A DNA stretch of 64,000 bases from Clostridia bacterium (GTDB lineage Bacteria > Bacillota > Clostridia > Oscillospirales > CAG-272), in NCBI GenBank assembly GCA_017540175.1, contig JAFYBN010000113.1:34573-98572 (forward strand), read 5' to 3'. Positions 1-64,000 of this stretch are shown piece by piece; the first letter of the stretch is position 1; every line of letters starts with the position of its first letter. A model generated the notes under the pieces. That model was not told the DNA's origin. It searched no databases and worked only from the letters and a program-made list of their open reading frames with translations. The position numbers were made by a program, and so were the translations under genes.

Positions 1-1
1 C

Positions 2-190
2 TGCATCTCGGGGGATCATCGCGCGCACGCCTCGTACCGCGTGATGCGGATCTGCATGGCGATGGGCCACGCCGCGGGGGTCGCCGCCGCGCTGATGAGC
101 GAGGGCGGCCTGACGAGCCGGGAAATCGACATCCGCCGCGTTCAGCGTGCGGTCGGGATCCGCAAAGACGCGGAGGCATCCGGGAGCTGA
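2..190 (+). CDS. FAD-dependent oxidoreductase, C-terminal fragment (cut by window edge)
   Basis: An open frame runs in from the left edge and stops at TGA 188-190, leaving about 62 residues. The stretch HASYRVMRICMAMGHAAGVA resembles the C-terminal FAD-binding end of the FAD_oxidored family (PF12831), where a conserved Gly-x-Ala-Ala-Gly-x-Ala-Ala helix contacts the cofactor. Such proteins are common in carbohydrate-rich Clostridia loci but their substrates are mostly unknown. A strong hairpin at 287-316 follows. The family call rests on this short tail only. Confidence 0.6.
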   Translation, partial: CISGDHRAHASYRVMRICMAMGHAAGVAAALMSEGGLTSREIDIRRVQRAVGIRKDAEASGS

Positions 191-286
191 CGGACATCAA
201 ATTCGGAGGACAAACCGGAAAACAATCTGTCCTGCCGCAAAAAGCTCCGCTTGGGGCTGTCGCTCCTCCAAAAACCGAAAAAAACA

Positions 287-321
287 GCCGGGCAGCACGA
301 AAAGGTGCTGCCCGGCCCTTT
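287..321. terminator. Bidirectional rho-independent terminator
   Basis: A perfect 12-bp stem (287-298 with 305-316) encloses a GAAAAG loop. Read on the minus strand it is followed by CTGTTTTTTTCGG, a good U-tract that would end the gene at 390-1043. Read on the plus strand it is followed by CCCTTT and could end the oxidoreductase transcript. Confidence 0.85.
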
Positions 322-389
322 GAACCGTCGGAACGGTTCTCGGCCATCATGGGCTGATTCTGATTCGTCCGCATCCCGGGATTCGGGAT

Positions 390-1043
390 TCACTCAAGCC
401 GCCACACCTGAGTCGCCCAGGAGCTTCTTGTCAGAAAGTCGATGCGTCTCTGCGCCCGGCAGGGTTCCTTCCCTTCGTCGCCGTACCAGGTATGAAGCAG
501 TCTGTAACCGTCCAAGCCGCGGTCTTCGCACAGCAGCATCCGAAGAAGGATGCTGTCGCAGATATTCTGATTGCAGATCACACCGCAATACCGGCCGTTC
601 TCTTTTACAAGCACGATGCCCGCCAGTCTTCCGTCCGGGTCGTCCAAATCATCCTGGATTTTGACCCCGTCCTCCCAGACGCACAGACGTCCGGCCTCAT
701 ACTGTTCTCCGCGGCCGTTTTTATATACCGCCGAGATATGCCCCTGCCGATCCTCCGCGATATGCACCGTGGTATCCGAGAGGCACAGGGCGAGCTCCGC
801 CTCACGGTTTTCGTCTAAGGCAACGGATTCCCGGGAAGGCAGCATCACTGCGTTCTGTTCCGCTCTCAGAGCAATCGGATCCCAGGAGGCATAATAATAC
901 ACGGCCTGTATTTTTCCGATCAGATCCGTGCTCAGGGTCAGAACGATTTCGTTTGCGTCGTCCGGATGCGTTTTATCCAGCAGACGCGGATCGAGACGGG
1001 CGTCCCGTCCGGCTTTGAGAGTTCCTTCATATCCCGATCCCAC
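390..1043 (-). CDS. Hypothetical protein, 217 aa
   Basis: No family is recognised. The frame is open for 217 codons from a GTG at 1043, with a GGAAAGG just upstream but very close to it. An ATG 9 bases further upstream lies in another frame that stops after 37 codons, so the true N-terminus may be misplaced or the gene may be frameshifted near its start. The middle is acidic, and the C-terminus (about residues 150-217) is rich in Cys, Arg and Trp. It has no signal peptide or membrane segment. It ends 70 bases before a strong terminator that fits its direction, which supports it being a real transcript. Confidence 0.5.
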   Translation of the reverse strand: MGSGYEGTLKAGRDARLDPRLLDKTHPDDANEIVLTLSTDLIGKIQAVYYYASWDPIALRAEQNAVMLPSRESVALDENREAELALCLSDTTVHIAEDRQGHISAVYKNGRGEQYEAGRLCVWEDGVKIQDDLDDPDGRLAGIVLVKENGRYCGVICNQNICDSILLRMLLCEDRGLDGYRLLHTWYGDEGKEPCRAQRRIDFLTRSSWATQVWRLE

Positions 1044-1117
1044 CTTTCCATGCGGTCAAAACTGTTTCGTACTGTGCTCCCCGCCGCTCCTGCGGTCCTT
1101 GTACCCTTGCGGCCCCT

Positions 1118-1152
1118 GCGCTCTTGCGCTCCGGCGCTCCGGCGCTCCGGCG
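1118..1152. repeat. 8-bp tandem repeat
   Basis: The unit CCGGCGCT is repeated about three and a half times between the galactokinase gene and the hypothetical gene. It lies in non-coding DNA. An inverted repeat (TTGAGTC 1202-1208, GACTCAA 1236-1242) lies just after it, without a U-tract. Confidence 0.6.
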
Positions 1153-1255
1153 CTCCGGCGGGTGTTCGGGCGGCAAAACGTCCTGCCCGGGTTTATACTT
1201 TTTGAGTCCTCTGCTTCGCGGGCACTGCCGCGGCAGACTCAAGACCTTTCAAGCG

Positions 1256-2428
1256 TCAGAAACCCGCTCCGTCCGTGCTGTGACAGATATGCGCGCTGTA
1301 TTTGCCTTCCAGGGCGGGGAATTCCGCGAGGTATTCCCGCGTCACCTTTTCGATGATGCTTTCTTCGAACGCCGGATCAATCAGCGCCATGCAGCAGCCC
1401 TTGAATCCCGCGCCGGAGAACCGTCCGCCGTAGATCCCGTCGGTGCGCGTCATGATCTCGTAGAGCTTTTTCAGCTCGGGAGAGCCGGTTTCCCAATTAT
1501 AGATGCTGCTCCGTCCGCTCTCGAAGCTGAGGCGGCCGAACTCCTCGATGTCGCCCCTTCTCCACGCCGCCGCGCCGGCCTCCACGCGGTCGAATTCCGT
1601 GTACCAATGCTCCGCGCGCTTTCTCCAGTTCTCGGGGAGGCGCGTTTTATACTGTTCGTAAACCTCCCGCGGCACGTCCCGCATATACGTCTCGCTGAAC
1701 TTCCCGTATTCCATTCCGGCAAAGGCCTTCAGTGCGTATGCGGCGCTCTTCATCTCATCCACCCGCTGGTTGAATCTGGTGCCCGCCAGGGACCTCTCGA
1801 TCCCGGAGAAGAGGATGAGGATCTCATACGGCTTCATGTTCCGGTTCTGCGGAATGAGCTCAAAGCTGTCGTCCTTCGTGTCGAGATACAAGAGATGATC
1901 CTTCTGCGAATAGACCTCGCAGGACTGATCCAGCTTGCCGCAGGACACGCCCACATAACGGTTTTCCGCGGTGAGCGCCATCATGATGATTTCATGGGCG
2001 GTCGGATGGATGTGATTCACGCGGCAGAGCGCGATGAGGAAGGCGATGGTGACCGCCGCGGAGGAGGAAAGCCCTCCGATGGGGAGCGTGCCTTCGATCA
2101 CGCCGCTCAGTCCGACGGAAAGCCTGTACCGTTTGTTCAGTTCAATCGTCGCGCCGCGCAGATAATCGGCCCAGTCGTTCTGCTTCTCCTCCGGCGTGAA
2201 AGAAACGTACCACTGCGCGCGTTTTTCAAACTGGAGGGAGATGAGCTCAACGACGCCGTTCTGCTTGGGTCCGTATGCGATGTGGATGCCTTTGTCGATG
2301 GCGAGCCCCGTGATCTTGCCGAGGTTGTGGTCGGAGTGCGCGCCGAGCGGACAAATCCGGTACGGACAGAACGCGACGGCGGACGGATCACGGTTGTAAA
2401 TGTGTTTGTATTGTTCGGAACAGTGCAT
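1256..2428 (-). CDS. Galactokinase-like GHMP kinase
   Basis: A 390-aa GHMP-superfamily kinase, predicted to phosphorylate a free hexose (galactose or a relative) at C1 with ATP in the cytoplasm. Three signatures are visible: the sugar-binding motif PYRICPLGAHSDHNLG near residue 20, the ATP-binding loop LPIGGLSSSAAV around residue 115, and the C-terminal GGRFSGAGFKGC motif. The length matches GalK (about 390 aa). The start at 2428 is preferred over one 18 codons upstream because GGAGGAG stands 6 bases before this ATG. It follows the phosphoglycosyl transferase by 171 bases with no clear terminator between them, so it may end the exopolysaccharide operon and feed sugar-1-phosphate to nucleotide-sugar synthesis. 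The substrate may differ from galactose, because the ICPLGAHSDHN motif departs from the usual IGEHTDYN. Confidence 0.85.
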   Translation of the reverse strand: MHCSEQYKHIYNRDPSAVAFCPYRICPLGAHSDHNLGKITGLAIDKGIHIAYGPKQNGVVELISLQFEKRAQWYVSFTPEEKQNDWADYLRGATIELNKRYRLSVGLSGVIEGTLPIGGLSSSAAVTIAFLIALCRVNHIHPTAHEIIMMALTAENRYVGVSCGKLDQSCEVYSQKDHLLYLDTKDDSFELIPQNRNMKPYEILILFSGIERSLAGTRFNQRVDEMKSAAYALKAFAGMEYGKFSETYMRDVPREVYEQYKTRLPENWRKRAEHWYTEFDRVEAGAAAWRRGDIEEFGRLSFESGRSSIYNWETGSPELKKLYEIMTRTDGIYGGRFSGAGFKGCCMALIDPAFEESIIEKVTREYLAEFPALEGKYSAHICHSTDGAGF

Positions 2429-2599
2429 TTTTTCTCCTCCGGAATACGGATGAAATACAGCTGCAAAATCGATTTGAGGCATTTTCGCGGCCCGGCGCCT
2501 GCCGGGGTCGCTTCGGCTTCGAGAGGTAAGCGCCCCTCGAAAGCGCGGGGGTGGGAAAGGACCTCGGCGGTCCGTCCCCGCGCCCGGTTGGAACGGGTC

Positions 2600-4096
2600 T
2601 TACATGGCGCCCTTTTTGGTCAGCACGACCCACACGGTTTTGCAGAGAATATGAAGGTCGCGCTTCAGGGACCAGTTTTCGATGTATTCCCGGTCCAGCC
2701 GGACCACGGTGTCGAAATCCCGGATCTTGCTGCGCCCGCTGACCTGCCAGAGACCGGTGATCCCGGGACGGGTCGACATTCTCGAGCGGTGGAAGGGCTC
2801 GTACCGGTTCCATTCGTCGACGGTGGGGGGACGGGTGCCGACCAGCGACATATCCCCCTTCAGGACATTGAAAAACTGCGGGAATTCGTCGATGGACAGG
2901 TCGCGGATCCAGCCGCCCACGCCCTTTTTCCACTTGCCGCTTTGCAGCTGCTTCTGGCCGATGATGCGCGGGTCATGCTCTAACTTGAACATCAGCTGGT
3001 CCTGCTGGCCGGTCTCCTGCGCCAGCTGCTGCTTCCGCTTTTCCGCGTCCTTGTACATGCTGCGGAATTTATACATTTGGAATTTCTTCCCGTTTTCGCC
3101 GATCCGGGTCTGCTTGAAAAAGATGGGGCCGGGATCGGTGAACAGGATGGCCAGCCCGACGGGGATCGCGAGGATCACGGTAAAGATCGAGCCGATCAGC
3201 CCGCCCACGATGTCCATGAGCCGTTTGAGGAATACGTCGCGCCCCGTGATATAGCCGAGCGAGGTCGTAATGGTCAGGTGGCCGCAGATCCATTCGACGT
3301 CCTTATGTCTGGATTCGATCTCATCGAGATTGGTGAGGGCGGTGTGAATGGTGATGCCCATCCGCATCAGATTGTTGATCAGATCGACCGGCAGTTCGGC
3401 TTCGGGAGACACGTCCAGATAGATCTCGTCCACCCAGCTGTTCGTCAGATACTGCTCGAGGGTATCCGCGGTGGCGACGATGGGAATGGTTTCGACCTCC
3501 GGACACTGATCCCAAAGCTGCCGCAGAGCGCGCCGCGCCTCCTCCTCGGACGCCTCGTCCCCCATGATGGCAAAGCCGATGAAGCGATAAACCCCGTAGT
3601 TCGAGCGGAGAATGCGCGGAACGACGGTCGGGATCTGGGGAGCTTCCAGCGCGATGAGCAGGGAATGCCGGTTCAGGATGTGATGTTTTTTCTTGAGGAA
3701 GCTCTTATACGCCTGGCGCATGATGTAGCAGAGAAGGACGTACAGGGGCACGGCGTATAAGACGATTTTTGAAAGGTTGTTTTCGTTTGTCTGGCTCAGC
3801 AGCTGAAAAACCAGAAGAATGAGAACCAGATAGCTCGTCTGCGCCAGAAGCCGAAGCATCTCGTCCCAGGGCGAGTGGTGCAGGACGCTGTGATACGTGT
3901 CCATGACGATCATCACGATCTGATTCACCAGGATGGTTTCAAGGACCATCATCCAGAAAAAGCGGGATCTCAGCACACCTGTTCCCGTTTTTTCGACGAT
4001 CAGGAATCCGAGGAAAAGGGCCAGAAACGCGCAGAGGTCGTCCATGAGCATAAAATCGACGTGCTGGGACCAACCGCGTACCTTCTTTTTGTACAT
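2600..4096 (-). CDS. Polyprenyl-phosphate phosphoglycosyl transferase (initiating EPS sugar transferase)
   Basis: A 498-aa bacterial sugar transferase (Bac_transf family; WbaP/ExoY/EpsL type). It transfers a sugar-1-phosphate from a nucleotide sugar to undecaprenyl phosphate at the inner membrane and so starts repeat-unit assembly. The N-terminal third has four to five hydrophobic segments, followed by a soluble linker. The catalytic C-terminal domain (about residues 285-498) shows KRLMDIVGG, the re-entrant helix, DPGPIFFKQTRIGENGKKF, YKFRSM, LSIDEFPQFFNVLKGDMSLV, GTRPP and RPGITGLWQVSGRS. The RBS AGGTG lies 6 bases before the ATG. It lies after the GT2 gene and near the 3' end of the cluster, an unusual place for the priming enzyme. 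Confidence 0.93.
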   Translation of the reverse strand: MYKKKVRGWSQHVDFMLMDDLCAFLALFLGFLIVEKTGTGVLRSRFFWMMVLETILVNQIVMIVMDTYHSVLHHSPWDEMLRLLAQTSYLVLILLVFQLLSQTNENNLSKIVLYAVPLYVLLCYIMRQAYKSFLKKKHHILNRHSLLIALEAPQIPTVVPRILRSNYGVYRFIGFAIMGDEASEEEARRALRQLWDQCPEVETIPIVATADTLEQYLTNSWVDEIYLDVSPEAELPVDLINNLMRMGITIHTALTNLDEIESRHKDVEWICGHLTITTSLGYITGRDVFLKRLMDIVGGLIGSIFTVILAIPVGLAILFTDPGPIFFKQTRIGENGKKFQMYKFRSMYKDAEKRKQQLAQETGQQDQLMFKLEHDPRIIGQKQLQSGKWKKGVGGWIRDLSIDEFPQFFNVLKGDMSLVGTRPPTVDEWNRYEPFHRSRMSTRPGITGLWQVSGRSKIRDFDTVVRLDREYIENWSLKRDLHILCKTVWVVLTKKGAM

Positions 4097-4276
4097 TGTT
4101 TCACCTGCTTTCCATCTTGTTCGGACATTGTTCGGGCGCTTCCACGCGAACCGTATTCCGTGAGCAGAGAGCGCCGCCGCGATCGATTTGAGGTCCCCGG
4201 AGCGGATGCGGACCGGGACGATGATCCTTGCGGATCCCCGGTTCGGAAAACGGCGGGTGTACCGCCCGACGACCGC

Positions 4277-5314
4277 TTATCCGGACGGCTTGTCCGGCTT
4301 CGCCTGCTGTTTGTTCCGTGCGGCGCACAGAGCCGCGGCGGGCAGATACAGGCGCATTTTTAAGAGCCGGATTAATATGCCCGCCTTTCGCGGCAGATTT
4401 TTCGCCGTCACGAAGTTCAGCATACCCGTCTCGCGCAGTCCTTCCTTCAGATGCCGCGCGGCCTCCCGCAGAGAAGGCTCCGTCTCGGCGCGCCACTTCC
4501 CCGTGCGGATGATGAGCATGGCAGCGTATTCGTTGAGCTGGCGGTCCACCGACGGGCTGAGTCCGCCGAGATGCTCCCTCATATACTCGATGAGGTACCG
4601 GAAGCTCATCGTCAGAAGATTCTCCCTGCTTTTGGCGCGGATGGAATCCTCGTTGGTTTTGTTGTACATATACAGCCGTTCGTTGCAGACGTAGACGTTC
4701 TCGGAGTGGAAGAGGCATTCGTAGGTCATGGGCACGTCGGTAAAAACGCGGATCCGCTCTTCGCGCGTGTAGTACCGGACGATCAGCTCGCGCCGGAACG
4801 CCTTGTCCCAGGTGTGCGCCTGGATCACGCCGACCTGCAGCCCCCGGCGGGTATCCGTCAGCAAATACGGAAAGATCTCTTCCTCCAGCCGTTTTCGGTC
4901 GTAATATCCCTCCGGAACATAGTTGAGGGTCTCTTCGAGGTGATCCTCATACACGTTGTTCGCCGCGAACAGCACCATATCGAGCGGCACGGGAGACTCC
5001 GCCGCCGTGTCGTGGATGAACTGCAACATGTTCTCGAGAGCCCAGTCATCCCCGTCCAGGATGCAGACATAGTCCCCCTTCGCGGCGAGGATCCCCGCGT
5101 TCCGCGCGGAAATCAGCCCGCCGTTGGGCTTGTGTATGACCCGCACGCGGGGATCGAGCGCGGCGTATTCGTCGCAGATTTCGGGGCATCCGTCCGGCGA
5201 ACCGTCGTCGACCAGCAGCAGCTCAAAATCCCGATAGGTTTGTGAAAGGATGCTGTCCACACAGTGCCGCAGGTATTTTTCCACCTTGTAAACGGGTACG
5301 ATTACACTGATCAT
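4277..5314 (-). CDS. Glycosyltransferase family 2
   Basis: A 345-aa GT-A fold transferase. The N-terminus has the GT2 pattern: ISVIVPVYKVEKYLRHCVDS, then LLLVDDGSPDG, the NGGLISARNAG segment, and ILDGDDW, whose acidic residues fit the metal/nucleotide-sugar binding DxD site. The rest (about 110-345) is a variable acceptor domain. I chose the ATG at 5314 rather than the longer frame because the 68 extra residues are Arg/Ser/Cys-rich non-coding translation and AAAGGA precedes this ATG. It probably adds one sugar of the EPS repeat on the cytoplasmic face. Donor and linkage cannot be read from sequence. Confidence 0.9.
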   Translation of the reverse strand: MISVIVPVYKVEKYLRHCVDSILSQTYRDFELLLVDDGSPDGCPEICDEYAALDPRVRVIHKPNGGLISARNAGILAAKGDYVCILDGDDWALENMLQFIHDTAAESPVPLDMVLFAANNVYEDHLEETLNYVPEGYYDRKRLEEEIFPYLLTDTRRGLQVGVIQAHTWDKAFRRELIVRYYTREERIRVFTDVPMTYECLFHSENVYVCNERLYMYNKTNEDSIRAKSRENLLTMSFRYLIEYMREHLGGLSPSVDRQLNEYAAMLIIRTGKWRAETEPSLREAARHLKEGLRETGMLNFVTAKNLPRKAGILIRLLKMRLYLPAAALCAARNKQQAKPDKPSG

Positions 5315-5402
5315 TTTCTTCGTCCTTTCTTTGATTTGAGCAGGATGGGAGCGGGAGAGGCGGGACTGCGAACGGCGAGCGGCCCTCTGTTCCGCAATTA
5401 GC

Positions 5403-6959
5403 CTATTCGCGCGGCGTGCGCGCCTTGGGCAGCAGGCTCTTTTTGATTTGCGAGAGACTTTCCCTGAGCAGCGGACTGCGCCCGAAAAACACGAAGTAGA
5501 ACAGATTCGGCAGGACAAAGCTCACCGCGGCGTTCAGGGCGAGCGCGGGCCAGACACTCAGCGAAAACAGCCCGCACACGAACCACGACGCCGCCGAGGA
5601 GAGCAAAGCGACGGCCGTCAGGGCGCAGAAGAGCCGCACATACCGCCCCCGGCTCGCGCGGGGAAATACCTCCCGAAACAGGTTGCGGATCAGCCAGGGG
5701 ATCTGAATGAGGACGATGGAGACGACGGAGGAAAGAAGCACGCCGTAGAGCCCGAGCCACCGAACCGTGGCGAGGTTCAGACCAAGATTCACCAGCGCCG
5801 CGGTCAGGGGACGCCAGCGGTCCGTCTTCCAGATGCCCGCGGAGTCTTTGAACATATTAATGAGCTTGTTCGAGCCCATGGAGTAGTAATAGACGGCGAA
5901 GCAAATCACAAGCCCGGTGCCGAGCAGATTGTCGCCGCCCATCCAGAGGCGCATGAATGGCTGATACAGGCAGAGAAGCATGGAGGTGCTCACGCCGAGG
6001 AGCCACGAGAACAGAAGGGTGATCCGTTCGAGATCCCGGTAATTCGCTTCCTTGCTGTCCATGACCAGCTTGTTGCCGACGCCGGCCATGCACGCGTTGA
6101 GGATCACGACCAGCATCATGCGCAGCGCGGTGATGATGAAGTAATAATTCTGATAAACCGCCAGAACGGTCAACCCCATGAAGGCGGAGATGACCAGCGT
6201 GTCCGCGGCGTCGAACACGGTGGCGGACAGCTTCGACGTGAAGAGATCCCGTACCCGGCGGAAGATGTCGAACGTTTTTTCCTTCGGCAGCTTCCCTTTC
6301 GGCACATACCGGGGATACATCTTCGAGGCGCACACCGCGGTCAGAAGGTTGACCGCGATCTGACAAAGGAGCTGGACGGCGAGATAAAGATAATAATTCC
6401 GCCAGAAGACGAGGATCAGGATTTTCAGGGTGTATTCCGTCAGCCGCACGGCAAGGCCGACCTTGCTGATCGCGTCCCGGCGCTGGTGCGCCTGAAGCAG
6501 ACTGCTTTTATACGCGAACAGCCAGTAGGTCAGGACCGTGTTCCCGAGGTTCATCAGGTAGAGGACGTACAGGTTCATGCCGACGGGGAGCTCGTCCTTG
6601 ATGAAGACGTGCAGCGCGGGCAGAAGGAGCAGTCCCACCGCGGCGATCGCAAGACCGATGATCCGGTATAGGGTGCGGTACAGACGCAGGAGCGCGCAGA
6701 TGGCGGGGGCGTCGTCCTCGGCGATCGGCTTGTACATGCTGAATACCATCGCGCTGCCCACGCCGAGCTCCGCCAGATTCAAAAACGTCAGGAGCGACTT
6801 GAAGAGGCCGTTCAGCCCCAGGTATTCCGTCCCCAGAACATGCAGCATGACGGAGCGGATGACGAAAGGAAACAGCATATTGACCATTTCGAACATCCCG
6901 TCAAACACGATATTCCTTGCCGCGTTTTTTGTGCGCTCAAGCTTCACGCCGCCCGTCAC
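5403..6959 (-). CDS. Wzx-type polysaccharide flippase (MOP superfamily)
   Basis: A 518-aa integral membrane protein with about 12-14 hydrophobic segments, matching the PST/Wzx branch of the MATE/MOP superfamily. It is predicted to flip the lipid-linked repeat unit across the cytoplasmic membrane. Supporting sequence includes the N-terminal TEYLGLNGLFKSLLTFLNLA segment and the conserved position between two glycosyltransferase genes. The first possible start is a GTG at 6959, but GGAG lies only one base before it. A second GTG four codons in is also possible. The stop codon is TAG, one of the few seen in the window. Confidence 0.9.
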   Translation of the reverse strand: MTGGVKLERTKNAARNIVFDGMFEMVNMLFPFVIRSVMLHVLGTEYLGLNGLFKSLLTFLNLAELGVGSAMVFSMYKPIAEDDAPAICALLRLYRTLYRIIGLAIAAVGLLLLPALHVFIKDELPVGMNLYVLYLMNLGNTVLTYWLFAYKSSLLQAHQRRDAISKVGLAVRLTEYTLKILILVFWRNYYLYLAVQLLCQIAVNLLTAVCASKMYPRYVPKGKLPKEKTFDIFRRVRDLFTSKLSATVFDAADTLVISAFMGLTVLAVYQNYYFIITALRMMLVVILNACMAGVGNKLVMDSKEANYRDLERITLLFSWLLGVSTSMLLCLYQPFMRLWMGGDNLLGTGLVICFAVYYYSMGSNKLINMFKDSAGIWKTDRWRPLTAALVNLGLNLATVRWLGLYGVLLSSVVSIVLIQIPWLIRNLFREVFPRASRGRYVRLFCALTAVALLSSAASWFVCGLFSLSVWPALALNAAVSFVLPNLFYFVFFGRSPLLRESLSQIKKSLLPKARTPRE

Positions 6960-7022
6960 GCTCCTTTCCGGTCGGGGATCGCGGGAATTGGGGATCGCGG
7001 AAAACGCCTTTCCCGCTCGGGC

Positions 7023-8174
7023 TCAGCGTTCGAGCAGCTTCGCGTACAGCTCGTGCGTCTGCTCCGTGATCTGTTCCCAGGTATATTTGGACGATACCGT
7101 TTTCCGGGCCTCGGCGCGCAAGGCCTCCGCTTTTTCGGGGTGATCGCACAGATCCTGCAGCGCTTCCCCGAGGGCTTCAACGTTCCCGCGGGGGAACGTG
7201 ACGCCGCTGCCGTCGAGAACGTCCGCGCATTCGCCGATATCGGAGGTCACGCAGCAGCATCCGTAGTTCATGGCTTCGAGAAGCGTCAGCGGCATTCCCT
7301 CAAGGTCGCTCGGCAAAACGTACAGATACGCGTTGCTGTATAACTCTTCGAGAACCGTCCCCTGCTGAAAGCCGGTGAAGATGACGGAGGGGTCGTCCCC
7401 GGCCATGTCGTACAATCGCCGCACGTAATCGTCCGTGTCCGACGTGCCGCCGACGATCACCAGTTTTTTGTCCGTTTTCAAGTTCCGATACGCTTCGATG
7501 AGGTAATGGATCCCCTTTTCCGGCACCAGCCGTCCGAGAAACAGGATATACTCCCGCGCGCCGAGCCCGAACTGCTTCGTGATCTCGGAAGCGGGCCGCG
7601 GCTCTGCCGGATCGATGCCGTTGGGGATCAGAACGGTCTCCCGGCCGTACTTCTCGCGGAAATACGTCTGAGCGTCCCTGCTCAGCACGATCATGCTGTG
7701 AGCATGGCGGACTGCCGCCTTTTCGCCCCGCATGATGTAGAAGGAGGCGAATTTCCCCCATTTCTGACGCTGATGATCCAGCCCGTGGACCGTGACCACG
7801 ATCTTCTTGCCGAAGAGCCTCGGCAGCCCGCAGAGGACGCAGGGACCTTCCGTGTGGTAGTGGATCAGATCAAAGCGCCTAAAAGACGCCATAATGCTCG
7901 CGAAAATCGAGGACGTCATGGCCGCCAGTCCGCGCCGGTCCACCGTCGGCGTCCAGACCAGGTGAACGCCCCGGTATTCCCGGGGAAGCGGAGCGGTTTT
8001 CCGCATCTTTTTGAATTGCTTGTTCGTCCGGTTGTAACAGGTCACGTCGTACCCCGTCTCGGCGAGATGCGGCGCGAGGCTGCTGACGACGACCTCCACC
8101 CCGCCGTCCCTGGACGGGATGAACTTATGTCCGATCATCGCGATCCGTTTTGCGGTCTTCTCTGCGCTTTTCAT
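7023..8174 (-). CDS. Glycosyltransferase family 4
   Basis: A 383-aa GT-B enzyme. The N-terminal glycine-rich entry is HKFIPSRDGGVEVVVSSLAP. The C-terminal GT4 donor site shows LFLGRLVPEKGIHYLIEAY and the EX7E region DLEGMPLTLLEAMNYG. The start at 8174 has GGAGAGGAA before it; the longer frame adds a low-complexity upstream segment that overlaps the previous gene and is rejected. It sits 32 bases after the preceding GT4 gene in the EPS operon and probably adds one residue of the repeat unit. The sugar specificity is unknown. Confidence 0.92.
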   Translation of the reverse strand: MKSAEKTAKRIAMIGHKFIPSRDGGVEVVVSSLAPHLAETGYDVTCYNRTNKQFKKMRKTAPLPREYRGVHLVWTPTVDRRGLAAMTSSIFASIMASFRRFDLIHYHTEGPCVLCGLPRLFGKKIVVTVHGLDHQRQKWGKFASFYIMRGEKAAVRHAHSMIVLSRDAQTYFREKYGRETVLIPNGIDPAEPRPASEITKQFGLGAREYILFLGRLVPEKGIHYLIEAYRNLKTDKKLVIVGGTSDTDDYVRRLYDMAGDDPSVIFTGFQQGTVLEELYSNAYLYVLPSDLEGMPLTLLEAMNYGCCCVTSDIGECADVLDGSGVTFPRGNVEALGEALQDLCDHPEKAEALRAEARKTVSSKYTWEQITEQTHELYAKLLER

Positions 8175-8206
8175 TCCGTTCCTCTCCGTATTCCGTATGG
8201 TCGTCG

Positions 8207-9343
8207 TCAGATCTTCGGCTCTTCCCCGGCATACGCGCGCTCCGCCATTGTGAGATAAAGGTTTTGCAGCTTCACGGCTTCCGTGTGGATGTCGTAACCC
8301 GCCCGGGCGACGAGATCCGCCCCGCGGCTCCGATGCGTTTCCGCCCGCCTTGCGGTCAGGATTTCTTTTGCCCACTCCCCGTCGGAGGCGTCCAGGGAGA
8401 TCCTGCGCGCGTTCGGAGAGAGCAGAGCCTCGTCGGTGACCCGGTCGGAGAAGAAGCACGGCAGCCCCGCCGCCTGCGCTTCGATGCCGACCACGGGAAG
8501 TCCTTCGAACAGCGAGGGCAAGAGGAAACAGTCCATCGCCTGATACCATTCGTTGACGTTGGCCATCTGCCCGAGGAAGAGCACCTTATCTTCGAGCGCG
8601 AGTGTGCGGGCCTTTTCCTTCGCGCTCTGCTCCAGCTCTCCCACGCCGATCAGAACGAGACGGGCGTCAGGAGCCGCCGCCGCGAGCTGTGCGAAAATAT
8701 CGAGGAGGCGGCTGTGGTTCTTCTGCACGTTGAACCTGCCCACGTGACCGAGCACAAAGCATTCCTCAAGCCCGTGAAGCTTTCTCAGCCGCCGACGAGT
8801 CTCCGGCTCGAAGGCGAATTTCGGCACGTTGATCGCGTTGTGCAGAACGAAGCCGGACGCGTCCCAGCGCTTTTTTCCGAAATAGTAGATCCCCGCGTCC
8901 CTGCCGCAGCTCCAGTAATCCGTCGCCGCGCCGGGCAGGAGGCGCTTGCAGACCAGCTTCAGCGGGTACTTGTAATCCCGGATGATCCGCGTATTGTGCG
9001 CGTGCGCGATCCGGACGCGGACCCCGGCGCTTTTCGCGCTCTTCAGGGCATAGTAACCCATCGCTTCGTTGTGCGCGTGGACGATTTGGATGTCGGGATT
9101 TTCCGTGAGAATCTCCGAAACAAATCGCTTATACTGCGGATAACGGAGCGGATTCAGCCCCGGGCTGACGAAGATCCTCCCCCCCATGCCGCGTATCTCA
9201 TCGTCGTATTCGCCGGGCGCGGGCTTGTTCGCCAGAAAATCGAACCGGATCAGACTCCGATCCATTTCCCGGTAGTAGTTCATCAGCATGGTTTCGATTC
9301 CCGCGCGCGCCATATTGCTGACGGAATGAAGCACACCCAGCAT
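8207..9343 (-). CDS. Glycosyltransferase family 4 (EpsF/Cap-like)
   Basis: A 378-aa GT-B enzyme of the EpsF/GT4 capsular type. Recognisable elements are the N-terminal MARAGIETMLMNYYR loop, VHAHNEAMGYYAL, LGHVGRFNVQKNHSRLLDIF, and the donor-binding SLFEGLPVVGIEAQAAGLP with its EX7E glutamates. It starts one base after the stop of the TagF-like gene, so the two are probably translationally coupled. A cytoplasmic EPS repeat-unit transferase is the natural role. Confidence 0.92.
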   Translation of the reverse strand: MLGVLHSVSNMARAGIETMLMNYYREMDRSLIRFDFLANKPAPGEYDDEIRGMGGRIFVSPGLNPLRYPQYKRFVSEILTENPDIQIVHAHNEAMGYYALKSAKSAGVRVRIAHAHNTRIIRDYKYPLKLVCKRLLPGAATDYWSCGRDAGIYYFGKKRWDASGFVLHNAINVPKFAFEPETRRRLRKLHGLEECFVLGHVGRFNVQKNHSRLLDIFAQLAAAAPDARLVLIGVGELEQSAKEKARTLALEDKVLFLGQMANVNEWYQAMDCFLLPSLFEGLPVVGIEAQAAGLPCFFSDRVTDEALLSPNARRISLDASDGEWAKEILTARRAETHRSRGADLVARAGYDIHTEAVKLQNLYLTMAERAYAGEEPKI

Positions 9344-9344
9344 C

Positions 9345-10565
9345 TCACTGTTCCTCCGGTTCCGGTTTTTCCGCTCCCCGCGGTTTTCCCTCCGCCATCC
9401 GCTGAAGGATCCGATACGTCCGTTCGCAGTTCAGCTCGTCCCGAACCGGGTAAAAAGCGTCCAGACGGTCGCGGTATTCCTGCTGCATCCGAAAATCATG
9501 TCCGGCGCATTCATACAGAGCGTCCACAAGCGCGTCCTCCGTCAGAACGACGGGGCCGAAGCCGTGCTTCTCGTAGGAGAAATATCCCTCCTGATAATGG
9601 TACTTCCGGAACTCCTCTTTGTCGAACTGATAGTAGATCACCGGCTTTTCCATGTAGCCGGCGTCGAAAAACACGCTGGAATAATCCGTCACGAGCACGT
9701 TGCAGCGCATCAGCAGCTGCTGCACGTCGTAATCCCGCCAGCCCGCGAGGATGATCCGCTCAGAGGGAGACTTGAACTTATCGAGTTCCTTCTGCAGTTC
9801 GATGTGGGGATAAAAGATCAGCTTGAGATCCCGCTCTTCGAGGAGACGAAGCAGGCGGGGATTTTCGAGCATGGACTGAAACTGTCTGTAGAAAGCGGTT
9901 TCATAGAACTGCTCCCCCTGCGGGTAGTCCGAGCCGCGCCAGGTCGGCATGACGAGGATCTCACCCGAAGACTTGTTCCCCCGGATGAGGTTGTCAAAGC
10001 GGCACAGCCCCGTATATTGGACTACCCCCTCGGGAAACCCGAACTCCGAGACAAGGTAATCGTATTCCATCTTTCCGCCGCTGGCGAAAAAATCGACCTT
10101 CAGGCGGGGATACCGCATCCACATCATTTCGTCCTTGATGATCCCGTGCTGCAGAAAGATCTCCCTGCCCCGCGGCTTTATCCCGATCTGCCGCAGATGA
10201 TAATACGCCATCAGATCCGGCGCTCCCGGCTGCACGTGGGTGCTGATCAGAAAATCGGCGGCCAGATACATCAGATAATGCCGCAGTGATCTCCATTTGA
10301 CCGTGCTGCCGAGCTCCTCGACCTTCGGGCGGTCCGGGCTTTCCTTGTCGATCACATAGCATGTATTGATCTGCGGCTGCCGCTGCCGCAGGTAACGGAA
10401 AAACCAGTACGCGTTGTCTCTTGCGTCAAACCCCCGCTCCATCACAAGCCAGAGGTGGCGGTACTTCTTGTTTGTTTTCCGTAAGATCGCGGCGGCGGGT
10501 CGGAGAACGACCAGAAGGAATCCGTTTTTCAGATAGACCGGCAGCCGCTTCAGTTTATTCAGCAT
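9345..10565 (-). CDS. CDP-glycerol glycerophosphotransferase family protein (TagF/TagB-like)
   Basis: A 406-aa protein with a Glyphos_transf domain (about residues 80-390). Typical markers are FLQHGIIKDEMM and the donor-site block TDYSSVFFDAGYMEKPVIYY. Family members move glycerol- or ribitol-phosphate from a CDP-alditol to a lipid-linked or glycan acceptor. It lacks the extra N-terminal domain of full-length TagF. The gene overlaps the 3' end of the polymerase gene by 11 bases. Its place in a Wzx/Wzy cluster suggests the polymer carries alditol-phosphate, but no CDP-glycerol synthase gene is seen in the window. Confidence 0.88.
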   Translation of the reverse strand: MLNKLKRLPVYLKNGFLLVVLRPAAAILRKTNKKYRHLWLVMERGFDARDNAYWFFRYLRQRQPQINTCYVIDKESPDRPKVEELGSTVKWRSLRHYLMYLAADFLISTHVQPGAPDLMAYYHLRQIGIKPRGREIFLQHGIIKDEMMWMRYPRLKVDFFASGGKMEYDYLVSEFGFPEGVVQYTGLCRFDNLIRGNKSSGEILVMPTWRGSDYPQGEQFYETAFYRQFQSMLENPRLLRLLEERDLKLIFYPHIELQKELDKFKSPSERIILAGWRDYDVQQLLMRCNVLVTDYSSVFFDAGYMEKPVIYYQFDKEEFRKYHYQEGYFSYEKHGFGPVVLTEDALVDALYECAGHDFRMQQEYRDRLDAFYPVRDELNCERTYRILQRMAEGKPRGAEKPEPEEQ

Positions 10566-11934
10566 TTCCCTCTTTTCCTCCCGCCTCGATCATCCAGATT
10601 TCGTCCGCCGCTTCTTCGGGTGAGGGCGGCTTCCATTGCTTCTGCTCCTCCGACGCCGGGATCCGATAGCTGTAGCTCATGGGAATCAGTCTCAGCCCGA
10701 TGCAGCTCCAGAAATAGAAGGCGGTATTGTCCGTCAGATAGGTCGCCGTCATATAGGCAAGGATCGCCATGTAAAGCAGGCCGGTTTCCGTATTGTGCTT
10801 CGTCATCCAATACGCCGGGTACAGGATGTAGTTGATGCCCGTCCAGAGCGTGAAGCCGAGCGCGCCCAGCTCGATGAACACCTTTAAGATATCGTTGTGC
10901 AGGGGATACGCGCGGTTGATGAGCCCCTCTTCGTGCCACATGTTCACGAGATCCGTGACGCCCTCAAAGCCAAGCCCTTTCCAGAAGGGGGACAGCTCGT
11001 AATAGTCGTTCGGCAGGCTCCACAGCACGTCACGCCCCATCGTATCGATCCCGAGCGACTCGAGAAACGAGATCAGAAGACCGGATCGGGTCAGATAGAG
11101 ATACAGATAGAGAAACAAAAACAGAGCGATCCCCGCCGCCAAAATCAGTTTTTTGGTGTGTTTGGACGAGCGGAGCACCCACACGAACAGGCAGACCAAA
11201 AGGATCGCCGGCAAGGTGCTGCGCTTGAGCCCGATCATCAGGAAAAAGAGGGAAAGGATCACGCCCCAGCGTTTCAGGCGTTTCTCGGTCCGCGTTGTTT
11301 TCGGCGCGAACATCAAATAATAAATGAAGAACTGCCCGAACAGAAAGGTGATGTCGTGGATCTCGAGCGCGCGGACAAATCCCTCCGCCTCTCCGAAGGT
11401 GACAAGGCAGGTCACAACGGAGGTGACGCTCTCCACAATTCCGTATTTCGGCATCTCGAGAAGGATGATGGCGGTGTTCGTCGCGCACATGCCGAAAAAC
11501 AGATAATTGACCGCTCTGTCTTCAAACAGATAGCACATGAAGACGGAGTAGATGATCGTGATCGTCTGGTAAAGGATTTTCTGCCCCGCCCTGCCGATGG
11601 ACGCCGCCTCGGAGAGATCCGTGATCCAGATGTACATGCTGACCATGGCATATACGGCGATCAGGAGCAGAAAGATCGGAAAATAGCCCGCCGCTTTTTT
11701 GAGTCTCGAAAAATCCGCGGCCACGAGAAAATTCAGAAAAGCGCACGCGATCGTCCCCAGCGCGATCACCTTGGGCAGTCCGCCGTACGCGTTGTTCAGA
11801 ACCTTCCAGTCGCCAAGCCCGGCGAGCACCGTACAGGCAACGGCAAGAAAGGAGACGAACGCGGGGCAGTGTTTCCCGGATTCCGGCAGCGTCCCGAGGT
11901 CCGCGCCGAGCTGCATGTCATGATGGTTTGTCAC
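10555..11934 (-). CDS. O-antigen ligase/polymerase-like membrane protein (Wzy candidate)
   Basis: A 459-aa protein with about 11-12 predicted membrane segments and one long outside loop around residues 300-370, the layout of Wzy/WaaL-type proteins. The loop contains NDYYELSPFWKGLGFEGVT and the His-bearing YPLHNDILKVFIELGALGF, a pattern common in EPS polymerases. The start is a GTG at 11934 with GGAG six bases upstream. Position between the Wzz pair and the glycosyltransferases supports repeat-unit polymerisation at the outer face of the membrane. The family has low sequence conservation, so the call rests on topology, loop motif and context. Confidence 0.82.
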   Translation of the reverse strand: MTNHHDMQLGADLGTLPESGKHCPAFVSFLAVACTVLAGLGDWKVLNNAYGGLPKVIALGTIACAFLNFLVAADFSRLKKAAGYFPIFLLLIAVYAMVSMYIWITDLSEAASIGRAGQKILYQTITIIYSVFMCYLFEDRAVNYLFFGMCATNTAIILLEMPKYGIVESVTSVVTCLVTFGEAEGFVRALEIHDITFLFGQFFIYYLMFAPKTTRTEKRLKRWGVILSLFFLMIGLKRSTLPAILLVCLFVWVLRSSKHTKKLILAAGIALFLFLYLYLYLTRSGLLISFLESLGIDTMGRDVLWSLPNDYYELSPFWKGLGFEGVTDLVNMWHEEGLINRAYPLHNDILKVFIELGALGFTLWTGINYILYPAYWMTKHNTETGLLYMAILAYMTATYLTDNTAFYFWSCIGLRLIPMSYSYRIPASEEQKQWKPPSPEEAADEIWMIEAGGKEGNAE

Positions 11935-11957
11935 AACTTACTCCGCCTTCTTTTTGC

Positions 11958-13829
11958 TCACGCGTTCTCCTGCGCCCCCGCCGCGCTGTTCTCTTCGGAA
12001 ACAGTCTCCCGGGCGGGAGAGCTCTCCTCGCCGTACATCCTCTGCAGCGCAAGGCGGAGCAGTTCCCGGATCTCGAAGACCGCGTCCGCGCTCGAGACCG
12101 CTTTGCCCGCGACGTAATGGATCTTGTATTTCGGATTCATATCGTTGTATTTCCCGACCTGCCGCCCGATCGCTTCCCGAATCACGTCCAGTTTTTCGAG
12201 CGAGCAATCGCGGAAGAAGGCGACGAACACGCCGCTGCCGTTATACCCCACAAAGCCGTACAGGTCGCCGAAGCTCTTTAAGATCATGGCAAAGTTTTTG
12301 AGAGCCTCGTCGCCGGCAGCGCGCCCGTGTTCGCGCGTCAGGCTGCTCAGGGAATCCATCTTGAGCGTCATGCACGAGAAATTCTCATCCAGAAGCCGAT
12401 CGGACAACTCGCCGATGTACGAATCGCATTTGGCGCGGTTCGGCAGCTGCACCGTTTTGTCGACGTATCGGAAATAGTCGATAAAGTCGATCGCTCTCCC
12501 GACGAGCACCGCCCCGACGCAGCCCACCATCGCGAACAGAATGACCGCAATGGCAAGGTACAGCTTCAGATTCACCGTCGGCTGAACGTTGATGCTGCTG
12601 ATCATCGTCAGGTAATTCGCGCTGAGACGGCGGTTCAGCTCGTGGCCCGTATTCTCGACATACCGATAATACTCGTTCGTGAGCTTCACGCAGTGATCGA
12701 TTTTGTCTCGGATCTCTTCCGGGCTGAACGATTTCTGTCCGTTCGCGCCGCGCGCGGCATCGTACACGGACAGCAGGTATTCGCTGTGCTCCTTCTCGAT
12801 GGTTTTCTGACGGATCCCGATGTTCAGGTCCACATATTCCTGAATCAGGCCGTCGTAGGTCGTTTCCTTGCTGTTGTGATCGCGGTCGTACTCAACGTCC
12901 TTTAAAATATACTCCGTCCCGATCTCCTGCCCCTGGGTATTCGAGCTGTGATAATGGTAATCCATCATCTCTTTGTTGCGCTCGCTGTAGTTGTCGATCA
13001 GCTGTTTCAGGTAATCGGCGCGCGCCTGCTGGTTCTCGATATACAGCTGCATGTCCTCGCTGTCCTGCGTCAGCCGGCTGATTAGCAGATCGATGTCGAC
13101 GGTCTCCGCGTCCGAAAGGATCGCGGCATACAGGCTCGGGATCTCGTAATTATAGACGAATTCATAAATCCGGACCAGATCGTCGTAGGAGTATCCCGTC
13201 TCCACCGAGCGGAAATACGGCTGGGAGGCCCGCTTGCTCAGGAGGTAATCGATCATGTTCGAGACGGAATCCTCGAGGATCTGCGCACTTTCCAGATAAT
13301 CGTACTCCGCTTCCGAAAGCACGGAAGCCCCGTTGTTCTGCAGGGGTTCTTCCACATATTTTTCGGCGTAAAACTCGTAGTAGTTCTTGAGGATCGCGTC
13401 CAGTACGTTCCAGGCGTATTCTTCGTCCTGATCGCTGCCGCCGACGTAATACACCCGGTATGTATCGGCAATAAAGGAGGGTTCCTCGCCCTTTTCGAGC
13501 AGCGCTTCGTTCAGCTTCTGCTGCGATTCGGAAACGACTTCTTCGACATAGCAGCTCGAACGGACGGCATCGATGTTGGCCCGCTCTCCGAGGTCGGTCA
13601 GAGCGGCGTCGATGACCGTCGAGGAATAGATCTCCTCAACGTTCAGGGGACTCCCGTCCGGCGTGTAGCCGTCCTTTGCCCCGTCGTTTGTGTACCGGAG
13701 AACGGCGGAAGCGACGTATCGCTGCTGGGACTTGCCGTAGATGAAGATCGAGAGAGCCCCGATCACAGCTAAAAGAAAGATCAGAAGGCTGTACTGCTTC
13801 AGATAGCGCAGAATACTGAATTTTCTCAT
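11958..13829 (-). CDS. Wzz-type chain-length protein fused to a degenerate GGDEF domain
   Basis: A 623-aa protein. Membrane segment 1 is at about 13-31 and segment 2 at about 421-445. The roughly 390 residues between them are helical and outside the membrane, the layout of Wzz polysaccharide co-polymerases. Residues about 456-600 in the cytoplasm look like a diguanylate cyclase domain: DKTVQLPNR matches the D-x-LTGLPNR start, and MDSLSSLTREHGRAAGDEAL matches the D-x-D...GH..GD..L block. The catalytic GGDEF signature is replaced by GYNGSGVFVAFF, so cyclase activity is not expected, although nucleotide binding could remain. No BY-kinase domain is present. It overlaps the upstream Wzz gene by 4 bases (ATGA). 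I infer that chain length could respond to a nucleotide signal. Confidence 0.85.
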   Translation of the reverse strand: MRKFSILRYLKQYSLLIFLLAVIGALSIFIYGKSQQRYVASAVLRYTNDGAKDGYTPDGSPLNVEEIYSSTVIDAALTDLGERANIDAVRSSCYVEEVVSESQQKLNEALLEKGEEPSFIADTYRVYYVGGSDQDEEYAWNVLDAILKNYYEFYAEKYVEEPLQNNGASVLSEAEYDYLESAQILEDSVSNMIDYLLSKRASQPYFRSVETGYSYDDLVRIYEFVYNYEIPSLYAAILSDAETVDIDLLISRLTQDSEDMQLYIENQQARADYLKQLIDNYSERNKEMMDYHYHSSNTQGQEIGTEYILKDVEYDRDHNSKETTYDGLIQEYVDLNIGIRQKTIEKEHSEYLLSVYDAARGANGQKSFSPEEIRDKIDHCVKLTNEYYRYVENTGHELNRRLSANYLTMISSINVQPTVNLKLYLAIAVILFAMVGCVGAVLVGRAIDFIDYFRYVDKTVQLPNRAKCDSYIGELSDRLLDENFSCMTLKMDSLSSLTREHGRAAGDEALKNFAMILKSFGDLYGFVGYNGSGVFVAFFRDCSLEKLDVIREAIGRQVGKYNDMNPKYKIHYVAGKAVSSADAVFEIRELLRLALQRMYGEESSPARETVSEENSAAGAQENA

Positions 13830-15172
13830 ATTTCTTTCTCCTTATCTGAAAGAAATATCCGCATGAACACGCAGACGAACGCCAGCAGAAGGATCAGCGC
13901 CGCGCAGAGAAGCGAGCCGGACAAACCGACGCGATCCGCAAAACCTGTTGTGTCCTCGCTGAAGCCGATATAGTCGCGGGCTTTCGCGCTGGTGTACGAG
14001 CTGTCCACCGCCTGTATCTCCGCAGCAAGCTGCTCAAGGGATGCTTTCATCTCATCGATCATGGACCTGACCTTGTCCGTTTTGGCGCGGTCGGACAGGT
14101 TCGTTTTCAGTTTTTCCGTGAGATAGGTGTTGTACTCGATCTGTTCCACGCGCTCCGACGCGCCCGCAAGCTGTTCTTCTGCGTGGATCGCCATATTGTC
14201 CATACCGGTTTTGGTTCTGGACATATAGTATTTCATGGTCTGATCCTGCGTGGGGATCATGACGACGGCGCTCATCGCCGCGTCGTAGATCCGGATCCCC
14301 TTGTTGTCCTCGTCGTAGGCCGCCATCATTTTGTTCTGTACCAGGCGGTCCATGCGGATTTTGTAGTTCAGCATGCTGTCAAGCCCCGCCCGGTCGTCGG
14401 CGATCCCGTTTTCGATGATATACGAGCGCAGCCTCGCAAGATCGTAACGATAGAAATTGTCGATCTTTTGCTCCAGAGCGGAAAAGGTGCTCCCGGTATC
14501 CGGATCCTGATAGTTTTTGCTTTCCCGGCTGCGGAGCTGAACGTATTTTTGAAGCTGGCCGCACTTGATTTCGAGGAGATCGGCCGTCAGGAGATACTCG
14601 TCGCTGAATTTCAGATCGTCGACGTCAAAGGACAGAATGGAGTGGTTGAATCCGTAATGCTTCACGAAGTATTCGCGGTATGCCCGGCAGAGGCAGTCCA
14701 GCATTTCTTCCGCCGGTTTTTGACGCGCGGCGCCCCTCGTCGTAAATTTGACGACGAACGAGGTGCTGATATAATTCGTGCCGCCGCTGACGTTCCGGTC
14801 GTGCGTCGCTTTTACGCTGACACATTCTCTCAGCTCGTCCGGAGTGATCTCCCCTTCCAGACCGGCGTATTCCGTGAGGAGCTCCATGACCTCGTCGCTT
14901 TGGATCTCAAAGATATTGAATCTCGTCTGGCTGGGCGTCAGCCCCCTCGAGGCCTCCTCGTATTCCAAGGACAGGATCGTGGCGGCCGTGCGGCGGTTTA
15001 TGAGATAGTAACAGCCGCACAGCGCCGCCGAAACGAGCGCAAAGGAAACGAGAACGATGAACTTTCGCTTCCAGAACGCCGCGAAGGTCTTTTGCAGGCT
15101 GCTCCAGCCCCTGCTCAGAAAAACGGATGACGTCGTGTCCGTGGGTGTTTTCGGTTTGTTTTTCACTTGCAT
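13826..15172 (-). CDS. Wzz-like chain-length/co-polymerase protein
   Basis: A 448-aa protein with one membrane segment near residues 38-58, a long helical extracytoplasmic region, and a second membrane segment near 418-441 followed by a short charged tail. This is the Wzz/Wzc N-terminal layout without any kinase domain. It ends in ATGA overlapping the start of the Wzz-GGDEF gene, implying coupled translation and perhaps a hetero-oligomer. The RBS GAGGTGAAAATCA precedes the ATG. No CpsB/CpsD-type phosphatase or tyrosine kinase is encoded in the window. Confidence 0.82.
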   Translation of the reverse strand: MQVKNKPKTPTDTTSSVFLSRGWSSLQKTFAAFWKRKFIVLVSFALVSAALCGCYYLINRRTAATILSLEYEEASRGLTPSQTRFNIFEIQSDEVMELLTEYAGLEGEITPDELRECVSVKATHDRNVSGGTNYISTSFVVKFTTRGAARQKPAEEMLDCLCRAYREYFVKHYGFNHSILSFDVDDLKFSDEYLLTADLLEIKCGQLQKYVQLRSRESKNYQDPDTGSTFSALEQKIDNFYRYDLARLRSYIIENGIADDRAGLDSMLNYKIRMDRLVQNKMMAAYDEDNKGIRIYDAAMSAVVMIPTQDQTMKYYMSRTKTGMDNMAIHAEEQLAGASERVEQIEYNTYLTEKLKTNLSDRAKTDKVRSMIDEMKASLEQLAAEIQAVDSSYTSAKARDYIGFSEDTTGFADRVGLSGSLLCAALILLLAFVCVFMRIFLSDKEKEI

Positions 15173-15287
15173 TGATTTTCACCTCTTTTTGCCGCTGATG
15201 CTGTCTCCCGCCCGGTTTGCTCTTCCCCGGACCTCGGGTCCTCGGTCTTGAACCGCTGCGATTTTCCCCGATCCGCTCCGAAACCGC

Positions 15288-16202
15288 TCAGGAGGGTCTG
15301 ATATCTATAACAACCAGCTCGGGCATATTGTTGACCCGCGGCGGAAAATTCTTGGAGTCTCCCATCCCCGCGCTGATGATCAGGGGCTGGCCGTTCTTCA
15401 GGACATATCTGCCCGCCGTGTACTTCGGGAAAAAGCCTTCCTCGTTCGAATAAAGCCCTCCGATGAAAGGGAGCCGGATGATCCCGCCGTGCACATGTCC
15501 CGCGATCCCGAGGTCGAACGCGTAGTCGGAAATCTGCGCATCGAAGAGGATCGGGATGTGCGCCATGACGATGCAGAATTCGGAGGGATCCACGGACGCA
15601 TTCTCCATGAATTCCCGTCCCCCGTATTCTTCGAAGCCATAGGCCGTGCCTTCTATGCCGACAAGCTGAACGGTGTCGTCCCCGATCTGCATCTCGCGCA
15701 TCCCGTTGCGCAGCAGCGTCAACCCGGCTTCTTCAAACCTTTTGGGCAAATCCCTGTCGCCCAGGGAATAGATCCGCTCGCTCTCGTGATTTCCCAAAAC
15801 GCCGCAGCACGGCGCGATCTCCGCCGCCGCGCGCACAAAGGCCAGCATGGGCTCGTAGTCATCCTCTTCGCGGATCACCATGTCGCCCAGGAACAGAACG
15901 AGATTCGGCTTCAGCTCCCGCAGGTCGGACAGCAGCGTTTCATGATTCTCTCCGTATTCCCGGTTGTGCAGATCGGAGATGACCGCGATCCGGATATTAC
16001 GGCTGACCTTCCCGGAGGTCTCCTGATAGAAACTGATCGAATAATGGGTCTTTGTGTACCGCGCATAGACCAGAACCGCCGCGGCCGCGGCAATCGCCGC
16101 CGCAAGCGCAATGATCCAAATAATACGCAGCGCTCTCGGAAATCCGCGTTTTTTCCGGTCCGTCGGTTCGGTTTTTGTCTCAGTCGTCATGGTCTCTGCC
16201 AT
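15288..16202 (-). CDS. Membrane-anchored metallophosphoesterase (YkuE-like)
   Basis: A 304-aa calcineurin-like phosphoesterase with one N-terminal membrane anchor (about residues 25-48) and the catalytic domain outside. The metal-binding motifs appear in order: SDLHNREYG (D-x-H), FLGDMV (GD), LGNHES (GNHE), MAHIPI and GHVHGG (GHxH). In this family it hydrolyses phosphodiesters or phosphomonoesters; YkuE-like proteins act on the cell surface. The start at 16202 is chosen because AGGAG precedes it. The longer frame adds 19 Arg-rich residues. It is the first gene behind two strong promoters and stands 115 bases before the Wzz pair, so it may act on the lipid carrier or the polymer. Confidence 0.9.
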   Translation of the reverse strand: MAETMTTETKTEPTDRKKRGFPRALRIIWIIALAAAIAAAAAVLVYARYTKTHYSISFYQETSGKVSRNIRIAVISDLHNREYGENHETLLSDLRELKPNLVLFLGDMVIREEDDYEPMLAFVRAAAEIAPCCGVLGNHESERIYSLGDRDLPKRFEEAGLTLLRNGMREMQIGDDTVQLVGIEGTAYGFEEYGGREFMENASVDPSEFCIVMAHIPILFDAQISDYAFDLGIAGHVHGGIIRLPFIGGLYSNEEGFFPKYTAGRYVLKNGQPLIISAGMGDSKNFPPRVNNMPELVVIDIRPS

Positions 16203-16318
16203 CCGCTCCTGTCTCCTGAGTTTTTTAACCGGAGGATCCCGCCGCGCCGTCTTCCGCACGCGAAAACGGCGGCTCGGTGATTCCTTGTTTCCGGAAGTGC
16301 CTGATTTCGTCAGATTTC

Positions 16319-16347
16319 ATTATATCAAAACGGCATACGGCTGTCAA
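16319..16347 (-). promoter_or_regulatory. Consensus sigma-A promoter for the EPS operon
   Basis: On the minus strand TTGACA (16347-16342), a 17-base spacer and TATAAT (16324-16319) match the consensus at all twelve positions. Transcription would start near 16312, about 110 bases before the phosphoesterase ATG. Confidence 0.9.
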
Positions 16348-16370
16348 GATTTGGGGGGGAAGCTCCGTCC

Positions 16371-16400
16371 GGGTATGACCCCGGGGTATGACCCGGGGAG
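16371..16400. repeat. Short direct repeat upstream of the EPS promoter
   Basis: GGTATGACCC occurs twice, 13 bases apart, between the two promoters. Its role is unknown; it could be a regulator site. Confidence 0.35.
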
Positions 16401-16489
16401 TGTCTGGGAATGCCCCGACGCTTCTCCGCCCGTGCGCGCAAAAGAGCCTCCGGACGCGCCTTCCGCGGATAATCATACACTTATCATGA

Positions 16490-16518
16490 ATTATACCACG
16501 GATCGACACGAATTGCAA
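16490..16518 (-). promoter_or_regulatory. Second upstream promoter for the EPS operon
   Basis: On the minus strand TTGCAA, a 17-base spacer and TATAAT lie 171 bases upstream of the first promoter. Tandem promoters would give the operon two inputs. Nothing else is seen in the 432-base gap between 16203 and 16635 apart from these sites and the short repeat. Confidence 0.75.
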
Positions 16519-16635
16519 GCGGCGGACAGCGGGTTTTGATCCCGATTCTGTCCGCCGCCCGAATTTGCCGCTTTATCTGTAGAAAACCTGAAAAACCGAA
16601 ATGACGGGGCGGCGCAGGAGCTTCAGAGCCGCGCG

Positions 16636-17703
16636 TCAGGTATAATAGGATTTATACCACTCGGCAAACCGCCTCAGCCCTTCCCGTATGCCGATGGACG
16701 GCGTAAACCCGTAGTCCTCCTCAAGCGCCGCGCTGTCCGCATAGGTCACGGGGACGTCCCCGGGCTGCATGCCGACCAGCTCCCGGTGCGCTTCGAAGTC
16801 ATAATCCTCGGGAAGCACTTTTGCCCGCACCAGCTCGTCCTGAAGTGTGCTCACATAATCGAGCAGATTCTCGGGCGTGCCTCCGCCGATGTTGTACACC
16901 GCGTAAGGCGGAACCGGCAGGCCGTCTTCCCCGGTCTTTTTTTCCGGCGCTCCCCGCATCACGCGGAAAACCCCTTCGACGATGTCGTCCACATAGGTGA
17001 AATCCCGTCTGCAGTTGCCGTAATTGAAGATTTTGATGGTCCCGCCCCGCACGAGGGTGTCGGCGGCCGAGAAATAGAACATGTCGGGACGCCCCGCCGG
17101 ACCGTAGACCGTGAAGAAGCGCAGTCCCGTCGACGGAATGCCGTACAGCTTGGAATAGGCGTGCGCGAGAAGCTCGTCGCTCTTTTTCGTGGCGGCGTAA
17201 AGACTCACGGGCGTGTCCGCCTTGTCCTCCGTGGAGAAGGGAACCTTGCGGTTTCCGCCGTAGACGGAACTGCTCGACGCGTAAACCAGATGCTCCACGG
17301 GGTAATTCCTGCACGCCTCGAGGATATTGTAAAAGCCGATGATGTTCGATTCGATGTAGACGTCCGGATGATCGATGGAATAGCGCACGCCCGCCTGCGC
17401 CGCCAGATTGACGACGACGGCCGGCCTGTACTCCGCGAAGAGCCCGTCGATCAGCGCCTTGTCCGCGATGGAGCCTTTTATAAAGACATGCTGCGCGGGG
17501 GAGTTCTTCGCCGCCTCTTCGATCAGCCCGAGCCGGTATTCCTTCAGCTTCGGGTCGTAATAGTCGTTCATATTGTCGAGGGAGATGACCGTGCCTCCCT
17601 CCATCTCGCAGAGAAGACGGAGGACGAGATTCGCGCCGATGAAACCGGGAGAGCCGGTCACAAGGATGGTCTTATGGTTCAGATCAACATGCTTTTTTCC
17701 CAT
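16636..17703 (-). CDS. UDP-glucuronate 4-epimerase-like NAD-dependent epimerase
   Basis: A 355-aa extended short-chain dehydrogenase/reductase. The Rossmann motif is TGSPGFIG, a variant of TGxxGxxG. The active site has YASSSSVYG and the catalytic Y-x3-K as YAATKKSDELLAHAYS. The Tyr-Ala-Ala-Thr-Lys-Lys sequence and FTVYGPAGRPDMFYF are typical of CapI-type UDP-glucuronate epimerases, which make UDP-galacturonate. The start codon lies 3 bases after the nucleotidyltransferase stop, and its RBS (GAGG) is inside that gene's end, so translation is coupled. It likely supplies an acidic sugar for the polymer. Confidence 0.87.
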   Translation of the reverse strand: MGKKHVDLNHKTILVTGSPGFIGANLVLRLLCEMEGGTVISLDNMNDYYDPKLKEYRLGLIEEAAKNSPAQHVFIKGSIADKALIDGLFAEYRPAVVVNLAAQAGVRYSIDHPDVYIESNIIGFYNILEACRNYPVEHLVYASSSSVYGGNRKVPFSTEDKADTPVSLYAATKKSDELLAHAYSKLYGIPSTGLRFFTVYGPAGRPDMFYFSAADTLVRGGTIKIFNYGNCRRDFTYVDDIVEGVFRVMRGAPEKKTGEDGLPVPPYAVYNIGGGTPENLLDYVSTLQDELVRAKVLPEDYDFEAHRELVGMQPGDVPVTYADSAALEEDYGFTPSIGIREGLRRFAEWYKSYYT

Positions 17704-17706
17704 GGT

Positions 17707-18444
17707 TTACCTCACGATCCCTTTGTATGTCCGCTTCACGTTCTCGTAGCTTTCGAGATTGCCGATGTCGTACCGGCTTCCGGGCATTTCCATGCTGTGG
17801 ATCACGCTGCGGCGGCACATCCACGCGACAAGCGAGCCGGGCGCGTCGGTCCCGCAGCCGTCCGCAACGGCGTCCCCGATCTTTGCGGCGTCCGCCCGGG
17901 TATAGAAATAGAACGGGGGAGTCGCCCAGTTTGATTTCGGATGCTCCGGCTTTTCTTCAAAGGAGACGAGCAGATCCCCCTCTCCGATTTCGGAAATGCC
18001 GCTTTTCCGGCATTTCTTTTCGTCAAACTCCGCGTACCGCATGGTGCAGGAGGTGCCTTTGGCGAGCGCGTACCGGATAAAGCGCGTCAGGGAGAAATCC
18101 AGCACGTTGTCCCCGGCAATCATGAGCAGATCGTCGTCGAGATCCAGCGCGTCTATGGCGAACCGCATATCGCGCACCGCGCCGAGCCGGGTCTCGTTCG
18201 TGGATGTCCCGTCGTCCAAAACCGTGATCGGAGGCTTGTGCCCGTCCGCCCATTCTTCAAAATGGCGCACGAATTTGTGATTGGAAATCACAACGTAGCC
18301 GTCCACTATTCCGGCGGAGTCGATGTCGTCGATCAGCCAGTCAAGGATCGTCTTTTCTCCGACCTTGAGCAGCGGTTTGGGAAAGTTTTCGGTCAGGGGA
18401 TAAAGGCGGGTTGCGTATCCCGCGGCAAGAATCATACATTTCAT
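17707..18444 (-). CDS. Sugar-1-phosphate nucleotidyltransferase
   Basis: A 245-aa NTP_transferase-family enzyme. The N-terminal nucleotide-binding loop is AAGYATRLYPLTENFPKPLL, the form shared by RmlA and GlmU-N enzymes. A conserved IAGDNVLDF supplies the metal-binding Asp. It would join a sugar-1-phosphate to an NTP, giving an NDP-sugar. It is shorter than RmlA (about 290 aa) and has no hexapeptide domain. GGAGGTG lies 6 bases before the ATG. It is co-transcribed with the epimerase and opens a separate short operon from the promoter at 18590-18619. Confidence 0.88.
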   Translation of the reverse strand: MKCMILAAGYATRLYPLTENFPKPLLKVGEKTILDWLIDDIDSAGIVDGYVVISNHKFVRHFEEWADGHKPPITVLDDGTSTNETRLGAVRDMRFAIDALDLDDDLLMIAGDNVLDFSLTRFIRYALAKGTSCTMRYAEFDEKKCRKSGISEIGEGDLLVSFEEKPEHPKSNWATPPFYFYTRADAAKIGDAVADGCGTDAPGSLVAWMCRRSVIHSMEMPGSRYDIGNLESYENVKRTYKGIVR

Positions 18445-18589
18445 GGTTTCACCTCCGAACCGCGCTCCGTCCGCGCCGCGGCGGATCTCTGCGCCGTATT
18501 TGTCTTCGCGCCCTCAACCGAAGGCCCGGCCGGTTCCGCTCCCCCGACCTCTGCGCCGGAGGAGGAGCCGCCGCCGTTTTCCTGAGTGC

Positions 18590-18619
18590 ATTATATCACA
18601 GATCACGAGAAGTTATCAA
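18590..18619 (-). promoter_or_regulatory. Promoter for the nucleotidyltransferase-epimerase operon
   Basis: On the minus strand TTGATA (18619-18614), an 18-base spacer and TATAAT (18595-18590). The start ATG lies about 140 bases downstream. Confidence 0.75.
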
Positions 18620-18737
18620 GAGTTATGGCAGGGGAAGAGAAAATAATTTTGGGAAGCAAAGCCGCCTGCGGAATCTCCTCTCCCGTGCGTTCTCCCATAC
18701 TTCAACCGTGCGCCCGCCTCCCCTGCAGCGATCTTGC

Positions 18738-18766
18738 TTGACAAATCATCTCCCGCATGGTGTAAT
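18738..18766 (+). promoter_or_regulatory. Promoter for solute-binding protein gene 1
   Basis: TTGACA (18738-18743), a 17-base spacer and TGTAAT (18761-18766). It lies about 85 bases before the ATG at 18852 and diverges from the promoter at 18590-18619. Confidence 0.8.
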
Positions 18767-18851
18767 AACAGGTAAGAAACCGTTCCGGCCGCGGGATTCT
18801 CACCGCTTCCCTCCGTCCGGTAGGAAAACTGATTCTCAAAAGGAGTACGGC

Positions 18852-20377
18852 ATGTACAAACGACTCTTGACTCTCATTCTGGCAGCGCTCCTTCTCATCC
18901 CCCTCTTTGCGGCCTGCGGGGAATCCTCAACAAACGCCGATCCCGTGGCTTCTCCCGAAACCACAGCCGATCCCGCTCCTGCCGCCGACACGCCTGCCGG
19001 CGCGGAAGAAGAGGAAGCGGAGGAAGACCCGGACGCCATCCTCTACAAGGACCTCCCCGCCGGCAATTACGACGGAAAGACCTTTACCGTCCTCGCTCCC
19101 CGGCACACCGAATACGATTTCGTCGGCGACATCGAGGGGGACGTCATCTCCGAGGCGGTCTACAAGCGGAACCAGCTCGTGGAAGATGCGCTGAGCATCA
19201 CTTTCAACCCGGTTCTGGAGCCCGGTCTCTGGGACGACAAAGACAGCTTTTTATAGAAGGTCAAAACTCCGTCATGTCGGCCGACGACGCGTATCAGCTG
19301 ATCTCCGGCTACGGCGCGTACATCACCTCCGTGGCGACGGACGGCGTTTTGGCGAACTGGAACGACGTGGCAGGCGTCAATTTCGAAAAGCCCTGGTGGA
19401 ACAGCGACATCGTCCATGAGATGAACGTTGCCGACCATCTCTTCTACATCACCGGCGATTTGACGATGACCTCCGTGGAATACCTCTTCTGCCTCTTCTT
19501 CAACAAGGAGATCATGACGGATAACAATCTCGAGTTTCCCTACGACATCGTCCGCGAGGGAAAATGGACCTTTGACAAGATGAAGGAATACGCGGCGACG
19601 ATCTCCGTCGATCTGGACGGCAACGGACATATGACCATCAAGGACATGTTCGGCTACTCCACCGACTCGACCAACATGGTCTCCGGCTATATGGCGACCT
19701 TCGACGCCGCCGTGACGGTGAAGGACGAAGACGGACTCCCGACGCTGGCGATCAGCGACGAGGGCTTCATCAACCGCTTCCTCGACCTTTACGACTTCAT
19801 CTGCAAATCAAGCAGCTTCGTTTACCGTTCCACGAACGAGGGCAGCTATGTGGGCGACAACCGCGACTCCGCGAAGCTCTTCTCCGAGGGGCGCGCGCTC
19901 CTCGTCGCGGAGATCCTCGGCAACTCCGCCGCCATGCGCAACGTTGAATTTGACTTCGGCATTCTTCCCTATCCGAAATACAACGAGGAACAGGCGGCGT
20001 ATCACACCACCGCGTGGGACGCCTACAATCTCTTCTGCGTCCCCCGCACCGCGCCGCTGGACTTCGTGGGCGTCGTAACGGAAAATATGGCGGCCCGCTC
20101 CTATGAGGAAGTTCTCCCCGCGTTCTACGAAAAGGCGCTTCGTTCGAAATACGCCCGCGACAAGGACAGCGCGGAGATGATTTCCATCATCCGGGCAGGC
20201 GCGACCTACAATTTCGGTGTGGTGAACTCTCCCCACATCGGCAGACCCGGACATATCTGGCGCGACCTCATCTCCGACCGGAGCAACAACATCGCCTCGA
20301 AGACCGGCTCGAACGCTAGGGCTATGGAAAAGTCGCTGGACAATTTCCTGATGAACACCTATATCAACGCGGACTGA
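18852..20377 (+). pseudogene. Solute-binding lipoprotein 1, frameshifted at a T run
   Basis: An extracellular solute-binding lipoprotein of the ABC sugar type with signal peptide and lipobox (PLFAAC, about residues 17-22) and an acidic Ala/Glu-rich linker. The first frame runs to TAG at 19254-19256. The rest continues in another frame, open from before 19274 to 20377. The join is at a run of five T (19248-19252): reading past it gives FIEGQNSVMSADDAYQ, which continues the family. One missing T (or two extra) explains the break. Other family marks are the EKPWWN segment and DLDGNGH, an EF-hand-like loop. The RBS AAAGGAG precedes the ATG. No permease gene is near. It may be intact in the real genome if the T run is miscalled. 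Confidence 0.85.
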
Positions 20378-20489
20378 GAACCTGAACGGCGGCTTGGCAC
20401 AACAACCAATCCGCCCGGCATATGGTCTCACCGCTCAGCCCCGCACCGGCAAACCAACCTAATCGACAACCGCGTCCATATTTCCGGTG

Positions 20490-20523
20490 CCGCGCACCTC
20501 ATCCGGTGCGCGGCTCTTTTTTT
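20490..20523 (+). terminator. Rho-independent terminator after solute-binding protein 1
   Basis: A perfect 9-bp stem CCGCGCACC/GGTGCGCGG with a 6-base loop, followed by CTCTTTTTTT. Confidence 0.9.
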
Positions 20524-20591
20524 CCGCCCCCCCCGGCAAAAGGATCCGGCCTTGCGCGTGAACCGGCCCGCGCGGCTGTGCGCCGGGCTCC

Positions 20592-20639
20592 CGGAAAAGA
20601 AAAGGGGCTCCCCCGCCCGAAGCGATGAACCCCGGGCGG
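20592..20639 (-). terminator. Terminator after glmM
   Basis: Read on the minus strand, the stem CCGCCCG/CGGGCGG (20639-20633 with 20619-20613) is followed by GGGGAGCCCCTTTTCTTTTCC. It lies about 30 bases after the glmM stop. Confidence 0.6.
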
Positions 20640-20670
20640 AGAAGCCGCGTGCGGCAGCTCCCTTTTTCGT

Positions 20671-22017
20671 TTAAGCGATATGTCCCCTGTCTTTCAGCAC
20701 GGCGAGCACCTCGTCGACGTATTTCCTGGACACAGCCTCGTCGTCGGCTTCGACCATGACGCGCAGAACGGGTTCGGTGCCGCTCGCCCGCACGAGGACG
20801 CGCCCTCTTTCACCGAGCTCATCCGTCACCCGCGCAACTGCCGAGCGCACATCCGGGTCGTCCTGCGCCGCCGCCTTGCTCTTCACGCGGACGTTTTCGA
20901 GCGTCTGCGGATAGAAGACCACCGGGGCCGCCAGCTCGCTCAGGGGCTTTTCCTTCGCCAGCATGACCTCCATCATTTTGAGACTCGTCAGAATCCCGTC
21001 GCCCGTCGTCGCGTACTTCGAGAAGATCACGTGCCCGGACTGCTCGCCGCCGAGGCGGTAGCCGTGCTCGGCCATGCACTCGTAGACGTATTTGTCGCCG
21101 ACCTTCGTCTTCTCGTAGCGGATATCGACCCTGTCGAGGGCTTTATACAGCCCGAAATTCGACATGATCGTCGTGACGACCGTGTTTTCGAGCAGCTTGC
21201 CCCGCTCCTTCATGTACAGGCCGTAAATATACAGAATGTGGTCGCCCGTGACGACGCCGCCCTTTTCGTCCACGCACAGGCACCGGTCGGCGTCCCCGTC
21301 GTAAGCGAAGCCGACGTCGAGCTGATTGTCGAGCACGAACTGCCGCAGCTTTTCAATGTGCGTCGAGCCGCAGTCCTCGTTGATGTTGCAGCCGTCCGGC
21401 TCGGCGTTGATGACGAAGGTCTTCGCCCCGAGCGCGTCGAACACGCCCTTCGCGATCATCCATGCCGCTCCGTTCGCCGCGTCGATGCCGACCCTCTTGT
21501 CCTTAAAGCTGAACTTGGACATGGAGATCAGGTAGCCGATGTACCGGTTGCGCCCCGCGACGTAGTCCACCGTCCGTCCGATCTCCTGCCGCTCGGCGAT
21601 GGGGATCTCGAAGCCGCCGTCGAGGTATTCCTCCACCTTTTCGATCGTCTCCTCGTCCATCTTCTCGCCCGCAGCGTTCAGCAGCTTGATGCCGTTGTCG
21701 TAATAGGGATTGTGCGACGCGGAGATCATGATCCCGCAGTCGAAATCGTCCACGCGCGCGATGTACGCGACGGAGGGCGTCGTCGTGACGTGCATGATGT
21801 ACGCGTCCGCGCCGCTCGCCATGAGGCCCGTGCACAGCGCGTATTCGAACAGATAGCTCGACCGGCGCGTGTCCTTGCCGATCAGCGCCTTCGCCTTTCT
21901 GCCCCGCGCCGCGCCGTAGTACCAGCCGAGGAAGCGGCCGATCTTCACGGCGTGCTCGAAGGTGAGTTCACGGTTCGCCTCCCCGCGGAAGCCGTCCGTG
22001 CCGAAGTATTTGCCCAT
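20671..22017 (-). CDS. glmM: Phosphoglucosamine mutase
   Basis: A 448-aa alpha-D-phosphohexomutase that converts glucosamine-6-phosphate to glucosamine-1-phosphate on the way to UDP-GlcNAc in the cytoplasm. The GlmM marks are GTDGFRGEANRELT at the N-terminus, the phosphoserine loop ISASHNPYYDNGIK near residue 100, the metal loop YDGDADRCL near 240, the sugar-binding GEQSGH, and RASGTEPVLRVMVEA in the C-terminal domain. The length matches the family. It starts 19 bases after the hexapeptide-protein gene and shares its promoter and glmS ribozyme leader. Confidence 0.95.
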   Translation of the reverse strand: MGKYFGTDGFRGEANRELTFEHAVKIGRFLGWYYGAARGRKAKALIGKDTRRSSYLFEYALCTGLMASGADAYIMHVTTTPSVAYIARVDDFDCGIMISASHNPYYDNGIKLLNAAGEKMDEETIEKVEEYLDGGFEIPIAERQEIGRTVDYVAGRNRYIGYLISMSKFSFKDKRVGIDAANGAAWMIAKGVFDALGAKTFVINAEPDGCNINEDCGSTHIEKLRQFVLDNQLDVGFAYDGDADRCLCVDEKGGVVTGDHILYIYGLYMKERGKLLENTVVTTIMSNFGLYKALDRVDIRYEKTKVGDKYVYECMAEHGYRLGGEQSGHVIFSKYATTGDGILTSLKMMEVMLAKEKPLSELAAPVVFYPQTLENVRVKSKAAAQDDPDVRSAVARVTDELGERGRVLVRASGTEPVLRVMVEADDEAVSRKYVDEVLAVLKDRGHIA

Positions 22018-22036
22018 GATGAAATCCCCCTCTCCC

Positions 22037-22699
22037 TTATGCTTCGATTTTCCGGACCACGCGGTCAGCCGATTTATAGATGCAGTTCTCCGGCACGACG
22101 CCGCGGACCGAGGAGGCGGGGTAAACCTGCGCGCGCCGCCCGATCACGGTGCCGGGATTGAGCACGGCGTTGCATCCGACTTCTACGTAATCGCCGACCA
22201 TCGCGCCGCACTTTTTCCGTCCGGTCTCGACGGCGTCTTCCCCGTCCCGGATGACGACGGGCCGCTTGTCGCTCTTCACGTTCGAGGTGAGCGAACCCGC
22301 GCCCATGTGGCTGCGATAGCCGAGGATCGAGTCGCCGACGTAATTGTAATGGGGGGTCTGTACGTTGTCGAACAGGATCGCATTCTTGATTTCGACAGAA
22401 TTGCCGACGACGCAGTCCGCGCCGACGAGCGCCGAGGAGCGGATGAACGCGCAGTGCCGCACCTCCGTCCGCGGGCCGATGACCGCGGGCGCGCCGATGT
22501 AGGCGGTCGGGGCGACGGCGGCGGTTTTGTGGATCCATACGCCGGGGGTCTTCTCCTCGTAATCGTCTCCGAGGGTCGGCCCGAGGGCGAGGATGAAATC
22601 GCGCACGCCGTCGAGCGCGTCCCACGGATAGTCGAATCCGGCGAGGTATTCCCCGGCGAGGGAATGGGTGAGATCGAAAAGGTCGGTCGTTTTGAGCAT
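22037..22699 (-). CDS. Left-handed beta-helix (hexapeptide) protein, GlmU C-domain-like
   Basis: A 220-aa protein. The N-terminal 60 residues form a short helical cap, then repeated [LIV]-G-x4 hexapeptides (for example AYIGAPAVIGPRT) make a left-handed beta-helix. The block NYVGDSILGYRSHMGAGSL resembles the GlmU acetyltransferase region around its active-site His and Asn. No nucleotidyltransferase loop is present, so it would only acetylate or bind nucleotide sugar, unlike bifunctional GlmU. The start at 22699 has GGAGG nine bases upstream. It is followed closely by glmM, which points to amino-sugar or UDP-GlcNAc metabolism. Confidence 0.82.
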   Translation of the reverse strand: MLKTTDLFDLTHSLAGEYLAGFDYPWDALDGVRDFILALGPTLGDDYEEKTPGVWIHKTAAVAPTAYIGAPAVIGPRTEVRHCAFIRSSALVGADCVVGNSVEIKNAILFDNVQTPHYNYVGDSILGYRSHMGAGSLTSNVKSDKRPVVIRDGEDAVETGRKKCGAMVGDYVEVGCNAVLNPGTVIGRRAQVYPASSVRGVVPENCIYKSADRVVRKIEA

Positions 22700-22819
22700 A
22701 GAAAAAAATCCTCCCGTGCAGTACAAAATCATACGCGCGTCCCCGCCGTCCGATGCGCCGGTGCGGGACGGGACGCCGAAAACAGCGGCCTGTTTCAGCT
22801 GCTGTGCTTTTGTACGCGT

Positions 22820-22950
22820 GAAGAGAATTTCTGTTGCAGTCTTGGATTCTGTTTTTTGTTTTTCTCTACTGACGACCGCGTCGGCCGTGGCAGCATCCGC
22901 CGAGTCTTTCGATCACTGCCAGCCTCGTCAACCCCATGGGTCCTGGCGCT
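22820..22950 (-). ncRNA. glmS ribozyme (GlcN6P-activated self-cleaving riboswitch)
   Basis: On the minus strand the leader contains the conserved blocks of the glmS ribozyme in order: AGCGCCAGGAC (from 22950), GTTGACGAGG, ATCGA and TCGGCGGATG. The helices can also be drawn. P1 is GACCC/GGGT around ATG. P2 is TGGCAG/CTGCCA around the ATCGA-TCGGCGG core. P3 is ACGGCC/GGTCGT. A possible closing helix is AGAGAA/TTCTCT near 22820. Cleavage would fall between 22950 and 22949. In known cases this element sits before glmS. Here the downstream genes are a hexapeptide protein and glmM. The 5' and 3' limits are estimated. Confidence 0.9.
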
Positions 22951-23024
22951 CACAGACGGCTGCATCCTCCCATGCCGCCGCCTGCTCCGGGCGGCTCTTT
23001 CCGGAGCCAAACCCGATTTCGTCC

Positions 23025-23053
23025 ATTATATCGTTTCGGCGGACGGAATACAA
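23025..23053 (-). promoter_or_regulatory. Promoter for the ribozyme-glmM operon
   Basis: On the minus strand TTGTAT, a 17-base spacer and TATAAT. Transcription from about 23018 would place the ribozyme cleavage site near +70. The 258 bases from 23054 to 23311 hold no gene I can support; one ATG at 23246 has a good RBS but the frame is antisense to the next gene. Confidence 0.75.
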
Positions 23054-23311
23054 GGGAGGATTTTTAACGAAACGGGAAATGATTGAATAAAACAATTACA
23101 GGCGGCACTTTTGAATTTGTCAGTTTCTCACAACATCCAAAACGGTCAAATGAATCGGACTTTGCGTTTCTGACAAAGATCGGCGGTCTCGGGGCTTTTT
23201 GCGACGAAAAGCCATGGCATTCCCCGGCCCCACGGGAGGATAATTATGCACATCGTATTCATTTCCGCGCATGCGGGAGCCGGCGTGACTCACGCGGGCC
23301 GGAGCCGGACG

Positions 23312-24375
23312 TCAGCGGCTTGTGTAATCGACGCACGCCTGAATGTAGGCGATGACGTTCTCCACCGGGACCTCGGGCTCGAGCAGGTGCGTGGGGCAGA
23401 CGTACAGCCCGCCGTCCTTCCCGGCGATATCGAGGTTCTCAAACACGTTCTGCCGCACATCCTCCGGCGTCCCGAAGGGCATGACGGACTGCGTGCCGAC
23501 GGTGCCGTGGAAGGAGAGCCGCTCGCCGAACCGGCAGTACACCTCACGAAAATCCATGCACTCCGGCTGCACGGGGTTGAGCACGTCCACGCCCGCTTCG
23601 ATCAGATACGGGATCAGCTCCGTCACATGACCGCAGGAATGGTAGAAGATGAGAATGTCCGGCTTGACGGCGCGCGCGGCGTCGATCACCCGTTTCAGCC
23701 GCGGCTTCAGCCATTCGCTGTAAAGCCCTCGCTCATCATGATCGTGCGCTGCATCCCCACGTCGTCCCCGAGGAACAAGGCGTCCGCCCCCGCCTTCGCG
23801 AAGGAGACGGCTCTTGTGACAGAAATCTCCGTGACGCGGTCGAGAAGCGCCTCAGCCATCGGATCCTCGCTGATCATATCGCACATGAGGTTCTCCATCC
23901 CGCGCATATACCACGCCGTTTCCCAGATGGTGACCTCCATGTGCCCGATCGCCGCAAGGTCCGCCGAGTGGATCTCCTCCACATGCTTTTTCTGATCTTC
24001 GAGCGCTTCGCAGAAGACGGGAAAGGGATAGTCGAGGATCTGCTCAACGGAGTCGAAATCCTCCATCGGGTGGTACATGTACGTCATGTGATACGCCGCC
24101 GCCGATCCGGGCTCGTGCGCGACGCCCCAGACATCGATATGAGTGCCCGGTTTGAACGTTTTGTCCCGATAATACCGCTCGAGAAACATCTCGCGCGGCG
24201 CGCTCTTCACCGGCTGGCCTCTCACGGACGCCTCTCCCACCGGCACCCGGACGTCGTGCTCTTTGACGTACGCGTTGTACCGTTCGGCGAGAGAAGGACA
24301 CATGCTGAAATTCACGGGCATATAGTCGTACCCGGTTTTGCGCGCGATGGAAAGATAGTTTTCACGGTTCGTCAC
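23312..24375 (-). pseudogene. Uroporphyrinogen-decarboxylase-family protein, one-base frameshift
   Basis: Two adjoining frames form one URO-D (MtaA/CmuA-like) protein of about 354 aa. The N-terminal part starts at GTG 24375 (GGAGG seven bases upstream) and runs to residue about 217. It breaks at three A bases (23722-23724 on the plus strand), where adding one base restores EGFYSEWLKPRLKR, leading into the downstream frame FYHSCGHVTELIPYLIEAGV. Known relatives are cytoplasmic, and include corrinoid-dependent methyltransferases and true URO-D. The heme-pathway role is unlikely here, since no heme genes are nearby. It is divergent from two more URO-D-like genes. The indel may be a sequencing error. 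Confidence 0.8.
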
Positions 24376-24553
24376 GGCTCTGCCTCCGATGATTCCTTCG
24401 GTCCGATGCGCCAGACCTGTTTTTTCCGGATCTCCGTCATGATATAGGACGCGTCGGGATCGTCGTCGGTCGTGAATTCGACCGTGCCCCAGAGAAACGG
24501 ACTGCCCCTCCCCCTCCCGCCGGACGGCGGACGGCAGGCGTGCCCCCCTCATG

Positions 24554-24582
24554 AATATAGCACAACCCTGTGGGAAAGTCAA
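24554..24582 (-). promoter_or_regulatory. Promoter for the minus-strand URO-D gene
   Basis: On the minus strand TTGACT, a 17-base spacer and TATATT, about 180 bases before the GTG start. A short open frame with a conserved-looking C-terminus ends by GTGA overlap with that start (see findings). Confidence 0.7.
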
Positions 24583-24640
24583 TGAAGAAGCGAAAGAATC
24601 AAAAAGGGCGTTTTCTCCGTGCCCAATGCCGATTCCGTGC

Positions 24641-24669
24641 TTGAAAAACCGGCGCGTTTCGTGTATAAT
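24641..24669 (+). promoter_or_regulatory. Promoter for the URO-D/CE15/SBP2 operon
   Basis: TTGAAA (24641-24646), a 17-base spacer and TATAAT (24664-24669). It diverges from the promoter at 24554-24582. Confidence 0.85.
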
Positions 24670-24712
24670 GACAGAAAAACGGATCATCCGCAGTCAGCAC
24701 GGGGAGGACATC

Positions 24713-25789
24713 ATGCCGATCCATTTTTCAAAGGACAGAATGGCTGAGGTCAGAGACAATTACCGCCGCTTCTGGAACGGGGAGCTCGACAGACCGATCG
24801 TGGCGCTGACCCTGCACGGCGCGCATCCTTCGGAAGGAAAATCCCGCGCGCCGTGGCTCGGTCAGGGAAACTGTGCGGATTTTCGCTGGTCCCCCGAGGA
24901 ATTGATCGAAACGATGGACGAGGGATTATCGACCCTTGAATTTGCCGGGGACGCCTACCCGCATGTGGATCTCGGGGCGTTCGGACCGGGCGTGGCGGCG
25001 GCGTTCTGCGGGGCAAAGCTCGACAACTCCTCCGGCCGCGTGTGGTTTTCCCCTCAGAAAGAGCGGGAGATCGGCGAGATCCACGCGGTGTACGATCCGC
25101 ACAACGTGTGGGCGGAGAGGATCAAGGCCATCTACCGCGCCGGGATGGAGCGCTGGGACGGGCTTGTGGTGATGGGCATGCCGGACCTCGGCGGCGTGAT
25201 GGACGTTGCGGCTTCGCTGTGCGGGACGGAAAACCTGCTCACGGATCTCTACGATGAACCGGAAGAGGTTCTGCGTCTGATCAGAGAAATCGAAACCGCG
25301 TGGTACGCGGCCTATGAGGACTTTTCGAAAATCCTGCATCCGGAGGGGGGAGACATGGGCTGGACGGACTGGTCCGGGATCCTGAGCCCCGACCCCGCCT
25401 ACATCGTTCAGTGCGATTTCTGCTACATGATCGGGAACGAAATGTTCAACCGGTTCGTCCTTCCGACCGTCCGGCGGGACACGGAGCGGCTGACCAATGT
25501 GATCTATCATCTCGACGGGATCGGACAGCTCACGCACCTCGATTCCGTCCTGTCCCTCGAAAAGCTGAAAGCGGTGCAGTGGGTCTACGGCGAAGGAAAG
25601 CCCGGTCCCATGCACTGGCTCGACGTGTACCGCAAAATCCGCGCGGCGGGAAAGCGCCTGTGGCTGGTCGGCGAGATCAAAGATTTCTTTGACGTTTCCG
25701 AAGCGATCGGCGCGGACGGCGTTTACTTTTCCTGCGGTCTGAACTACGGGAACGACGATCTGAAACAAAAGCTGCTGCGTCAGCGCTGA
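24713..25789 (+). CDS. Uroporphyrinogen-decarboxylase-family protein
   Basis: A 358-aa TIM-barrel protein of the URO-D superfamily. Diagnostic stretches are RFWNGELDRPIVALTLHG near the start, a central VMGMPDLGGVMDVAASL, and IYHLDGIGQLTHLDSVLS in the C-terminal half, where the family places its catalytic or metal-binding residues. Such divergent members usually serve methyl transfer rather than heme synthesis. The start at 24713 follows GGGGAGGAC; the longer frame runs through the promoter and is rejected. First gene of a plus-strand operon with another URO-D protein, a CE15-like esterase and a solute-binding protein. The substrate is unknown. Confidence 0.82.
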   Translation: MPIHFSKDRMAEVRDNYRRFWNGELDRPIVALTLHGAHPSEGKSRAPWLGQGNCADFRWSPEELIETMDEGLSTLEFAGDAYPHVDLGAFGPGVAAAFCGAKLDNSSGRVWFSPQKEREIGEIHAVYDPHNVWAERIKAIYRAGMERWDGLVVMGMPDLGGVMDVAASLCGTENLLTDLYDEPEEVLRLIREIETAWYAAYEDFSKILHPEGGDMGWTDWSGILSPDPAYIVQCDFCYMIGNEMFNRFVLPTVRRDTERLTNVIYHLDGIGQLTHLDSVLSLEKLKAVQWVYGEGKPGPMHWLDVYRKIRAAGKRLWLVGEIKDFFDVSEAIGADGVYFSCGLNYGNDDLKQKLLRQR

Positions 25790-25836
25790 CGCCCGCGGCG
25801 GGACATGAAAAAACGCTGCGACGAAAGGAGATCCGC

Positions 25837-26952
25837 ATGATCTGGGACAGGGAGAGATACATCGCGCACAGTCTGTTCGAGGACACGGGACGGGAGATGT
25901 TCTGCGAGCTGTTCGGCCCCCTGCACGTGCTGGAGGAGGAGTGGCGGAAGGCGGGCGTGCCGGAGGACGAGATCAACCTGACCGCCTTCGGCTGGGATTA
26001 CGTCAAAAGATGCGAGCTGGCCTGTGGGACGGGACCGATCACCGGGATCACGCCCGTCGTCCTGTCCGACACGCCGGAGAGAACCCTCGCGATCGACGGC
26101 AGGGGGCGGCACACGGAGCTCATCAAGAGCACGGCGACGATCCCCCTTCCCCTCGACTTCCCGGTCGGGACGCCGGACGACTGGCTGAAGATCAAGCACT
26201 GGTACGCCTTCGACGAAAGGCGCGTCAACCGGGAAGCGCTCGCCGCCCAGCGAAAGAGCTGGGAGCGGGGCGTCCTCACGCAGATCAGTATCCCCGGGGC
26301 GTTCGACGAGCCGCGCGAGCTCATGGGAGAGGCGGCGCTCTGCCTCGCCTGCTACGAGGAGCCGGAAATGCTGACCGACATGCTCGAGACCTTTACAGCC
26401 ACGGCGGTCAGGGTGATCGAGCGGGTCGGCGAGATCTGCCCGATCGACTGCGTCTTTGTCCACGAGGATATGGCGGGGAAGTCGGGACCGCTCTTCGGAC
26501 CGGCGCAGATCAACGAGTTTTTCAAGCCCTATTATTCCCGGGTGTGGGAAGCGGCGCGGGCGTACGGTGCAAGACTGTTTTCGCAGGACAGCGACGGCGA
26601 TATCTCCCCCATCCTCGGCGAGCTGATCGACTGCGGTCTCAACTGCATCCACCCGATGGAGCCCGTGGGCGGCAACGATATCGTAGAGCTGCGAAAGAAA
26701 TACGGCAAAAAGATCTGCTTCAAGGGCGGCATCGACAAGCACGCCCTGCGGTACGGACCGGAAGCCGTGAGAAAGGAGCTCGAATACCGCATCGCGCCGA
26801 ATCTCCTCCGCGGCGGAACGATTTTCGCGCTCGATCACCGCATCCCGAACGGGGTCGCCATTGAAACCTACCGCTATTACGTCGCCCTCGGCCGCGAAAT
26901 GCTCGGATTGCCCCGTCCCGACGGTCCGGGATGGGCGAGAATGGCGTTTTGA
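25837..26952 (+). CDS. Uroporphyrinogen-decarboxylase-family protein
   Basis: A 371-aa URO-D superfamily protein. Features are CVFVHEDMAGKSGPLFGP, then YGARLFSQDSDGDISPIL, CIHPMEPVGGNDIVELRKKY and CFKGGIDKHAL, the order typical of the barrel's C-terminal strands. It differs strongly from its upstream neighbour and is not a recent duplicate. The RBS AAAGGAG precedes the ATG. It starts 47 bases after the previous gene. Two or three such genes beside sugar-active enzymes recur in uncultured gut Clostridia; a role in demethylating a plant-derived compound is only a guess. Confidence 0.85.
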   Translation: MIWDRERYIAHSLFEDTGREMFCELFGPLHVLEEEWRKAGVPEDEINLTAFGWDYVKRCELACGTGPITGITPVVLSDTPERTLAIDGRGRHTELIKSTATIPLPLDFPVGTPDDWLKIKHWYAFDERRVNREALAAQRKSWERGVLTQISIPGAFDEPRELMGEAALCLACYEEPEMLTDMLETFTATAVRVIERVGEICPIDCVFVHEDMAGKSGPLFGPAQINEFFKPYYSRVWEAARAYGARLFSQDSDGDISPILGELIDCGLNCIHPMEPVGGNDIVELRKKYGKKICFKGGIDKHALRYGPEAVRKELEYRIAPNLLRGGTIFALDHRIPNGVAIETYRYYVALGREMLGLPRPDGPGWARMAF

Positions 26953-27021
26953 CAGCCGAAGCGCCCGCCCGCGGATCGTCCGCCTCGACAGCATCGAATA
27001 AATACATCAAAGGAGCGTGCC

Positions 27022-28155
27022 ATGTTCTGCGAAAACGAACTCAAAAAGAAAAATCTTCCCCCGATCCGTCCCGATCCCTCCGTGGATTGGGAAAGCCGCC
27101 GCGCCGAGATCGCCGATCTGCTGCAGCGGGAGCTGTTCGGATACCGTCCGGCCGAGCCGGTAGAAGTGAGCTTTGACGTCGCGCCCGACCCGAGGCCGGA
27201 TTTCGGTTCTGCGGCGGACACGTTCCAAATCACGGCGCGCACGAAGCTCGGCGGAGGAAAAGCGTTTTCCTTCCCCTTCTACGCCGCGCTCCCGAAGGGC
27301 AGGACGGGCAGGACAGGCAGGACGGGCAAGCCGGGTCTTCCCTTCTTCGTGCACATCAATTTCAGAAGCGACGTCCCGGACAAGTACATGCCGACCATGG
27401 ATATCGTGAAGCGCGGCTTCGCCGTCTTTTCCTTCGGTTACGAGGACGTGACCTCGGACGATCTCGACTTCACCGACAAATTCGCGGGGATCCTCTACGG
27501 CGGTCGGGAAAGAACGGGCGCCGACTGCGGCAAGATCCCGATGTGGTCGTGGGCCGCCTCCCGGGTCATGGACTTCTGCGTGACGCTGGACTGTCTCGAT
27601 CTCTCGAAATCCGCCGTGATCGGGCATTCGCGGCTCGGAAAGACCGCTCTGTACACGGGAATGCTCGACACGCGCTTTCAGTTCGTCATTTCGAACGAAT
27701 CCGGCTTCGCGGGCGCGGCGCTTTCCCGCAACCGCGCGGACCGGGAAAGCGGCAAAACCTTCTGCAGCGCGCGCTTCTGTGTGGAGAACCACATGCAGTG
27801 GTTCGCGCCGAACTACGCGAAATACGCGGATCACGAAGAGGACATGCCCTACGACCAGCATTTTCTCGTGGCGGCAAGCGCGCCGCGGTACGTCTGCGTG
27901 GGCAGCGCGGACGGGGATACTTGGTCCGACCCCATGTCGGAATACCTGTCCTGCTGCGCCGCCGGGGAGATCTACGAGCAGCTGGGCGTGCGGGGCTTCC
28001 CGCATCCCGACCGCTATCCCGAACCCGAAGAGGCGTTTCAGAAGGGCTCGGTCGGCTATCATCTGCGTCACGGCGATCACTTCCTCGCCCCCGCCGACTG
28101 GCAGCGCTATATGGACTTCATCGAAAAATCACCGCCGCTCGGGCAGGCTCGCTGA
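27022..28155 (+). CDS. CE15-like alpha/beta-hydrolase (glucuronoyl esterase family)
   Basis: A 377-aa alpha/beta-hydrolase. The nucleophile elbow is VIGHSRLGKTALY, matching bacterial CE15 glucuronoyl methylesterases, which cut ester links between lignin and 4-O-methyl-glucuronate on xylan. ISNESGFAGAAL would supply the acidic residue and YHLRHGDHF the catalytic His. There is no signal peptide, so it would act in the cytoplasm on imported oligosaccharides. A small Gly-Arg-Thr tandem insert sits near residue 95. The RBS AAAGGAG precedes the ATG. The operon context with URO-D-family proteins suggests processing of a methylated plant glycan. Confidence 0.8.
   Translation: MFCENELKKKNLPPIRPDPSVDWESRRAEIADLLQRELFGYRPAEPVEVSFDVAPDPRPDFGSAADTFQITARTKLGGGKAFSFPFYAALPKGRTGRTGRTGKPGLPFFVHINFRSDVPDKYMPTMDIVKRGFAVFSFGYEDVTSDDLDFTDKFAGILYGGRERTGADCGKIPMWSWAASRVMDFCVTLDCLDLSKSAVIGHSRLGKTALYTGMLDTRFQFVISNESGFAGAALSRNRADRESGKTFCSARFCVENHMQWFAPNYAKYADHEEDMPYDQHFLVAASAPRYVCVGSADGDTWSDPMSEYLSCCAAGEIYEQLGVRGFPHPDRYPEPEEAFQKGSVGYHLRHGDHFLAPADWQRYMDFIEKSPPLGQAR
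27297..27331 (+). repeat. 9-bp in-frame tandem repeat inside the CE15-like gene
   Basis: About three and a half copies of GGCAGGACG-like units encode repeated Gly-Arg-Thr. It sits between two predicted strands and could vary in copy number without shifting the frame. Confidence 0.6.
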
Positions 28156-28230
28156 CCGAACCGAAAGAACCGCGTCCCATGCGGCCGATTCTTCTTTTTC
28201 GGATTTCCCCGGACTGAAAGGAGATTTCCC

Positions 28231-28299
28231 GTGATCTGCAGGCACGTTTTTCTCATCGGCACGGCCGGAGCCGAAAGGAAGGCTTATTCTCTCAGATAA
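28231..28299 (+). CDS. Possible 22-aa leader ORF
   Basis: GTG at 28231 follows AAAGGAG by 6 bases and opens a 22-codon frame ending in TAA. It lies between the esterase gene and solute-binding protein 2. It may be a leader peptide or simply chance; no homology is recognised. Confidence 0.25.
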   Translation: MICRHVFLIGTAGAERKAYSLR

Positions 28300-28357
28300 A
28301 GCGCGAACCGTCTCAAAGCGTATCTTTTTGGATCAACATGTGAAAGGAGCCCGTATC

Positions 28358-29831
28358 TTGAAAAAAAGAATTCTATGCTTCCTGCTCGCCGTACTTTTGT
28401 GCGCACCGCTCGTCTCCTGCTCGGAGAAAAAGACCGAAGAAAAAGCCTCCCCCGCCTCTGAGGCACAGGGGACTGCGGACGAGACCCATCCCGAAGAAGC
28501 CGCCCCCGAGGCCGAGGCGGAGGAGACGATCGCCCCGGATCTGCCCGACGGTCTGGACTACGGGGGGAGAAACCGTCCACATCGTGAAAAATCCCCTGGT
28601 CCTGCTTCCGGAGTTCAACACGGAAGAGCTGACCGGCGAGGTGGTGGACGACGCTTTGTACAACAGCTATATCGCCGTCTGCGACCGGCTGAACATGGAC
28701 TTTGATCTGATCGACGTGGAGAGCAGCAACAGCAAACAGGCCGCGTATGTGTCCACGATCACGAAGAGCGTCCAGTCCGGCTCCGGGGCGTACGATTTCA
28801 TCTCCGGCTACTCCATGTGCTTCGCGACCCTTGCCGCGCAGGGGATGCTGAACGACCTTCTCTCGACGGAATACCTCAATTTCGAAAAGCCGTGGTGGAG
28901 CCGTCAGCTTCTGAAGCAGTCCGTTGTGGGCGGGAAGCTGTTCTTTGCGACGGGTGACATCTCCGACCAGCTTTTATACAACATGGTGGTCACCTTCTTC
29001 AACAAGGATCTGGCGGCGTAGTACAACCTCGAAAGCCCCTATTCTCTGGTGGACGAGCGGAGATGGACGCTCGACAAGATGGCAGAGCTCTGCCGCGGCG
29101 TCTATACGGATCTCAACGGCAACGACACGGCGGACGGCGAGGACCGATACGGTTTCTCGTCCAGTCCGGTCTTTACCGACGCGTTCTGGTTCTCCGCCGG
29201 TCTGACCTATATCGATATCGACGCGGAGGGCGTCCCCGTGATTTAGGAAAGCCTTTCCAGCGAGCGCGCCGCAGACCTCGTGGCGAAACTCCAGTCCATG
29301 CTGAACGACGGTTCGCACGATCTCTCCACCGCATTCGGCTCTTTTGAAGCCGGAAACGTTCTGTTTCACAACGACGAGATGCTGATGGCGTCCTGGGCTT
29401 ACCGGGATCTCCCGTTCGATTTCGGCGTCGTCCCGGTCCCGACCTACAGCGAGGACGACGAATTCAGCACCTGCGCGTCGTTCACCTATACGCTCTACGG
29501 GATCCCGCTGGACGCGAGAGACCCGGATCTGTCCTCCGCCGTGATGGAGGCGATGGCGTACGAGGGGTGGAAGACGGTGACGCCGGCGGTGTTCGAGACC
29601 GCCATGAAGCTGAAATACACCCACGATACGGACTCCATCCGGATGCTCGACATCATCCGCGACTCCATCAGCTTCGATTTCGGGCGGGTGTTCAACAGCA
29701 TGCTCAATTCCCTCACCTACACCCTGTTCCGCGGCGCCGCCACCGGAACCGGAAACTGGAGCTCCGCGCTGGCGTCCAGTCTCAAAATGCTCGACAAAAT
29801 GCTCAGCAAGCTGCTGAAGAACTTCGAATGA
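28358..29831 (+). pseudogene. Solute-binding lipoprotein 2, with one frameshift and two in-frame TAG codons
   Basis: Same family as the other three solute-binding proteins. A TTG start (AAAGGAG upstream) gives a signal peptide and lipobox (APLVSC) and a Glu/Ala-rich linker. A run of six G (28562-28567) is one G too long: dropping one restores DYGGETVHIVKN and the frame from 28584 onward. The frame then meets TAG at 29019-29021 and 29244-29246, each between well-conserved coding stretches (FFNKDLAA before, YNLESPYSLVDE after the first). Both would be CAG (Gln) by one C-to-T change. The calcium-loop-like DLNGNDTADGEDRYGF is present. It is most likely a decayed gene. Confidence 0.8.
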
Positions 29832-29900
29832 CACGAGCGCGTCTTTGCCGCGGCGCGGATCGCCCTGCCCGGCTCGTCCTCTCCCGCGGAAGCGGTGCTT

Positions 29901-29929
29901 AGGATCCCTAAACGCGGGATCCTTTTTTT
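29901..29929 (+). terminator. Rho-independent terminator after solute-binding protein 2
   Basis: An 8-bp stem AGGATCCC/GGGATCCT with a 7-base loop, then seven T. It overlaps the TAG stop of the converging MFS gene. Confidence 0.9.
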
Positions 29930-31098
29930 CTTTTCCACAGAATGAATACGCTTGCCGTCAAAAGGATCGGGAACCAGATCCCCGCCATAATGCCCGCCTG
30001 AATGCTCTCTCCCCTGACATGGGAAACGCTTCCCACGAGAGCGGGGCCGACCGCGGCGCCGAGGTCCCCGCCCAGCGCCAGCAGCGCGAATAAGGCGGTG
30101 CCTCCCGTCGGCAGTCCGGCGGAGGAAATGCTGAGGGAGCCCGGCCACATAATCCCCACCGAGAATCCGCAGAGCATGCATCCGATGAGCCCCATGACCG
30201 GCCACAGGGAAAAAGCGGCAAGGAGATAGCTCAAGAGGCAGAGGATACCTGAAGCGATCATAAAGCCCGCGAGATCCGCCTTTTCCCCGTACTTTCCGTA
30301 CCACACCCTGCTGAGCCCCATAAAAACGGCAAAGCCGCAGGGACCGAGCAGATCCCCCGCCGTTTTGGACACGCCGAGGGAGGACTCCGCGAAGGCGGAA
30401 GCCCATTGCGCCATGGACGCCTCGGACGCTCCGGCGCTGATCATCAGCACGAGGAACAGCCAGAAGACCTTCGTTTTCATGAGCTGTCCGATCGTCATGC
30501 CGTCGCCCTCGTTCACGATGGGCTCGATGGGGCAGGTGGCGAAACTAAAGATGTTGCAGAGTGGGATCACGGCCCACAGGCAGGCAAGGATCCGCCAGCG
30601 CTCCGTCCCGAAAAGGGCGAAAAACAGCGTCGAGACGAGGATCGTGCCCACGGCCCCCCAGCTGTAAAAGGAATGCAGAAGGCTCATCGTTCCGGCCTTG
30701 TTCTCAAACGGACAGGCCTCTATGATGGGACTGCAGAGCACCTCGATCAATCCGCTGCCGACGGCGTAGATCATCACGCAGAAGAGGATGCCGAGAAAGG
30801 GGCGGGGGCACAGATCCGGCAGGAAGGACAGCATCAGAAGTCCCGCGCCGGAGGCCGCCTGCGCAATGATGATGCTCCTTCGGTACCCGATCTTGTCGAC
30901 GAATTTCGCGCTCAGAAAATCCACGGCGAGCTGAGTCAGAAAGAAGGCGAGCGGGATGAGCGCAAGATCGGCATAGGAAATCCCGTACGCTCTGTAAAAC
31001 GTGAGGAAGAGCAGGGGCGTGAAATTCGCCGAGATCGCCTGTGTGACAAACCCGAGCCAGCACGCCGTTTTGGTGCGTCGGTACTTATTCTGTATCAT
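29908..31098 (-). CDS. MFS transporter
   Basis: A 396-aa major facilitator with 12 predicted membrane helices. The loop between helices 2 and 3 has SAKFVDKIGYRRSI, a form of the MFS signature G-x3-D-x2-GR-R. The first possible start is 49 codons upstream, but that extension is Arg-rich non-coding translation. ATG 31098 with a weak AAAGGA is used instead. It lies 82 bases after the GH43 gene on the same strand, so it probably imports or exports the sugar released by that enzyme. Ends in TAG. The substrate cannot be assigned. Confidence 0.88.
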   Translation of the reverse strand: MIQNKYRRTKTACWLGFVTQAISANFTPLLFLTFYRAYGISYADLALIPLAFFLTQLAVDFLSAKFVDKIGYRRSIIIAQAASGAGLLMLSFLPDLCPRPFLGILFCVMIYAVGSGLIEVLCSPIIEACPFENKAGTMSLLHSFYSWGAVGTILVSTLFFALFGTERWRILACLWAVIPLCNIFSFATCPIEPIVNEGDGMTIGQLMKTKVFWLFLVLMISAGASEASMAQWASAFAESSLGVSKTAGDLLGPCGFAVFMGLSRVWYGKYGEKADLAGFMIASGILCLLSYLLAAFSLWPVMGLIGCMLCGFSVGIMWPGSLSISSAGLPTGGTALFALLALGGDLGAAVGPALVGSVSHVRGESIQAGIMAGIWFPILLTASVFILWKRKKGSRV

Positions 31099-31180
31099 AT
31101 CGTCAGATCCTTTGAAGATTGAAGGACAAGCCTGAAAGCAAGCCGGGCGGGAATGAAGCGCGCCGGGACGATCCCGCCGG

Positions 31181-32833
31181 TCACACCGTTTGAATCTCTT
31201 TCCCGCGGGTGAGCCCGCCCTTGTTGTAGGCGTCCACCGAGACATAATACCCGACGCCGGCGGTCAGACAGCGGATGTGCGCCTTGTTGTCCCCGATCAC
31301 CTGCCAGTGGGTGTTCCTCTCGTCCGGGTGAATGCCGAAGCGGACGATATAGCCCTCCGCCCCCTCCGCGGGCGTCCAGCAGACCGTCATTTCTCGTTCG
31401 TCCTCACACCGCCGCGCCGTGAACGCGGGGGCCGCCGGAGGGGGGACGTCGCTCCGTCCGAAAACGCGGAATCCGCTGACGGCGAATCTGCCGCCCGCCG
31501 GGATCTCTCCGCGGTTGGTCAGGCGGAAAGCCCGCAGGCGCATCGGTTCTTCGAGCTCGAAATACTCGTGCGGACAGTCGTCTCCGTTGTCCCGCCTGTC
31601 GATCAGCAGGAACCAGTTTTCGCCGTCTTCGGACGCTTCGACGGTATAGCGATAGGAGAAACCGTTGTGACGTCCGCTCACGCGCTCCGTGTCCTGATCG
31701 GCGAAATTCACCTGGACGGCGCAGACCGTGCCGGTCTCTCCCAGATCGAACGAGATCCATTCGTCGGGCTCTCCGGTCCCGGCGCTCCACCAGTCCTTCA
31801 TGTTTTCGTCCGCCGCCATCTCCGGTCCGTGCGCTTCGTCGAGGATCGAGGAGGCCTCGGACGCCGCGTTCAGAGAGAGCAGATGCCAGCCCGCGTCGCC
31901 TTCGCCGAAGGGATCCTTGGTCAAATGCGGGAGAAGCATGGGGTAATCGCCCCGGACGGTGTTGGTGTACAGCTCCCCGTCCGCGCCGATTTTCGAGGGG
32001 TAGAGGCAGAGGCGGCGTTCAAACATGTGGTTCACGCCGATCGAGACGGTGTCCATCTTCCAGAGATTCCCGTTCTTGTCGGCGAAAAGGCACCCGTGAC
32101 CGCACCCGCGCAGAAAGCCCGTTGCCTTATAGACGGCGGGGCTGCTCTCCGCGTACCGGTACGGTCCCATCGGGGAATCCGCGACGGCGCATCCGTCGCA
32201 GTACGCGGAATACTCGGTTCCCGGCACGGCGTAGGTCAGGTAATATTTTCCGCCGGTTTTGAACATCCACGGGCCTTCGAGATGGGGACGCGCGTCGTTG
32301 ATCTCGTTGCAGTTCCCGCGGCGCTCGAATCCCCGCCGGTCCTTGTCGGACTGGAAGATGTCGACGGGACCTTCCAGGAGCGCCATGCCGTCGTCGGGAT
32401 CCAGCCGCGCGGCTCTCAGCGGCGCGATGTCGCTCAGTCCGTCAAACATGTAGACCTTGCCGTCGTCGTCCAAAAAGAGGGCGGGATCGTTCCAGACGTA
32501 CGGGTGCCCGAGGTTGACCCACGAATCCGGATCCTTCGGGTTTTCGGAATACATAACGTCTCCGCCTTCGGAGTGCGCCAGATACAGGCGGTCGCCCAAA
32601 ACCATCGTCGCGGGCGCGAACAGGCGGAACTGGGGCTGCCTCACGAGATCCGCTTCAATGAAATTCCAGTTCGCGAGATCCTCCGAGACCCAGTAGCCGC
32701 TCCCGTGAGAAGCGAAGAGATAGTACTCTCCCTTGAAGAGCACGACGGCGGGGTCGGCGGATTCCCGCCCGTTGAAATAGTGCTGGTATTGATAGTTGAT
32801 ATTGACCGGGTTGCAGAAGGTACGGTTTTTCAT
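31181..32833 (-). CDS. Glycoside hydrolase family 43 with carbohydrate-binding and Fn3-like domains
   Basis: A 550-aa protein. Residues about 1-310 form a GH43 five-bladed propeller: ESADPAVVLFKGEYYLFAS holds the catalytic base Asp, YVWNDPALFLDDDGKVYMF the pKa-modulating Asp, and HLEGPWMFKTGGKYYLTYA the acid Glu. Residues about 330-465 look like an F5/8 (CBM32-type) domain with WISFDLGETGTVCAVQVNF. About 475-550 resemble a fibronectin type III domain. GH43 enzymes act on arabinose- or xylose-containing glycans. There is no signal peptide, so the enzyme is probably intracellular. AAAGG lies 7 bases before ATG 32833. First gene of an operon with the MFS transporter. Confidence 0.9.
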   Translation of the reverse strand: MKNRTFCNPVNINYQYQHYFNGRESADPAVVLFKGEYYLFASHGSGYWVSEDLANWNFIEADLVRQPQFRLFAPATMVLGDRLYLAHSEGGDVMYSENPKDPDSWVNLGHPYVWNDPALFLDDDGKVYMFDGLSDIAPLRAARLDPDDGMALLEGPVDIFQSDKDRRGFERRGNCNEINDARPHLEGPWMFKTGGKYYLTYAVPGTEYSAYCDGCAVADSPMGPYRYAESSPAVYKATGFLRGCGHGCLFADKNGNLWKMDTVSIGVNHMFERRLCLYPSKIGADGELYTNTVRGDYPMLLPHLTKDPFGEGDAGWHLLSLNAASEASSILDEAHGPEMAADENMKDWWSAGTGEPDEWISFDLGETGTVCAVQVNFADQDTERVSGRHNGFSYRYTVEASEDGENWFLLIDRRDNGDDCPHEYFELEEPMRLRAFRLTNRGEIPAGGRFAVSGFRVFGRSDVPPPAAPAFTARRCEDEREMTVCWTPAEGAEGYIVRFGIHPDERNTHWQVIGDNKAHIRCLTAGVGYYVSVDAYNKGGLTRGKEIQTV

Positions 32834-32924
32834 GGGCGAGCCTTTCTTTTCGGTTTGTCTGCGGGCGGACCGCCTGCCGGGCGCGTGCCGGCGCGGGGAG
32901 GTGCCCGTCCTGCCTTTGATCGAT

Positions 32925-32953
32925 ATTATACTTGATTTTCCGGGCGTCTTCAA
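32925..32953 (-). promoter_or_regulatory. Promoter for the GH43-MFS operon
   Basis: On the minus strand TTGAAG, a 17-base spacer and TATAAT, about 90 bases before the GH43 ATG. Confidence 0.85.
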
Positions 32954-33141
32954 TACCTTTTGCGGAATCGGAAAAAGAAAGGGCAGACTTTTTGAGGCGG
33001 TCCGGAGATTCGCCGTCCTGCCGCATCGGGCACCGCATCGGCGACGGATCCTTTTTCGCCGTGAAAAACCTCGCGACGAAAACGGAGCACGGGAAGGAAC
33101 AGAGGCCCGCGTCGGGGATCCTCAAAACGATTCCGATGAAT

Positions 33142-33177
33142 AAAATCCCCGCCGTCAAGGGGGATTTTCGTTTTTTT
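33142..33177 (+). terminator. Rho-independent terminator without an obvious upstream gene
   Basis: A 9-bp stem AAAATCCCC/GGGGATTTT with a 9-base loop, then CG and seven T. No plus-strand gene precedes it within 3 kb, so it may isolate the next promoter or end antisense transcription from the GH43 region. Confidence 0.7.
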
Positions 33178-33268
33178 GCGTCTTTTCGCTTTTCGGCCAT
33201 ATCCTTTTCCCGTGCCGCCCCGCCCCTCCCGAGAGGCGCTTTCCCGGGAGCCGCATTCCGTTTTTCAC

Positions 33269-33297
33269 TTGACATCGTCCGCGGAAAGCGGTATAAT
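33269..33297 (+). promoter_or_regulatory. Consensus promoter for the flavin reductase gene
   Basis: TTGACA, a 17-base spacer and TATAAT, a full consensus match, about 95 bases before the ATG at 33392. Confidence 0.9.
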
Positions 33298-33391
33298 ACA
33301 GTCGGAGAATCCGCTCCGCTCCCGAGACGGCCCGGACGGAAAAAACGAGGATGGGAGCCCTCCATCCGATGACTTCAAAGGAGAAACAAGC

Positions 33392-33967
33392 ATGGCACGC
33401 AAGGATTTGGGAAAACAGCCGGCGCTTTATCCCATGCCGGTCCTCATTGTCGCCGCGTATGACGCGGCAGGTACGGTTCAGGCGATGAACGCCGCCTGGG
33501 GCATGATCTGCGATATGGACAAGGTCGCACTCTTCATCGATGAGGAGCACGCGACGACGAAGGCGATCCGGCAGACGAAGGCCTTCACGGTCTCCCTCGC
33601 CGACCGGGCGCACATGGACGCCGCCGATTTCTTCGGCATCGCGACCGGAAACAAGATGGCGGACAAATTCGCGCGGACGGGATATCACGCTGAGACGAGC
33701 GCGCACGTCAACGCCCCCGTCATCACGGAATTCCCCGTTACGATGGAATGCGAGCTTGCCGAGATCGTCGAAACGGACAACCTCCACGCAGTCGTCGGGA
33801 AGATCGTCAACGTGAGCGCGGACGAGCTTGTCCTTGACGAAAAGGGCAAGGTCGACCCGAAGAAGCTGGACGCGCTGATCTTCGACCAGTTCGGGAGCGG
33901 GTATTACGTCTCCGGCGAGCAGGTCGGCAAAGCGTGGAATGCCGGAAAAGAACTGATGAAGAACTAA
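33392..33967 (+). CDS. Flavin reductase-like domain protein
   Basis: A 191-aa protein of the flavin reductase/FMN-binding split-barrel family. It begins with PALYPMPVLIVAAYDAAG, followed by NAAWGMICDMDKVALFI, and FTVSLADRAHMDAADFFG, the order of FMN-contact segments in this family. Members bind FMN and pass electrons from NAD(P)H or act as small flavoproteins in anaerobes. The start ATG has AAAGGAG eight bases upstream. The nearest downstream gene is solute-binding protein 3, 74 bases away. The partner is unknown. Confidence 0.85.
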   Translation: MARKDLGKQPALYPMPVLIVAAYDAAGTVQAMNAAWGMICDMDKVALFIDEEHATTKAIRQTKAFTVSLADRAHMDAADFFGIATGNKMADKFARTGYHAETSAHVNAPVITEFPVTMECELAEIVETDNLHAVVGKIVNVSADELVLDEKGKVDPKKLDALIFDQFGSGYYVSGEQVGKAWNAGKELMKN

Positions 33968-34041
33968 AGGGCTACGAAAGCATCCCCGCGGGTGATGCCG
34001 CGTTCTATTTATTTTTATCATTTCAACAAGGAGAATGACCC

Positions 34042-35562
34042 ATGAAAAGAACCCGAATCACAGCCTTTCTGCTCGCTCTTCTCTTGACGGCGCAGATCAC
34101 CCTGACCGCCTGCTCGAACGCGGGCGGCACGGAAGAACCGAACGGCGGCGCGTCCGCACCTTCCGCGAACACCAACACCGAAGCGGCCGCTCCGGAGGAA
34201 ACCCGCATCGATCCCGGTCTGCCGGAGCGCGACTTCGCCGGATATGACTTCCGCATGCTCGGCAAGGGCACGAGCAATTCCCACTGGAAAAGCATGGACC
34301 TGACGGCGGAGGAACTGACCGGCGACGCCATCAACGACGCGGTGTTCCAGCGCAATCTCAATGTGGCAGAAAAGTACAAGGTGAATTTCGTCGAATATGC
34401 CGTGAGCGACTACTTCAATCAGGGCAAGGAATTCACGACGAGCGTCCTCGCGAATGCGGACGACTACGACATGGCGGCGCTCAAGCCGGACGGCGTCGTC
34501 TCCTCCTTTATCTCCAACGGCTACGTCGTCGAGCTGGGCACGGTGCCGTACATGAACCTCTCCCAGCCGTGGTACGACCAGAACATGATCCGTCAGATGT
34601 CCATCGGAGGCAAGCTCTACCTCGTCATGGGCGACATGCTGACGATGGACAACGACGCCATCGGCGCGGTCTTCTTCAACAAGAAGCTGGCGGGGAACTA
34701 TCAGCTTGAAAATCTCTATACGATGGTGGACGAAGGCCGCTGGACCATCGACAAAATGACCGCGTTCGCCGAGACCGCCGCGCAGGACATCAACGGCGAC
34801 GGCGTGATGAAGCCGATGGACGACGTGTGGGGCGCGCTGACGGAGTATTCCACCACCTTCGCTTTGAACAGCGGCGCGGGCGTTACGATGATCTCGAAGG
34901 ACGAGGCCGACCTTCCGATCGTCTCCGCCAGGGACGAGCGGTACGCGAACATGTATGAAAAGGTCCTGAAGCTGCAGAACAACTGGGACATCTCGCTTTA
35001 CGCGGAGTCCGTCGGCGGTTACAGCGACGTCTGGGCGGAGTGTCTGGACGTGGTCTTCGAATCCGACCGCGCGCTCTTCAACATCTGCTGGATGAACCGC
35101 GCCTCCCTCTTCCGCGACATGGAGACGGACTTCGGCATCATCCCGCTTCCGAAGTATGACGAGGCGCAGGACGGTTACCACAGCTTCGTCTCGATGTACT
35201 GCGCGAACAGCATCGAGATCCCGAAGACGGCGACCGACCTCGAGCGGACCGGGATCATCATCGAGGCGCTGTCCGCGGAATCGAAGTACCTGCTCACCCC
35301 CGCGTACTATGACAAGACGCTGAAGAGCAAGGAATCCCGCGACGTGGAATCCTCCCGGATGCTGGACGTCATTTTCGCCACGACGATCTACGATCTCGGC
35401 TATATGTTCAACTGGGGCGGCATCTGCTCCGCGGTCGGCAGCATGGTCGGCACCGCGGGCGGGGACATCAGCGGCTACGCGTCCGCGTTGCAGAAGAGCA
35501 ACAAGTCGATCACGAAGAATCTCGAAAAGGATATCAAGGCCATCACGAACGTCGCGGAGTGA
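34042..35562 (+). CDS. Extracellular solute-binding lipoprotein 3 (the only intact copy)
   Basis: A 506-aa lipoprotein: signal peptide with lipobox TLTAC (cleavage before Cys at about residue 25), a disordered Gly/Ala/Asn/Glu linker to about 55, and a type-1 solute-binding fold. The block GDAINDAVFQRNLNVAEKY is shared with the other copies, and DINGDGVMKPMDDVW is an EF-hand-like calcium loop. AAGGAG lies before the ATG. Such proteins normally deliver sugars to an ABC permease, but none is encoded here, so the partner must lie elsewhere. It gives the template from which breaks in the other three copies can be located. A terminator follows at 35627-35680. Confidence 0.9.
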   Translation: MKRTRITAFLLALLLTAQITLTACSNAGGTEEPNGGASAPSANTNTEAAAPEETRIDPGLPERDFAGYDFRMLGKGTSNSHWKSMDLTAEELTGDAINDAVFQRNLNVAEKYKVNFVEYAVSDYFNQGKEFTTSVLANADDYDMAALKPDGVVSSFISNGYVVELGTVPYMNLSQPWYDQNMIRQMSIGGKLYLVMGDMLTMDNDAIGAVFFNKKLAGNYQLENLYTMVDEGRWTIDKMTAFAETAAQDINGDGVMKPMDDVWGALTEYSTTFALNSGAGVTMISKDEADLPIVSARDERYANMYEKVLKLQNNWDISLYAESVGGYSDVWAECLDVVFESDRALFNICWMNRASLFRDMETDFGIIPLPKYDEAQDGYHSFVSMYCANSIEIPKTATDLERTGIIIEALSAESKYLLTPAYYDKTLKSKESRDVESSRMLDVIFATTIYDLGYMFNWGGICSAVGSMVGTAGGDISGYASALQKSNKSITKNLEKDIKAITNVAE

Positions 35563-35626
35563 TCGATCGGTTTTCGTCCCCCGCGCCGAACCCCAAAAGG
35601 ACGGCTGAGGGAGCCGAACAGCGGGC

Positions 35627-35680
35627 GGTCTGCCGTGTTTCTCCGTTTTCCGGAGTTCACGCGGCAGACCCGTTTTCATT
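35627..35680 (+). terminator. Terminator after solute-binding protein 3
   Basis: A 9-bp stem GGTCTGCCG/CGGCAGACC with a nested CTCCG/CGGAG hairpin in the loop, then CGTTTTCATTTCC. Confidence 0.7.
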
Positions 35681-35877
35681 TCCGGAACGCCCGAAAGGAG
35701 CGTACCGGTTTCCGGCGGCCGCCGCCTGCAGACCGGCTTGACGTCCCGTCAGCCGCCTCTTCCTCCCCGAGCGCGTCTTTCGAAAGCACGGCAGCGATCG
35801 GAAAGAACCGTACCCGTCATTTGCATATCTATAACATATCCGTAAATAAAGTATTTTGATCAGTTTTTGAAAAACAC

Positions 35878-35906
35878 TTGACAGACGTTCTCCGGATGAT
35901 TATAAT
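35878..35906 (+). promoter_or_regulatory. Promoter for the RiPP-like cassette
   Basis: TTGACA (35878-35883), a 17-base spacer and TATAAT (35901-35906), in a locally AT-rich stretch. The leader to the precursor ATG is about 180 bases. Confidence 0.9.
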
Positions 35907-35943
35907 AACAATGAGTGTATATCCTTTCATGAGAATTCAAATT

Positions 35944-35984
35944 CAGCCGAAAACGTCCGCGGCGTTTATGTCCGCGTTCGGCTG
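35944..35984 (+). promoter_or_regulatory. Leader hairpin upstream of the precursor peptide gene
   Basis: An 8-bp stem CAGCCGAA/TTCGGCTG closes a 25-base loop with a second GCGG/CCGC pairing, inside the 5' leader. A 24-codon frame from ATG 35912 overlaps it. It may be an attenuator or a processing site. Confidence 0.45.
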
Positions 35985-36090
35985 AAACCGGAGCGGATGC
36001 AGCGCCGGCGGAGGACTCGACCGAAAACTCCGGGGTTCCGCAAGGATATCAGAGGTTCGAAAACCGATTTTGCGGGAAGGAGGACATACC

Positions 36091-36222
36091 ATGAAAGAGA
36101 TTTTTGTGGATCCCGAGATCGAAATCATCCTGTTCGACGCAGACGACGTGATTACCACCTCAACAAACTGCACACAGCCTAATGAGACTGTGGAACTTGA
36201 AATTACCTCTAATAATTCCTGA
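36091..36222 (+). CDS. Candidate RiPP precursor peptide, 43 aa
   Basis: A 43-residue peptide with a very good RBS (GGAAGGAGG, 7 bases before the ATG). The N-terminal half, KEIFVDPEIEIILFDADDVI, is acidic and hydrophobic like a leader that binds a PqqD-type recognition protein. The C-terminal half, TTSTNCTQPNETVELEITSN, is rich in Thr, Asn and Ser with one Cys. It directly precedes a radical SAM/SPASM maturase and a PqqD-like gene, the standard order for radical-SAM-modified peptides. A hairpin between it and the maturase gene would favour extra precursor mRNA. No cleavage motif such as Gly-Gly is visible, and the modification cannot be predicted. Confidence 0.75.
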   Translation: MKEIFVDPEIEIILFDADDVITTSTNCTQPNETVELEITSNNS

Positions 36223-36253
36223 CATCCGAAATTAAAACCGACCGATCAAAAGA

Positions 36254-36290
36254 GGCGGGCGGCTCAACACCGCCCGTCTTGTTTCATTTT
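36254..36290 (+). terminator. Attenuator between precursor and maturase genes
   Basis: A 9-bp GC-rich stem (36254-36262 with 36270-36278) with a 7-base loop, followed by TTGTTTCATTTTG. The weak U-tract suggests partial termination. Confidence 0.7.
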
Positions 36291-36308
36291 GTCGAAAAGG
36301 AGAATACC

Positions 36309-37697
36309 ATGCGCAGCATACTGCCGCAGATGAGCGCAGTCCGCAAGCTGTGGCCGGAGGCGGATCCGACGGAAGGAGCGTACCGCCCGACGCTGTACAG
36401 CCTGTGCGTCCCCTGTGAGGACGGCGTTTTGTTGTACCATACGCTGACCGGCGAGCTGCTGCATTTGTCCGCGGAGGAAGCCGGACAGAAAGAATCCGAC
36501 GGCAGACTCAGGGCGGAGCTGACGAAGAAGCACTTCCTTGTCCGCGAAGACTTCGACGAATACTCAGTCAGCCGTCAGATCCGCCGGATCGCCGAAATGA
36601 TGACACCGCCGGAAAAAAGGATCAAAAGCTTCACGGTCTTCACGACGACCGACTGCAACGCACGCTGTCCCTACTGCTACGAGCTTGGCCGTCCGAGGCG
36701 GCCCATGAGCGAGCAGACCGCGCACGATGCCGCGGATTACATCGTCCGTGCCGGAGAAGGAAAGATGGTCACTCTGCAGTGGTTCGGCGGGGAACCGCTG
36801 TATAACCCCGGCGCGATCGGGATCATCACAGGAGAGCTTTGCGCGCGGGGCGTACCCTTCCGCTCCGTCATGGTGACAAACGGATATCTGTTCGACGCGC
36901 AAACAGTCCAAAAAGCCAAGCGGGACTGGGCGCTCGAGCGCGTCCAGATCACGCTGGACGGGACGGAAGAGCAGTATAACAAAATCAAGAGGTTTCTTCA
37001 CGCAGAGGGCAGCGCGTACCGCCGCGTGCTCGAGAATATCGGGCTTCTTCTGGATGCGGACATAAAAGTCTCAATCCGTATGAACGCGTCCCGCGATAAT
37101 ATGGAGGATCTCTGCAGGCTGACGGACGAACTCGCCGAACGTTTTCGGGGTCAAAAGAAGATCTCTCTGTATTCCGTTCTGCTGCGGGATTTCACCGAAG
37201 ACGGAACGCATCCCGAAACGGAGGCGGAAGCTTTGGCGATGTGGGACGCCCTGCAGAGCCGCATCCTCTCCTCCAGGCTCGGGGGCCTGAAACCGCTTCC
37301 ACGGAAGATGCAAACGAACGGGTGCATGGCGGACAGCGACGGCTCGGTCACGATTCTGCCGGACGGACGGCTCGGAAAATGCGAGCATGAAAGCGAGCAG
37401 CTACTGGTCGGGAGCATCTATGAGGGCGTGACGGACACGGAGTGCGCCGCCCGCTGGAAAGCCCGCGTCGAGGTGCCGCAGTGCCGCACTTGCGTGCTCT
37501 CCCCGATGTGTATCCGTCTCCGGCTCTGCGCCTGGACGGGCGACCGATGCACCGACGGGGATCGCGCGCGAATGCGTATCATCTTGAAACAAATGATCCT
37601 CTATGAAAATTACCGCGCTTCATTATTCGGAGAAAGCAAAGGAGAAGAAACCGATGAAACTGAAACAGACGCTGATTTTTCAGGTTTTGGACGATAA
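36309..37697 (+). CDS. Radical SAM/SPASM peptide maturase
   Basis: A 462-aa enzyme. Residues 1-100 form an N-terminal domain. The radical SAM core begins with TTTDCNARCPYCYELG, the CxxxCxxC that holds the SAM-binding 4Fe-4S cluster, then the GGEP motif as LQWFGGEPLY and QITLDGTEEQYNKIK. The C-terminal SPASM region has Cys in NGCMADSDG, GKCEHES, and VPQCRTCVLSPMCIRLRLC, enough for auxiliary clusters. Such enzymes make carbon-carbon, thioether or epimer modifications on peptides. AAAGGAG precedes ATG 36309. Its 3' end overlaps the PqqD-like gene by 44 bases, and the Glu/Asp-rich tail may only exist because of that overlap. Confidence 0.92.
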   Translation: MRSILPQMSAVRKLWPEADPTEGAYRPTLYSLCVPCEDGVLLYHTLTGELLHLSAEEAGQKESDGRLRAELTKKHFLVREDFDEYSVSRQIRRIAEMMTPPEKRIKSFTVFTTTDCNARCPYCYELGRPRRPMSEQTAHDAADYIVRAGEGKMVTLQWFGGEPLYNPGAIGIITGELCARGVPFRSVMVTNGYLFDAQTVQKAKRDWALERVQITLDGTEEQYNKIKRFLHAEGSAYRRVLENIGLLLDADIKVSIRMNASRDNMEDLCRLTDELAERFRGQKKISLYSVLLRDFTEDGTHPETEAEALAMWDALQSRILSSRLGGLKPLPRKMQTNGCMADSDGSVTILPDGRLGKCEHESEQLLVGSIYEGVTDTECAARWKARVEVPQCRTCVLSPMCIRLRLCAWTGDRCTDGDRARMRIILKQMILYENYRASLFGESKGEETDETETDADFSGFGR

Positions 37698-37923
37698 AAC
37701 CGTGATCGTTCCCATGGGAGAAGCCGCTGAGGCGCTGCACGGGGTCCTTCGCGTCAACGCCACCGGCGCCGCCATCATCCGCGGCCTTGCCGACGGGCTG
37801 GACGAGGAAGCGGTTGCCGCAAAGATCATGGAAGACTTTGACGGCGTGGACCGGGAAAGAGCCGAAAACGCCGTGCGCAAAACGGTGGAAAAGCTGCGCG
37901 CCGCGGGACTGGTCATCGACTGA
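37654..37923 (+). CDS. PqqD-family RiPP recognition protein
   Basis: An 89-aa protein with the PqqD fold pattern. A three-strand start, LIFQVLDDKTVIVPMG, is followed by LRVNATGAAIIRGLADGLDE and two helices ending in ENAVRKTVEKLRAAGLVI. PqqD proteins bind the leader peptide and present it to the radical SAM enzyme. GGAG lies 9 bases before the ATG inside the maturase gene, so translation is coupled. It is the last gene of the cassette; no peptidase or dedicated ABC exporter follows. Confidence 0.88.
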   Translation: MKLKQTLIFQVLDDKTVIVPMGEAAEALHGVLRVNATGAAIIRGLADGLDEEAVAAKIMEDFDGVDRERAENAVRKTVEKLRAAGLVID

Positions 37924-38060
37924 GCCGGAAAAGACACGCCGGGAATCGGCATGACCGCGCCTTCGGGAGGCGAAAACGGCGCGAAAGCGCGTACGGACGG
38001 AACGAAAAAACGGGACGGAAACAAATGCCGCCCCTCGTAAGAAAGTTTAATCGTTTTCGG

Positions 38061-38095
38061 AAATGGCATGATCTTCGGGTCATGCCATTTTCTGT
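38061..38095 (+). terminator. Hairpin after the RiPP-like cassette
   Basis: A perfect 11-bp stem AAATGGCATGA/TCATGCCATTT with an 8-base loop, followed by TCTGTCC. It can end the cassette transcript but also opens the repeat-rich spacer described next. Confidence 0.65.
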
Positions 38096-38127
38096 CCCAT
38101 CGCAGCAGGCGGGGCAGACCCATACGA

Positions 38128-38220
38128 GTTTTGCTCCCCGGCAAGCAGGGAGCAAAACGCTGCCCGCAAATTGGCGAGCGTTGTCCGGGTGGATCGTACA
38201 CTGCTGAGCAGGCAGCGTAC
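38128..38220. repeat. Hairpin-rich spacer element
   Basis: Two further inverted repeats follow: GTTTTGCTCCC/GGGAGCAAAAC (38128-38138 with 38148-38158, perfect, 11 bp) and GTACACTGC/GCAGCGTAC (38196-38220, one mismatch). The 38.06-38.33 kb spacer has no gene I can support. Its series of stems looks like a dispersed repeat or structured RNA, but no second copy occurs in this window. Confidence 0.5.
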
Positions 38221-38342
38221 AGATCCGGGCCTGCGCGCAACTTCTGCACCGGCTCGTTGGGAACACCTCCCAGACCCGGAGCTCGCGCTTCGTGCAGGCC
38301 GCGCGTTTTTGGCAAAACACCGGGAACGATCAAAAGCATCCC

Positions 38343-39647
38343 TTACAATGATTTGACATGCCTATTTGTCAAAAGCAGGACTGCTGTAATCGTGAACCCC
38401 GCTGCGCAGATGGCAAGAAGCGCTGTGCTGCCGAAAGCCTGAAGCGCCGTCCCCGCCAATACCGAGGCGATCGGGGTCATTCCCTGTGATCCTACGCTTA
38501 TGATGCTGCCGATCTTGCTGAGCTTGTCTTTTTCCACCCTGCGCTGGATGGCAGTGTTGAGTGGAATGTTGATGAAGGAGAGCAGGAAACCGACCGCGAG
38601 GCATCCTGCGCCGAACACCAGCAAAAAAGCGTTCAAAGAGACCTCTGAGGCCACCAGCCGCCAGTATCCGATCGCCAGGGCAATCATCACGCCCGAAAAG
38701 ACGCACAGCCTTTTTGCGACTTTCAGTCCGCATTTTTCCTCCTGCTCTCCGGCGCTCATCATCACGGCTCCGATCAGGGAACTGGCTCCTACGCATACGC
38801 TGAACACGGATGACCACAGTTCCGGTTTCAGAACGTTGTCGAACAGATAAGACGGGGCGGATTCCAAATCCGTCTTGATGAAATATGGAATGAAATTCCC
38901 GGTCACGGGTGTGAAGAAGAAGTTGATGAACAGCGCTGCGCCAATGATGGCCGTGATGGCTTTTTGGCCTTTCAGATACAGGATGCCATCCTTCATGTCT
39001 GAAACCGCGAGACGCAGCGTTACCGGTTCCGCGGAAGGTGTGTGATCATAGCGGATCAGCATTTCCGAGATTCCGGAGGCGATAAAGCATGCGCCTACCG
39101 CCAGGAAAAGTACGTTTAGAGGCAGCACCGCGTACAGAACGCCGGCCAGTACGACACCCAGAATCGATTCCATGGAACTCTTGACGGAAAAGTACGCGTT
39201 CGCCTGCTGCAATTGTCCCGGCTCTACGATATTCGGAAGCATTGCTCCGGCGGCGGGATTAAAGATACCGCTGACGATATTGCCCAGAATGCCGAGGATG
39301 AACAGGATCACGATATGTGCTTTCTGCGATGGCAGGATCATGATAAGCGCTGTGGCCAGCAGGATCATCCCGCCCTTGATGTAATCACAGAAATACATGA
39401 TCTTTGCCTTGTTGAAGCGATCCCCAAGGACGCCGCCGACAGGCGTGAAGAGCAGCAGGGCAGCTCCGCACAAGGCCAGGTATAAGCCTTGCAGAAAGGC
39501 GTTGTTTTCACTGATCTGCAGAATATAGAAACCGACGGCGAAGCTGTACAGAAGCGCACCTGATTCCGAGACCAGCGCGCCAAGGAAGACCAATCGGAAG
39601 TTCCTGTTTGCAAATACGTTGACAGCTTTCTTTTCACCGCTCATCAT
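38343..39647 (-). CDS. MFS efflux transporter (macrolide-efflux-like)
   Basis: A 434-aa major facilitator with 12 predicted helices. The N-terminal ANRNFRLVFLGALVSESGA and GGVLGDRFNKAKIMYFCD with its A-motif are typical of the MefA/multidrug-exporter branch. It overlaps the regulator gene by 14 bases, implying coupling. Its base composition is visibly less GC-rich than the EPS and sugar genes, as is that of its regulator, which suggests recent acquisition of the pair. It is next to the RiPP cassette on the opposite strand and could export its product, but the regulator pairing argues for its own drug or peptide stimulus. Confidence 0.88.
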   Translation of the reverse strand: MMSGEKKAVNVFANRNFRLVFLGALVSESGALLYSFAVGFYILQISENNAFLQGLYLALCGAALLLFTPVGGVLGDRFNKAKIMYFCDYIKGGMILLATALIMILPSQKAHIVILFILGILGNIVSGIFNPAAGAMLPNIVEPGQLQQANAYFSVKSSMESILGVVLAGVLYAVLPLNVLFLAVGACFIASGISEMLIRYDHTPSAEPVTLRLAVSDMKDGILYLKGQKAITAIIGAALFINFFFTPVTGNFIPYFIKTDLESAPSYLFDNVLKPELWSSVFSVCVGASSLIGAVMMSAGEQEEKCGLKVAKRLCVFSGVMIALAIGYWRLVASEVSLNAFLLVFGAGCLAVGFLLSFINIPLNTAIQRRVEKDKLSKIGSIISVGSQGMTPIASVLAGTALQAFGSTALLAICAAGFTITAVLLLTNRHVKSL

Positions 39648-40710
39648 TGACCAATTCCTTCCATATCCGGGTCAGTTCCCGATTCCCCAACAGTTTCAGG
39701 ATCGTTTCAACGCTGTCCGTCGCCGTAGCGCCCAGACTGTCATTGAGGATGACGTCGCTGCGGTGCACGGGGCAGCGAAGAGTCTGGATTCCATAATCCG
39801 GCGCGCCGTCAAACTGCCGGACGACCGCAAGGACGTCTCTCAGACTTGCCGCGGCTTTTTCCGGTTTCCCTTCCAGCGTATGGATGTAAGCCATCACGGT
39901 ATAGATACTTGCCATGATCTTATCGGCAAAATCCACTTTTTCTCCCTCTTTAAGAGGGGCCAAATACGTGACGAGTCCTGACAGCATCCGCTTCGCAGCC
40001 CCGTACTCCCCGCGTGCGGATAAGATCAGCGCATACCCGGCAATGGAATCCATCAGACCGATTGTGTTGAGCAGCAATGATTCGGCGAGGAACGGCTCCG
40101 CCTCCTCGTACTTTTTCAGATACAACGCCAGCACAACGCCGATCGAATCGCTGTATACGCCTCCCGCGTTATTCTTCTTCAGGAGTTCAATGCTTTTTTC
40201 GCACTCGCCGAGAAGCAGCCAGGCGCGCGCCATTTCTCTGCTGATCGTCTGCTCGCTGATCTCGGGATCATGATTCTGCGAAATCAGAAGCTTTGCCTGC
40301 TCATATAATTCCAAGGCCCTTCTGGTTTCTGCGCGGTTTTTGCTGCCGCCGCCAAAGAACGCGTATGCCCGGGCGCAGTCAAGGACAACGGCAAAAGAAT
40401 CCGGAAACTTTTTGAGCGCTTTCTCCGCTTCGACCAACGCCTCAGGATTTCTGACCCGGCAGAATTCCCTTAATCTCTCTCCGATGGCGGCAATATGATT
40501 ATCTTTCACCCGGTAGCCCAGAAGAGCATCCATTGAGGTATCAAAAAAATCTGCAATTTCAACCAACATGCTGAGTTCGGGTATTGTTTGGCTCGTTTCC
40601 CATTTATATACGGAACCGACGGTAACACCCATGGCTTCGGCAAATTGCTCCTGGGTCAATCGCCGTTCTTTCCGAAATGCACGGATATTCTCTGCAAGTG
40701 TCAGCTTCAT
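39634..40710 (-). CDS. XRE-family regulator with TPR-like domain
   Basis: A 358-aa protein. Residues 1-60 form an XRE helix-turn-helix: NIRAFRKERRLTQEQFAEAM then GVTVGSVYKWETSQTIPELS. The remainder is all-helical with degenerate 34-residue repeats. This is the layout of peptide- or ligand-sensing regulators (Rgg/PlcR-like), although family membership beyond XRE is not certain. The start at 40710 has GGAGGT seven bases upstream; the first ATG of the frame is 8 codons earlier without an RBS. It is co-transcribed with the MFS exporter and presumably controls it. Confidence 0.88.
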   Translation of the reverse strand: MKLTLAENIRAFRKERRLTQEQFAEAMGVTVGSVYKWETSQTIPELSMLVEIADFFDTSMDALLGYRVKDNHIAAIGERLREFCRVRNPEALVEAEKALKKFPDSFAVVLDCARAYAFFGGGSKNRAETRRALELYEQAKLLISQNHDPEISEQTISREMARAWLLLGECEKSIELLKKNNAGGVYSDSIGVVLALYLKKYEEAEPFLAESLLLNTIGLMDSIAGYALILSARGEYGAAKRMLSGLVTYLAPLKEGEKVDFADKIMASIYTVMAYIHTLEGKPEKAAASLRDVLAVVRQFDGAPDYGIQTLRCPVHRSDVILNDSLGATATDSVETILKLLGNRELTRIWKELVNDER

Positions 40711-40745
40711 TCCGGTGACCTCCGAATTCATCATGATCTGCGTTT

Positions 40746-40774
40746 ATTATACTCCGACGGGGACGGGAAGTGAA
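40746..40774 (-). promoter_or_regulatory. Promoter for the XRE-MFS pair
   Basis: On the minus strand TTCACT, a 17-base spacer and TATAAT, ending about 36 bases before the regulator ATG. The short leader and close position fit autoregulation. Confidence 0.65.
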
Positions 40775-40862
40775 GACCCTATCAATACTAACAATAATAA
40801 TTTTTCACATATTGACGGTATGGGTTTTCTGCTGCTCGCCGGCAAAAAAGTGAAGAATCGTC

Positions 40863-40900
40863 AAAAAACGGACTGCTGTGATCACACAACAATCCGTTTT
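40863..40900 (-). terminator. Terminator after the methyltransferase operon
   Basis: On the minus strand AAAACGGA (40900-40893) pairs with TCCGTTTT (40872-40865) and is followed by more T. An inner TGTGATCACA palindrome lengthens the hairpin. Confidence 0.65.
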
Positions 40901-41030
40901 CGTTTGCCGACCGTGTCGGACAGATGCTCAAATCATTTGGTCAATACTTTCTCATGAGCATCCGCCTGAACCGCCCTGCTTTTTTCATGCGGAGCCTGAG
41001 GCGGGATCTCCGCGGCCGACACCCGCCGTG

Positions 41031-41885
41031 TCAATTTCTTCCGAATCCGATTTTCACGATCCGCATGTTCACAAGCCCGTCGCAGAGGCGGATCAGGAGC
41101 CGGTGAAACAGTCCGACGTCTTTATAAATATCCCGGTAGCCGCGCATATAGCTCTTTGAGCTCACGGAAGCAAAGTTCCCGCTCCAGCTTCGGATCCCGT
41201 CCGGGTCCTCCAATGAGAAAAAGGCGTTTACGTCGGTGATCCCGGCTTCTTTGAGCCAGGTTTTGCGCATCATTTTCGCCCCCCGCCGATTGCAGGAGTC
41301 GAACGTGAGCACCGCGCCGGGAAAGCGCGCCGCCATCGCGGAGAACAGCTTTTTCACGTCTTCGGTTTTGAGATAGTAAAACACGCCCGCCGCGAAGAAA
41401 ACCGCGCCGTGGGAGGCGTCGATCCTGTCCATCCCCGAAAAGTCGTTCAGGTCGCAGGGGATGTTTTCTTCCCGATCCGAGGCGGGCAGCAGTTGGTTCC
41501 GCGCCTCGATCACGTCCGGCAGATCGAGATTGTATCCCCTGCATTGTCCGTTGTCGCACTTGCGGAACGTGTCGTCCAGCCCGCAGCCGAGATTGACGAC
41601 GGCGGCCTTCGGATGCTCTTTCAGATATAACTTGACCTCGCAGGCCAGATCGTACTGACGCTGCGCGACCTCCAGCGCCCCGAACAGCCCTGCGGGGGAT
41701 TCCATCTTCTTCCGCATCGCCCCGAAGTCGCAGTCCAGAGAATCGCAGATCCGCTTTGCCTCGGGATCGGAGAAGAGATGGGGGAAATGCTCCGAGCAGA
41801 CCAGCCGCCCGAAAAGCGGGATGATCAAGGTCTCCTGCACGGAGTTTTTTTCGATGTGGGTTTTCTTCTGGTCCGTCATTTCCAT
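41031..41885 (-). CDS. Class I SAM-dependent methyltransferase (LCM/Ppm1-like)
   Basis: A 284-aa methyltransferase of the leucine carboxyl methyltransferase-like group (LCM/TcmP). Motif I is AAVVNLGCGLDDTFRK, followed by YNLDLPDVIEARNQLLP and GVFYYLKTEDVKKLF. Substrates vary widely in this group. The ATG at 41885 (GAAGGGA upstream) overlaps the end of the HMA gene, and a second ATG lies two codons in. Longer upstream frames cross the HMA and DUF2325 genes and are rejected. Third gene of a metal-linked operon behind the palindromic operator at 42552. Confidence 0.85.
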   Translation of the reverse strand: MEMTDQKKTHIEKNSVQETLIIPLFGRLVCSEHFPHLFSDPEAKRICDSLDCDFGAMRKKMESPAGLFGALEVAQRQYDLACEVKLYLKEHPKAAVVNLGCGLDDTFRKCDNGQCRGYNLDLPDVIEARNQLLPASDREENIPCDLNDFSGMDRIDASHGAVFFAAGVFYYLKTEDVKKLFSAMAARFPGAVLTFDSCNRRGAKMMRKTWLKEAGITDVNAFFSLEDPDGIRSWSGNFASVSSKSYMRGYRDIYKDVGLFHRLLIRLCDGLVNMRIVKIGFGRN

Positions 41886-42127
41886 CCGAACAGTCCCTTC
41901 ACCGCCGGGGCGGATTTCACGCTGAGACAGGCATATCCGGTCGCGGTCACGGCGGCTCCGACTTCCGTTTCGTTCACGGGATTTTCCGTCAAAAACGTCG
42001 CCTCGCCCTTTGTGCGGTTCGCTTTGACCTTCTTCGCCGCCGGAACGGTTTTCCGAATCGTGTCGCAGACGTGCGCCTCGCACATCGAGCACATCATGCC
42101 GTCGATTTTGAGAGTCGTTTTGATCAT
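41876..42127 (-). CDS. Heavy-metal-associated (HMA) domain protein
   Basis: An 83-aa ferredoxin-like HMA domain with the metal motif GMMCSMCEAHV, where the pair of Cys in CxxC binds a soft metal such as Cu(I). It probably acts as a cytoplasmic metal chaperone. The motif is MxCxxC. AAAGGGG lies before the ATG at 42127. No P-type ATPase is next to it, unlike typical CopZ loci. It lies in an operon with a DUF2325 protein and a methyltransferase. Confidence 0.88.
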   Translation of the reverse strand: MIKTTLKIDGMMCSMCEAHVCDTIRKTVPAAKKVKANRTKGEATFLTENPVNETEVGAAVTATGYACLSVKSAPAVKGLFGWK

Positions 42128-42181
42128 TGTTTTTCCCCTTTCGTATCCTTCGAATGACACAGACCGCCGCGCCGTCGATTC

Positions 42182-42475
42182 TCAGCCCGATCCTTCCGGG
42201 CACGCGGTGTGTTCTTCGAGCAGCTTCCTGAGCGCCGACAGGCTGCTTGAATGGCTGCGCCGCACGGCCGTGCGGCTTTTCAGGCGGCTCAGGGCGGTAT
42301 AGACCATTTTGTGGGAAACGGTGTCCGTGAACAGGATCAAAAGATCCGGACTTCCGAAATCCTTCAGGCCGTTCTTCATTTTGGGGTAGACTTTCGCACT
42401 GCAGCGGTATTCGGCGCACAGATCCCGGTACTGCCGGGCCATGCACTCGTTTCCGCCGACGATCACAACGCTCAT
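42182..42475 (-). CDS. DUF2325 domain protein
   Basis: A 97-aa protein matching DUF2325 throughout: VVIVGGNECMARQYRDLCAE, then VYPKMKNGLKDFGSPDLLIL and FTDTVSHKMVYTAL, ending in RSHSSSLSALRKLLE. The function is not established, though the family often lies near metal-related genes. First gene of the operon. The promoter and operator at 42552-42600 lie about 80 bases upstream. Confidence 0.88.
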   Translation of the reverse strand: MSVVIVGGNECMARQYRDLCAEYRCSAKVYPKMKNGLKDFGSPDLLILFTDTVSHKMVYTALSRLKSRTAVRRSHSSSLSALRKLLEEHTACPEGSG

Positions 42476-42551
42476 ATTGTTTTCTCCGATCTGTTGCTTG
42501 CCGTGACCAACTTGCCGTCAAAGCGCATTCGCAGGTCATTGCACGAGTTGT

Positions 42552-42569
42552 GGTTAGCTATCGCTTACC
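42552..42569. promoter_or_regulatory. Palindromic operator candidate
   Basis: GGTTAGCTATCGCTTACC matches its own reverse complement at 14 of 18 positions and lies 2 bases downstream of the -10 box. A bound repressor would block the promoter. DtxR/MntR-type operators have similar size, but no matching regulator is in this window. Confidence 0.55.
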
Positions 42570-42571
42570 GC

Positions 42572-42600
42572 ATTATAGCATAAACTTGCCGCGGTGTCAA
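42572..42600 (-). promoter_or_regulatory. Consensus promoter for the DUF2325-HMA-methyltransferase operon
   Basis: On the minus strand TTGACA (42600-42595), a 17-base spacer and TATAAT (42577-42572). Confidence 0.9.
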
Positions 42601-43193
42601 GCCGTTCGCTGAAAATTTCCGAAAACGAGACAGTTTTGCGGAAACCCCGCCCCCCCGGAAAAGCAAAGAACAATGATGGACCAGAATGAGCGACGATCTG
42701 CATCACGACTCGATCGGCGGCCGAAACCGGCTCCCGCCGTTTCTCCGGATCGGACGAAATTCCGGGTATTCGTTAGCTCGCGCAAACTGCGGCATGGGGG
42801 CGCGGCGGGTCGGGGCAAATTGCGGTCCGATTCGGGACGGCAGAGGAAGATCGCCGGCGGTTCCATGCTCCCTGTCGCATGAAGCCTCTCCGCAGTCTGT
42901 TTCCGCTGCCTGCGGATTTGTTTTGATTTCCTGCGCTCTGAGCTTCCGGGCGACCCTGTTTCCGCGGCCCCCTCCCGCGGATATAAACTGTTTTTTCACT
43001 TCATTTGCTTTTGAGCCCATTCCAATTTCGCGCGGAATGTGATAAAATGAATCCGAACGAAAAACAGGTTCGGTCTTTTCCGGACCCGGGTCGGACATTC
43101 GTTTGAATCGAGAAACGGCAGAGGACCCCCGAAATAAAAGGATCGGTCCAAAAGCACCGACATCGAAAACTCAGAAACAGAAAGAGGTCATCC
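42601..43193. other. Gene-poor spacer
   Basis: I see no gene in these 593 bases. Short frames on both strands have no RBS or recognisable product. A weak plus-strand promoter (TTCCAA, 17 bases, TAAAAT at 43043-43048) could serve the fucosidase remnant. Confidence 0.4.
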
Positions 43194-43565
43194 ATGGAAT
43201 TCAGAGAATTTCTGAAAGGCGCGGCATCCGTCGTTCCGTCCAAGCGCCAGCTCGACTGGTTTGACACCGAGTTCTATGCCTTTATCTGCTTCACAGTCAA
43301 CACCTACACGGACCGGGAATGGGGGCTGGGGAACGAGGATCCGTCGATCTTCGATCCCACCGATCTGGACTGTGACGAATGGGTCGCCGCCGTAAAACAG
43401 TCGCGCCTGCAGTGGCGCTGCATCCGCCTCATGCTTCATCCGGACAAGGACGAAGCGACAGCTTTTCTTTCCGAGCTGAGAGCGCGGAATATCCGCTGGC
43501 GCGAGGGGGGCAAAGCCGTGCCGGACTTTGATCCCGCCGAGTCCCCCGAGAACTGGAAATGGTGA
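43194..43565 (+). pseudogene. Truncated GH29 alpha-L-fucosidase (N-terminal remnant fused to foreign tail)
   Basis: A 123-aa frame with a good RBS (AGAGGTC). Residues about 1-70 match the N-terminus of GH29 alpha-L-fucosidases: SVVPSKRQLDWFDTEFYAFI, FTVNTYTDREWG, EDPSIFDPTDLDCDEWVAA. After VKQS the family expects GMRG and the conserved KHHDGFCLWPS, but an unrelated 53-residue tail follows. The catalytic domain is therefore lost. An internal deletion joining two genes is the simplest account. No activity is expected. Confidence 0.75.
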
Positions 43566-43649
43566 TCCGCCCGGCGAACGGAACGGGAGAGCGAATCCGT
43601 GCCTCCGGTGCGGCATTTCGGGCGGGGCACAGTTTTTCCGGTCCGGGGC

Positions 43650-43678
43650 TTGCCAAACAAGGAAAACTGCGGTATAAC
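43650..43678 (+). promoter_or_regulatory. Promoter for solute-binding protein 4
   Basis: TTGCCA, a 17-base spacer and TATAAC, about 46 bases before the ATG at 43724. Confidence 0.75.
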
Positions 43679-43723
43679 GGAATCACAACATATCCGAAAT
43701 TCAAGCAGGATGGGAGAAAGATC

Positions 43724-45195
43724 ATGAAAAAGAAACGGATGACACGCGCTCTTAGCCTTCTTGCGGCTCTGCTGATGCTGATCCTCACAGCCTGCGGGGA
43801 GAGCGCGGAAAATACCGACGCCAAGTCCGACGGCGGCACCCCCGCAGCTCAGACACCCGCTGAGCAAGCCCCGGCGGAGGAGGAAACGGAGCCGGATCTC
43901 TACGCCGATCTGCCGACGGCGGATTACGGCGGAGCGGATTTCCCCCTGCTCCAGTACGAGGAGACCGCCGCCGCCACCTCGACGATCTGCGTGGAGGAAA
44001 TGAACGGGGAATCCGTCAACGACGCGATTTTCAGCGCACGCTCAATGTGAACGACCGCCTCGGCGTCAAAATCGTGTTCGATAAAACGAGCCTGAGCGAC
44101 GTGACGAGCATCATGAGCACCTCGATCCCCGCGGGGGACGACTATTATCAGGCCTTCTGGCAGCACAGCACGACCGCCGTCACGAATTTCCTGCAGAAGG
44201 ACTATGTGATGCAGCTGAACGACATCCCGGCGTTCGATTTCTCCGCGCCCTGGTGGAACCGGAACGCGATGGACAGCATCCGTCTGAACGACCGGATCTA
44301 CATGGCGTTCGGGGATATCAACTATTATCTCTTCGACTTCCAGAGCATCATCATCTGCAACAAGCCCTTCGTCACGAACCACGGCATGACCGACCCCTAT
44401 GAGCTCGTACGGGAGGGCGAATGGACGATCGACACGTTCCTTTCGATGGTCAGGGAAGGGGCTGAGGACCTCGACGGCAACGGACAGCTCGGCGACGCGC
44501 AGGACCGCGTCGGCTTCACGGGCTACAAGACCGCGACGGAGCTCGGCTTCACGCACGCGGCCGACGTAGAGCTGTTCAGCCGCGGCGAGGACGGCAGCGT
44601 CGTCTATGACGGCGTGAGCGAGAAGTATTACGATGTGGTTTCGCGTTACTCCGAGGTGCTCGGCGACAAGAGCTTCGCGGAGCACAACGGGGATTTCGCC
44701 GGCAGGTTCCGCAGCGATCTGACGCTCTTCACTTCCTTTACCGTCGGCGGCCTCAGCGTCATGCGCGAGACGGAGTTCGATTATTATGTCCTGCCCTTCC
44801 CGAAATACGACGCGGAACAGGAGAATTACATTTCGTTCATCACCAACCAGATCCAGCCGATGATGATCCCGATCACCGTTCAGGATCCGGACCGCGCGGG
44901 CGTGGTGCTCGAGAACCTCTGCGGAGAATCGTACAAACTGGTTCGCGAGTGCTATTTCGAAGAGCTTGTGAACTTCAAATACGTCCGCGATGCGGAAGCG
45001 ATCTCCATCCTCCGCATGCTGTACTCTTCCGACGCGCGGTTCGAGATCGGCCATATCTATAACTGGAGCGGCATCGAGGGAACGATCACCGCCGGGCTTA
45101 CCGGCGATGCCGGAACGTTCATGTCGACCATGAAGAAAATGGAAAAGGTCATGGCGAAGTCCATGCAGAAGACACTGGACGCCATTTCGGACTGA
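43724..45195 (+). pseudogene. Solute-binding lipoprotein 4, one-base frameshift
   Basis: A signal peptide and lipobox (LILTAC), acidic linker and TADYGGADFPLL open the frame, which ends at 44050. The main domain continues in another frame from before 44047 to 45195. At 44031-44033 one C is missing: restoring TTCCAG gives NDAIFQRTLNVNDRLG, parallel to NDAVFQRNLNV in copy 3. The second part has the usual PWWNRNAM and DLDGNGQLGDAQDRVGF loops. GGGAGAAAG lies before the ATG. Strong terminator at 45366. The gene may be whole in the real genome. Confidence 0.85.
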
Positions 45196-45365
45196 GTCAA
45201 AACGAAATCGGGCCGTCGGCCGTCGGACGGACCGTTCGGTGTTCGGCGGATCAGCATCAAAACCGGAGTTTCCGTGATCCCCCCGAACGCACGGCGGGGC
45301 GGCGGAAATGGGGAAAAATGGTCCCCATCAAGCCCTGTGCCGATATCCGCATACAATTTCACCCG

Positions 45366-45411
45366 AAACCGCCCCCGGTTTGCCGGCACTTTGCAAACCG
45401 GGGGCGGTTTT
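45366..45411. terminator. Bidirectional terminator with perfect 18-bp stem
   Basis: AAACCGCCCCCGGTTTGC (45366-45383) pairs perfectly with 45393-45410 around a 9-base loop. It separates converging genes: solute-binding protein 4 and the GH35 operon. Confidence 0.85.
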
Positions 45412-45536
45412 CAGTATCCTCTTGCGGCAAACGGCAGCTGCGGGAACAAAACACGAAAAGGCGGGCTTTCGCAAAGAGCTTCGTCCCATCCGCAGCCGGA
45501 GATTCAGCTTCCGGCCGCGGCTGCGGCGATGCGGGA

Positions 45537-47480
45537 TCAAATCCTTAAAACATCTTCTCCGGACACGAACACCTCCGGCGCAAAGACCCCGCTCTCAAAG
45601 GGGATCTCAAGATACATCGTGCCACGATCCTCATCGGTCAGAGGCTGGATCTTGATAATCCCTTCTGTTGCCTTCAGCTGCCGCAGATCGATCACCCACG
45701 GAAGGCCGTCGGGGTAGGAGTCGTTCACGAGAACGCCGTCCGCGTAAAATCCGGCGACGCTGCCTTTTGCCCGGATCACCATCCATCGGTCGTTTTCGGT
45801 CCAGCGGACGGCGTATTCGACGGTGCGGTCCCCCATGGGGAGGTGCTCCATCAGCAAAGCGGACGGGCAGGTGCTCGTGACTCTCTCCGCGGCGACGGGC
45901 GTGGGAGTGAGCGCGGTGGGCGTATAGGGGACGAAGGGGAGAAAGCGTATGACCGTCTCCCCGATCCGGTTGTCCCCCGCTTCCAGACGGACTGTCCCGC
46001 CATCCCCGAGCAAAACGATCGGCTCAAGCCCCGGGATCTCCTGCAGCGTCAGCGTGTTTCCGCTTTGATCGGTTGGCTGAGCGAAGGCACAGCGGATCTT
46101 CAGACCGGCGAGCGTCAGGTTGACCGGGATAAAGAAGCATGAGTCCGCGGGCACGTCCATTTCGAACGAGACGGTTTCCTCAGCAAAACGGAACGTGAAC
46201 GGGCAGGATCTCTTTTCGGGCAGCTTCTTCAGCCGGATGTGGTTGTTGACGAACAGAAATCCCCCTTTGCCGTCGGTCCGCAGCGCGCATCTGAGCGTCT
46301 CCGTGTCCGCGAGAGAAGTCGGCATCTCGTTCGGCATGACGGCGGTCATCGGGGCGAGCAGTTCGCCGAATGCACGGAGAAATCTGTGGATCCGTTCCAG
46401 CCGGAACCGGCTTTCCCGCAGCTGACCCATGTCGCCGATCGGGGCCTGAAAATCGTAGGAGATCACCGGGCAGTCGTTCGGATAACCGGTGGCCTTGCTC
46501 TCCTGCATCGTCGTCTTTCCGACGGGATTCACACCGCCCGCGTACATATAATATCCGAGCAGGTTCGCCCCGCTCCCAAGCTTGCAGACGGCAAGCGCCT
46601 CGATGTCCCCGGACGTGATGCGCGGACGGCGGTGGTACGTCGACTGATTTCCTCCGCCCAGTTCGCAGGTCAAAAAGGGGAACGCGCTGTCCGGAGCCTC
46701 GGTGTGCCCCTTCCCTTCCGCGATGGACAAAAGATCCGATCCGATATTGCCGTCCTCCCGCACATGGGAGAAGAAATAATTCGCGTTCGGCTCCAGTTCA
46801 TGCACATGACCCGTCCACGGGGCCTCCGGATACCCGCCGTACATGGGGATCAGCGTATCCGGGAGCTTCGCGTTTCCCCATCCCGTCGCCGTGAACAGGG
46901 GAGCGGTGAGCCCCGCGGACACGACGAGGCGGCGGAGCTCTTCCAGATACGCGGGACGGTGTGTCATTTCGTTCTCGATCTGGATCCCGAAGAGCTCGAG
47001 CCCGCGCACCTGATCGGCGACCGCTTCGATATACCGCTTCGCATAGCCGAAATACGGCTCCTTCGTCGAGCGCAGACTGTCGGCGCACTCCCGGCAAAGC
47101 CAGTCCGGGAACCCGCCGTTTCTGCATTCTCCGTGCGCCCACGGACCGATGCGCAGGCAGAATTCCAGATCCTGTTCATGGCACAGCTCGATGAAGGCGC
47201 GGATATCCCGGTTCCCGCGAAAGTCGAAGCGACCCTTTTCCTCTTCGTGGTGGATCCAGAAGACGTAGCTTGCGACGACTTCGATGCCGCCTTCCTTCAT
47301 CTTCCGAAGCGTCTCTTTCCATTTCTCCCGGGGAACCCTGCTGTAATGGCATTCTCCCATCACCGGGATCCACGGCTTGTCGTCCTTTGTCAGATACCGG
47401 GAATTGACCTTGATTCTGTCGTTGCCGAATCCTTCGAGCGCATGAACGGGCGAGGACTTTCCTGCGGCGTAAAACTCCAT
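45537..47480 (-). CDS. Glycoside hydrolase family 35 (beta-galactosidase-like)
   Basis: A 647-aa GH35 enzyme. The TIM barrel begins with PWIPVMGECHYSRVPREKWK, a GH35/GH42 clan pattern. The acid/base Glu lies in LFGIQIENEMTHRP and the nucleophile Glu in FPFLTCELGGGNQ. The C-terminal 250 residues are beta-rich accessory domains. It would release terminal beta-galactose from oligosaccharides. There is no signal peptide, so it likely acts in the cytoplasm. AGGAG lies before the ATG. It begins 22 bases after the SGNH hydrolase gene and is co-transcribed. Confidence 0.92.
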   Translation of the reverse strand: MEFYAAGKSSPVHALEGFGNDRIKVNSRYLTKDDKPWIPVMGECHYSRVPREKWKETLRKMKEGGIEVVASYVFWIHHEEEKGRFDFRGNRDIRAFIELCHEQDLEFCLRIGPWAHGECRNGGFPDWLCRECADSLRSTKEPYFGYAKRYIEAVADQVRGLELFGIQIENEMTHRPAYLEELRRLVVSAGLTAPLFTATGWGNAKLPDTLIPMYGGYPEAPWTGHVHELEPNANYFFSHVREDGNIGSDLLSIAEGKGHTEAPDSAFPFLTCELGGGNQSTYHRRPRITSGDIEALAVCKLGSGANLLGYYMYAGGVNPVGKTTMQESKATGYPNDCPVISYDFQAPIGDMGQLRESRFRLERIHRFLRAFGELLAPMTAVMPNEMPTSLADTETLRCALRTDGKGGFLFVNNHIRLKKLPEKRSCPFTFRFAEETVSFEMDVPADSCFFIPVNLTLAGLKIRCAFAQPTDQSGNTLTLQEIPGLEPIVLLGDGGTVRLEAGDNRIGETVIRFLPFVPYTPTALTPTPVAAERVTSTCPSALLMEHLPMGDRTVEYAVRWTENDRWMVIRAKGSVAGFYADGVLVNDSYPDGLPWVIDLRQLKATEGIIKIQPLTDEDRGTMYLEIPFESGVFAPEVFVSGEDVLRI

Positions 47481-47502
47481 ATCAAACTCCTGCTTTCTTC
47501 AA

Positions 47503-48870
47503 TTATTCTTCCGGGATGAGTGCGTTGACTTCAAGATATTTCAGCCAGGCGTAAAGCTGATAGGCAAAATTCGTGTGGGCGGCGGCGTTGACGTGCGTTG
47601 TCGGACACCAGCCGTATCTTGTGTACAGATTCGCCCGGGACCCCATGAAGGCAAACTCCGCGTCGGGCTCCGGAACAGATCGCATCTCCCCGCTCTCCGC
47701 CGTGGGCTGGACGAAATAGAAGGGGAGGATGAAGATATTGTCCCGCTCCGCCGCGCCGTCCCCGAACGCCTCGAGGATCGCCCGCATCGCATTGAACATG
47801 GTTGTGTGTCTGTGTCCGGCGTCGCCCTGATCTCTGGCGGTATTGTTCCAGAAGGTCAGCTCTCGCGAGGCGTTCGGATGCTCGGAGGGGAAATACGTCC
47901 CCGCGCTGTCCGAAACCATCAGACCGATGGGAACGGAGGGGTATTCCTCCCGGATATCGGAGACGAGCCTCCGGAACTCTTCCGCCGTGCCGCCGCCGTT
48001 TGCGCCCAGCATGATCGTCACGACCGTCGGGGTACACACGTCGATTTCACCGATGTTCGATTCGTTGATCTCATACCCGGTGCCTTCGCCGAGAGCCAGC
48101 CGGTTTCCGCACTCGTCCATGGTCCGGTACGCCGAGAGCCATTTGCGGATGCTGAATTTTCCCCTCTCCGCGTCATAGAACGGGCTGTGTTCGGAATAGA
48201 AGGTAGAGAAGGACCAGCCCCTGTACCCCTCGCAATTGCCCGTTACCTCATAGGTGCGCGATTTGTAGGAAAAGCTTCGCGACCGACGGACTGCCTTGCC
48301 GAGAAAGAGCGCGTCGTATCCTGAGCCGCCGCTCTCAGCCTGATCCTTTTTCAGCATCTCGAGGCATTTCAGCCAATAGACCTGGTTGTCGTCGGGGTCA
48401 TCCGGCGTCACGGCTCCCTCGCCCCAAGTGATCGAATCGCCGATGCACAGGATCCGGGGCGTGACTTTCCCCGCCGCGCTGTTCAAAACGCTTCTGTGCC
48501 TGACGTCGAACCGATATCGACGGTCGGACGGGATCCCGTTCAGACAGAGGGAGACGCGTTCGGTCTCTTCGAAACAGGCCTCGCCCCGGTTATATACGAT
48601 TCCCGGGTCCTCCATGGAGGGAGAGGTGATTTTGACGGGCGAGAAAAAGTCGTAGTCCAGCCGCCCGTTCGGGAACCGGATTTTGTATTCCCTCCCGAGG
48701 CCGTTCAGCATATGGTCGAGATACAGCCTGACGGAATAGTTCCGGTTCGGCTCCAAATCGTTCGCGACCGTGTAAACGGCTGGCGGATAAACGGCGGAGC
48801 ATTCCGGAAAGTTCTCAAGCGGCGCTCCGCTCGCCTCGGGGGAACCGCCCGATAAAGGTTCGTATGACAT
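47503..48870 (-). CDS. SGNH/GDSL-family hydrolase (probable carbohydrate esterase)
   Basis: A 455-aa protein. Residues 1-130 form a beta-rich N-terminal domain. The SGNH domain then starts with RILCIGDSITWGEG (nucleophile Ser), with EGYRGWSF (Gly block), MLGANGGG (Asn block) and a C-terminal TTHVNAAAHTNFAYQLY holding a candidate catalytic His. The usual D-x-x-H is not clear. The likely job is removing acyl groups from a glycan before GH35 attack. AAGGAGG lies 7 bases before the ATG. First gene of the SGNH-GH35 operon; no clear promoter was found upstream. Confidence 0.82.
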   Translation of the reverse strand: MSYEPLSGGSPEASGAPLENFPECSAVYPPAVYTVANDLEPNRNYSVRLYLDHMLNGLGREYKIRFPNGRLDYDFFSPVKITSPSMEDPGIVYNRGEACFEETERVSLCLNGIPSDRRYRFDVRHRSVLNSAAGKVTPRILCIGDSITWGEGAVTPDDPDDNQVYWLKCLEMLKKDQAESGGSGYDALFLGKAVRRSRSFSYKSRTYEVTGNCEGYRGWSFSTFYSEHSPFYDAERGKFSIRKWLSAYRTMDECGNRLALGEGTGYEINESNIGEIDVCTPTVVTIMLGANGGGTAEEFRRLVSDIREEYPSVPIGLMVSDSAGTYFPSEHPNASRELTFWNNTARDQGDAGHRHTTMFNAMRAILEAFGDGAAERDNIFILPFYFVQPTAESGEMRSVPEPDAEFAFMGSRANLYTRYGWCPTTHVNAAAHTNFAYQLYAWLKYLEVNALIPEE

Positions 48871-48960
48871 GATGAGTCCTCCTTGCTGCAGTCAATTGGG
48901 TTTCATTCTGCCCGCCGGAATACCGCGCGTATATGCGGGAAATCCCTGTCGGGCAAAGTT

Positions 48961-49260
48961 TCAGATGGTTTTGCTATCCCGAAAATTCTCCGTTTTGACG
49001 AAGTCTTTTTTCAGAACAGCCTTTTCGGCTTTGCTTCCCGGATGCTTCCCTCCACTGTGTGGCCTCAGCCGCTCAAACCGCTCCTGCGTGATCCGGCGCG
49101 CCTCGGCCTTGAAATTTCCCTTCCTCCGGCCGCTCATCCGTCCGCAGAACAGGAACAGGACGTTCTTCCCATACGGATCGAGGTTGAACGGACCTTTGAC
49201 CCTCCGTGCCGGCCCGTCGATCCCGGGACGCAGTCTGACTTCATCCGTGATCTCGTCCAC
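48961..49260 (-). pseudogene. IS66 accessory protein TnpB (Orf2), decayed remnant
   Basis: A 99-codon frame whose N-terminal part RPGIDGPARRVKGPFNLDPY then KNVLFLFCGR matches the core of IS66 TnpB (usual form LRRGIDGLAxxVxxxFxLDPYxKNVLFLFCGR). The expected WEGDGFLLLYKRL block is missing and the rest, RRITQERFERL, resembles the downstream TnpB segment, so an internal deletion is likely. The transposase gene is absent. It marks an old insertion in this spacer. Confidence 0.6.
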
Positions 49261-49390
49261 GGCACTTTCCCTCGCTCAAACTCCCTTTTGGGGTTTCTTC
49301 TGTTTTTTCGACACACGATGACCCGACTCCGAGGCTGAGGGTATGCACGAGCAGGGGGGCGCCAAATCAATCCGGAGGGATACTCGGCGC

Positions 49391-49525
49391 TTACCATGGA
49401 AAGGCTTTCTCACGCCCGGCGGCAAGGCCGGTGTCCGCGGCTCCGAACGCAAGTTCGATGAAATTCGAGGGCAGTCTTTTGCTGATGGGGGTGCTGTGAT
49501 ATTCATTTGTCGCAATCAGTTTCAT
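49391..49525 (-). CDS. Hypothetical 44-aa frame, probably a truncated gene
   Basis: ATG at 49525 follows GGAAGGG and a perfect promoter (49607-49635). The frame IATNEYHSTPISKRLPSNFI then ELAFGAADTGL is not recognised. The short length, strong start signals and the IS66 remnant just downstream suggest a gene cut off early. Confidence 0.4.
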   Translation of the reverse strand: MKLIATNEYHSTPISKRLPSNFIELAFGAADTGLAAGREKAFPW

Positions 49526-49606
49526 TCCGCAAACCCTTCCCTGTCTCCGCGCGGACAAATAAACAGCCCGCAAGGTACCCTAAGAGCGGATGGGCTCCAT
49601 GGCGTC

Positions 49607-49635
49607 ATTATACAATTCCCAAACGGATTTGTCAA
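49607..49635 (-). promoter_or_regulatory. Consensus sigma-A promoter
   Basis: On the minus strand TTGACA, a 17-base spacer and TATAAT, matching at all twelve positions, but it now drives only a 44-codon frame. Confidence 0.85.
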
Positions 49636-49666
49636 TGGAAACCACGGCATGCTCTTATCATCATGA

Positions 49667-49782
49667 TCATGCAGTTTTGTACTCCGATTTATTCGGCACT
49701 TCCTTAACATTCACTCCCGCCATTCGGCGGCGATTATGAGTCTCTTGTTCTGCGCGCTCCGCTCCGTCATTTCCCGATTCAT
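49667..49782 (-). pseudogene. DUF6870-like remnant from a mobile element
   Basis: ATG 49782 with a GGGGGGAG RBS opens NKRLIIAAEWRE, then a stop at 49711. One inserted base would continue it as MNVKEVPNKSEYKTA before a second stop at 49667. The pattern KRLI.A.EWR.M.V.EVP matches my recollection of the start of DUF6870 proteins, small cargo of Clostridia integrative elements. The rest of the domain is gone. Confidence 0.4.
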
Positions 49783-49971
49783 GCTCCCCCCTTCTTGTTC
49801 CTGAAGGACGGCACGGTCCGCCTGCCGCCCATGCAATGGCCGGGGTAAGCCCGCTCGGCGAGCATCGCACAGACGGAGGTCAGGTTCCGGTCGTGCGGTT
49901 TTGCGCATATTCAAGGCTTGTGCTGCCCGAACTGTTCGGGAGACTGCGGGAAGACGGAATTTTCCGCGCGT

Positions 49972-50013
49972 CAAAAGAAAAATGACCACCGGTTTAGGGA
50001 TGGTCATTGTTTG
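49972..50013. repeat. Hairpin repeat, left copy
   Basis: CAAAAGAAAAATGACCACCG and the following 16 bases (to the second arm TGGTCATT) match the copy at 63085-63121 at 34 of 36 positions, in the same orientation. The arms AATGACCA/TGGTCATT enclose a 12-base loop. It may be a transposon terminator or an end sequence. Confidence 0.75.
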
Positions 50014-50216
50014 ATTCAAAGATTCAAATTGCGGTCCTGCGGCGTGAGTCGGAACAGGATCATGCCGCTTTGCGGATCGGACGAAACGTGCTCCGCGTCA
50101 AGTTCATGATGCGCGAATACTCAAGCACAACTATTTCCTCCTAAATTTCTACTCAGCGATATTCACAGAATCCTGATTCCTTTCACGGTCACCGCCGAGG
50201 CATACGAAGGAAATCT

Positions 50217-50690
50217 TCACATTGCTTTTTCCGCCCATACCTTCATCTCTTCCGGTTTTTCACGTCTCGTCATGCGTTTACCTTCCTTGATATTTGCGCC
50301 GGGAGCCAGCCGTGAAAGATTCTTTGCCGTGTCTCCAAGACCGCTGCCGCCGGACGTACAGAACGGGACGACGGTTTTCCCTGAAAAATCGTAGGATTCC
50401 ATAAATGTATCGATGATGGACGGCTCGCGGTACCACCAGACAGGGAATCCGACGAAGATCACTTCATATTGTTCCATATTCTCCACTTTGGTTCTGATGG
50501 GCGGACGGCTTGTCCGATCCTTCATCTCAAGGGAGCTGCGGCTGTTTTTGTTCATCCAGTTCAAATCGGCTTTCGTATATGGCGTTTGCGGTTCGATTTC
50601 AAACAAGTCGGCGCCGACAGCATCCGCCAGTTTTTCCGCCGCTTTCGCGGTCACTCCGCTTGCGCTGAAAAAGGCAACCAGTGTTTTCAT
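50217..50690 (-). CDS. Flavodoxin-like protein
   Basis: A 157-aa flavodoxin. The FMN phosphate loop is [20 protein letters not shown], then [20 protein letters not shown] for the isoalloxazine side, and [19 protein letters not shown]. The fold and length fit the flavodoxin_4/NAD(P)H-quinone-like group that moves electrons in stress or anaerobic redox. The start at 50690 has GGAGGAG upstream. The gene stands alone behind its own promoter at 50726. Confidence 0.9.
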
Positions 50691-50725
50691 TTCGTCTCCT
50701 CCATATGGTTTTGGACACTGTGAAA

Positions 50726-50754
50726 AGGATATCATATTTCGGACTCAAAATCAA
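50726..50754 (-). promoter_or_regulatory. Promoter for the flavodoxin gene
   Basis: On the minus strand TTGATT, a 17-base spacer and TATCCT, about 36 bases before the ATG. The 50755-50997 stretch holds no gene I can support. Confidence 0.65.
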
Positions 50755-50997
50755 GAGGGGAAATCAACAGGATCGTCTGTGCAGCAGCCTTCTCTGCACC
50801 CTGAACAAGCTGACGATGGCCGCCGCTGTGCAGCCCGGGATATGCTCCCCAAAACCGGAGTTGAGCTTGTGGACGCGGAAGAACCAGACGCAATACCGCC
50901 AGCGGTCAGCGGAAGCATACCGCGGATCGAGGACGCGGATTCTCCCTTCCGTTTTTTTGCTCTCATCCTCTTCTAACAATCCTTAATCGGATTCACC

Positions 50998-51026
50998 TTG
51001 ATTATGAATATGCCGACAACCATAAT
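50998..51026 (+). promoter_or_regulatory. Promoter for the repeat/CFI-box protein
   Basis: TTGATT, a 17-base spacer and CATAAT, about 58 bases before the ATG at 51085. Confidence 0.6.
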
Positions 51027-51084
51027 AATCACAGCAAACCGGAAACGTCCGTTGAGGGAGCAGCGCACGGAAGGGAGGACAACG

Positions 51085-51711
51085 ATGGGAAAGAGCGGGC
51101 GGAGCGAACCAAACTTTTGGGGAGGCTATACCCATTACGATTCAAACGGAAAGAAAATCGGCAGCAGCGAACCCGGACTGTTCGGAGGGTTCATAGACTA
51201 TGATGCCAAAGGCCATAGAATCGGCCGCACCGATCCCGGGCTCTTTGGCGGCTATATGCACTACGACATCAAAGGTCACAGGACCGGAACCAGTGATCCC
51301 GGCCTCTTCGGGGGATACACCCATTATGACAGCAAGGGTCATAAGATCGGCTCGAGCGATCCTGCCCTCTTCGGATCGATTCGTCACAGCTCATCTCCGA
51401 ACGCAAACTTCTCCGACTCGAGTTCCGCCAGCACCTCCGGCAATCAGGGCTGCTATATCGCCACCTGCGTTTACGGCTCCTACGATTGTCCTGAGGTCTG
51501 GACGCTGCGTCGGTTCCGGGACGATTCTCTCGCAAAAACAAGCTTTGGCAGAGCCTTCATCAAAGTATATTACGTGATCAGCCCTCAGCTTGTGGTTCGT
51601 TTTGGCGATTCAGTTTGGTTCAAATCCATATGGAAGAAATATCTGGACCATATCGTTTGTCGACTTCACAAAAAGGGCGTTTCCTCCGCACCATACGCCG
51701 ATCGGTACTAA
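51085..51711 (+). CDS. Tandem-repeat protein with CFI-box C-terminal domain
   Basis: A 208-aa protein. Residues about 8-97 are four near-identical 23-residue repeats of the form DPGLFGGYTHYDSKGHKIGS. A short Ser-rich linker follows. The last 80 residues begin GCYIATCVYGSYDCPEVWTL and continue RRFRDDSLAKTSFGRAFIKV, matching the CFI-box-CTERM domain (usual form CFIATAVYGSPxxPEVxxLRRFRD). The function of that domain is unknown. There is no signal peptide. GGGAGGAC precedes the ATG. The repeats are 69 bp long at DNA level and could change in number. Confidence 0.85.
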   Translation: MGKSGRSEPNFWGGYTHYDSNGKKIGSSEPGLFGGFIDYDAKGHRIGRTDPGLFGGYMHYDIKGHRTGTSDPGLFGGYTHYDSKGHKIGSSDPALFGSIRHSSSPNANFSDSSSASTSGNQGCYIATCVYGSYDCPEVWTLRRFRDDSLAKTSFGRAFIKVYYVISPQLVVRFGDSVWFKSIWKKYLDHIVCRLHKKGVSSAPYADRY

Positions 51712-51902
51712 AACAAATCCATAACCGCAAACAGAGAGCAATGCATTCAATCGCCTTGCTCTTTACCATTTTAGAGGTATATCGGGCAGATATTTCTCTT
51801 TCTTGTTTTTCCCAATCACACCTCGAATGTCGATCCTGTTATTATGCGAAACCCACACCCATTTATATAATACCAAAGAAACGACGATTCTGTCAAAGTT
51901 TC

Positions 51903-52652
51903 TCAAGGGTTTCTCCGGATTATTTCGGACACAATCACGCGCCGAAGCAGATGGAAAATCTCAGAAAAACCTTGACTTTTCTTTCCGTCTTCCGCAAGAT
52001 ACAACCTTCGGTTGACCTCGACCATGACGGAAAAAACGTGCGGCTCCGTTCGATCGTATTTCATCGGCACGATCGTGCCGGAGAATGGACGGTTCAACCG
52101 GACAGACAAGCCCGCGCCCCTGAAGGACTTCTTCAAAGCTGTGGATAACCAGCAGGGCGTATGAATCCTGTCCGTTCCGATGCAGATATCCGGGCGGAGG
52201 GAGTCTTTCTCGTAAGGAAGCGGTATCGGGGAAAACGAATGGCAGTCTATGATCAGGCAGGTTCCGAACCTCGTGAGAGCGTTTTTTGTCTTTTCCTCCA
52301 GCAGCCGATGATGCGGGTCGTAGTACGCCCGGAGGATTTCCTCCCGTCTTTCCGGATTCAAACCACGCCGGAGGGGCTTCCTGTCATAGCCGCTCAGATA
52401 GACCGCGCCCATGCCGATCTTTGCCATCTCCTCCCGCCCGTCGTCACGAAAACGTTCCGGGTCGCAGAGCAACCGGCTGACGGGAAAGACGATCCGCTCC
52501 CCGAAGCCGAAATCGAAAAGCTCGTCCGTGTACCGGTCCGTCATGCGGAGTAGGTTTTCCGTCAGAACGTTCTCGTAAAAATCGCTGAGATATTCCGGCG
52601 GAATGCAGGTCGAAGCGTGCGGGATGTGGAAAACGGTGGAATCCGGATTCAT
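51903..52652 (-). CDS. N-formylglutamate amidohydrolase-family protein
   Basis: A 249-aa FGase-family enzyme, a zinc-dependent amidohydrolase fold related to carboxypeptidases. Visible motifs are VFHIPHASTCIPPEY at the start, RYTDELFDF, DPERF, and LIIDCHSFSPIPLPY in the middle. It could cleave N-formylglutamate or another N-acyl amino acid in the cytoplasm. AGGAGG lies 5 bases before ATG 52652. It stands alone, without other histidine-degradation genes, so the physiological substrate is open. Confidence 0.88.
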   Translation of the reverse strand: MNPDSTVFHIPHASTCIPPEYLSDFYENVLTENLLRMTDRYTDELFDFGFGERIVFPVSRLLCDPERFRDDGREEMAKIGMGAVYLSGYDRKPLRRGLNPERREEILRAYYDPHHRLLEEKTKNALTRFGTCLIIDCHSFSPIPLPYEKDSLRPDICIGTDRIHTPCWLSTALKKSFRGAGLSVRLNRPFSGTIVPMKYDRTEPHVFSVMVEVNRRLYLAEDGKKSQGFSEIFHLLRRVIVSEIIRRNP

Positions 52653-52696
52653 AAACGCCTCCTGTGAGTGAGAATGATCAGATGTTTCCCCATAAG

Positions 52697-52738
52697 AGCG
52701 CAAAAGAGCCCATCGTCACCGATGAGCCTTTTTTATCC
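52697..52738. terminator. Weak hairpin terminator
   Basis: An imperfect hairpin centred on CATCG/CGATG with flanking A and T runs, between the amidohydrolase gene and the end of the island's first operon. On the minus strand it is followed by CTCTTTTGCG. Confidence 0.4.
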
Positions 52739-52887
52739 CCATCGGTCAAGCTTTAGCACCTTACCTTCCGGCAGGCTGCTGTGCGGTCGTCGAGCTTGTC
52801 TCTCGCGCACTCTTCATGGGTGATATTTTGTTGTATCGGTTGTCCGCTTGTTTCGGACAGCCCGCATGCCGGGCCGGAAATATCTGC

Positions 52888-53376
52888 TCAGAAGACCTCT
52901 TCACGATAGATCCCTCCGGGATAATCTTCGAAAACGACATGTTTTCCATGCAAGCCCATCTGAATCCACTTTTGCAGCAGATCGCTGCCGAACCCGTGGC
53001 ATTGCACGTTTTCAACCAACCATTCCTCGATATTCGCTTTTATTTCTGCCCAAGGGTGAGGGATCATACTTATAAAAGCCTTTGCATTATCAGTGTCAAG
53101 ATAATAACGATACTCAAAATCGTTTCCGTCAAACTCGCTGTCGTCTTCATAAAATACTATAGTAAGGCTAAAGTCATCTTGTAACCTCACACTAACAGTA
53201 TACAGATTGACTTTTCTTCTTGCTTCACGCCAAGTAGTCATCATACAGGCTTTTGCAGTTGTGGAGGTTTTTTCCGCTTCTATCAAAGCGCTTGCTTCTT
53301 CGAGGGTGAGCTTGCCATAAGCCCACATAAAGCCTTCGGTACTCGAAAACTGATTCCTGAATTCAGAATAAGTCAT
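52888..53376 (-). CDS. Hypothetical protein, 162 aa (island)
   Basis: Not recognised. A mixed alpha/beta, acidic protein beginning MTYSEFRNQFSSTEG. The centre has alternating strands (VNLYTVSVRL, LTIVFYED) and a Trp-rich C-terminal half. No signal peptide or membrane helix. GGAAAGG immediately precedes the ATG, and the longer frame has no better RBS. Last gene of the promoter P1 unit. It resembles the size and acidity of bacterial immunity proteins, but that is only inference. Base composition is less GC-rich than the rest of the island. Confidence 0.65.
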   Translation of the reverse strand: MTYSEFRNQFSSTEGFMWAYGKLTLEEASALIEAEKTSTTAKACMMTTWREARRKVNLYTVSVRLQDDFSLTIVFYEDDSEFDGNDFEYRYYLDTDNAKAFISMIPHPWAEIKANIEEWLVENVQCHGFGSDLLQKWIQMGLHGKHVVFEDYPGGIYREEVF

Positions 53377-53470
53377 CCTTTCCTTCTCCTTCCCTGCACA
53401 CTCGTCTCTGATTTGCGTCCACTCCGGAATGAGCCGGCTCCGCGTGCTCGTCACCGGGTTCGTTTACCAA

Positions 53471-53902
53471 TCATTCGCCGCGCGGAGGACCCGGGACGAT
53501 CGTTACGTCGGATGTGTCATTTACGAGGCTGCAAATCGGATATCCGAACGATCCGTCGCCGCGGATCGCACCGTACAGCTTTTCAAGGAAAAACTCCACC
53601 CACACTTCATCGGGAAGCTCGGCGTCGGGCGTCTGTCTGACAAACCACACCCTTGTCGCGGGTTCGTTTGTCCTCGGATAGATCCCGATTCCCAAAACGA
53701 CGTCGTAAAAATCAAACGACGCTTCAAAGGCGACGATTTTGTCGTCCCGATCCTGAATAAGCTCGACCCCTTCGGGGAGTTCTGCAGCGTCGATCATCAT
53801 TCTCCCCTTGACCGCCCCGTTTGCTTCTTCCCATTTCCTGAAAGAGTCCTGAGAACGAATGAATTCTTCCACCTTCTGAAACAATTCCGGATTCGATAAC
53901 AT
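53471..53902 (-). CDS. Hypothetical protein, 143 aa (island)
   Basis: Not recognised. A compact acidic alpha/beta protein with KIVAFEASFDFYDVVLGIGI in the middle, VWFVRQTPDAELPDEVWVEF after it, and a Pro/Gly-rich C-terminus. No signal peptide or membrane segment. The region around its start has no copy of the island promoter, so it is probably read through from P1. The start codon has only a weak RBS (AGGAAGG). Confidence 0.65.
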   Translation of the reverse strand: MLSNPELFQKVEEFIRSQDSFRKWEEANGAVKGRMMIDAAELPEGVELIQDRDDKIVAFEASFDFYDVVLGIGIYPRTNEPATRVWFVRQTPDAELPDEVWVEFFLEKLYGAIRGDGSFGYPICSLVNDTSDVTIVPGPPRGE

Positions 53903-54010
53903 TTTTCTGCCTTCCTCTCTTGAAAAGGATTGTGTATGCCGGCAATACGGCTCTGCTTCACATCTTACCGCACGCCGCGCTCCGTTTCACGGAAAAAAAG
54001 ATGCGAATTC

Positions 54011-54538
54011 TCAAATCGGCGGGTTTTCAGCGGAAGATCCGTCCCCGGCCTCTCCTTCTCCGGCGCGGGAAGGACGCTGCCCCGCGTTCGTCATCCGATT
54101 GTACTCGTTCAGGATTTTCCACGGATAAATCACCGCTCCTTCGATCAGCGCGGGGCCGTCTTCCGCGCCGACGGCGATATTGACCGAAAAGAATTCCTCG
54201 CCCTTCGGATTTGTGAATTTCCCGATCTCCGCGGTCTGATATCCGCCCTGAGGAAAGCTGAAATATCCGACGTCGAGAAACCTCATCGTCAGCTCGTCCG
54301 GGGTACTCTGCTCGATCCCCTTCTTCGAGACGAAGAGCGTCAGCATCGTGACCCCGTCCGCCGCCCAGCATTCGGCGAAATACGGCCGGTCCGGCTCAAG
54401 CAGTCCGGCGTTCCATCCGATGTTCACGTCGCCGAATTGATTCCGGCGCGGGACCTCTTCCGTGTGGTCATACATCGGCAGGTACTTTCCGGGGTTCGCG
54501 CGCACTTCTTTGATCAGGTCAAGTCCTTCGGGATTCAT
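54011..54538 (-). CDS. Hypothetical protein, 175 aa (island)
   Basis: Not recognised. Residues 1-145 look like a globular alpha/beta domain (VNIGWNAGLLEPDRPYFAEC, VTMLTLFVSKKGIEQ), followed by a disordered Arg/Gly/Glu tail. No signal peptide. It starts 15 bases after the stop of the preceding island protein, with an AAGGAGG RBS in that gap, so the two are co-translated. An immunity-like role is possible but unproven. Confidence 0.7.
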   Translation of the reverse strand: MNPEGLDLIKEVRANPGKYLPMYDHTEEVPRRNQFGDVNIGWNAGLLEPDRPYFAECWAADGVTMLTLFVSKKGIEQSTPDELTMRFLDVGYFSFPQGGYQTAEIGKFTNPKGEEFFSVNIAVGAEDGPALIEGAVIYPWKILNEYNRMTNAGQRPSRAGEGEAGDGSSAENPPI

Positions 54539-54553
54539 CGTAGTCCTCCTTGA

Positions 54554-55639
54554 TCAGCCGTTTGATCTTGTTGTTCCGAGCTTCTCCTCAAGTACGGCAG
54601 CGATCTCCGCCGCCGTTCTGCCTCTTTGCGAAATCTCCCGGTGTTCCCGCTCCGCGGCGGTGGTTTCCGCGGCTTCTATGTCGGTGACCATGTCAAGGAT
54701 ATCGCCGATCCTGTCCTCCGGGAAAAACGGGAAATCCTCCAGATCGACCTTCATCTCCGCCGCAAGAAACGCGATCTGCGCGTCGGTCATGGGGAGAATG
54801 TACTCCTGAATCGTATTCCCCGTGATTTTTCCGCGGAGCACGTCCGCCTCCATGCCTTCCAGAATCTCAATCTCCTGTATTATGTTCGGGTAGAATGATT
54901 TATCCCCGACTCCGAGAAAGTGTCCCCGTACGGATGAGATCCAGCCGGGAGCCCTCACGGTGTATTCTTCGATCCGCCCTTCATAACGGGCGCACAGACC
55001 GGTATTCCGGCAAGTCAGACGGACATACGAACCCAGAGCGTCGCATATCCTGTCCGCCATGTTTTCGTCCGGCTCGCTTTCGGAATAATCCTCCTCTTCG
55101 TCTTCGTCACAGTCCGGGTCGGCCATGTCCGCGTATTCGCTTTCGGGATAAACCTCCCCGATCTCCCCGAAAAGCCACGCGGACCCGGAAACGATATATC
55201 CCTTTTCGATCTCACCGTCGTATTCGAGAAACAGGGAAAACTCAAAGCCCAGTGTTTCAATCAGGATACAACAGTTCGGCTCTCCCGGCTCGCTGTCGGG
55301 ATTCCATTGAACATCGAGCACCTGACCGGTAAATATCACGTCCGCCGACGGTCTGAATGTATCCTCATTTCCGGGAACGGAAAATGTACCAACGGGAATG
55401 AGACTCTTTTCATAAAAACCGGTTCCGGCTTCATAAAACGCTTTCGCCTCCGGATATACCTGAATATCACCGGTTACACCGGCAACGTTGATTTCACATT
55501 CACGGTCTTTCAGATCGGGGAATTCATCGTCGTTGTCGATATGAATATTGAGTGGGATTTCGTTCATATCCGTCGTACAAACGTGCGCCATTCTGCCTTC
55601 TTCGTAATCGATATAGTCGTAAAAGAAAAACTTGCTCAT
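54554..55639 (-). CDS. Island protein A1, 361 aa, with shared helical C-terminal module
   Basis: Not recognised as a named family. It begins MSKFFFYDYIDYEEGRMAHV and continues IPLNIHIDND. The same start is seen in the broken paralog at 58883-59930, so this is a family with two members here. The N-terminal 270 residues are acidic and beta-rich, with an extreme Asp/Glu run near 175-195. The last 75 residues form a helical module, MTDAQIAFLAAEMKVDLEDF ending TAAEIAAVLEEKLG, that recurs in the protein at 58374-58886. First gene of promoter P1. Confidence 0.75.
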   Translation of the reverse strand: MSKFFFYDYIDYEEGRMAHVCTTDMNEIPLNIHIDNDDEFPDLKDRECEINVAGVTGDIQVYPEAKAFYEAGTGFYEKSLIPVGTFSVPGNEDTFRPSADVIFTGQVLDVQWNPDSEPGEPNCCILIETLGFEFSLFLEYDGEIEKGYIVSGSAWLFGEIGEVYPESEYADMADPDCDEDEEEDYSESEPDENMADRICDALGSYVRLTCRNTGLCARYEGRIEEYTVRAPGWISSVRGHFLGVGDKSFYPNIIQEIEILEGMEADVLRGKITGNTIQEYILPMTDAQIAFLAAEMKVDLEDFPFFPEDRIGDILDMVTDIEAAETTAAEREHREISQRGRTAAEIAAVLEEKLGTTRSNG

Positions 55640-55727
55640 ACGGTTCCCCCTTCCCGTTCCTTCCGAAATTCCATGCTTCTCTCCGTGACCGTTTTCGCAG
55701 ATGCCCTCCTGTTTCCCTTACGCGTTC

Positions 55728-55771
55728 AGTATATCACCGAGCATAGTCCAAAAATCGGACGGGTGACCTCT
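55728..55771 (-). promoter_or_regulatory. Island promoter P1
   Basis: On the minus strand ACCCGTCCGATTTTTGGAC, then 12 bases, then TATACT (55733-55728). It drives the 54554-55639 gene and those after it. It has the same layout as P2-P4, with the conserved block where a -35 box would sit. Confidence 0.75.
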
Positions 55772-55810
55772 TTTTCCGTTTTTCACCGACAGGTCCGACC
55801 GGGGATGCGT

Positions 55811-56620
55811 TCAAAGCTTCCGCGGTTCTCTTCTGAAAGTCTCAAACCGCTCGAGGACCTCCCGCATATCCCGGGGCAGGCGGCGCATTCCCTCCGCGGC
55901 GATCTCTTCGGGAACTCCGTAGAACGCCTCCGCGATCCCGCCGGCGATGCAGGTCAGGGTGTCGCAGTCGCCGCCTAAAGAAACCGCCGTGCGGATTACG
56001 TCCTCGAAGTCTTCGCCCTCGAGAAACGCCGTGATCGCCTCCGGAACGGTCTTCTGACAGGTTTCGACGTGGAAGTACCCCGGGCGGATCTCATCACAGG
56101 TGCGGGAGAGATCATAACCGAATTCCCCGACGATGTAGTCCCTGATCTCCTTTTTCGTCTTCCCCGTCCGCGCCAGAAAGATCGCACTCGCCGCCGCCTC
56201 CGCGCCCTTGATCCCTTCGGGGTGGTTGTGCGTGACCTCCGCGGTGAGCCGCGCGATATGCCTTGTCTCCTCAAGCGTATCGTACAGCCATCCGGCGGAA
56301 GACACCCGCATCGCGGAGCCGTTTCCGAAACTCCCGTATGGTTTCGGATCCTTTGCCCGCAGCCACTGATAGAACATGCCCCCATATCCGGCATAGGGAT
56401 ACCGCCCGCCCCATTTCCGCATGGAGGACACGAGCGCGGCCCGGATCTTTTCGTCGCTTTTTCCGAGACTGTGTGTCAGCGCATCCGCCACGGCGACCGT
56501 CATGGCGGTATCGTCCGTAAAACCGGACTCCGGGCCGAACAGCGGGAAATCCTTCGTTTTATCGCCTCTGTCAAATTCGTAGGGCGCGCCGATCATGTCG
56601 CCCAAAATCGCTCCGATCAT
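55811..56620 (-). CDS. ADP-ribosylglycohydrolase family protein
   Basis: A 269-aa DraG/ARH-type hydrolase that removes ADP-ribose from proteins or other acceptors using two Mg ions. The motifs are GAILGDMIGAPYE at the start, SGFTDDTAMTVAVADAL (metal Asp pair), SFGNGSAMRVS, THNHPEGIKGA, and SLGGDCDTLTCIAGGIAEAF (C-terminal metal Asp). All key acidic residues are present, so it should be active. Last gene of the P2 unit. Its place beside an alarmone-hydrolase-like protein and a WYL regulator suggests defence or repair against ADP-ribosylation. Confidence 0.93.
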   Translation of the reverse strand: MIGAILGDMIGAPYEFDRGDKTKDFPLFGPESGFTDDTAMTVAVADALTHSLGKSDEKIRAALVSSMRKWGGRYPYAGYGGMFYQWLRAKDPKPYGSFGNGSAMRVSSAGWLYDTLEETRHIARLTAEVTHNHPEGIKGAEAAASAIFLARTGKTKKEIRDYIVGEFGYDLSRTCDEIRPGYFHVETCQKTVPEAITAFLEGEDFEDVIRTAVSLGGDCDTLTCIAGGIAEAFYGVPEEIAAEGMRRLPRDMREVLERFETFRREPRKL

Positions 56621-56679
56621 GTTTTCGTCTCCTTCTTTTGGTTAGATGGTTTGAGTGTGCTTATCTGTGAAACGGGCCG

Positions 56680-56997
56680 TCATTCATCCAGCGAGATGCT
56701 GTACCCGATCCCGTGCTCATCGCAGAAACGGCTGAATCCGAAACAGTTTTCAGGGTCGTCGAAAAAGCTTGGGAGCTCTTCCGAGGGATCGTCTTTGGCG
56801 CCTGTCGCGGCAAGCAGCTTTTCGACTTCTTCCCCCTCGATCGTATAGCTGTACGTATAGCTCTCGCCTTCGCCTATCGGGTCCACGAACTCGGTATGGC
56901 AGCCGAAGTGCCTTCCGTCCGCAAGCCACGCCCAGATCCTGACGTCTTCGACCTCGTCGCCGACCACTTTGATTGTAAGATCGATAGAAGCCTTCAT
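56680..56997 (-). CDS. Hypothetical protein, 105 aa (island)
   Basis: Not recognised. It is very acidic, with a beta-rich first half (MKASIDLTIKVVGDEVEDV, YTYSYTIEGEEVEKLL) and a loop-rich second half. AGAGGAGG lies 4-5 bases before the ATG, a strong start. It lies between the beta-propeller-like protein and the ADP-ribosylglycohydrolase in the P2 unit. The size fits a small partner or immunity-type protein. Confidence 0.7.
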   Translation of the reverse strand: MKASIDLTIKVVGDEVEDVRIWAWLADGRHFGCHTEFVDPIGEGESYTYSYTIEGEEVEKLLAATGAKDDPSEELPSFFDDPENCFGFSRFCDEHGIGYSISLDE

Positions 56998-57027
56998 AAA
57001 TCCTCCTCTTTTTTATGTGATACAAAT

Positions 57028-58176
57028 TCAAATCCCCGCCCGATCCAGATCGAACAGCCAGAGCGCGCCGTCCTTGTTGAATACGAACCGCGAACCGTAA
57101 AACACCGGGAAGCCGAACGCTCCGCAGTCGAGCGGGTCTTCCTTGCCGGGGAGATGGCTGAAATCCAGCTTTCCGAGAGCGAGATACCGGTTGTCCTTTC
57201 TGAACATCAGATACATCCGGTTCTCGCAGGCGCCGCTCTGATAGGAAACCGCCATCAGGTTCCCGTTTGACGAGACCCCGAACGCGCTGAAGCCGTGATA
57301 CGCGCTCTCAAACGTCTGCGCTTCCTTTCCCTCTCCCATCCGGACGATTTTTCCGGACGGCATCAGATGCGCCCACGCGGCGCCGCCCGAGTCAAGGGTC
57401 AGCGCGGCGCATTCCAGCTCCTCCGGCGCTTTCAGACCTCCGGCGTAGCTTCCGTCGTTCAAATCCCAAAACGCGACGGGGGTTTTCTCCCGGTCGAGAT
57501 CGTTGTGAGCATACGACGCGGCGATCATGCCGTCCGGGAACTGCAGGACCTCTCTGACATAGGGGGCGATCTTGAACTGCCCTTCGTCGTTCGACGGGAC
57601 CATGGGCAGAACGGTCCACATCCCGTCCTCTTTGCCGCTGACCTTCACCACGGCGAGAATGCCCTCTCCGTCCGGCGTGGACAGGACCGTCCGAACATCC
57701 GTGTCCTGACCATGGAACGCGAATCGCTTTATGATCTCCATGGTGCACAGATCAAAGACCAAAACGCGGAACCGGTTCAGGACGTGCGCCGCTTCGACGC
57801 GTCCTTCATATACCTCGTCGTCCGCCTCGAAAATGAGCGCCAGCCGGTTTCCGGGCAAAAATGCCGGGGAGTGAAAATGCCAGGGCTCCGCGCTTTCCTG
57901 CTCGAAGGAAAACCCCTCGTTCCATTCGCTCTGCCATCCGCGGATGATTTCGGAGACGTCCGCGACCATCCGGAAGGGGAGCTGAACGGAAACATCCCCG
58001 TACGCGTGAAACGGAAATACCGGCAGCTCCCGTTCCGCCGCGTCCTCCGCCGCATCCTCTGCCGCGTCAGCCTTGTCCCCCTCGTCCGCCTTGTCCGGGA
58101 CGGCAAGCTCTTCTTCGTCCGTTACCATCTCGCCGCCTTCATTCGGTTCTTCGTCGAAAATTCTGTTCTCTTTCAT
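57028..58176 (-). CDS. Island protein, 382 aa, beta-propeller-like
   Basis: Not assigned to a family. After an acidic, Ala/Glu/Asp-rich N-terminal 50 residues, the protein shows repeated strand-loop units such as NRFRVLVFDLCTMEIIKRFA, DTDVRTVLSTPDGEGILAVV, PVAFWDLNDGSYAGGL and GAFGFPVFYGSRFVFNKDG, the pattern of a WD40- or YVTN-like propeller. No signal peptide. AAAGGAG lies 8 bases before ATG 58176. First gene of promoter P2 and probably a scaffold or sensor for that unit. Confidence 0.75.
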   Translation of the reverse strand: MKENRIFDEEPNEGGEMVTDEEELAVPDKADEGDKADAAEDAAEDAAERELPVFPFHAYGDVSVQLPFRMVADVSEIIRGWQSEWNEGFSFEQESAEPWHFHSPAFLPGNRLALIFEADDEVYEGRVEAAHVLNRFRVLVFDLCTMEIIKRFAFHGQDTDVRTVLSTPDGEGILAVVKVSGKEDGMWTVLPMVPSNDEGQFKIAPYVREVLQFPDGMIAASYAHNDLDREKTPVAFWDLNDGSYAGGLKAPEELECAALTLDSGGAAWAHLMPSGKIVRMGEGKEAQTFESAYHGFSAFGVSSNGNLMAVSYQSGACENRMYLMFRKDNRYLALGKLDFSHLPGKEDPLDCGAFGFPVFYGSRFVFNKDGALWLFDLDRAGI

Positions 58177-58228
58177 AAACTGCGCTCCTTTCGTACTCTG
58201 CATGGTTTCTCGTTTTCCTTACGCGCAC

Positions 58229-58273
58229 AGTATAACACACGAGAATGGACAAAAAACGGATCGGTTGAACTCT
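58229..58273 (-). promoter_or_regulatory. Island promoter P2
   Basis: On the minus strand ACCGATCCGTTTTTTGTCC, then 12 bases, then TATACT (58234-58229). Upstream of the block lies AGAGTTCA, resembling the upstream parts of P1 and P3. Confidence 0.8.
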
Positions 58274-58373
58274 ATTTGTTTACATGTCCAACGACTGATG
58301 CCACGCGGGCATAGAACCTGCCGCCCGCTCTTCACGGACGGTATTTGATTTCGGAGCGGAAGAACGACGCCGG

Positions 58374-58886
58374 TCAATCAAGGCCGCAGCCGCGCCCTTC
58401 CCAATACGTTCGGATAACCTCCCCTACCTTCGTGACAACGGACGATGCGAGCTCCCCGCGCGCAGAAAGCGGCGAAATGCCTGCCTCTTCGATCTCGTCG
58501 GCTTCTATAAATCCGACCTTGTCGTATAAATCACTCAGATCCTGTTCCGAGGCAGATTCGATCCAGTTTCGATCCGCAGAGAATTCCGCCGCAAGGAACG
58601 ACAACTCTTCCTCCGTTAAAGCGAGGAATGCTTCCCTGATTTTCGGTCCGTTGTCTTCGTCCCCTATGATTTTTCCCGCTTTGCGCAGATCTTCTTCCGA
58701 GCCTTCCGTAATCTCAAATAATTCCGCGTCATACAGATAGTCCTCGTCGCTGTCGTCGACGACGCGGTATAAGCCATATTCCTTGCTGAGTATTTCGTAT
58801 ACTTTACCGTGCGTCAGGCACAGGGGTTCCGTATTTCCGAGCCATTTTGCTTTCAATTTCTGATACCTCCGTTCCGAAAGGTTCAT
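58374..58886 (-). CDS. Island protein, 170 aa, with shared helical C-terminal module
   Basis: The first 70 residues form a small SH3-like beta domain (LTHGKVYEILSKEYGLYRVV, YLYDAELFEI). Residues 85-165 are the helical module shared with the 54554 gene: LTEEELSFLAAEFSADRNWI, then QDLSDLYDKVGFIEADEIEE and GELASSVVTKVGEVI. The start overlaps the end of the upstream frame by 4 bases (ATGA). Last gene of the P3 unit. Function unknown. Confidence 0.75.
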   Translation of the reverse strand: MNLSERRYQKLKAKWLGNTEPLCLTHGKVYEILSKEYGLYRVVDDSDEDYLYDAELFEITEGSEEDLRKAGKIIGDEDNGPKIREAFLALTEEELSFLAAEFSADRNWIESASEQDLSDLYDKVGFIEADEIEEAGISPLSARGELASSVVTKVGEVIRTYWEGRGCGLD

Positions 58887-59930
58887 TCCCGGTATTCTTG
58901 TCTCTCGGTTTTCGTTTCATGATCCGCATCGGAGATCCGCATGCTCAGGGCTGAAAGAATATCCGCCGCAGTCTTTTGCCGGGAAAAGATCGTAATGTTA
59001 TCCGCGTTGTTAGCCGCCTCTTCGGCCTCTGTATCGGAAATCATTTCATATAATTCACCGGTCCTGTCTTTGGGAAGAAACGGAAGGTCTTCATACCCGT
59101 CTCCCCGGCTATCCATGAAATCCGCGCATCGGTCAGCAGGGAAAGAAACTCCTTTATCGTATCTCCCGCAATTTCCCCCTGACGATTTCGGCTTCTGTCC
59201 CTCCGAGGAGCTCTATTTCACGAATCTCGTCTTCATAATAGAAGGTCGGCCCTCCGTGGATAAAGCAGCCCGCTATGAAGGAAAACCCCGTTCGGTCGGA
59301 ATCGCCTCTGTGTGTATAACTGTCGATATGTCCTTCGTCCGCATCGTTGTTCCAGTCCGTGATACGAACGCAGGACCCGCTCCAATCACACAACTTGTCA
59401 TCGATCGAATCGCTTGCCGTGTGCGTGCGCTTTCTGCGCGGACCTTTCCCCGTAAGCTCTCCATAGAGCCATGCCATACCCGAAACGATGTCTCCTTCGT
59501 TTGCTTCATCTTCGTATCGGAGCCAGAGGGAGAACTCAAACCCCAGGGTTTCAATGCGAAGACAGCAGTTCGGTTCGTCTTTTTCGCCGCAGAGGTCCCT
59601 GCGAACTCCAAGGATTTTCCCGGTAAACAGAATATCTGCGGAAGGCTCAAACATATCCTCATAAACAGTCATCGGGAAAGTCCCGATCGGAATCAGGCTT
59701 GGCATGGCAAAATGGGTTCCCGACTCATAATAAGCCTCTTCCGAAGGAAAGACTTTGATTTCCTCCGTGACGCCGCAGACCTCGATTTCACAGGGTCCCT
59801 CCTTCAGACCGCAGAACAAGTCGGCGTTATCGATATGGATATTCAGCGGGATCCTATCGCCGACCGTATAAACATGCGCCATTTGTCCGTCTTCGTAATC
59901 AATAAAGCCCTCGAAATTGAATTTGCTCAT
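58883..59930 (-). pseudogene. Island protein A2 (paralog of A1), broken by two one-base deletions
   Basis: The N-terminal frame (59154-59930) begins MSKFNFEGFIDYEDGQMAHV and is clearly paralogous to the 54554 gene. It stops early because a G run (five C at 59175-59179 on the plus strand) is one base short; restoring it gives EIAGDTIKEFLSLLTDARIS. A second shift near 59103-59106, again in a G run, leads to the frame 58883-59116 (EDLPFLPKDRTGELYEMISD), which matches the shared helical module. Repaired, it is about 345 aa. Both breaks are in homopolymers, so the gene may be whole in the real genome. Confidence 0.75.
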
Positions 59931-60046
59931 ACGATCGCTCCCTTGTCCCCCGCTTTGTAATCTTCTTTTATGAAAGGATTCGGCAAGACCGCGGTTCTGC
60001 CGATGCGCTCCCGGCGGTATCTCCGAGCCGGGTCGTCCTCCGATTT

Positions 60047-60403
60047 TTAGTACCAGAATACCTTCCCTTCTGCAGGCGCCTCGCCGCTGCGAATGCAGTC
60101 CCCAATATAATCCACAGCATGATCTCCGTATGTTATTTTGTGAACCGGCTCCGTGGTCATTTCAACAAAGTCCGTTCCTCCGGCTTCGCGTTCCATCTCG
60201 TTGATGGCTTCTGCCATTTCATTAAGTTCTTCCGGGGAGATATCCCGTTCGTAGTCTTCCGGGGCGACCTCGGTAATTTTGATTCTTCTTTTTGCCATAT
60301 CTACGAGAATCACGCCGTGCCCTTTGTCCTCCTCCCCTTCCACGAAATACCAATAAGTGAGCATATGCTGCTCGGATTCTTCTATCAATCGGAACGTCAC
60401 CAT
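60047..60403 (-). CDS. Hypothetical protein, 118 aa (island)
   Basis: Not recognised. It shows strands MVTFRLIEESEQHMLTYWYF and HGVILVDMAKRRIKITEV, then an acidic helix EELNEMAEAINEMERE and a C-terminal DYIGDCIRSG. ATG at 60403 with AGGTG seven bases upstream is preferred to a GTG two codons earlier. Second gene of the P3 unit after the HD protein. Confidence 0.7.
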   Translation of the reverse strand: MVTFRLIEESEQHMLTYWYFVEGEEDKGHGVILVDMAKRRIKITEVAPEDYERDISPEELNEMAEAINEMEREAGGTDFVEMTTEPVHKITYGDHAVDYIGDCIRSGEAPAEGKVFWY

Positions 60404-60460
60404 AATCACACACCTGTTTTTCTCTCAATTTCAGAGAACCCGTCGAATTCTCATATCAGC

Positions 60461-61078
60461 TCAAGCCTTCTCCGGGAACACCTTGTCGAGCAGCTCCGCA
60501 TATTCCATATACGCCGCCGTGTCCGCCAGGGCCGCGCATGTTTCCCTGAAGCTCCCGTAATACCACCCGATCTCCCCGGGGTCCTTCTGGTTGAACCGCT
60601 CCCAGAGCTTTTCGCCCACGGCGCGGTGATCCCGGTAAATCGCCCTGAGATTCGAGAGCTTGTCGGCAAGGGCGAGGATCTTCACGTCCCTGTCGTCACA
60701 GTGCCTCAGGTGTTCGATCGTCTCGCTCTTGCGAATCTGCCACGTGTCCTCCGCCGCCTGCTCTTCCCGCTTGTTTTCGCTCTCGGCGGCAACAAGCTCC
60801 GCGACGCGGGACCCGAATTCCTTCTCGATCTGTTCGCGCGTCGCGTCCGTGTCCTCCACCGTATCGTGGAGCACGGCGGCTGCGATCACCTCCGGATCAG
60901 CTGTCATGCCCGCCGCGATCGCCGCGGCCTCCATCGGGTGTACGATATAGGGGATTTCGGTCCCCTTGCGCACCTGCCCGTCATGGGCGCGGGCGGCGAA
61001 CGTCACGGCTTTCGTGACAAGGCTCGTGTCGTGCTTCTTTTCTTTGCTTTCCTGTTTCAGAATCGCTTTGTTTTCCAT
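60461..61078 (-). CDS. RelA/SpoT-type HD hydrolase (small alarmone hydrolase-like)
   Basis: A 205-aa stand-alone HD domain. Motifs are FAARAHDGQVRKGTEIPYIV then HPMEAAAI (His-His), VLHDTVEDTDATRE (HD and ED) and ALADKLSNLRAI, the pattern of SpoT hydrolase and MESH1-like enzymes that remove pyrophosphate from (p)ppGpp with Mn. There is no synthetase domain, so it could only degrade alarmones such as (p)ppGpp or (p)ppApp. The ATG at 61078 lies about 55 bases after promoter P3. Its promoter's upstream block overlaps the WYL gene's stop codon. It is the first gene of the P3 unit. Confidence 0.88.
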   Translation of the reverse strand: MENKAILKQESKEKKHDTSLVTKAVTFAARAHDGQVRKGTEIPYIVHPMEAAAIAAGMTADPEVIAAAVLHDTVEDTDATREQIEKEFGSRVAELVAAESENKREEQAAEDTWQIRKSETIEHLRHCDDRDVKILALADKLSNLRAIYRDHRAVGEKLWERFNQKDPGEIGWYYGSFRETCAALADTAAYMEYAELLDKVFPEKA

Positions 61079-61141
61079 ATTCGTTTTCCTTTCTTTTTCG
61101 TTTCCGGCGGCCGAGCCGTCCTTTTCTCATCTTACGGGACC

Positions 61142-61185
61142 ATTATATCACACAACCGAGGTCAAAAAACGGATCGGTAGAGTTC
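61142..61185 (-). promoter_or_regulatory. Island promoter P3
   Basis: On the minus strand ACCGATCCGTTTTTTGACC, then 12 bases, then TATAAT (61147-61142). It lies in the 105-base gap between the WYL gene and the HD gene. Confidence 0.82.
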
Positions 61186-62212
61186 AATCTTTTTGCGGCG
61201 GCATGTTCCGGTAAACCTCGTGCTCCTCTTCATATACGCCCAGCGCCGCGCGCAGCCTGTCCCTCACGCCGTCCCGGATATGCTCCGGAGATATGACCTT
61301 TAAGTTCTCCGCGTGCTCCATCAGCCAGCCGTACAGACCCTTGTTCTCGTTGGTCTTGATCCTGCACCGGATCCGATCGGTGTCGAACTGTTCGATGACG
61401 GCGTTGTCGCCGAACGCGTCGAGCACGGTATCCGTCATGTCCTCAAAACCTTCCAGCTCGATCAGCACGCGCTTGCCGCTCGTGGCGTAAATATTCTCGT
61501 CGATATAGTTCCTCAGCCCTTTCTCCCCGTTCGGAAGAAGCTCGTCCAGCGGCACGGCGGGGACGTTCTCTAAGATTTCAAGCTTGTGGATCCGGTCCAG
61601 CCGGTAGTAGGAGAACGGCGCCGCGCCCGACCAGTTGCCGATCAGGTAGTATTTGTCGTGCTGCCAGATCAGGGCGTATGGGCTGACCGGTTCCGTTTTC
61701 TTGCTGTGCCGGAACTTCGTGGCCATATCCCCGCCCGTATAGGTGTAGAGAAAATGAACCTTGCAGCGCTTGCGGATCGCGTGGAGGAGCGTTTCGATGT
61801 GATTCTTTGTCTCGCCTTCTCCGCGCTTGATCGAGGAAGGCGACTTCGGCACGGCGGCAAGCGTCTGAGCGCTCGCGTCGCTTGCCAGCGCGGACAGCCG
61901 CTGTACCAGGCCGTCCGTCTGACTCCGGGTCAGAAAGTTCGCGCTTTGCACCGCGTCGATCAGGATCTTCAGCTCCCAGTCCTCAAAGTCCCGGCTTCCG
62001 AGGAAAACGCCGGTTTTGTTGTCGGGGCACTTCAGAATATCCATGCCGTAGTCGGTCAGCGCTTCGATATCCCGCAGCACGGCTTTCCGGTCGCAGCTCA
62101 AGCCGACGGAATCGAGCCGCGCGACGATTTGGGCGGAGGTAACGGGGTGATCCTCGTCGGTTGCCAGAAGAATATCCCTCACGCGGAGGAAACGTTCGCG
62201 GTTGTCGTTCAT
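61184..62212 (-). CDS. WYL-domain transcriptional regulator
   Basis: A 342-aa regulator. Residues 1-80 form a DeoR-type winged helix-turn-helix (TSAQIVARLDSVGLSCDRKAVLRDI pattern, in two pieces). The WYL domain spans about 155-245: AHDKYYLIG-like QHDKYYLIGNWSG and FSYYRLDRIHKLEIL, with the expected Arg-Leu-Asp-Arg-Ile. About 250-330 is the WCX-type C-terminal domain. WYL domains sense nucleic acid ends or nucleotides and often control phage-defence loci. AAAGGAG precedes ATG 62212. P4 lies directly upstream, so it is likely autoregulated, and P1-P3 share its site. Confidence 0.92.
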   Translation of the reverse strand: MNDNRERFLRVRDILLATDEDHPVTSAQIVARLDSVGLSCDRKAVLRDIEALTDYGMDILKCPDNKTGVFLGSRDFEDWELKILIDAVQSANFLTRSQTDGLVQRLSALASDASAQTLAAVPKSPSSIKRGEGETKNHIETLLHAIRKRCKVHFLYTYTGGDMATKFRHSKKTEPVSPYALIWQHDKYYLIGNWSGAAPFSYYRLDRIHKLEILENVPAVPLDELLPNGEKGLRNYIDENIYATSGKRVLIELEGFEDMTDTVLDAFGDNAVIEQFDTDRIRCRIKTNENKGLYGWLMEHAENLKVISPEHIRDGVRDRLRAALGVYEEEHEVYRNMPPQKD

Positions 62213-62242
62213 TTCGGAGACTCCTTTCCTGAATCTGAATAT

Positions 62243-62287
62243 AGGATAGCATATAACGCGGGACAAAAAAGGGACCGGTTACAGTTT
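62243..62287 (-). promoter_or_regulatory. Island promoter P4 (upstream of the WYL regulator gene)
   Basis: On the minus strand ACCGGTCCCTTTTTTGTCC, then 12 bases, then TATCCT (62248-62243). The leader to ATG 62212 is only about 25 bases. Confidence 0.75.
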
Positions 62288-62318
62288 ATGTCAAAACGGA
62301 GGGTTTGTCAAGTCTTTT

Positions 62319-62972
62319 TTAGAATTGCTGCTGATAACGACCGACAACAAAACCATTCTTCACATTTTCTTTGATCTGCGGATGGGTTGAATATCTTAAT
62401 AATCCATGCTCCTTCAGATATGACAACGCCCTTGCCGTCTGATTGATGTTATACCGACTTGCCCAATTTGCGCAGCCGATCCCTTTTCCTTCAGCAAGTT
62501 TTGCCTGAACATCAATTAGGAGGCTGATCTGCTGTGTCTTCGTTCTTGAATAGGTTTGATGCTTTCGCGTTCCGGCTATCACCGTTTTGAGAATTTCTAC
62601 AGAATATCCCTCTCCGAGCGTATCCATCCGAATAAATCGTTTTTGATCCCTCCCGCGCAAAGCCGGTTCCCCGTGTTCCCGGATTTCATATCCCATTTGG
62701 CGAAGCATTTCCAAGAGTTCCAAAAAAGTCTTTGGGAGTGCGGCATCGATTGCCTTACAAATCTGCTCTCTGCGGGAAGCTATCCGTGTTTCGCCCTGCC
62801 ATACATCATAGGTCTTCCCTTTTCGTTTTGGATGTTCCACGATTGAGTATCCGTTTTCTGCACATATCGTATCGTTAAGCCGCTTCATGGCTCGTGCAGA
62901 GCCGAGGAAATCTCGGAATTTGCGAGTACAGTCCAGCGTCGTGGAATTTATAATGATATGGTTGTGAATATA
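62319..62972 (-). pseudogene. Relaxase (mobilisation nuclease) remnant
   Basis: The frame is open from 62972 to a stop at 62319, without the N-terminal part of a relaxase. It begins IHNHIIINSTTLDCTRKFRD, matching the third HUH-type histidine region and following strand of Clostridia relaxases (usual form HLHNHxxINSxSLDxxRKF). It continues LNDTICAENGYSIVEHPKRK. The tyrosine active site and the first part of the HUH motif are lost. A start near 62888 would give 189 aa. The DNA is AT-rich compared with its neighbours. It marks the right border of the island as mobile DNA. Confidence 0.75.
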
Positions 62973-63084
62973 TTATTTATTTTCGATCCAATTTGCGTAT
63001 ATATATTCATATTCTCCCTTTCCCTCATGATGATGTTTTGAAGAATCGCAATCTGTAGAGTAGGGAGAGACGATTTTTACAGCC

Positions 63085-63121
63085 ACAAAAGAAAAATGAC
63101 CATCGGTTTTGGGATGGTCAT
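63085..63121. repeat. Hairpin repeat, right copy
   Basis: CAAAAGAAAAATGACCATCG and the next 16 bases match the copy at 49972-50013 at 34 of 36 positions, same orientation. The arms ATGACCAT/ATGGTCAT enclose a 10-base loop. The 233 bases from 62973 to 63205 hold no gene. Confidence 0.75.
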
Positions 63122-63205
63122 AATTCTATGCAGCTTGTACCCCACGTCGTGATTTGGAGCAGGGGTTGCCTCCTCTGAACTCACAGTGAAGACTTGGCCT
63201 CCCCC

Positions 63206-64000
63206 TCACGGATCCACCGTCTCATCATACGCGTAATCCGTGAAATCGCCGAAGCCCCAGTCGCCGTAGCCGAGATGAAACGACCGGCCCGCCTCGCCCT
63301 GATCGACGGCGCGGATGGCGGCCATTTCCTCCTCCGTCAGCTCGAAGTCGAAGATCGAGATGTTTTCGAGGATGTGATCCGGATTCGTGGAGCCGGGGAC
63401 GGGACAGAGCCCCTCCTGCATATGCCAGCGCAGGATGATCTGGTAAACGGTCTTCCCCCGCGCTTCGGCGATCTCGTTCAGCACGTCGTTGTCCACGTCC
63501 GCGCCCGGGCGGTTGTGGTTCAGCGGGTACCAGCATTCCACCTGAATGTCATAGTTCTCCCGGTAACGCTCCCGCGCGGCGGTTCTCTGGGCCAGCGGAT
63601 GGCATTCGATCTGCGCGACCTGCGGCTTGATCTCCGCGTTTTCCATGATGTAGTTGAAGGCGTCCATGCGGTTGTCGAAGTTGCTGATGCCCAGCGCGCG
63701 GATCCTTCCCGCCTTGTACTCCGCTTCCATCACCCGCCATGCCGAGAGAATGTCCTCGAGCGTTCCGGCGGGATGGTGGATGTAGACAAGATCGATGTAT
63801 TCGACCTGCAGGCGCTCCAGCATTCCCTCGAAGGCGTTCTGCGCGTCCGCCAGATTGCCGGAGATCTTGCTCGTCAGCCAGATTTCCTCCCGCGGGACGC
63901 CGCTGTCCCGGATCCCCCAGCCCACGCCGCGTTCGTTGTAATAGAACATCGCGCTGTCGAGGTGGCGGTACCCGGATCCGAGGGCGGAGGAGACCATTCT
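63206..64000 (-). CDS. Aldo/keto reductase, 5' end outside window
   Basis: At least 265 residues of an AKR family protein. It starts, at the window edge, near strand 2 with YRHLDSAMFYYNERGVGWGI (catalytic Asp and Tyr), then LTSKIS (catalytic Lys) and LVYIHHPAG (catalytic His). The C-terminal NADPH-binding region has ILRWHMQEGLCPVPGSTNPD with the PGS(T)xxxx motif. It would reduce an aldehyde or ketose with NADPH. The initiating codon is beyond 64000. It converges on the relaxase remnant and is outside the island. Confidence 0.92.
   Translation of the reverse strand, partial: RMVSSALGSGYRHLDSAMFYYNERGVGWGIRDSGVPREEIWLTSKISGNLADAQNAFEGMLERLQVEYIDLVYIHHPAGTLEDILSAWRVMEAEYKAGRIRALGISNFDNRMDAFNYIMENAEIKPQVAQIECHPLAQRTAARERYRENYDIQVECWYPLNHNRPGADVDNDVLNEIAEARGKTVYQIILRWHMQEGLCPVPGSTNPDHILENISIFDFELTEEEMAAIRAVDQGEAGRSFHLGYGDWGFGDFTDYAYDETVDP

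Follow-up and report, generated by a model that had tools for sequence, protein, structure and literature searches.

Four promoters of an island of about 9 kb in the genome of a gut-type bacterium of the class Clostridia share a 19-base block that, at about -43 to -25, takes the usual place of the -35 element and is followed, exactly 12 bases on, by a -10-like hexamer. The WYL-domain protein encoded in the island very probably is the cognate factor of this block because the block is specific to the island and is conserved alongside the WYL clade to which this protein belongs. The island occupies 52.9-62.2 kb of the window (the whole stretch of 64,000 nucleotides analyzed here), with its 13 genes on the minus strand, and from the gene order we predict four units, one for each of the promoters P1 to P4.

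The blocks of P2 (ACCGATCCGTTTTTTGTCC, 58247..58265, minus strand), P3 (ACCGATCCGTTTTTTGACC, 61160..61178, minus strand) and P4 (ACCGGTCCCTTTTTTGTCC, 62261..62279, minus strand) match the consensus exactly and precede by 12 bases the hexamers TATACT (58229-58234), TATAAT (61142-61147) and TATCCT (62243-62248), respectively, whereas P1 carries a variant (ACCCGTCCGATTTTTGGAC, 55746..55764, minus strand), also 12 bases before its hexamer, TATACT (55728-55733). The original prediction, in which all four promoters have the block 12 bases before a TATAMT-like -10, is thus exact, as regards the block, for P2, P3 and P4 but has to admit three mismatches to its consensus at P1, and the spacing holds at all four sites although the P4 hexamer is not of the TATAMT form. 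The coordinates originally assigned to P1-P4 are the 3' ends of the hexamers, and the P4 hexamer does sit 30 bases before the WYL ATG at 62212, as had been claimed. Across the window, the block is matched with up to three mismatches six times, with 0.81 matches expected, and none of 100 shuffles reached six; of the six matches, those at 40859 and 46668 lie beyond the island. P1, P2 and P3 also have GTAAG in common at bases 7-11 after the -10.

Formally, P1-P4 could be recent duplicates of one promoter, without regulatory meaning, given this common GTAAG and the paralogy of the genes at 59154-59930 and 54554-55639. Nevertheless, the 12-base spacers have diverged among P1-P4 while the block and the -10 have been kept, and in other genera the block reappears amid unrelated flanking sequence; we consider such an origin extremely improbable.

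The 3.9-Mb assembly (completeness 93.5%) was scanned with the block loosened so as to admit P1, followed by N12 and TATNNT, a hexamer pattern that starts at 0.2% of window positions. Without mismatches, this pattern is matched four times in the genome, namely, at P1-P4, all in the island; with up to three mismatches, there are 14 matches, and the best one after P1-P4 has two mismatches and a poor -10. The block alone, with up to three mismatches, has 66 matches in the genome, among which the three exact ones are all in the island and four others have two mismatches, with no -10 at +12 seen by eye at any of these four. The earlier statement that there is no fifth copy accordingly extends to the whole assembly, and the full-genome motif search shows the block to be island-specific rather than a promoter type common elsewhere in the genome.

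Only one relative in the genus, G018, has this WYL gene, the ortholog being 73% identical, and there the block is found, with unchanged spacing, both before the WYL gene and before the ortholog of the P2 gene (the latter block, at L061:6198, has one mismatch). In other Clostridia, the WYL orthologs comprise one clade of 14, with support of 97/80, apart from 31 other WYL homologs, and clear blocks are present at 10 of the 14 clade loci. When the block pattern was searched without the -10, it matched 11 sites in nine of the 13 other clade loci, and TATNNT, which starts at 0.66% of the positions in these loci, lies exactly 12 bases on at all 11. At the remaining four of the 13 loci, L089, L090, L091 and L095, the pattern was not matched, and the best matrix scores (9.6, 11.6, 15.6 and 8.4) are within random maxima. 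At an E value of 1e-90, the clade is rare: among the 398 genomes sampled from the phylum it turned up in the source genome alone, and it was found in seven of 40 in the family of G147 and one of 206 in the family of G372. Among 19 genomes of the genus of G147, the exact 16-mer ACCTGTMCCAAATTTG has three copies, none of them more than about 0.7 kb away from a WYL gene of the clade; it occurs in just three of the seven genomes of this genus with a clade WYL, and 11 one-mismatch copies lie away from any clade WYL gene. Viral contigs yielded no match to window-type and ACCTRTMCC-type patterns in a motif-first scan, and the pattern derived from L069 and L077 matched a single viral contig, its own source.

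Conceivably, the block is read by another factor, be it an alternative sigma factor or a regulator encoded elsewhere, with the WYL protein a mere member of the regulon: the binding of the WYL protein to the block is a prediction, the WYL gene itself lies downstream of a block, and some clade WYL loci have no clear block. Such a role of another factor appears unlikely to us, considering that the -10s are TATAAT-like, that the block is found nowhere else in the genome, unlike the regulon of a sigma factor, and that the block and the WYL clade occur together across several families of Clostridia while the neighboring genes change.

A matrix derived from sites of other genera only placed P1-P4 at ranks 1-4 in the window, with 16.1-18.0 bits and the next position at 1.2, and the maxima of 30 random sequences under the same matrix had a mean of 7.0 and a highest value of 14.6. 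Scored with the 19-base block alone, P1-P4 rank 1, 3, 6 and 10 among 127,964 positions. The other-genera seeds were first chosen with a pattern resembling that of the window itself, and at 14 positions free of the seed pattern P1-P4 fall within the top 1.0, 2.5, 3.9 and 1.1%, which is supportive but modest. At 28 control loci (108 kb) of generic WYL homologs, 24-33% identical, the matrix built from all seeds scored 16.8, 14.3 and 12.3 at most; with the matrix lacking the genus of the window, two of the 28 reach 17.0 and 16.9, above P1-P3 taken singly, and with the matrix lacking the g121 group the best score is 20.7. For a locus of 4 kb, one score under about 20 therefore does not by itself constitute proof. 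The scores of L082 and L083 (9.6 and 11.6) and of L087 (6.6) are not significant, and the sister loci L081, L096, L097 and L098 score 14.8, 6.0, 9.4 and 20.6.

The direction of regulation is suggested by the position of the block. Before the 12-base hexamer, at 16-18 bp, there are at most two of six matches to TTGACA at every site examined. Hence the original proposal that the block replaces a normal -35 stands for this hexamer but is complicated at P4, where the end of the block and a later hexamer form an ordinary pair, TTGTCC-N17-TATATT, with nine of 12 matches. In addition, an ordinary sigma-A-type promoter, TTGACA-N17-TAAACT (62283..62311, minus strand; 10 of 12 matches), ends three bases before the P4 block; nothing similar was seen by eye upstream of the WYL gene of G018. 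An extended -10 (TGn), which is able to work without a -35, is present at 14 of 19 sites. We favor activation by the WYL protein, on the strength of a block position like those in SiwR and PafBC, and the suggestion that the protein may activate rather than repress is thus the better reading, although these 14 sites and the overlapping pair at P4 leave it short of proof.

Quite possibly, even if we doubt it, the WYL protein does read the block but represses: P1-P4 would then be extended -10 promoters able to fire without a -35, and the protein bound at -43 to -25 would exclude RNA polymerase until a ligand releases it. Besides the TGn motif, such a role would agree with repression by BrxR and CapW (PMC9122601, PMC9122588) and with the negative regulators predicted for ADP-ribosyl-glycohydrolase systems (PMC9503650), and a protein on the block would shut both the ordinary promoter that precedes the P4 block and the pair TTGTCC-N17-TATATT. 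Yet BrxR binds downstream of the -10 and CapW at a site overlapping it, in contrast to a block at -43 to -25; TGn is missing at five of the 19 sites; and a repressor site requires no fixed phase to the -10, whereas the spacing is 12 at 11 of 11 pattern-matched sites outside the window and four of four inside.

The contents of the island are as originally noted, family searches confirming an alarmone-type HD hydrolase and an ADP-ribosyl-glycohydrolase, and the uncharacterized proteins whose charged residues were counted being acidic. Behind P4 lies the gene of the WYL-domain regulator (61184..62212, 342 aa; Pfam WYL 3.5e-8, WCX 4.1e-8), whose N-terminus has a weak HTH_11 match of 0.017, below the cut-off. 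The first gene after P3 encodes the HD hydrolase of the small-alarmone-hydrolase type (60461..61078, 205 aa; HD_4 6.5e-27), which matches MESH1/RelA-type chains (PDB 7qoe, 4.8e-25). It is followed by the genes of an acidic 120-aa protein without a Pfam family above the cut-off (60047..60409), a 258-aa protein (59154..59930) that is 46-51% identical to the N-terminal three quarters of its 361-aa paralog, a 77-aa ORF (58883..59116) matching the C-terminal part of the same paralog, and an acidic 170-aa protein (58374..58886) that also resembles that C-terminal part and matches phrog_34144 at residues 11-61. After P2 comes an acidic protein of about 382 aa (57028..58176), for which searches of Pfam, PDB, phages and plasmids gave no match and of which a 68% identical ortholog lies behind the block in G018; then an acidic 105-aa protein with no Pfam family (56680..56997) and the ADP-ribosyl-glycohydrolase (55811..56620, 269 aa; PF03747 2.8e-38). 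The latter matches ADP-ribosylhydrolase chains from 4.8e-17, the alignment including TDDT and GGDxDT, which we take to be signature motifs of these enzymes. The first gene after P1 encodes the very acidic 361-aa protein (54554..55639; acidic excess 53; no Pfam), the first 160 residues of which have relatives in two of the 393 further genomes searched in the order, the block being absent by pattern scan at both; no homolog was found in plasmids or viral contigs. Acidic proteins of 175 aa (54011..54538; no Pfam or PHROG family), 143 aa (53471..53902; no Pfam family, one PHROG at 0.088) and 188 aa (52888..53454; no significant family) follow, the last ending the P1 unit. A PADLOC scan of 10 of the 13 island proteins, from which those of 120, 77 and 105 aa were omitted, returned WYL models and one marginal GajA match (0.024) but no known defense effector. 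There is no tRNA in the window, and a search for empty sites by way of the flanking FGase gene gave no match at 1e-20 among the other 24 genomes of the genus.

These contents fit a predicted ADP-ribose-removing conflict system. Systems that combine an ADP-ribosyl-glycohydrolase with a regulator of the WYL or Nudix kind and with an HD phosphatase of alarmone type have been predicted in lineages including actinobacteria, planctomycetes and proteobacteria (PMC9503650), so that the earlier description of the system as undescribed is right only in part, although no paper on this operator was found in the open-licence literature, bioRxiv preprints excluded. As in those systems, the island joins the glycohydrolase, the WYL regulator and the HD phosphatase to variable partners, and no ADP-ribosyltransferase or sirtuin family was detected by Pfam among the 13 proteins, the uncharacterized ones of which could hide a remote member. 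The differences are the Clostridia host; the HD hydrolase in the P3 unit, away from the glycohydrolase; the lack of a detectable rhodanese phosphatase; and a single operator shared by four promoters, the placement of which speaks for activation as opposed to the predicted repression. As for a peptide-binding chaperone (vWA, SseB or TY-Chap), Pfam gave no match for the uncharacterized proteins, among which one may have escaped detection.

Among characterized regulators, SiwR of Mycobacterium smegmatis (PMC10693628) is a WYL activator that adjoins its targets; its site upstream of the -10 is an imperfect palindrome of 19 bp, and it depends on the -26 region, which the island block also reaches. 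By contrast, the SiwR palindrome stretches between the -10 and -35 regions, whereas 12 bases separate the island block from the -10, and the SiwR targets are DinB-like genes. PafBC, likewise a WYL factor, acts from -26 by sigma adaptation at sigma-A promoters where an element near -26 replaces the -35 (PMC11804915), but it serves the DNA-damage response as a heterodimer, whereas the island encodes one WYL protein; the clade profile matches PafBC (6sj9) weakly, with an E value of 3.4e-4. BrxR and CapW (PMC9122601, PMC9122588) adjoin defense genes, as does one relative of the WYL protein studied here, at L090, but they repress from operators that overlap the -10 or follow it, and the island block is 12 bases upstream at all four sites.

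We lean, if only slightly, toward the island being a self-contained regulon in which the WYL protein, bound to the 19-bp block at about -43 to -25 in the place of the -35, would help the housekeeping RNA polymerase to initiate at P1-P3 as well as at P4, the promoter of the WYL gene itself. Most likely it would do so by replacing the -35/sigma contact, in the manner of PafBC (sigma adaptation). The trigger might be a nucleotide-type ligand filling the WYL domain. The induced ADP-ribosyl-glycohydrolase, small-alarmone-type HD hydrolase and acidic partners would remove nucleotide-type modifications or signals and, in effect, undo what phages or rivals inflict by ADP-ribosylation or toxic nucleotides. 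It is from the relatives that we infer a role in defense: L090 adjoins PglZ and BrxL, defense genes of PADLOC type lie near seven of eight sampled clade loci, and the modules beside the block-carrying WYL group comprise ADP-ribose removal, Kiwa, CRISPR I-B, restriction and BREX neighbors. Tentatively, this Clostridial WYL group might represent a portable promoter code, a 19-bp block replacing the -35 at an invariant 12 bases beside unrelated modules, and hence sigma adaptation outside Actinobacteria. Two sister-group loci have an altered block, with TACT/AGTA halves, but keep the 12-base spacing, and the code may therefore extend further.

How bacteria hold immune genes off until they are needed is an open question. 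The WYL regulators of defense systems BrxR and CapW are repressors, and the clade described here, with an operator that can be mapped and that takes the place of the -35, allows a direct test of WYL activation in Clostridia. The block itself would serve as a signature for locating uncharacterized conflict genes behind it, and with the island there is now a concrete candidate for one of the predicted systems by which ADP-ribosylation would be reversed.

Comparison of the four island promoters, which precede the genes for a 361-aa protein (P1), a 382-aa protein (P2), the HD hydrolase (P3) and the WYL regulator (P4; 61184..62212, minus strand), showed that the 19-base block reads exactly ACCGNTCCNTTTTTTGNCC at P2, P3 and P4 but carries three differences at P1, so that the identity originally predicted for all four holds for three; the spacing to the -10-like hexamer is exactly 12 bases at all four, as had been proposed. 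The whole assembly contains three exact copies of ACCGNTCCNTTTTTTGNCC, every one inside the island. A genome scan with the block loosened to admit P1, followed by N12 and TATNNT, with up to 3 mismatches allowed, gave 14 matches, among which only P1-P4 had zero mismatches and the next best had two; therefore, the possibility that the motif is a common promoter type elsewhere is excluded for this 93.5%-complete assembly.

Nineteen seed sites, collected with loose patterns (three of these by eye: L079wyl, L082 and L083), align without gaps over 19 bases, and the best block form outside the window's genus is ACCTGTMCCAAATTTGKCC. When the group under test was kept out of matrix training, P1-P4 occupy the first four ranks in the window (16.1-18.0 bits; next position, 1.2), the maximum in 30 first-order random sequences being 14.6. 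The 19-base block alone ranks P4, P1, P2 and P3 first, third, sixth and tenth, respectively, among 127,964 positions, so a small number of chance sites score equal to P1-P3. As the pattern used to choose the seeds resembles that of the window, the sites were also scored at the 14 pattern-free positions only, without the three eye-picked seeds, which placed P1 in the top 1.0%, P2 in the top 2.5%, P3 in the top 3.9% and P4 in the top 1.1%. Counting against the block evidence, two of the 28 control loci with generic WYL homologues score 17.0 and 16.9 with the matrix built without the window's genus.

A profile built from five WYL proteins (73, 39, 36 and 39% identical to the window's) gave, at 1e-75, seven matches in 391 genomes of the class, three of them in the clade of the window's regulator (its own genome, G147 and G372) and, at 1e-90, matches in 1/398 genomes of a phylum sample and 1/206 of the family of G372. 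The genus of G147 yielded eight WYL genes in 7 of 19 genomes, and viral contigs one retained match (38%), a second at 28% being set aside. The 14 clade members group together (97/80) in a phylogeny of 45 WYL proteins, to which control locus L053 contributed no row. Among 24 other genomes of the window's genus, only G018 (locus L061) has the WYL gene (73% identity). There, one block precedes WYL and a second precedes the gene for an orthologue of the 382-aa protein (68% over 324 residues), after which comes an ADP-ribosyl-glycohydrolase; both blocks keep the 12-base spacing of the window, the second with one mismatch. This glycohydrolase is distant from the window's (15.8 bits) and closely resembles the L069 and L077 enzymes (204-206 bits), both encoded downstream of clade WYL genes. 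GTAAG is found at bases 7-11 past the -10 of P1, P2 and P3 (55717-55721, 58218-58222 and 61131-61135, minus strand) and of the G018 P2 promoter (L061:6241-6245), and is missing from both WYL promoters.

The block-only pattern found 11 sites, spread over 9 of the 13 remaining clade loci, and TATNNT follows every one of them at spacing 12, the background frequency of TATNNT starts in these loci being 0.66% of positions. The strongest sites of a block-only matrix also have this spacing; three block-like sites in L079, L090 and L091 (14.2-15.1 bits) do not. Judged by letters, TATATT at spacing 17 is the top hexamer at P4, where TTGTCC-N17-TATATT forms an ordinary promoter-like pair. The block lies ahead of WYL in the window and in L061, L067, L068, L069 and L077, and ahead of the gene following WYL in L079, L092, L093 and L094. 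In the genus of G147, this following gene encodes related proteins with MKTAKLVxGIISMVLS (L092:7863-8885, L093:8240-9262, L094:3388-3987, L079:6464-7555), with no Pfam family in the one member scanned. Three of the 19 genomes of this genus contain the exact 16-mer, always adjoining a clade WYL gene; 11 one-mismatch copies are located elsewhere, and total pattern matches (113) roughly equal those of the reversed pattern (106). In L067:7500-7620, divergent promoters with one block each lie between UDG-like and AAA/M41 protease-like genes.

The WYL regulator and the block are very probably a regulator-site pair. The right half of the block appears to be both a direct repeat of the left half, at 11 bases, and an inverted repeat. 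Taking the 12-base hexamer as -12 to -7, the block spans -43 to -25, unlike the sites of BrxR, downstream of the -10 (PMC9122601), and CapW, over the -10 (PMC9122588). A -35 at spacing 16-18 from this hexamer cannot be recognised at any site (2/6 matches at best). The fixed spacing and the missing -35 favour activation with sigma contact, and, given the pairing, activation, suggested in the original prediction, is fairly likely; SiwR (PMC10693628) and PafBC (PMC11804915) are activators working from the region around -26, and DriD activates through other contacts. Repression by WYL at the block is a possible alternative, kept open by the extended -10 at 14 of the 19 sites. A scan of four sister loci (WYL 34-37% identical) revealed, in two of them, a changed block with TACT/AGTA halves (L081:7039-7075, L098:2960-2996), reading AACTGTACTGATTTTAGTA and AGCTGTACTACTATTAGTA, both 12 bases ahead of TATAAT; it lies directly after WYL in L081/L073 and ~1 kb before it in L098/L076. 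The CTGTACT...TAGTA pattern without the -10 occurs nowhere else in 795 kb of loci (overlaps included). This after-the-fact find, in 2/4 loci, is a lead.

The P3 unit starts with the HD hydrolase, whose relatives in the PDB are small alarmone hydrolases, and continues with proteins of no assigned family. The P2 unit encodes the 382-aa and a 105-aa unknown and an ADP-ribosyl-glycohydrolase, and the P1 unit, four acidic unknowns. In the ten island proteins counted (all but WYL and the 258-aa and 77-aa proteins), acidic residues exceed basic ones by 8-53. Taken together, the 258-aa and 77-aa ORFs (58883-59930, minus strand) cover a large part of their paralogue at 54554-55639, a single 361-aa protein, by comparison with which the gene looks split. 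Directly upstream of the island, a 189-aa ORF (62319-62888, minus strand) matches part of plasmid relaxase/mobilisation nucleases (34%, 1e-24), perhaps a conjugative-element remnant at the island edge; 50998-51711 (plus strand) encodes a protein with EPGLFGGYxHYDxKGH-type repeats and no Pfam family.

Among the clade relatives, a PARG-type hydrolase adjoins WYL in L067, glycohydrolases lie within about 1.5 kb of it in L061, L069 and L077, and L068 has, ~3.4 kb on and with other genes intervening, an HD protein with similarity to that of the window (48 bits). PADLOC models at 1e-5, applied to hand-chosen proteins from eight clade loci outside the genus (L068, L077, L079 and L090-L094), and thus no measure of enrichment, matched in 8/8 loci, or 7/8 without the weak L093 nuclease match (1.1e-8): KwaA/KwaB (L068), AbiLi-like ATPase (L077), Cas5/6/7/8 of type I-B (L079), PglZ, BrxL and AbiE (L090), JetC and DUF262-type (HEC-06/Orf5 models; L091), type I methyltransferase (L092), and BrxP and SspB models (L094). 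In L090 and L091, the block scores do not reach significance. L077:2186-9666, on a viral-collection contig, combines a clade WYL with an ADP-ribosyl-glycohydrolase homologue, the AbiLi-like ATPase and a weakly DUF4365-like protein.

Section 3.8 of PMC9503650 predicts systems by which hosts would reverse ADP-ribosylation by viruses, composed of a glycohydrolase, a WYL or Nudix regulator, an alarmone-type HD phosphatase and variable partners; the island, with its glycohydrolase, WYL, alarmone-type HD protein and variable partners, fits this kind. As regards the peptide-binding chaperone (vWA, SseB or TY-Chap) of such systems, the island's unknown proteins gave no Pfam match. As far as the literature was searched, novelty lies in the occurrence in Clostridia, in an operator common to the four promoters and positioned over the -35, and in the recurrence of this operator with the WYL clade beside other defence genes. 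On balance, the island may well have a role in conflict or defence.
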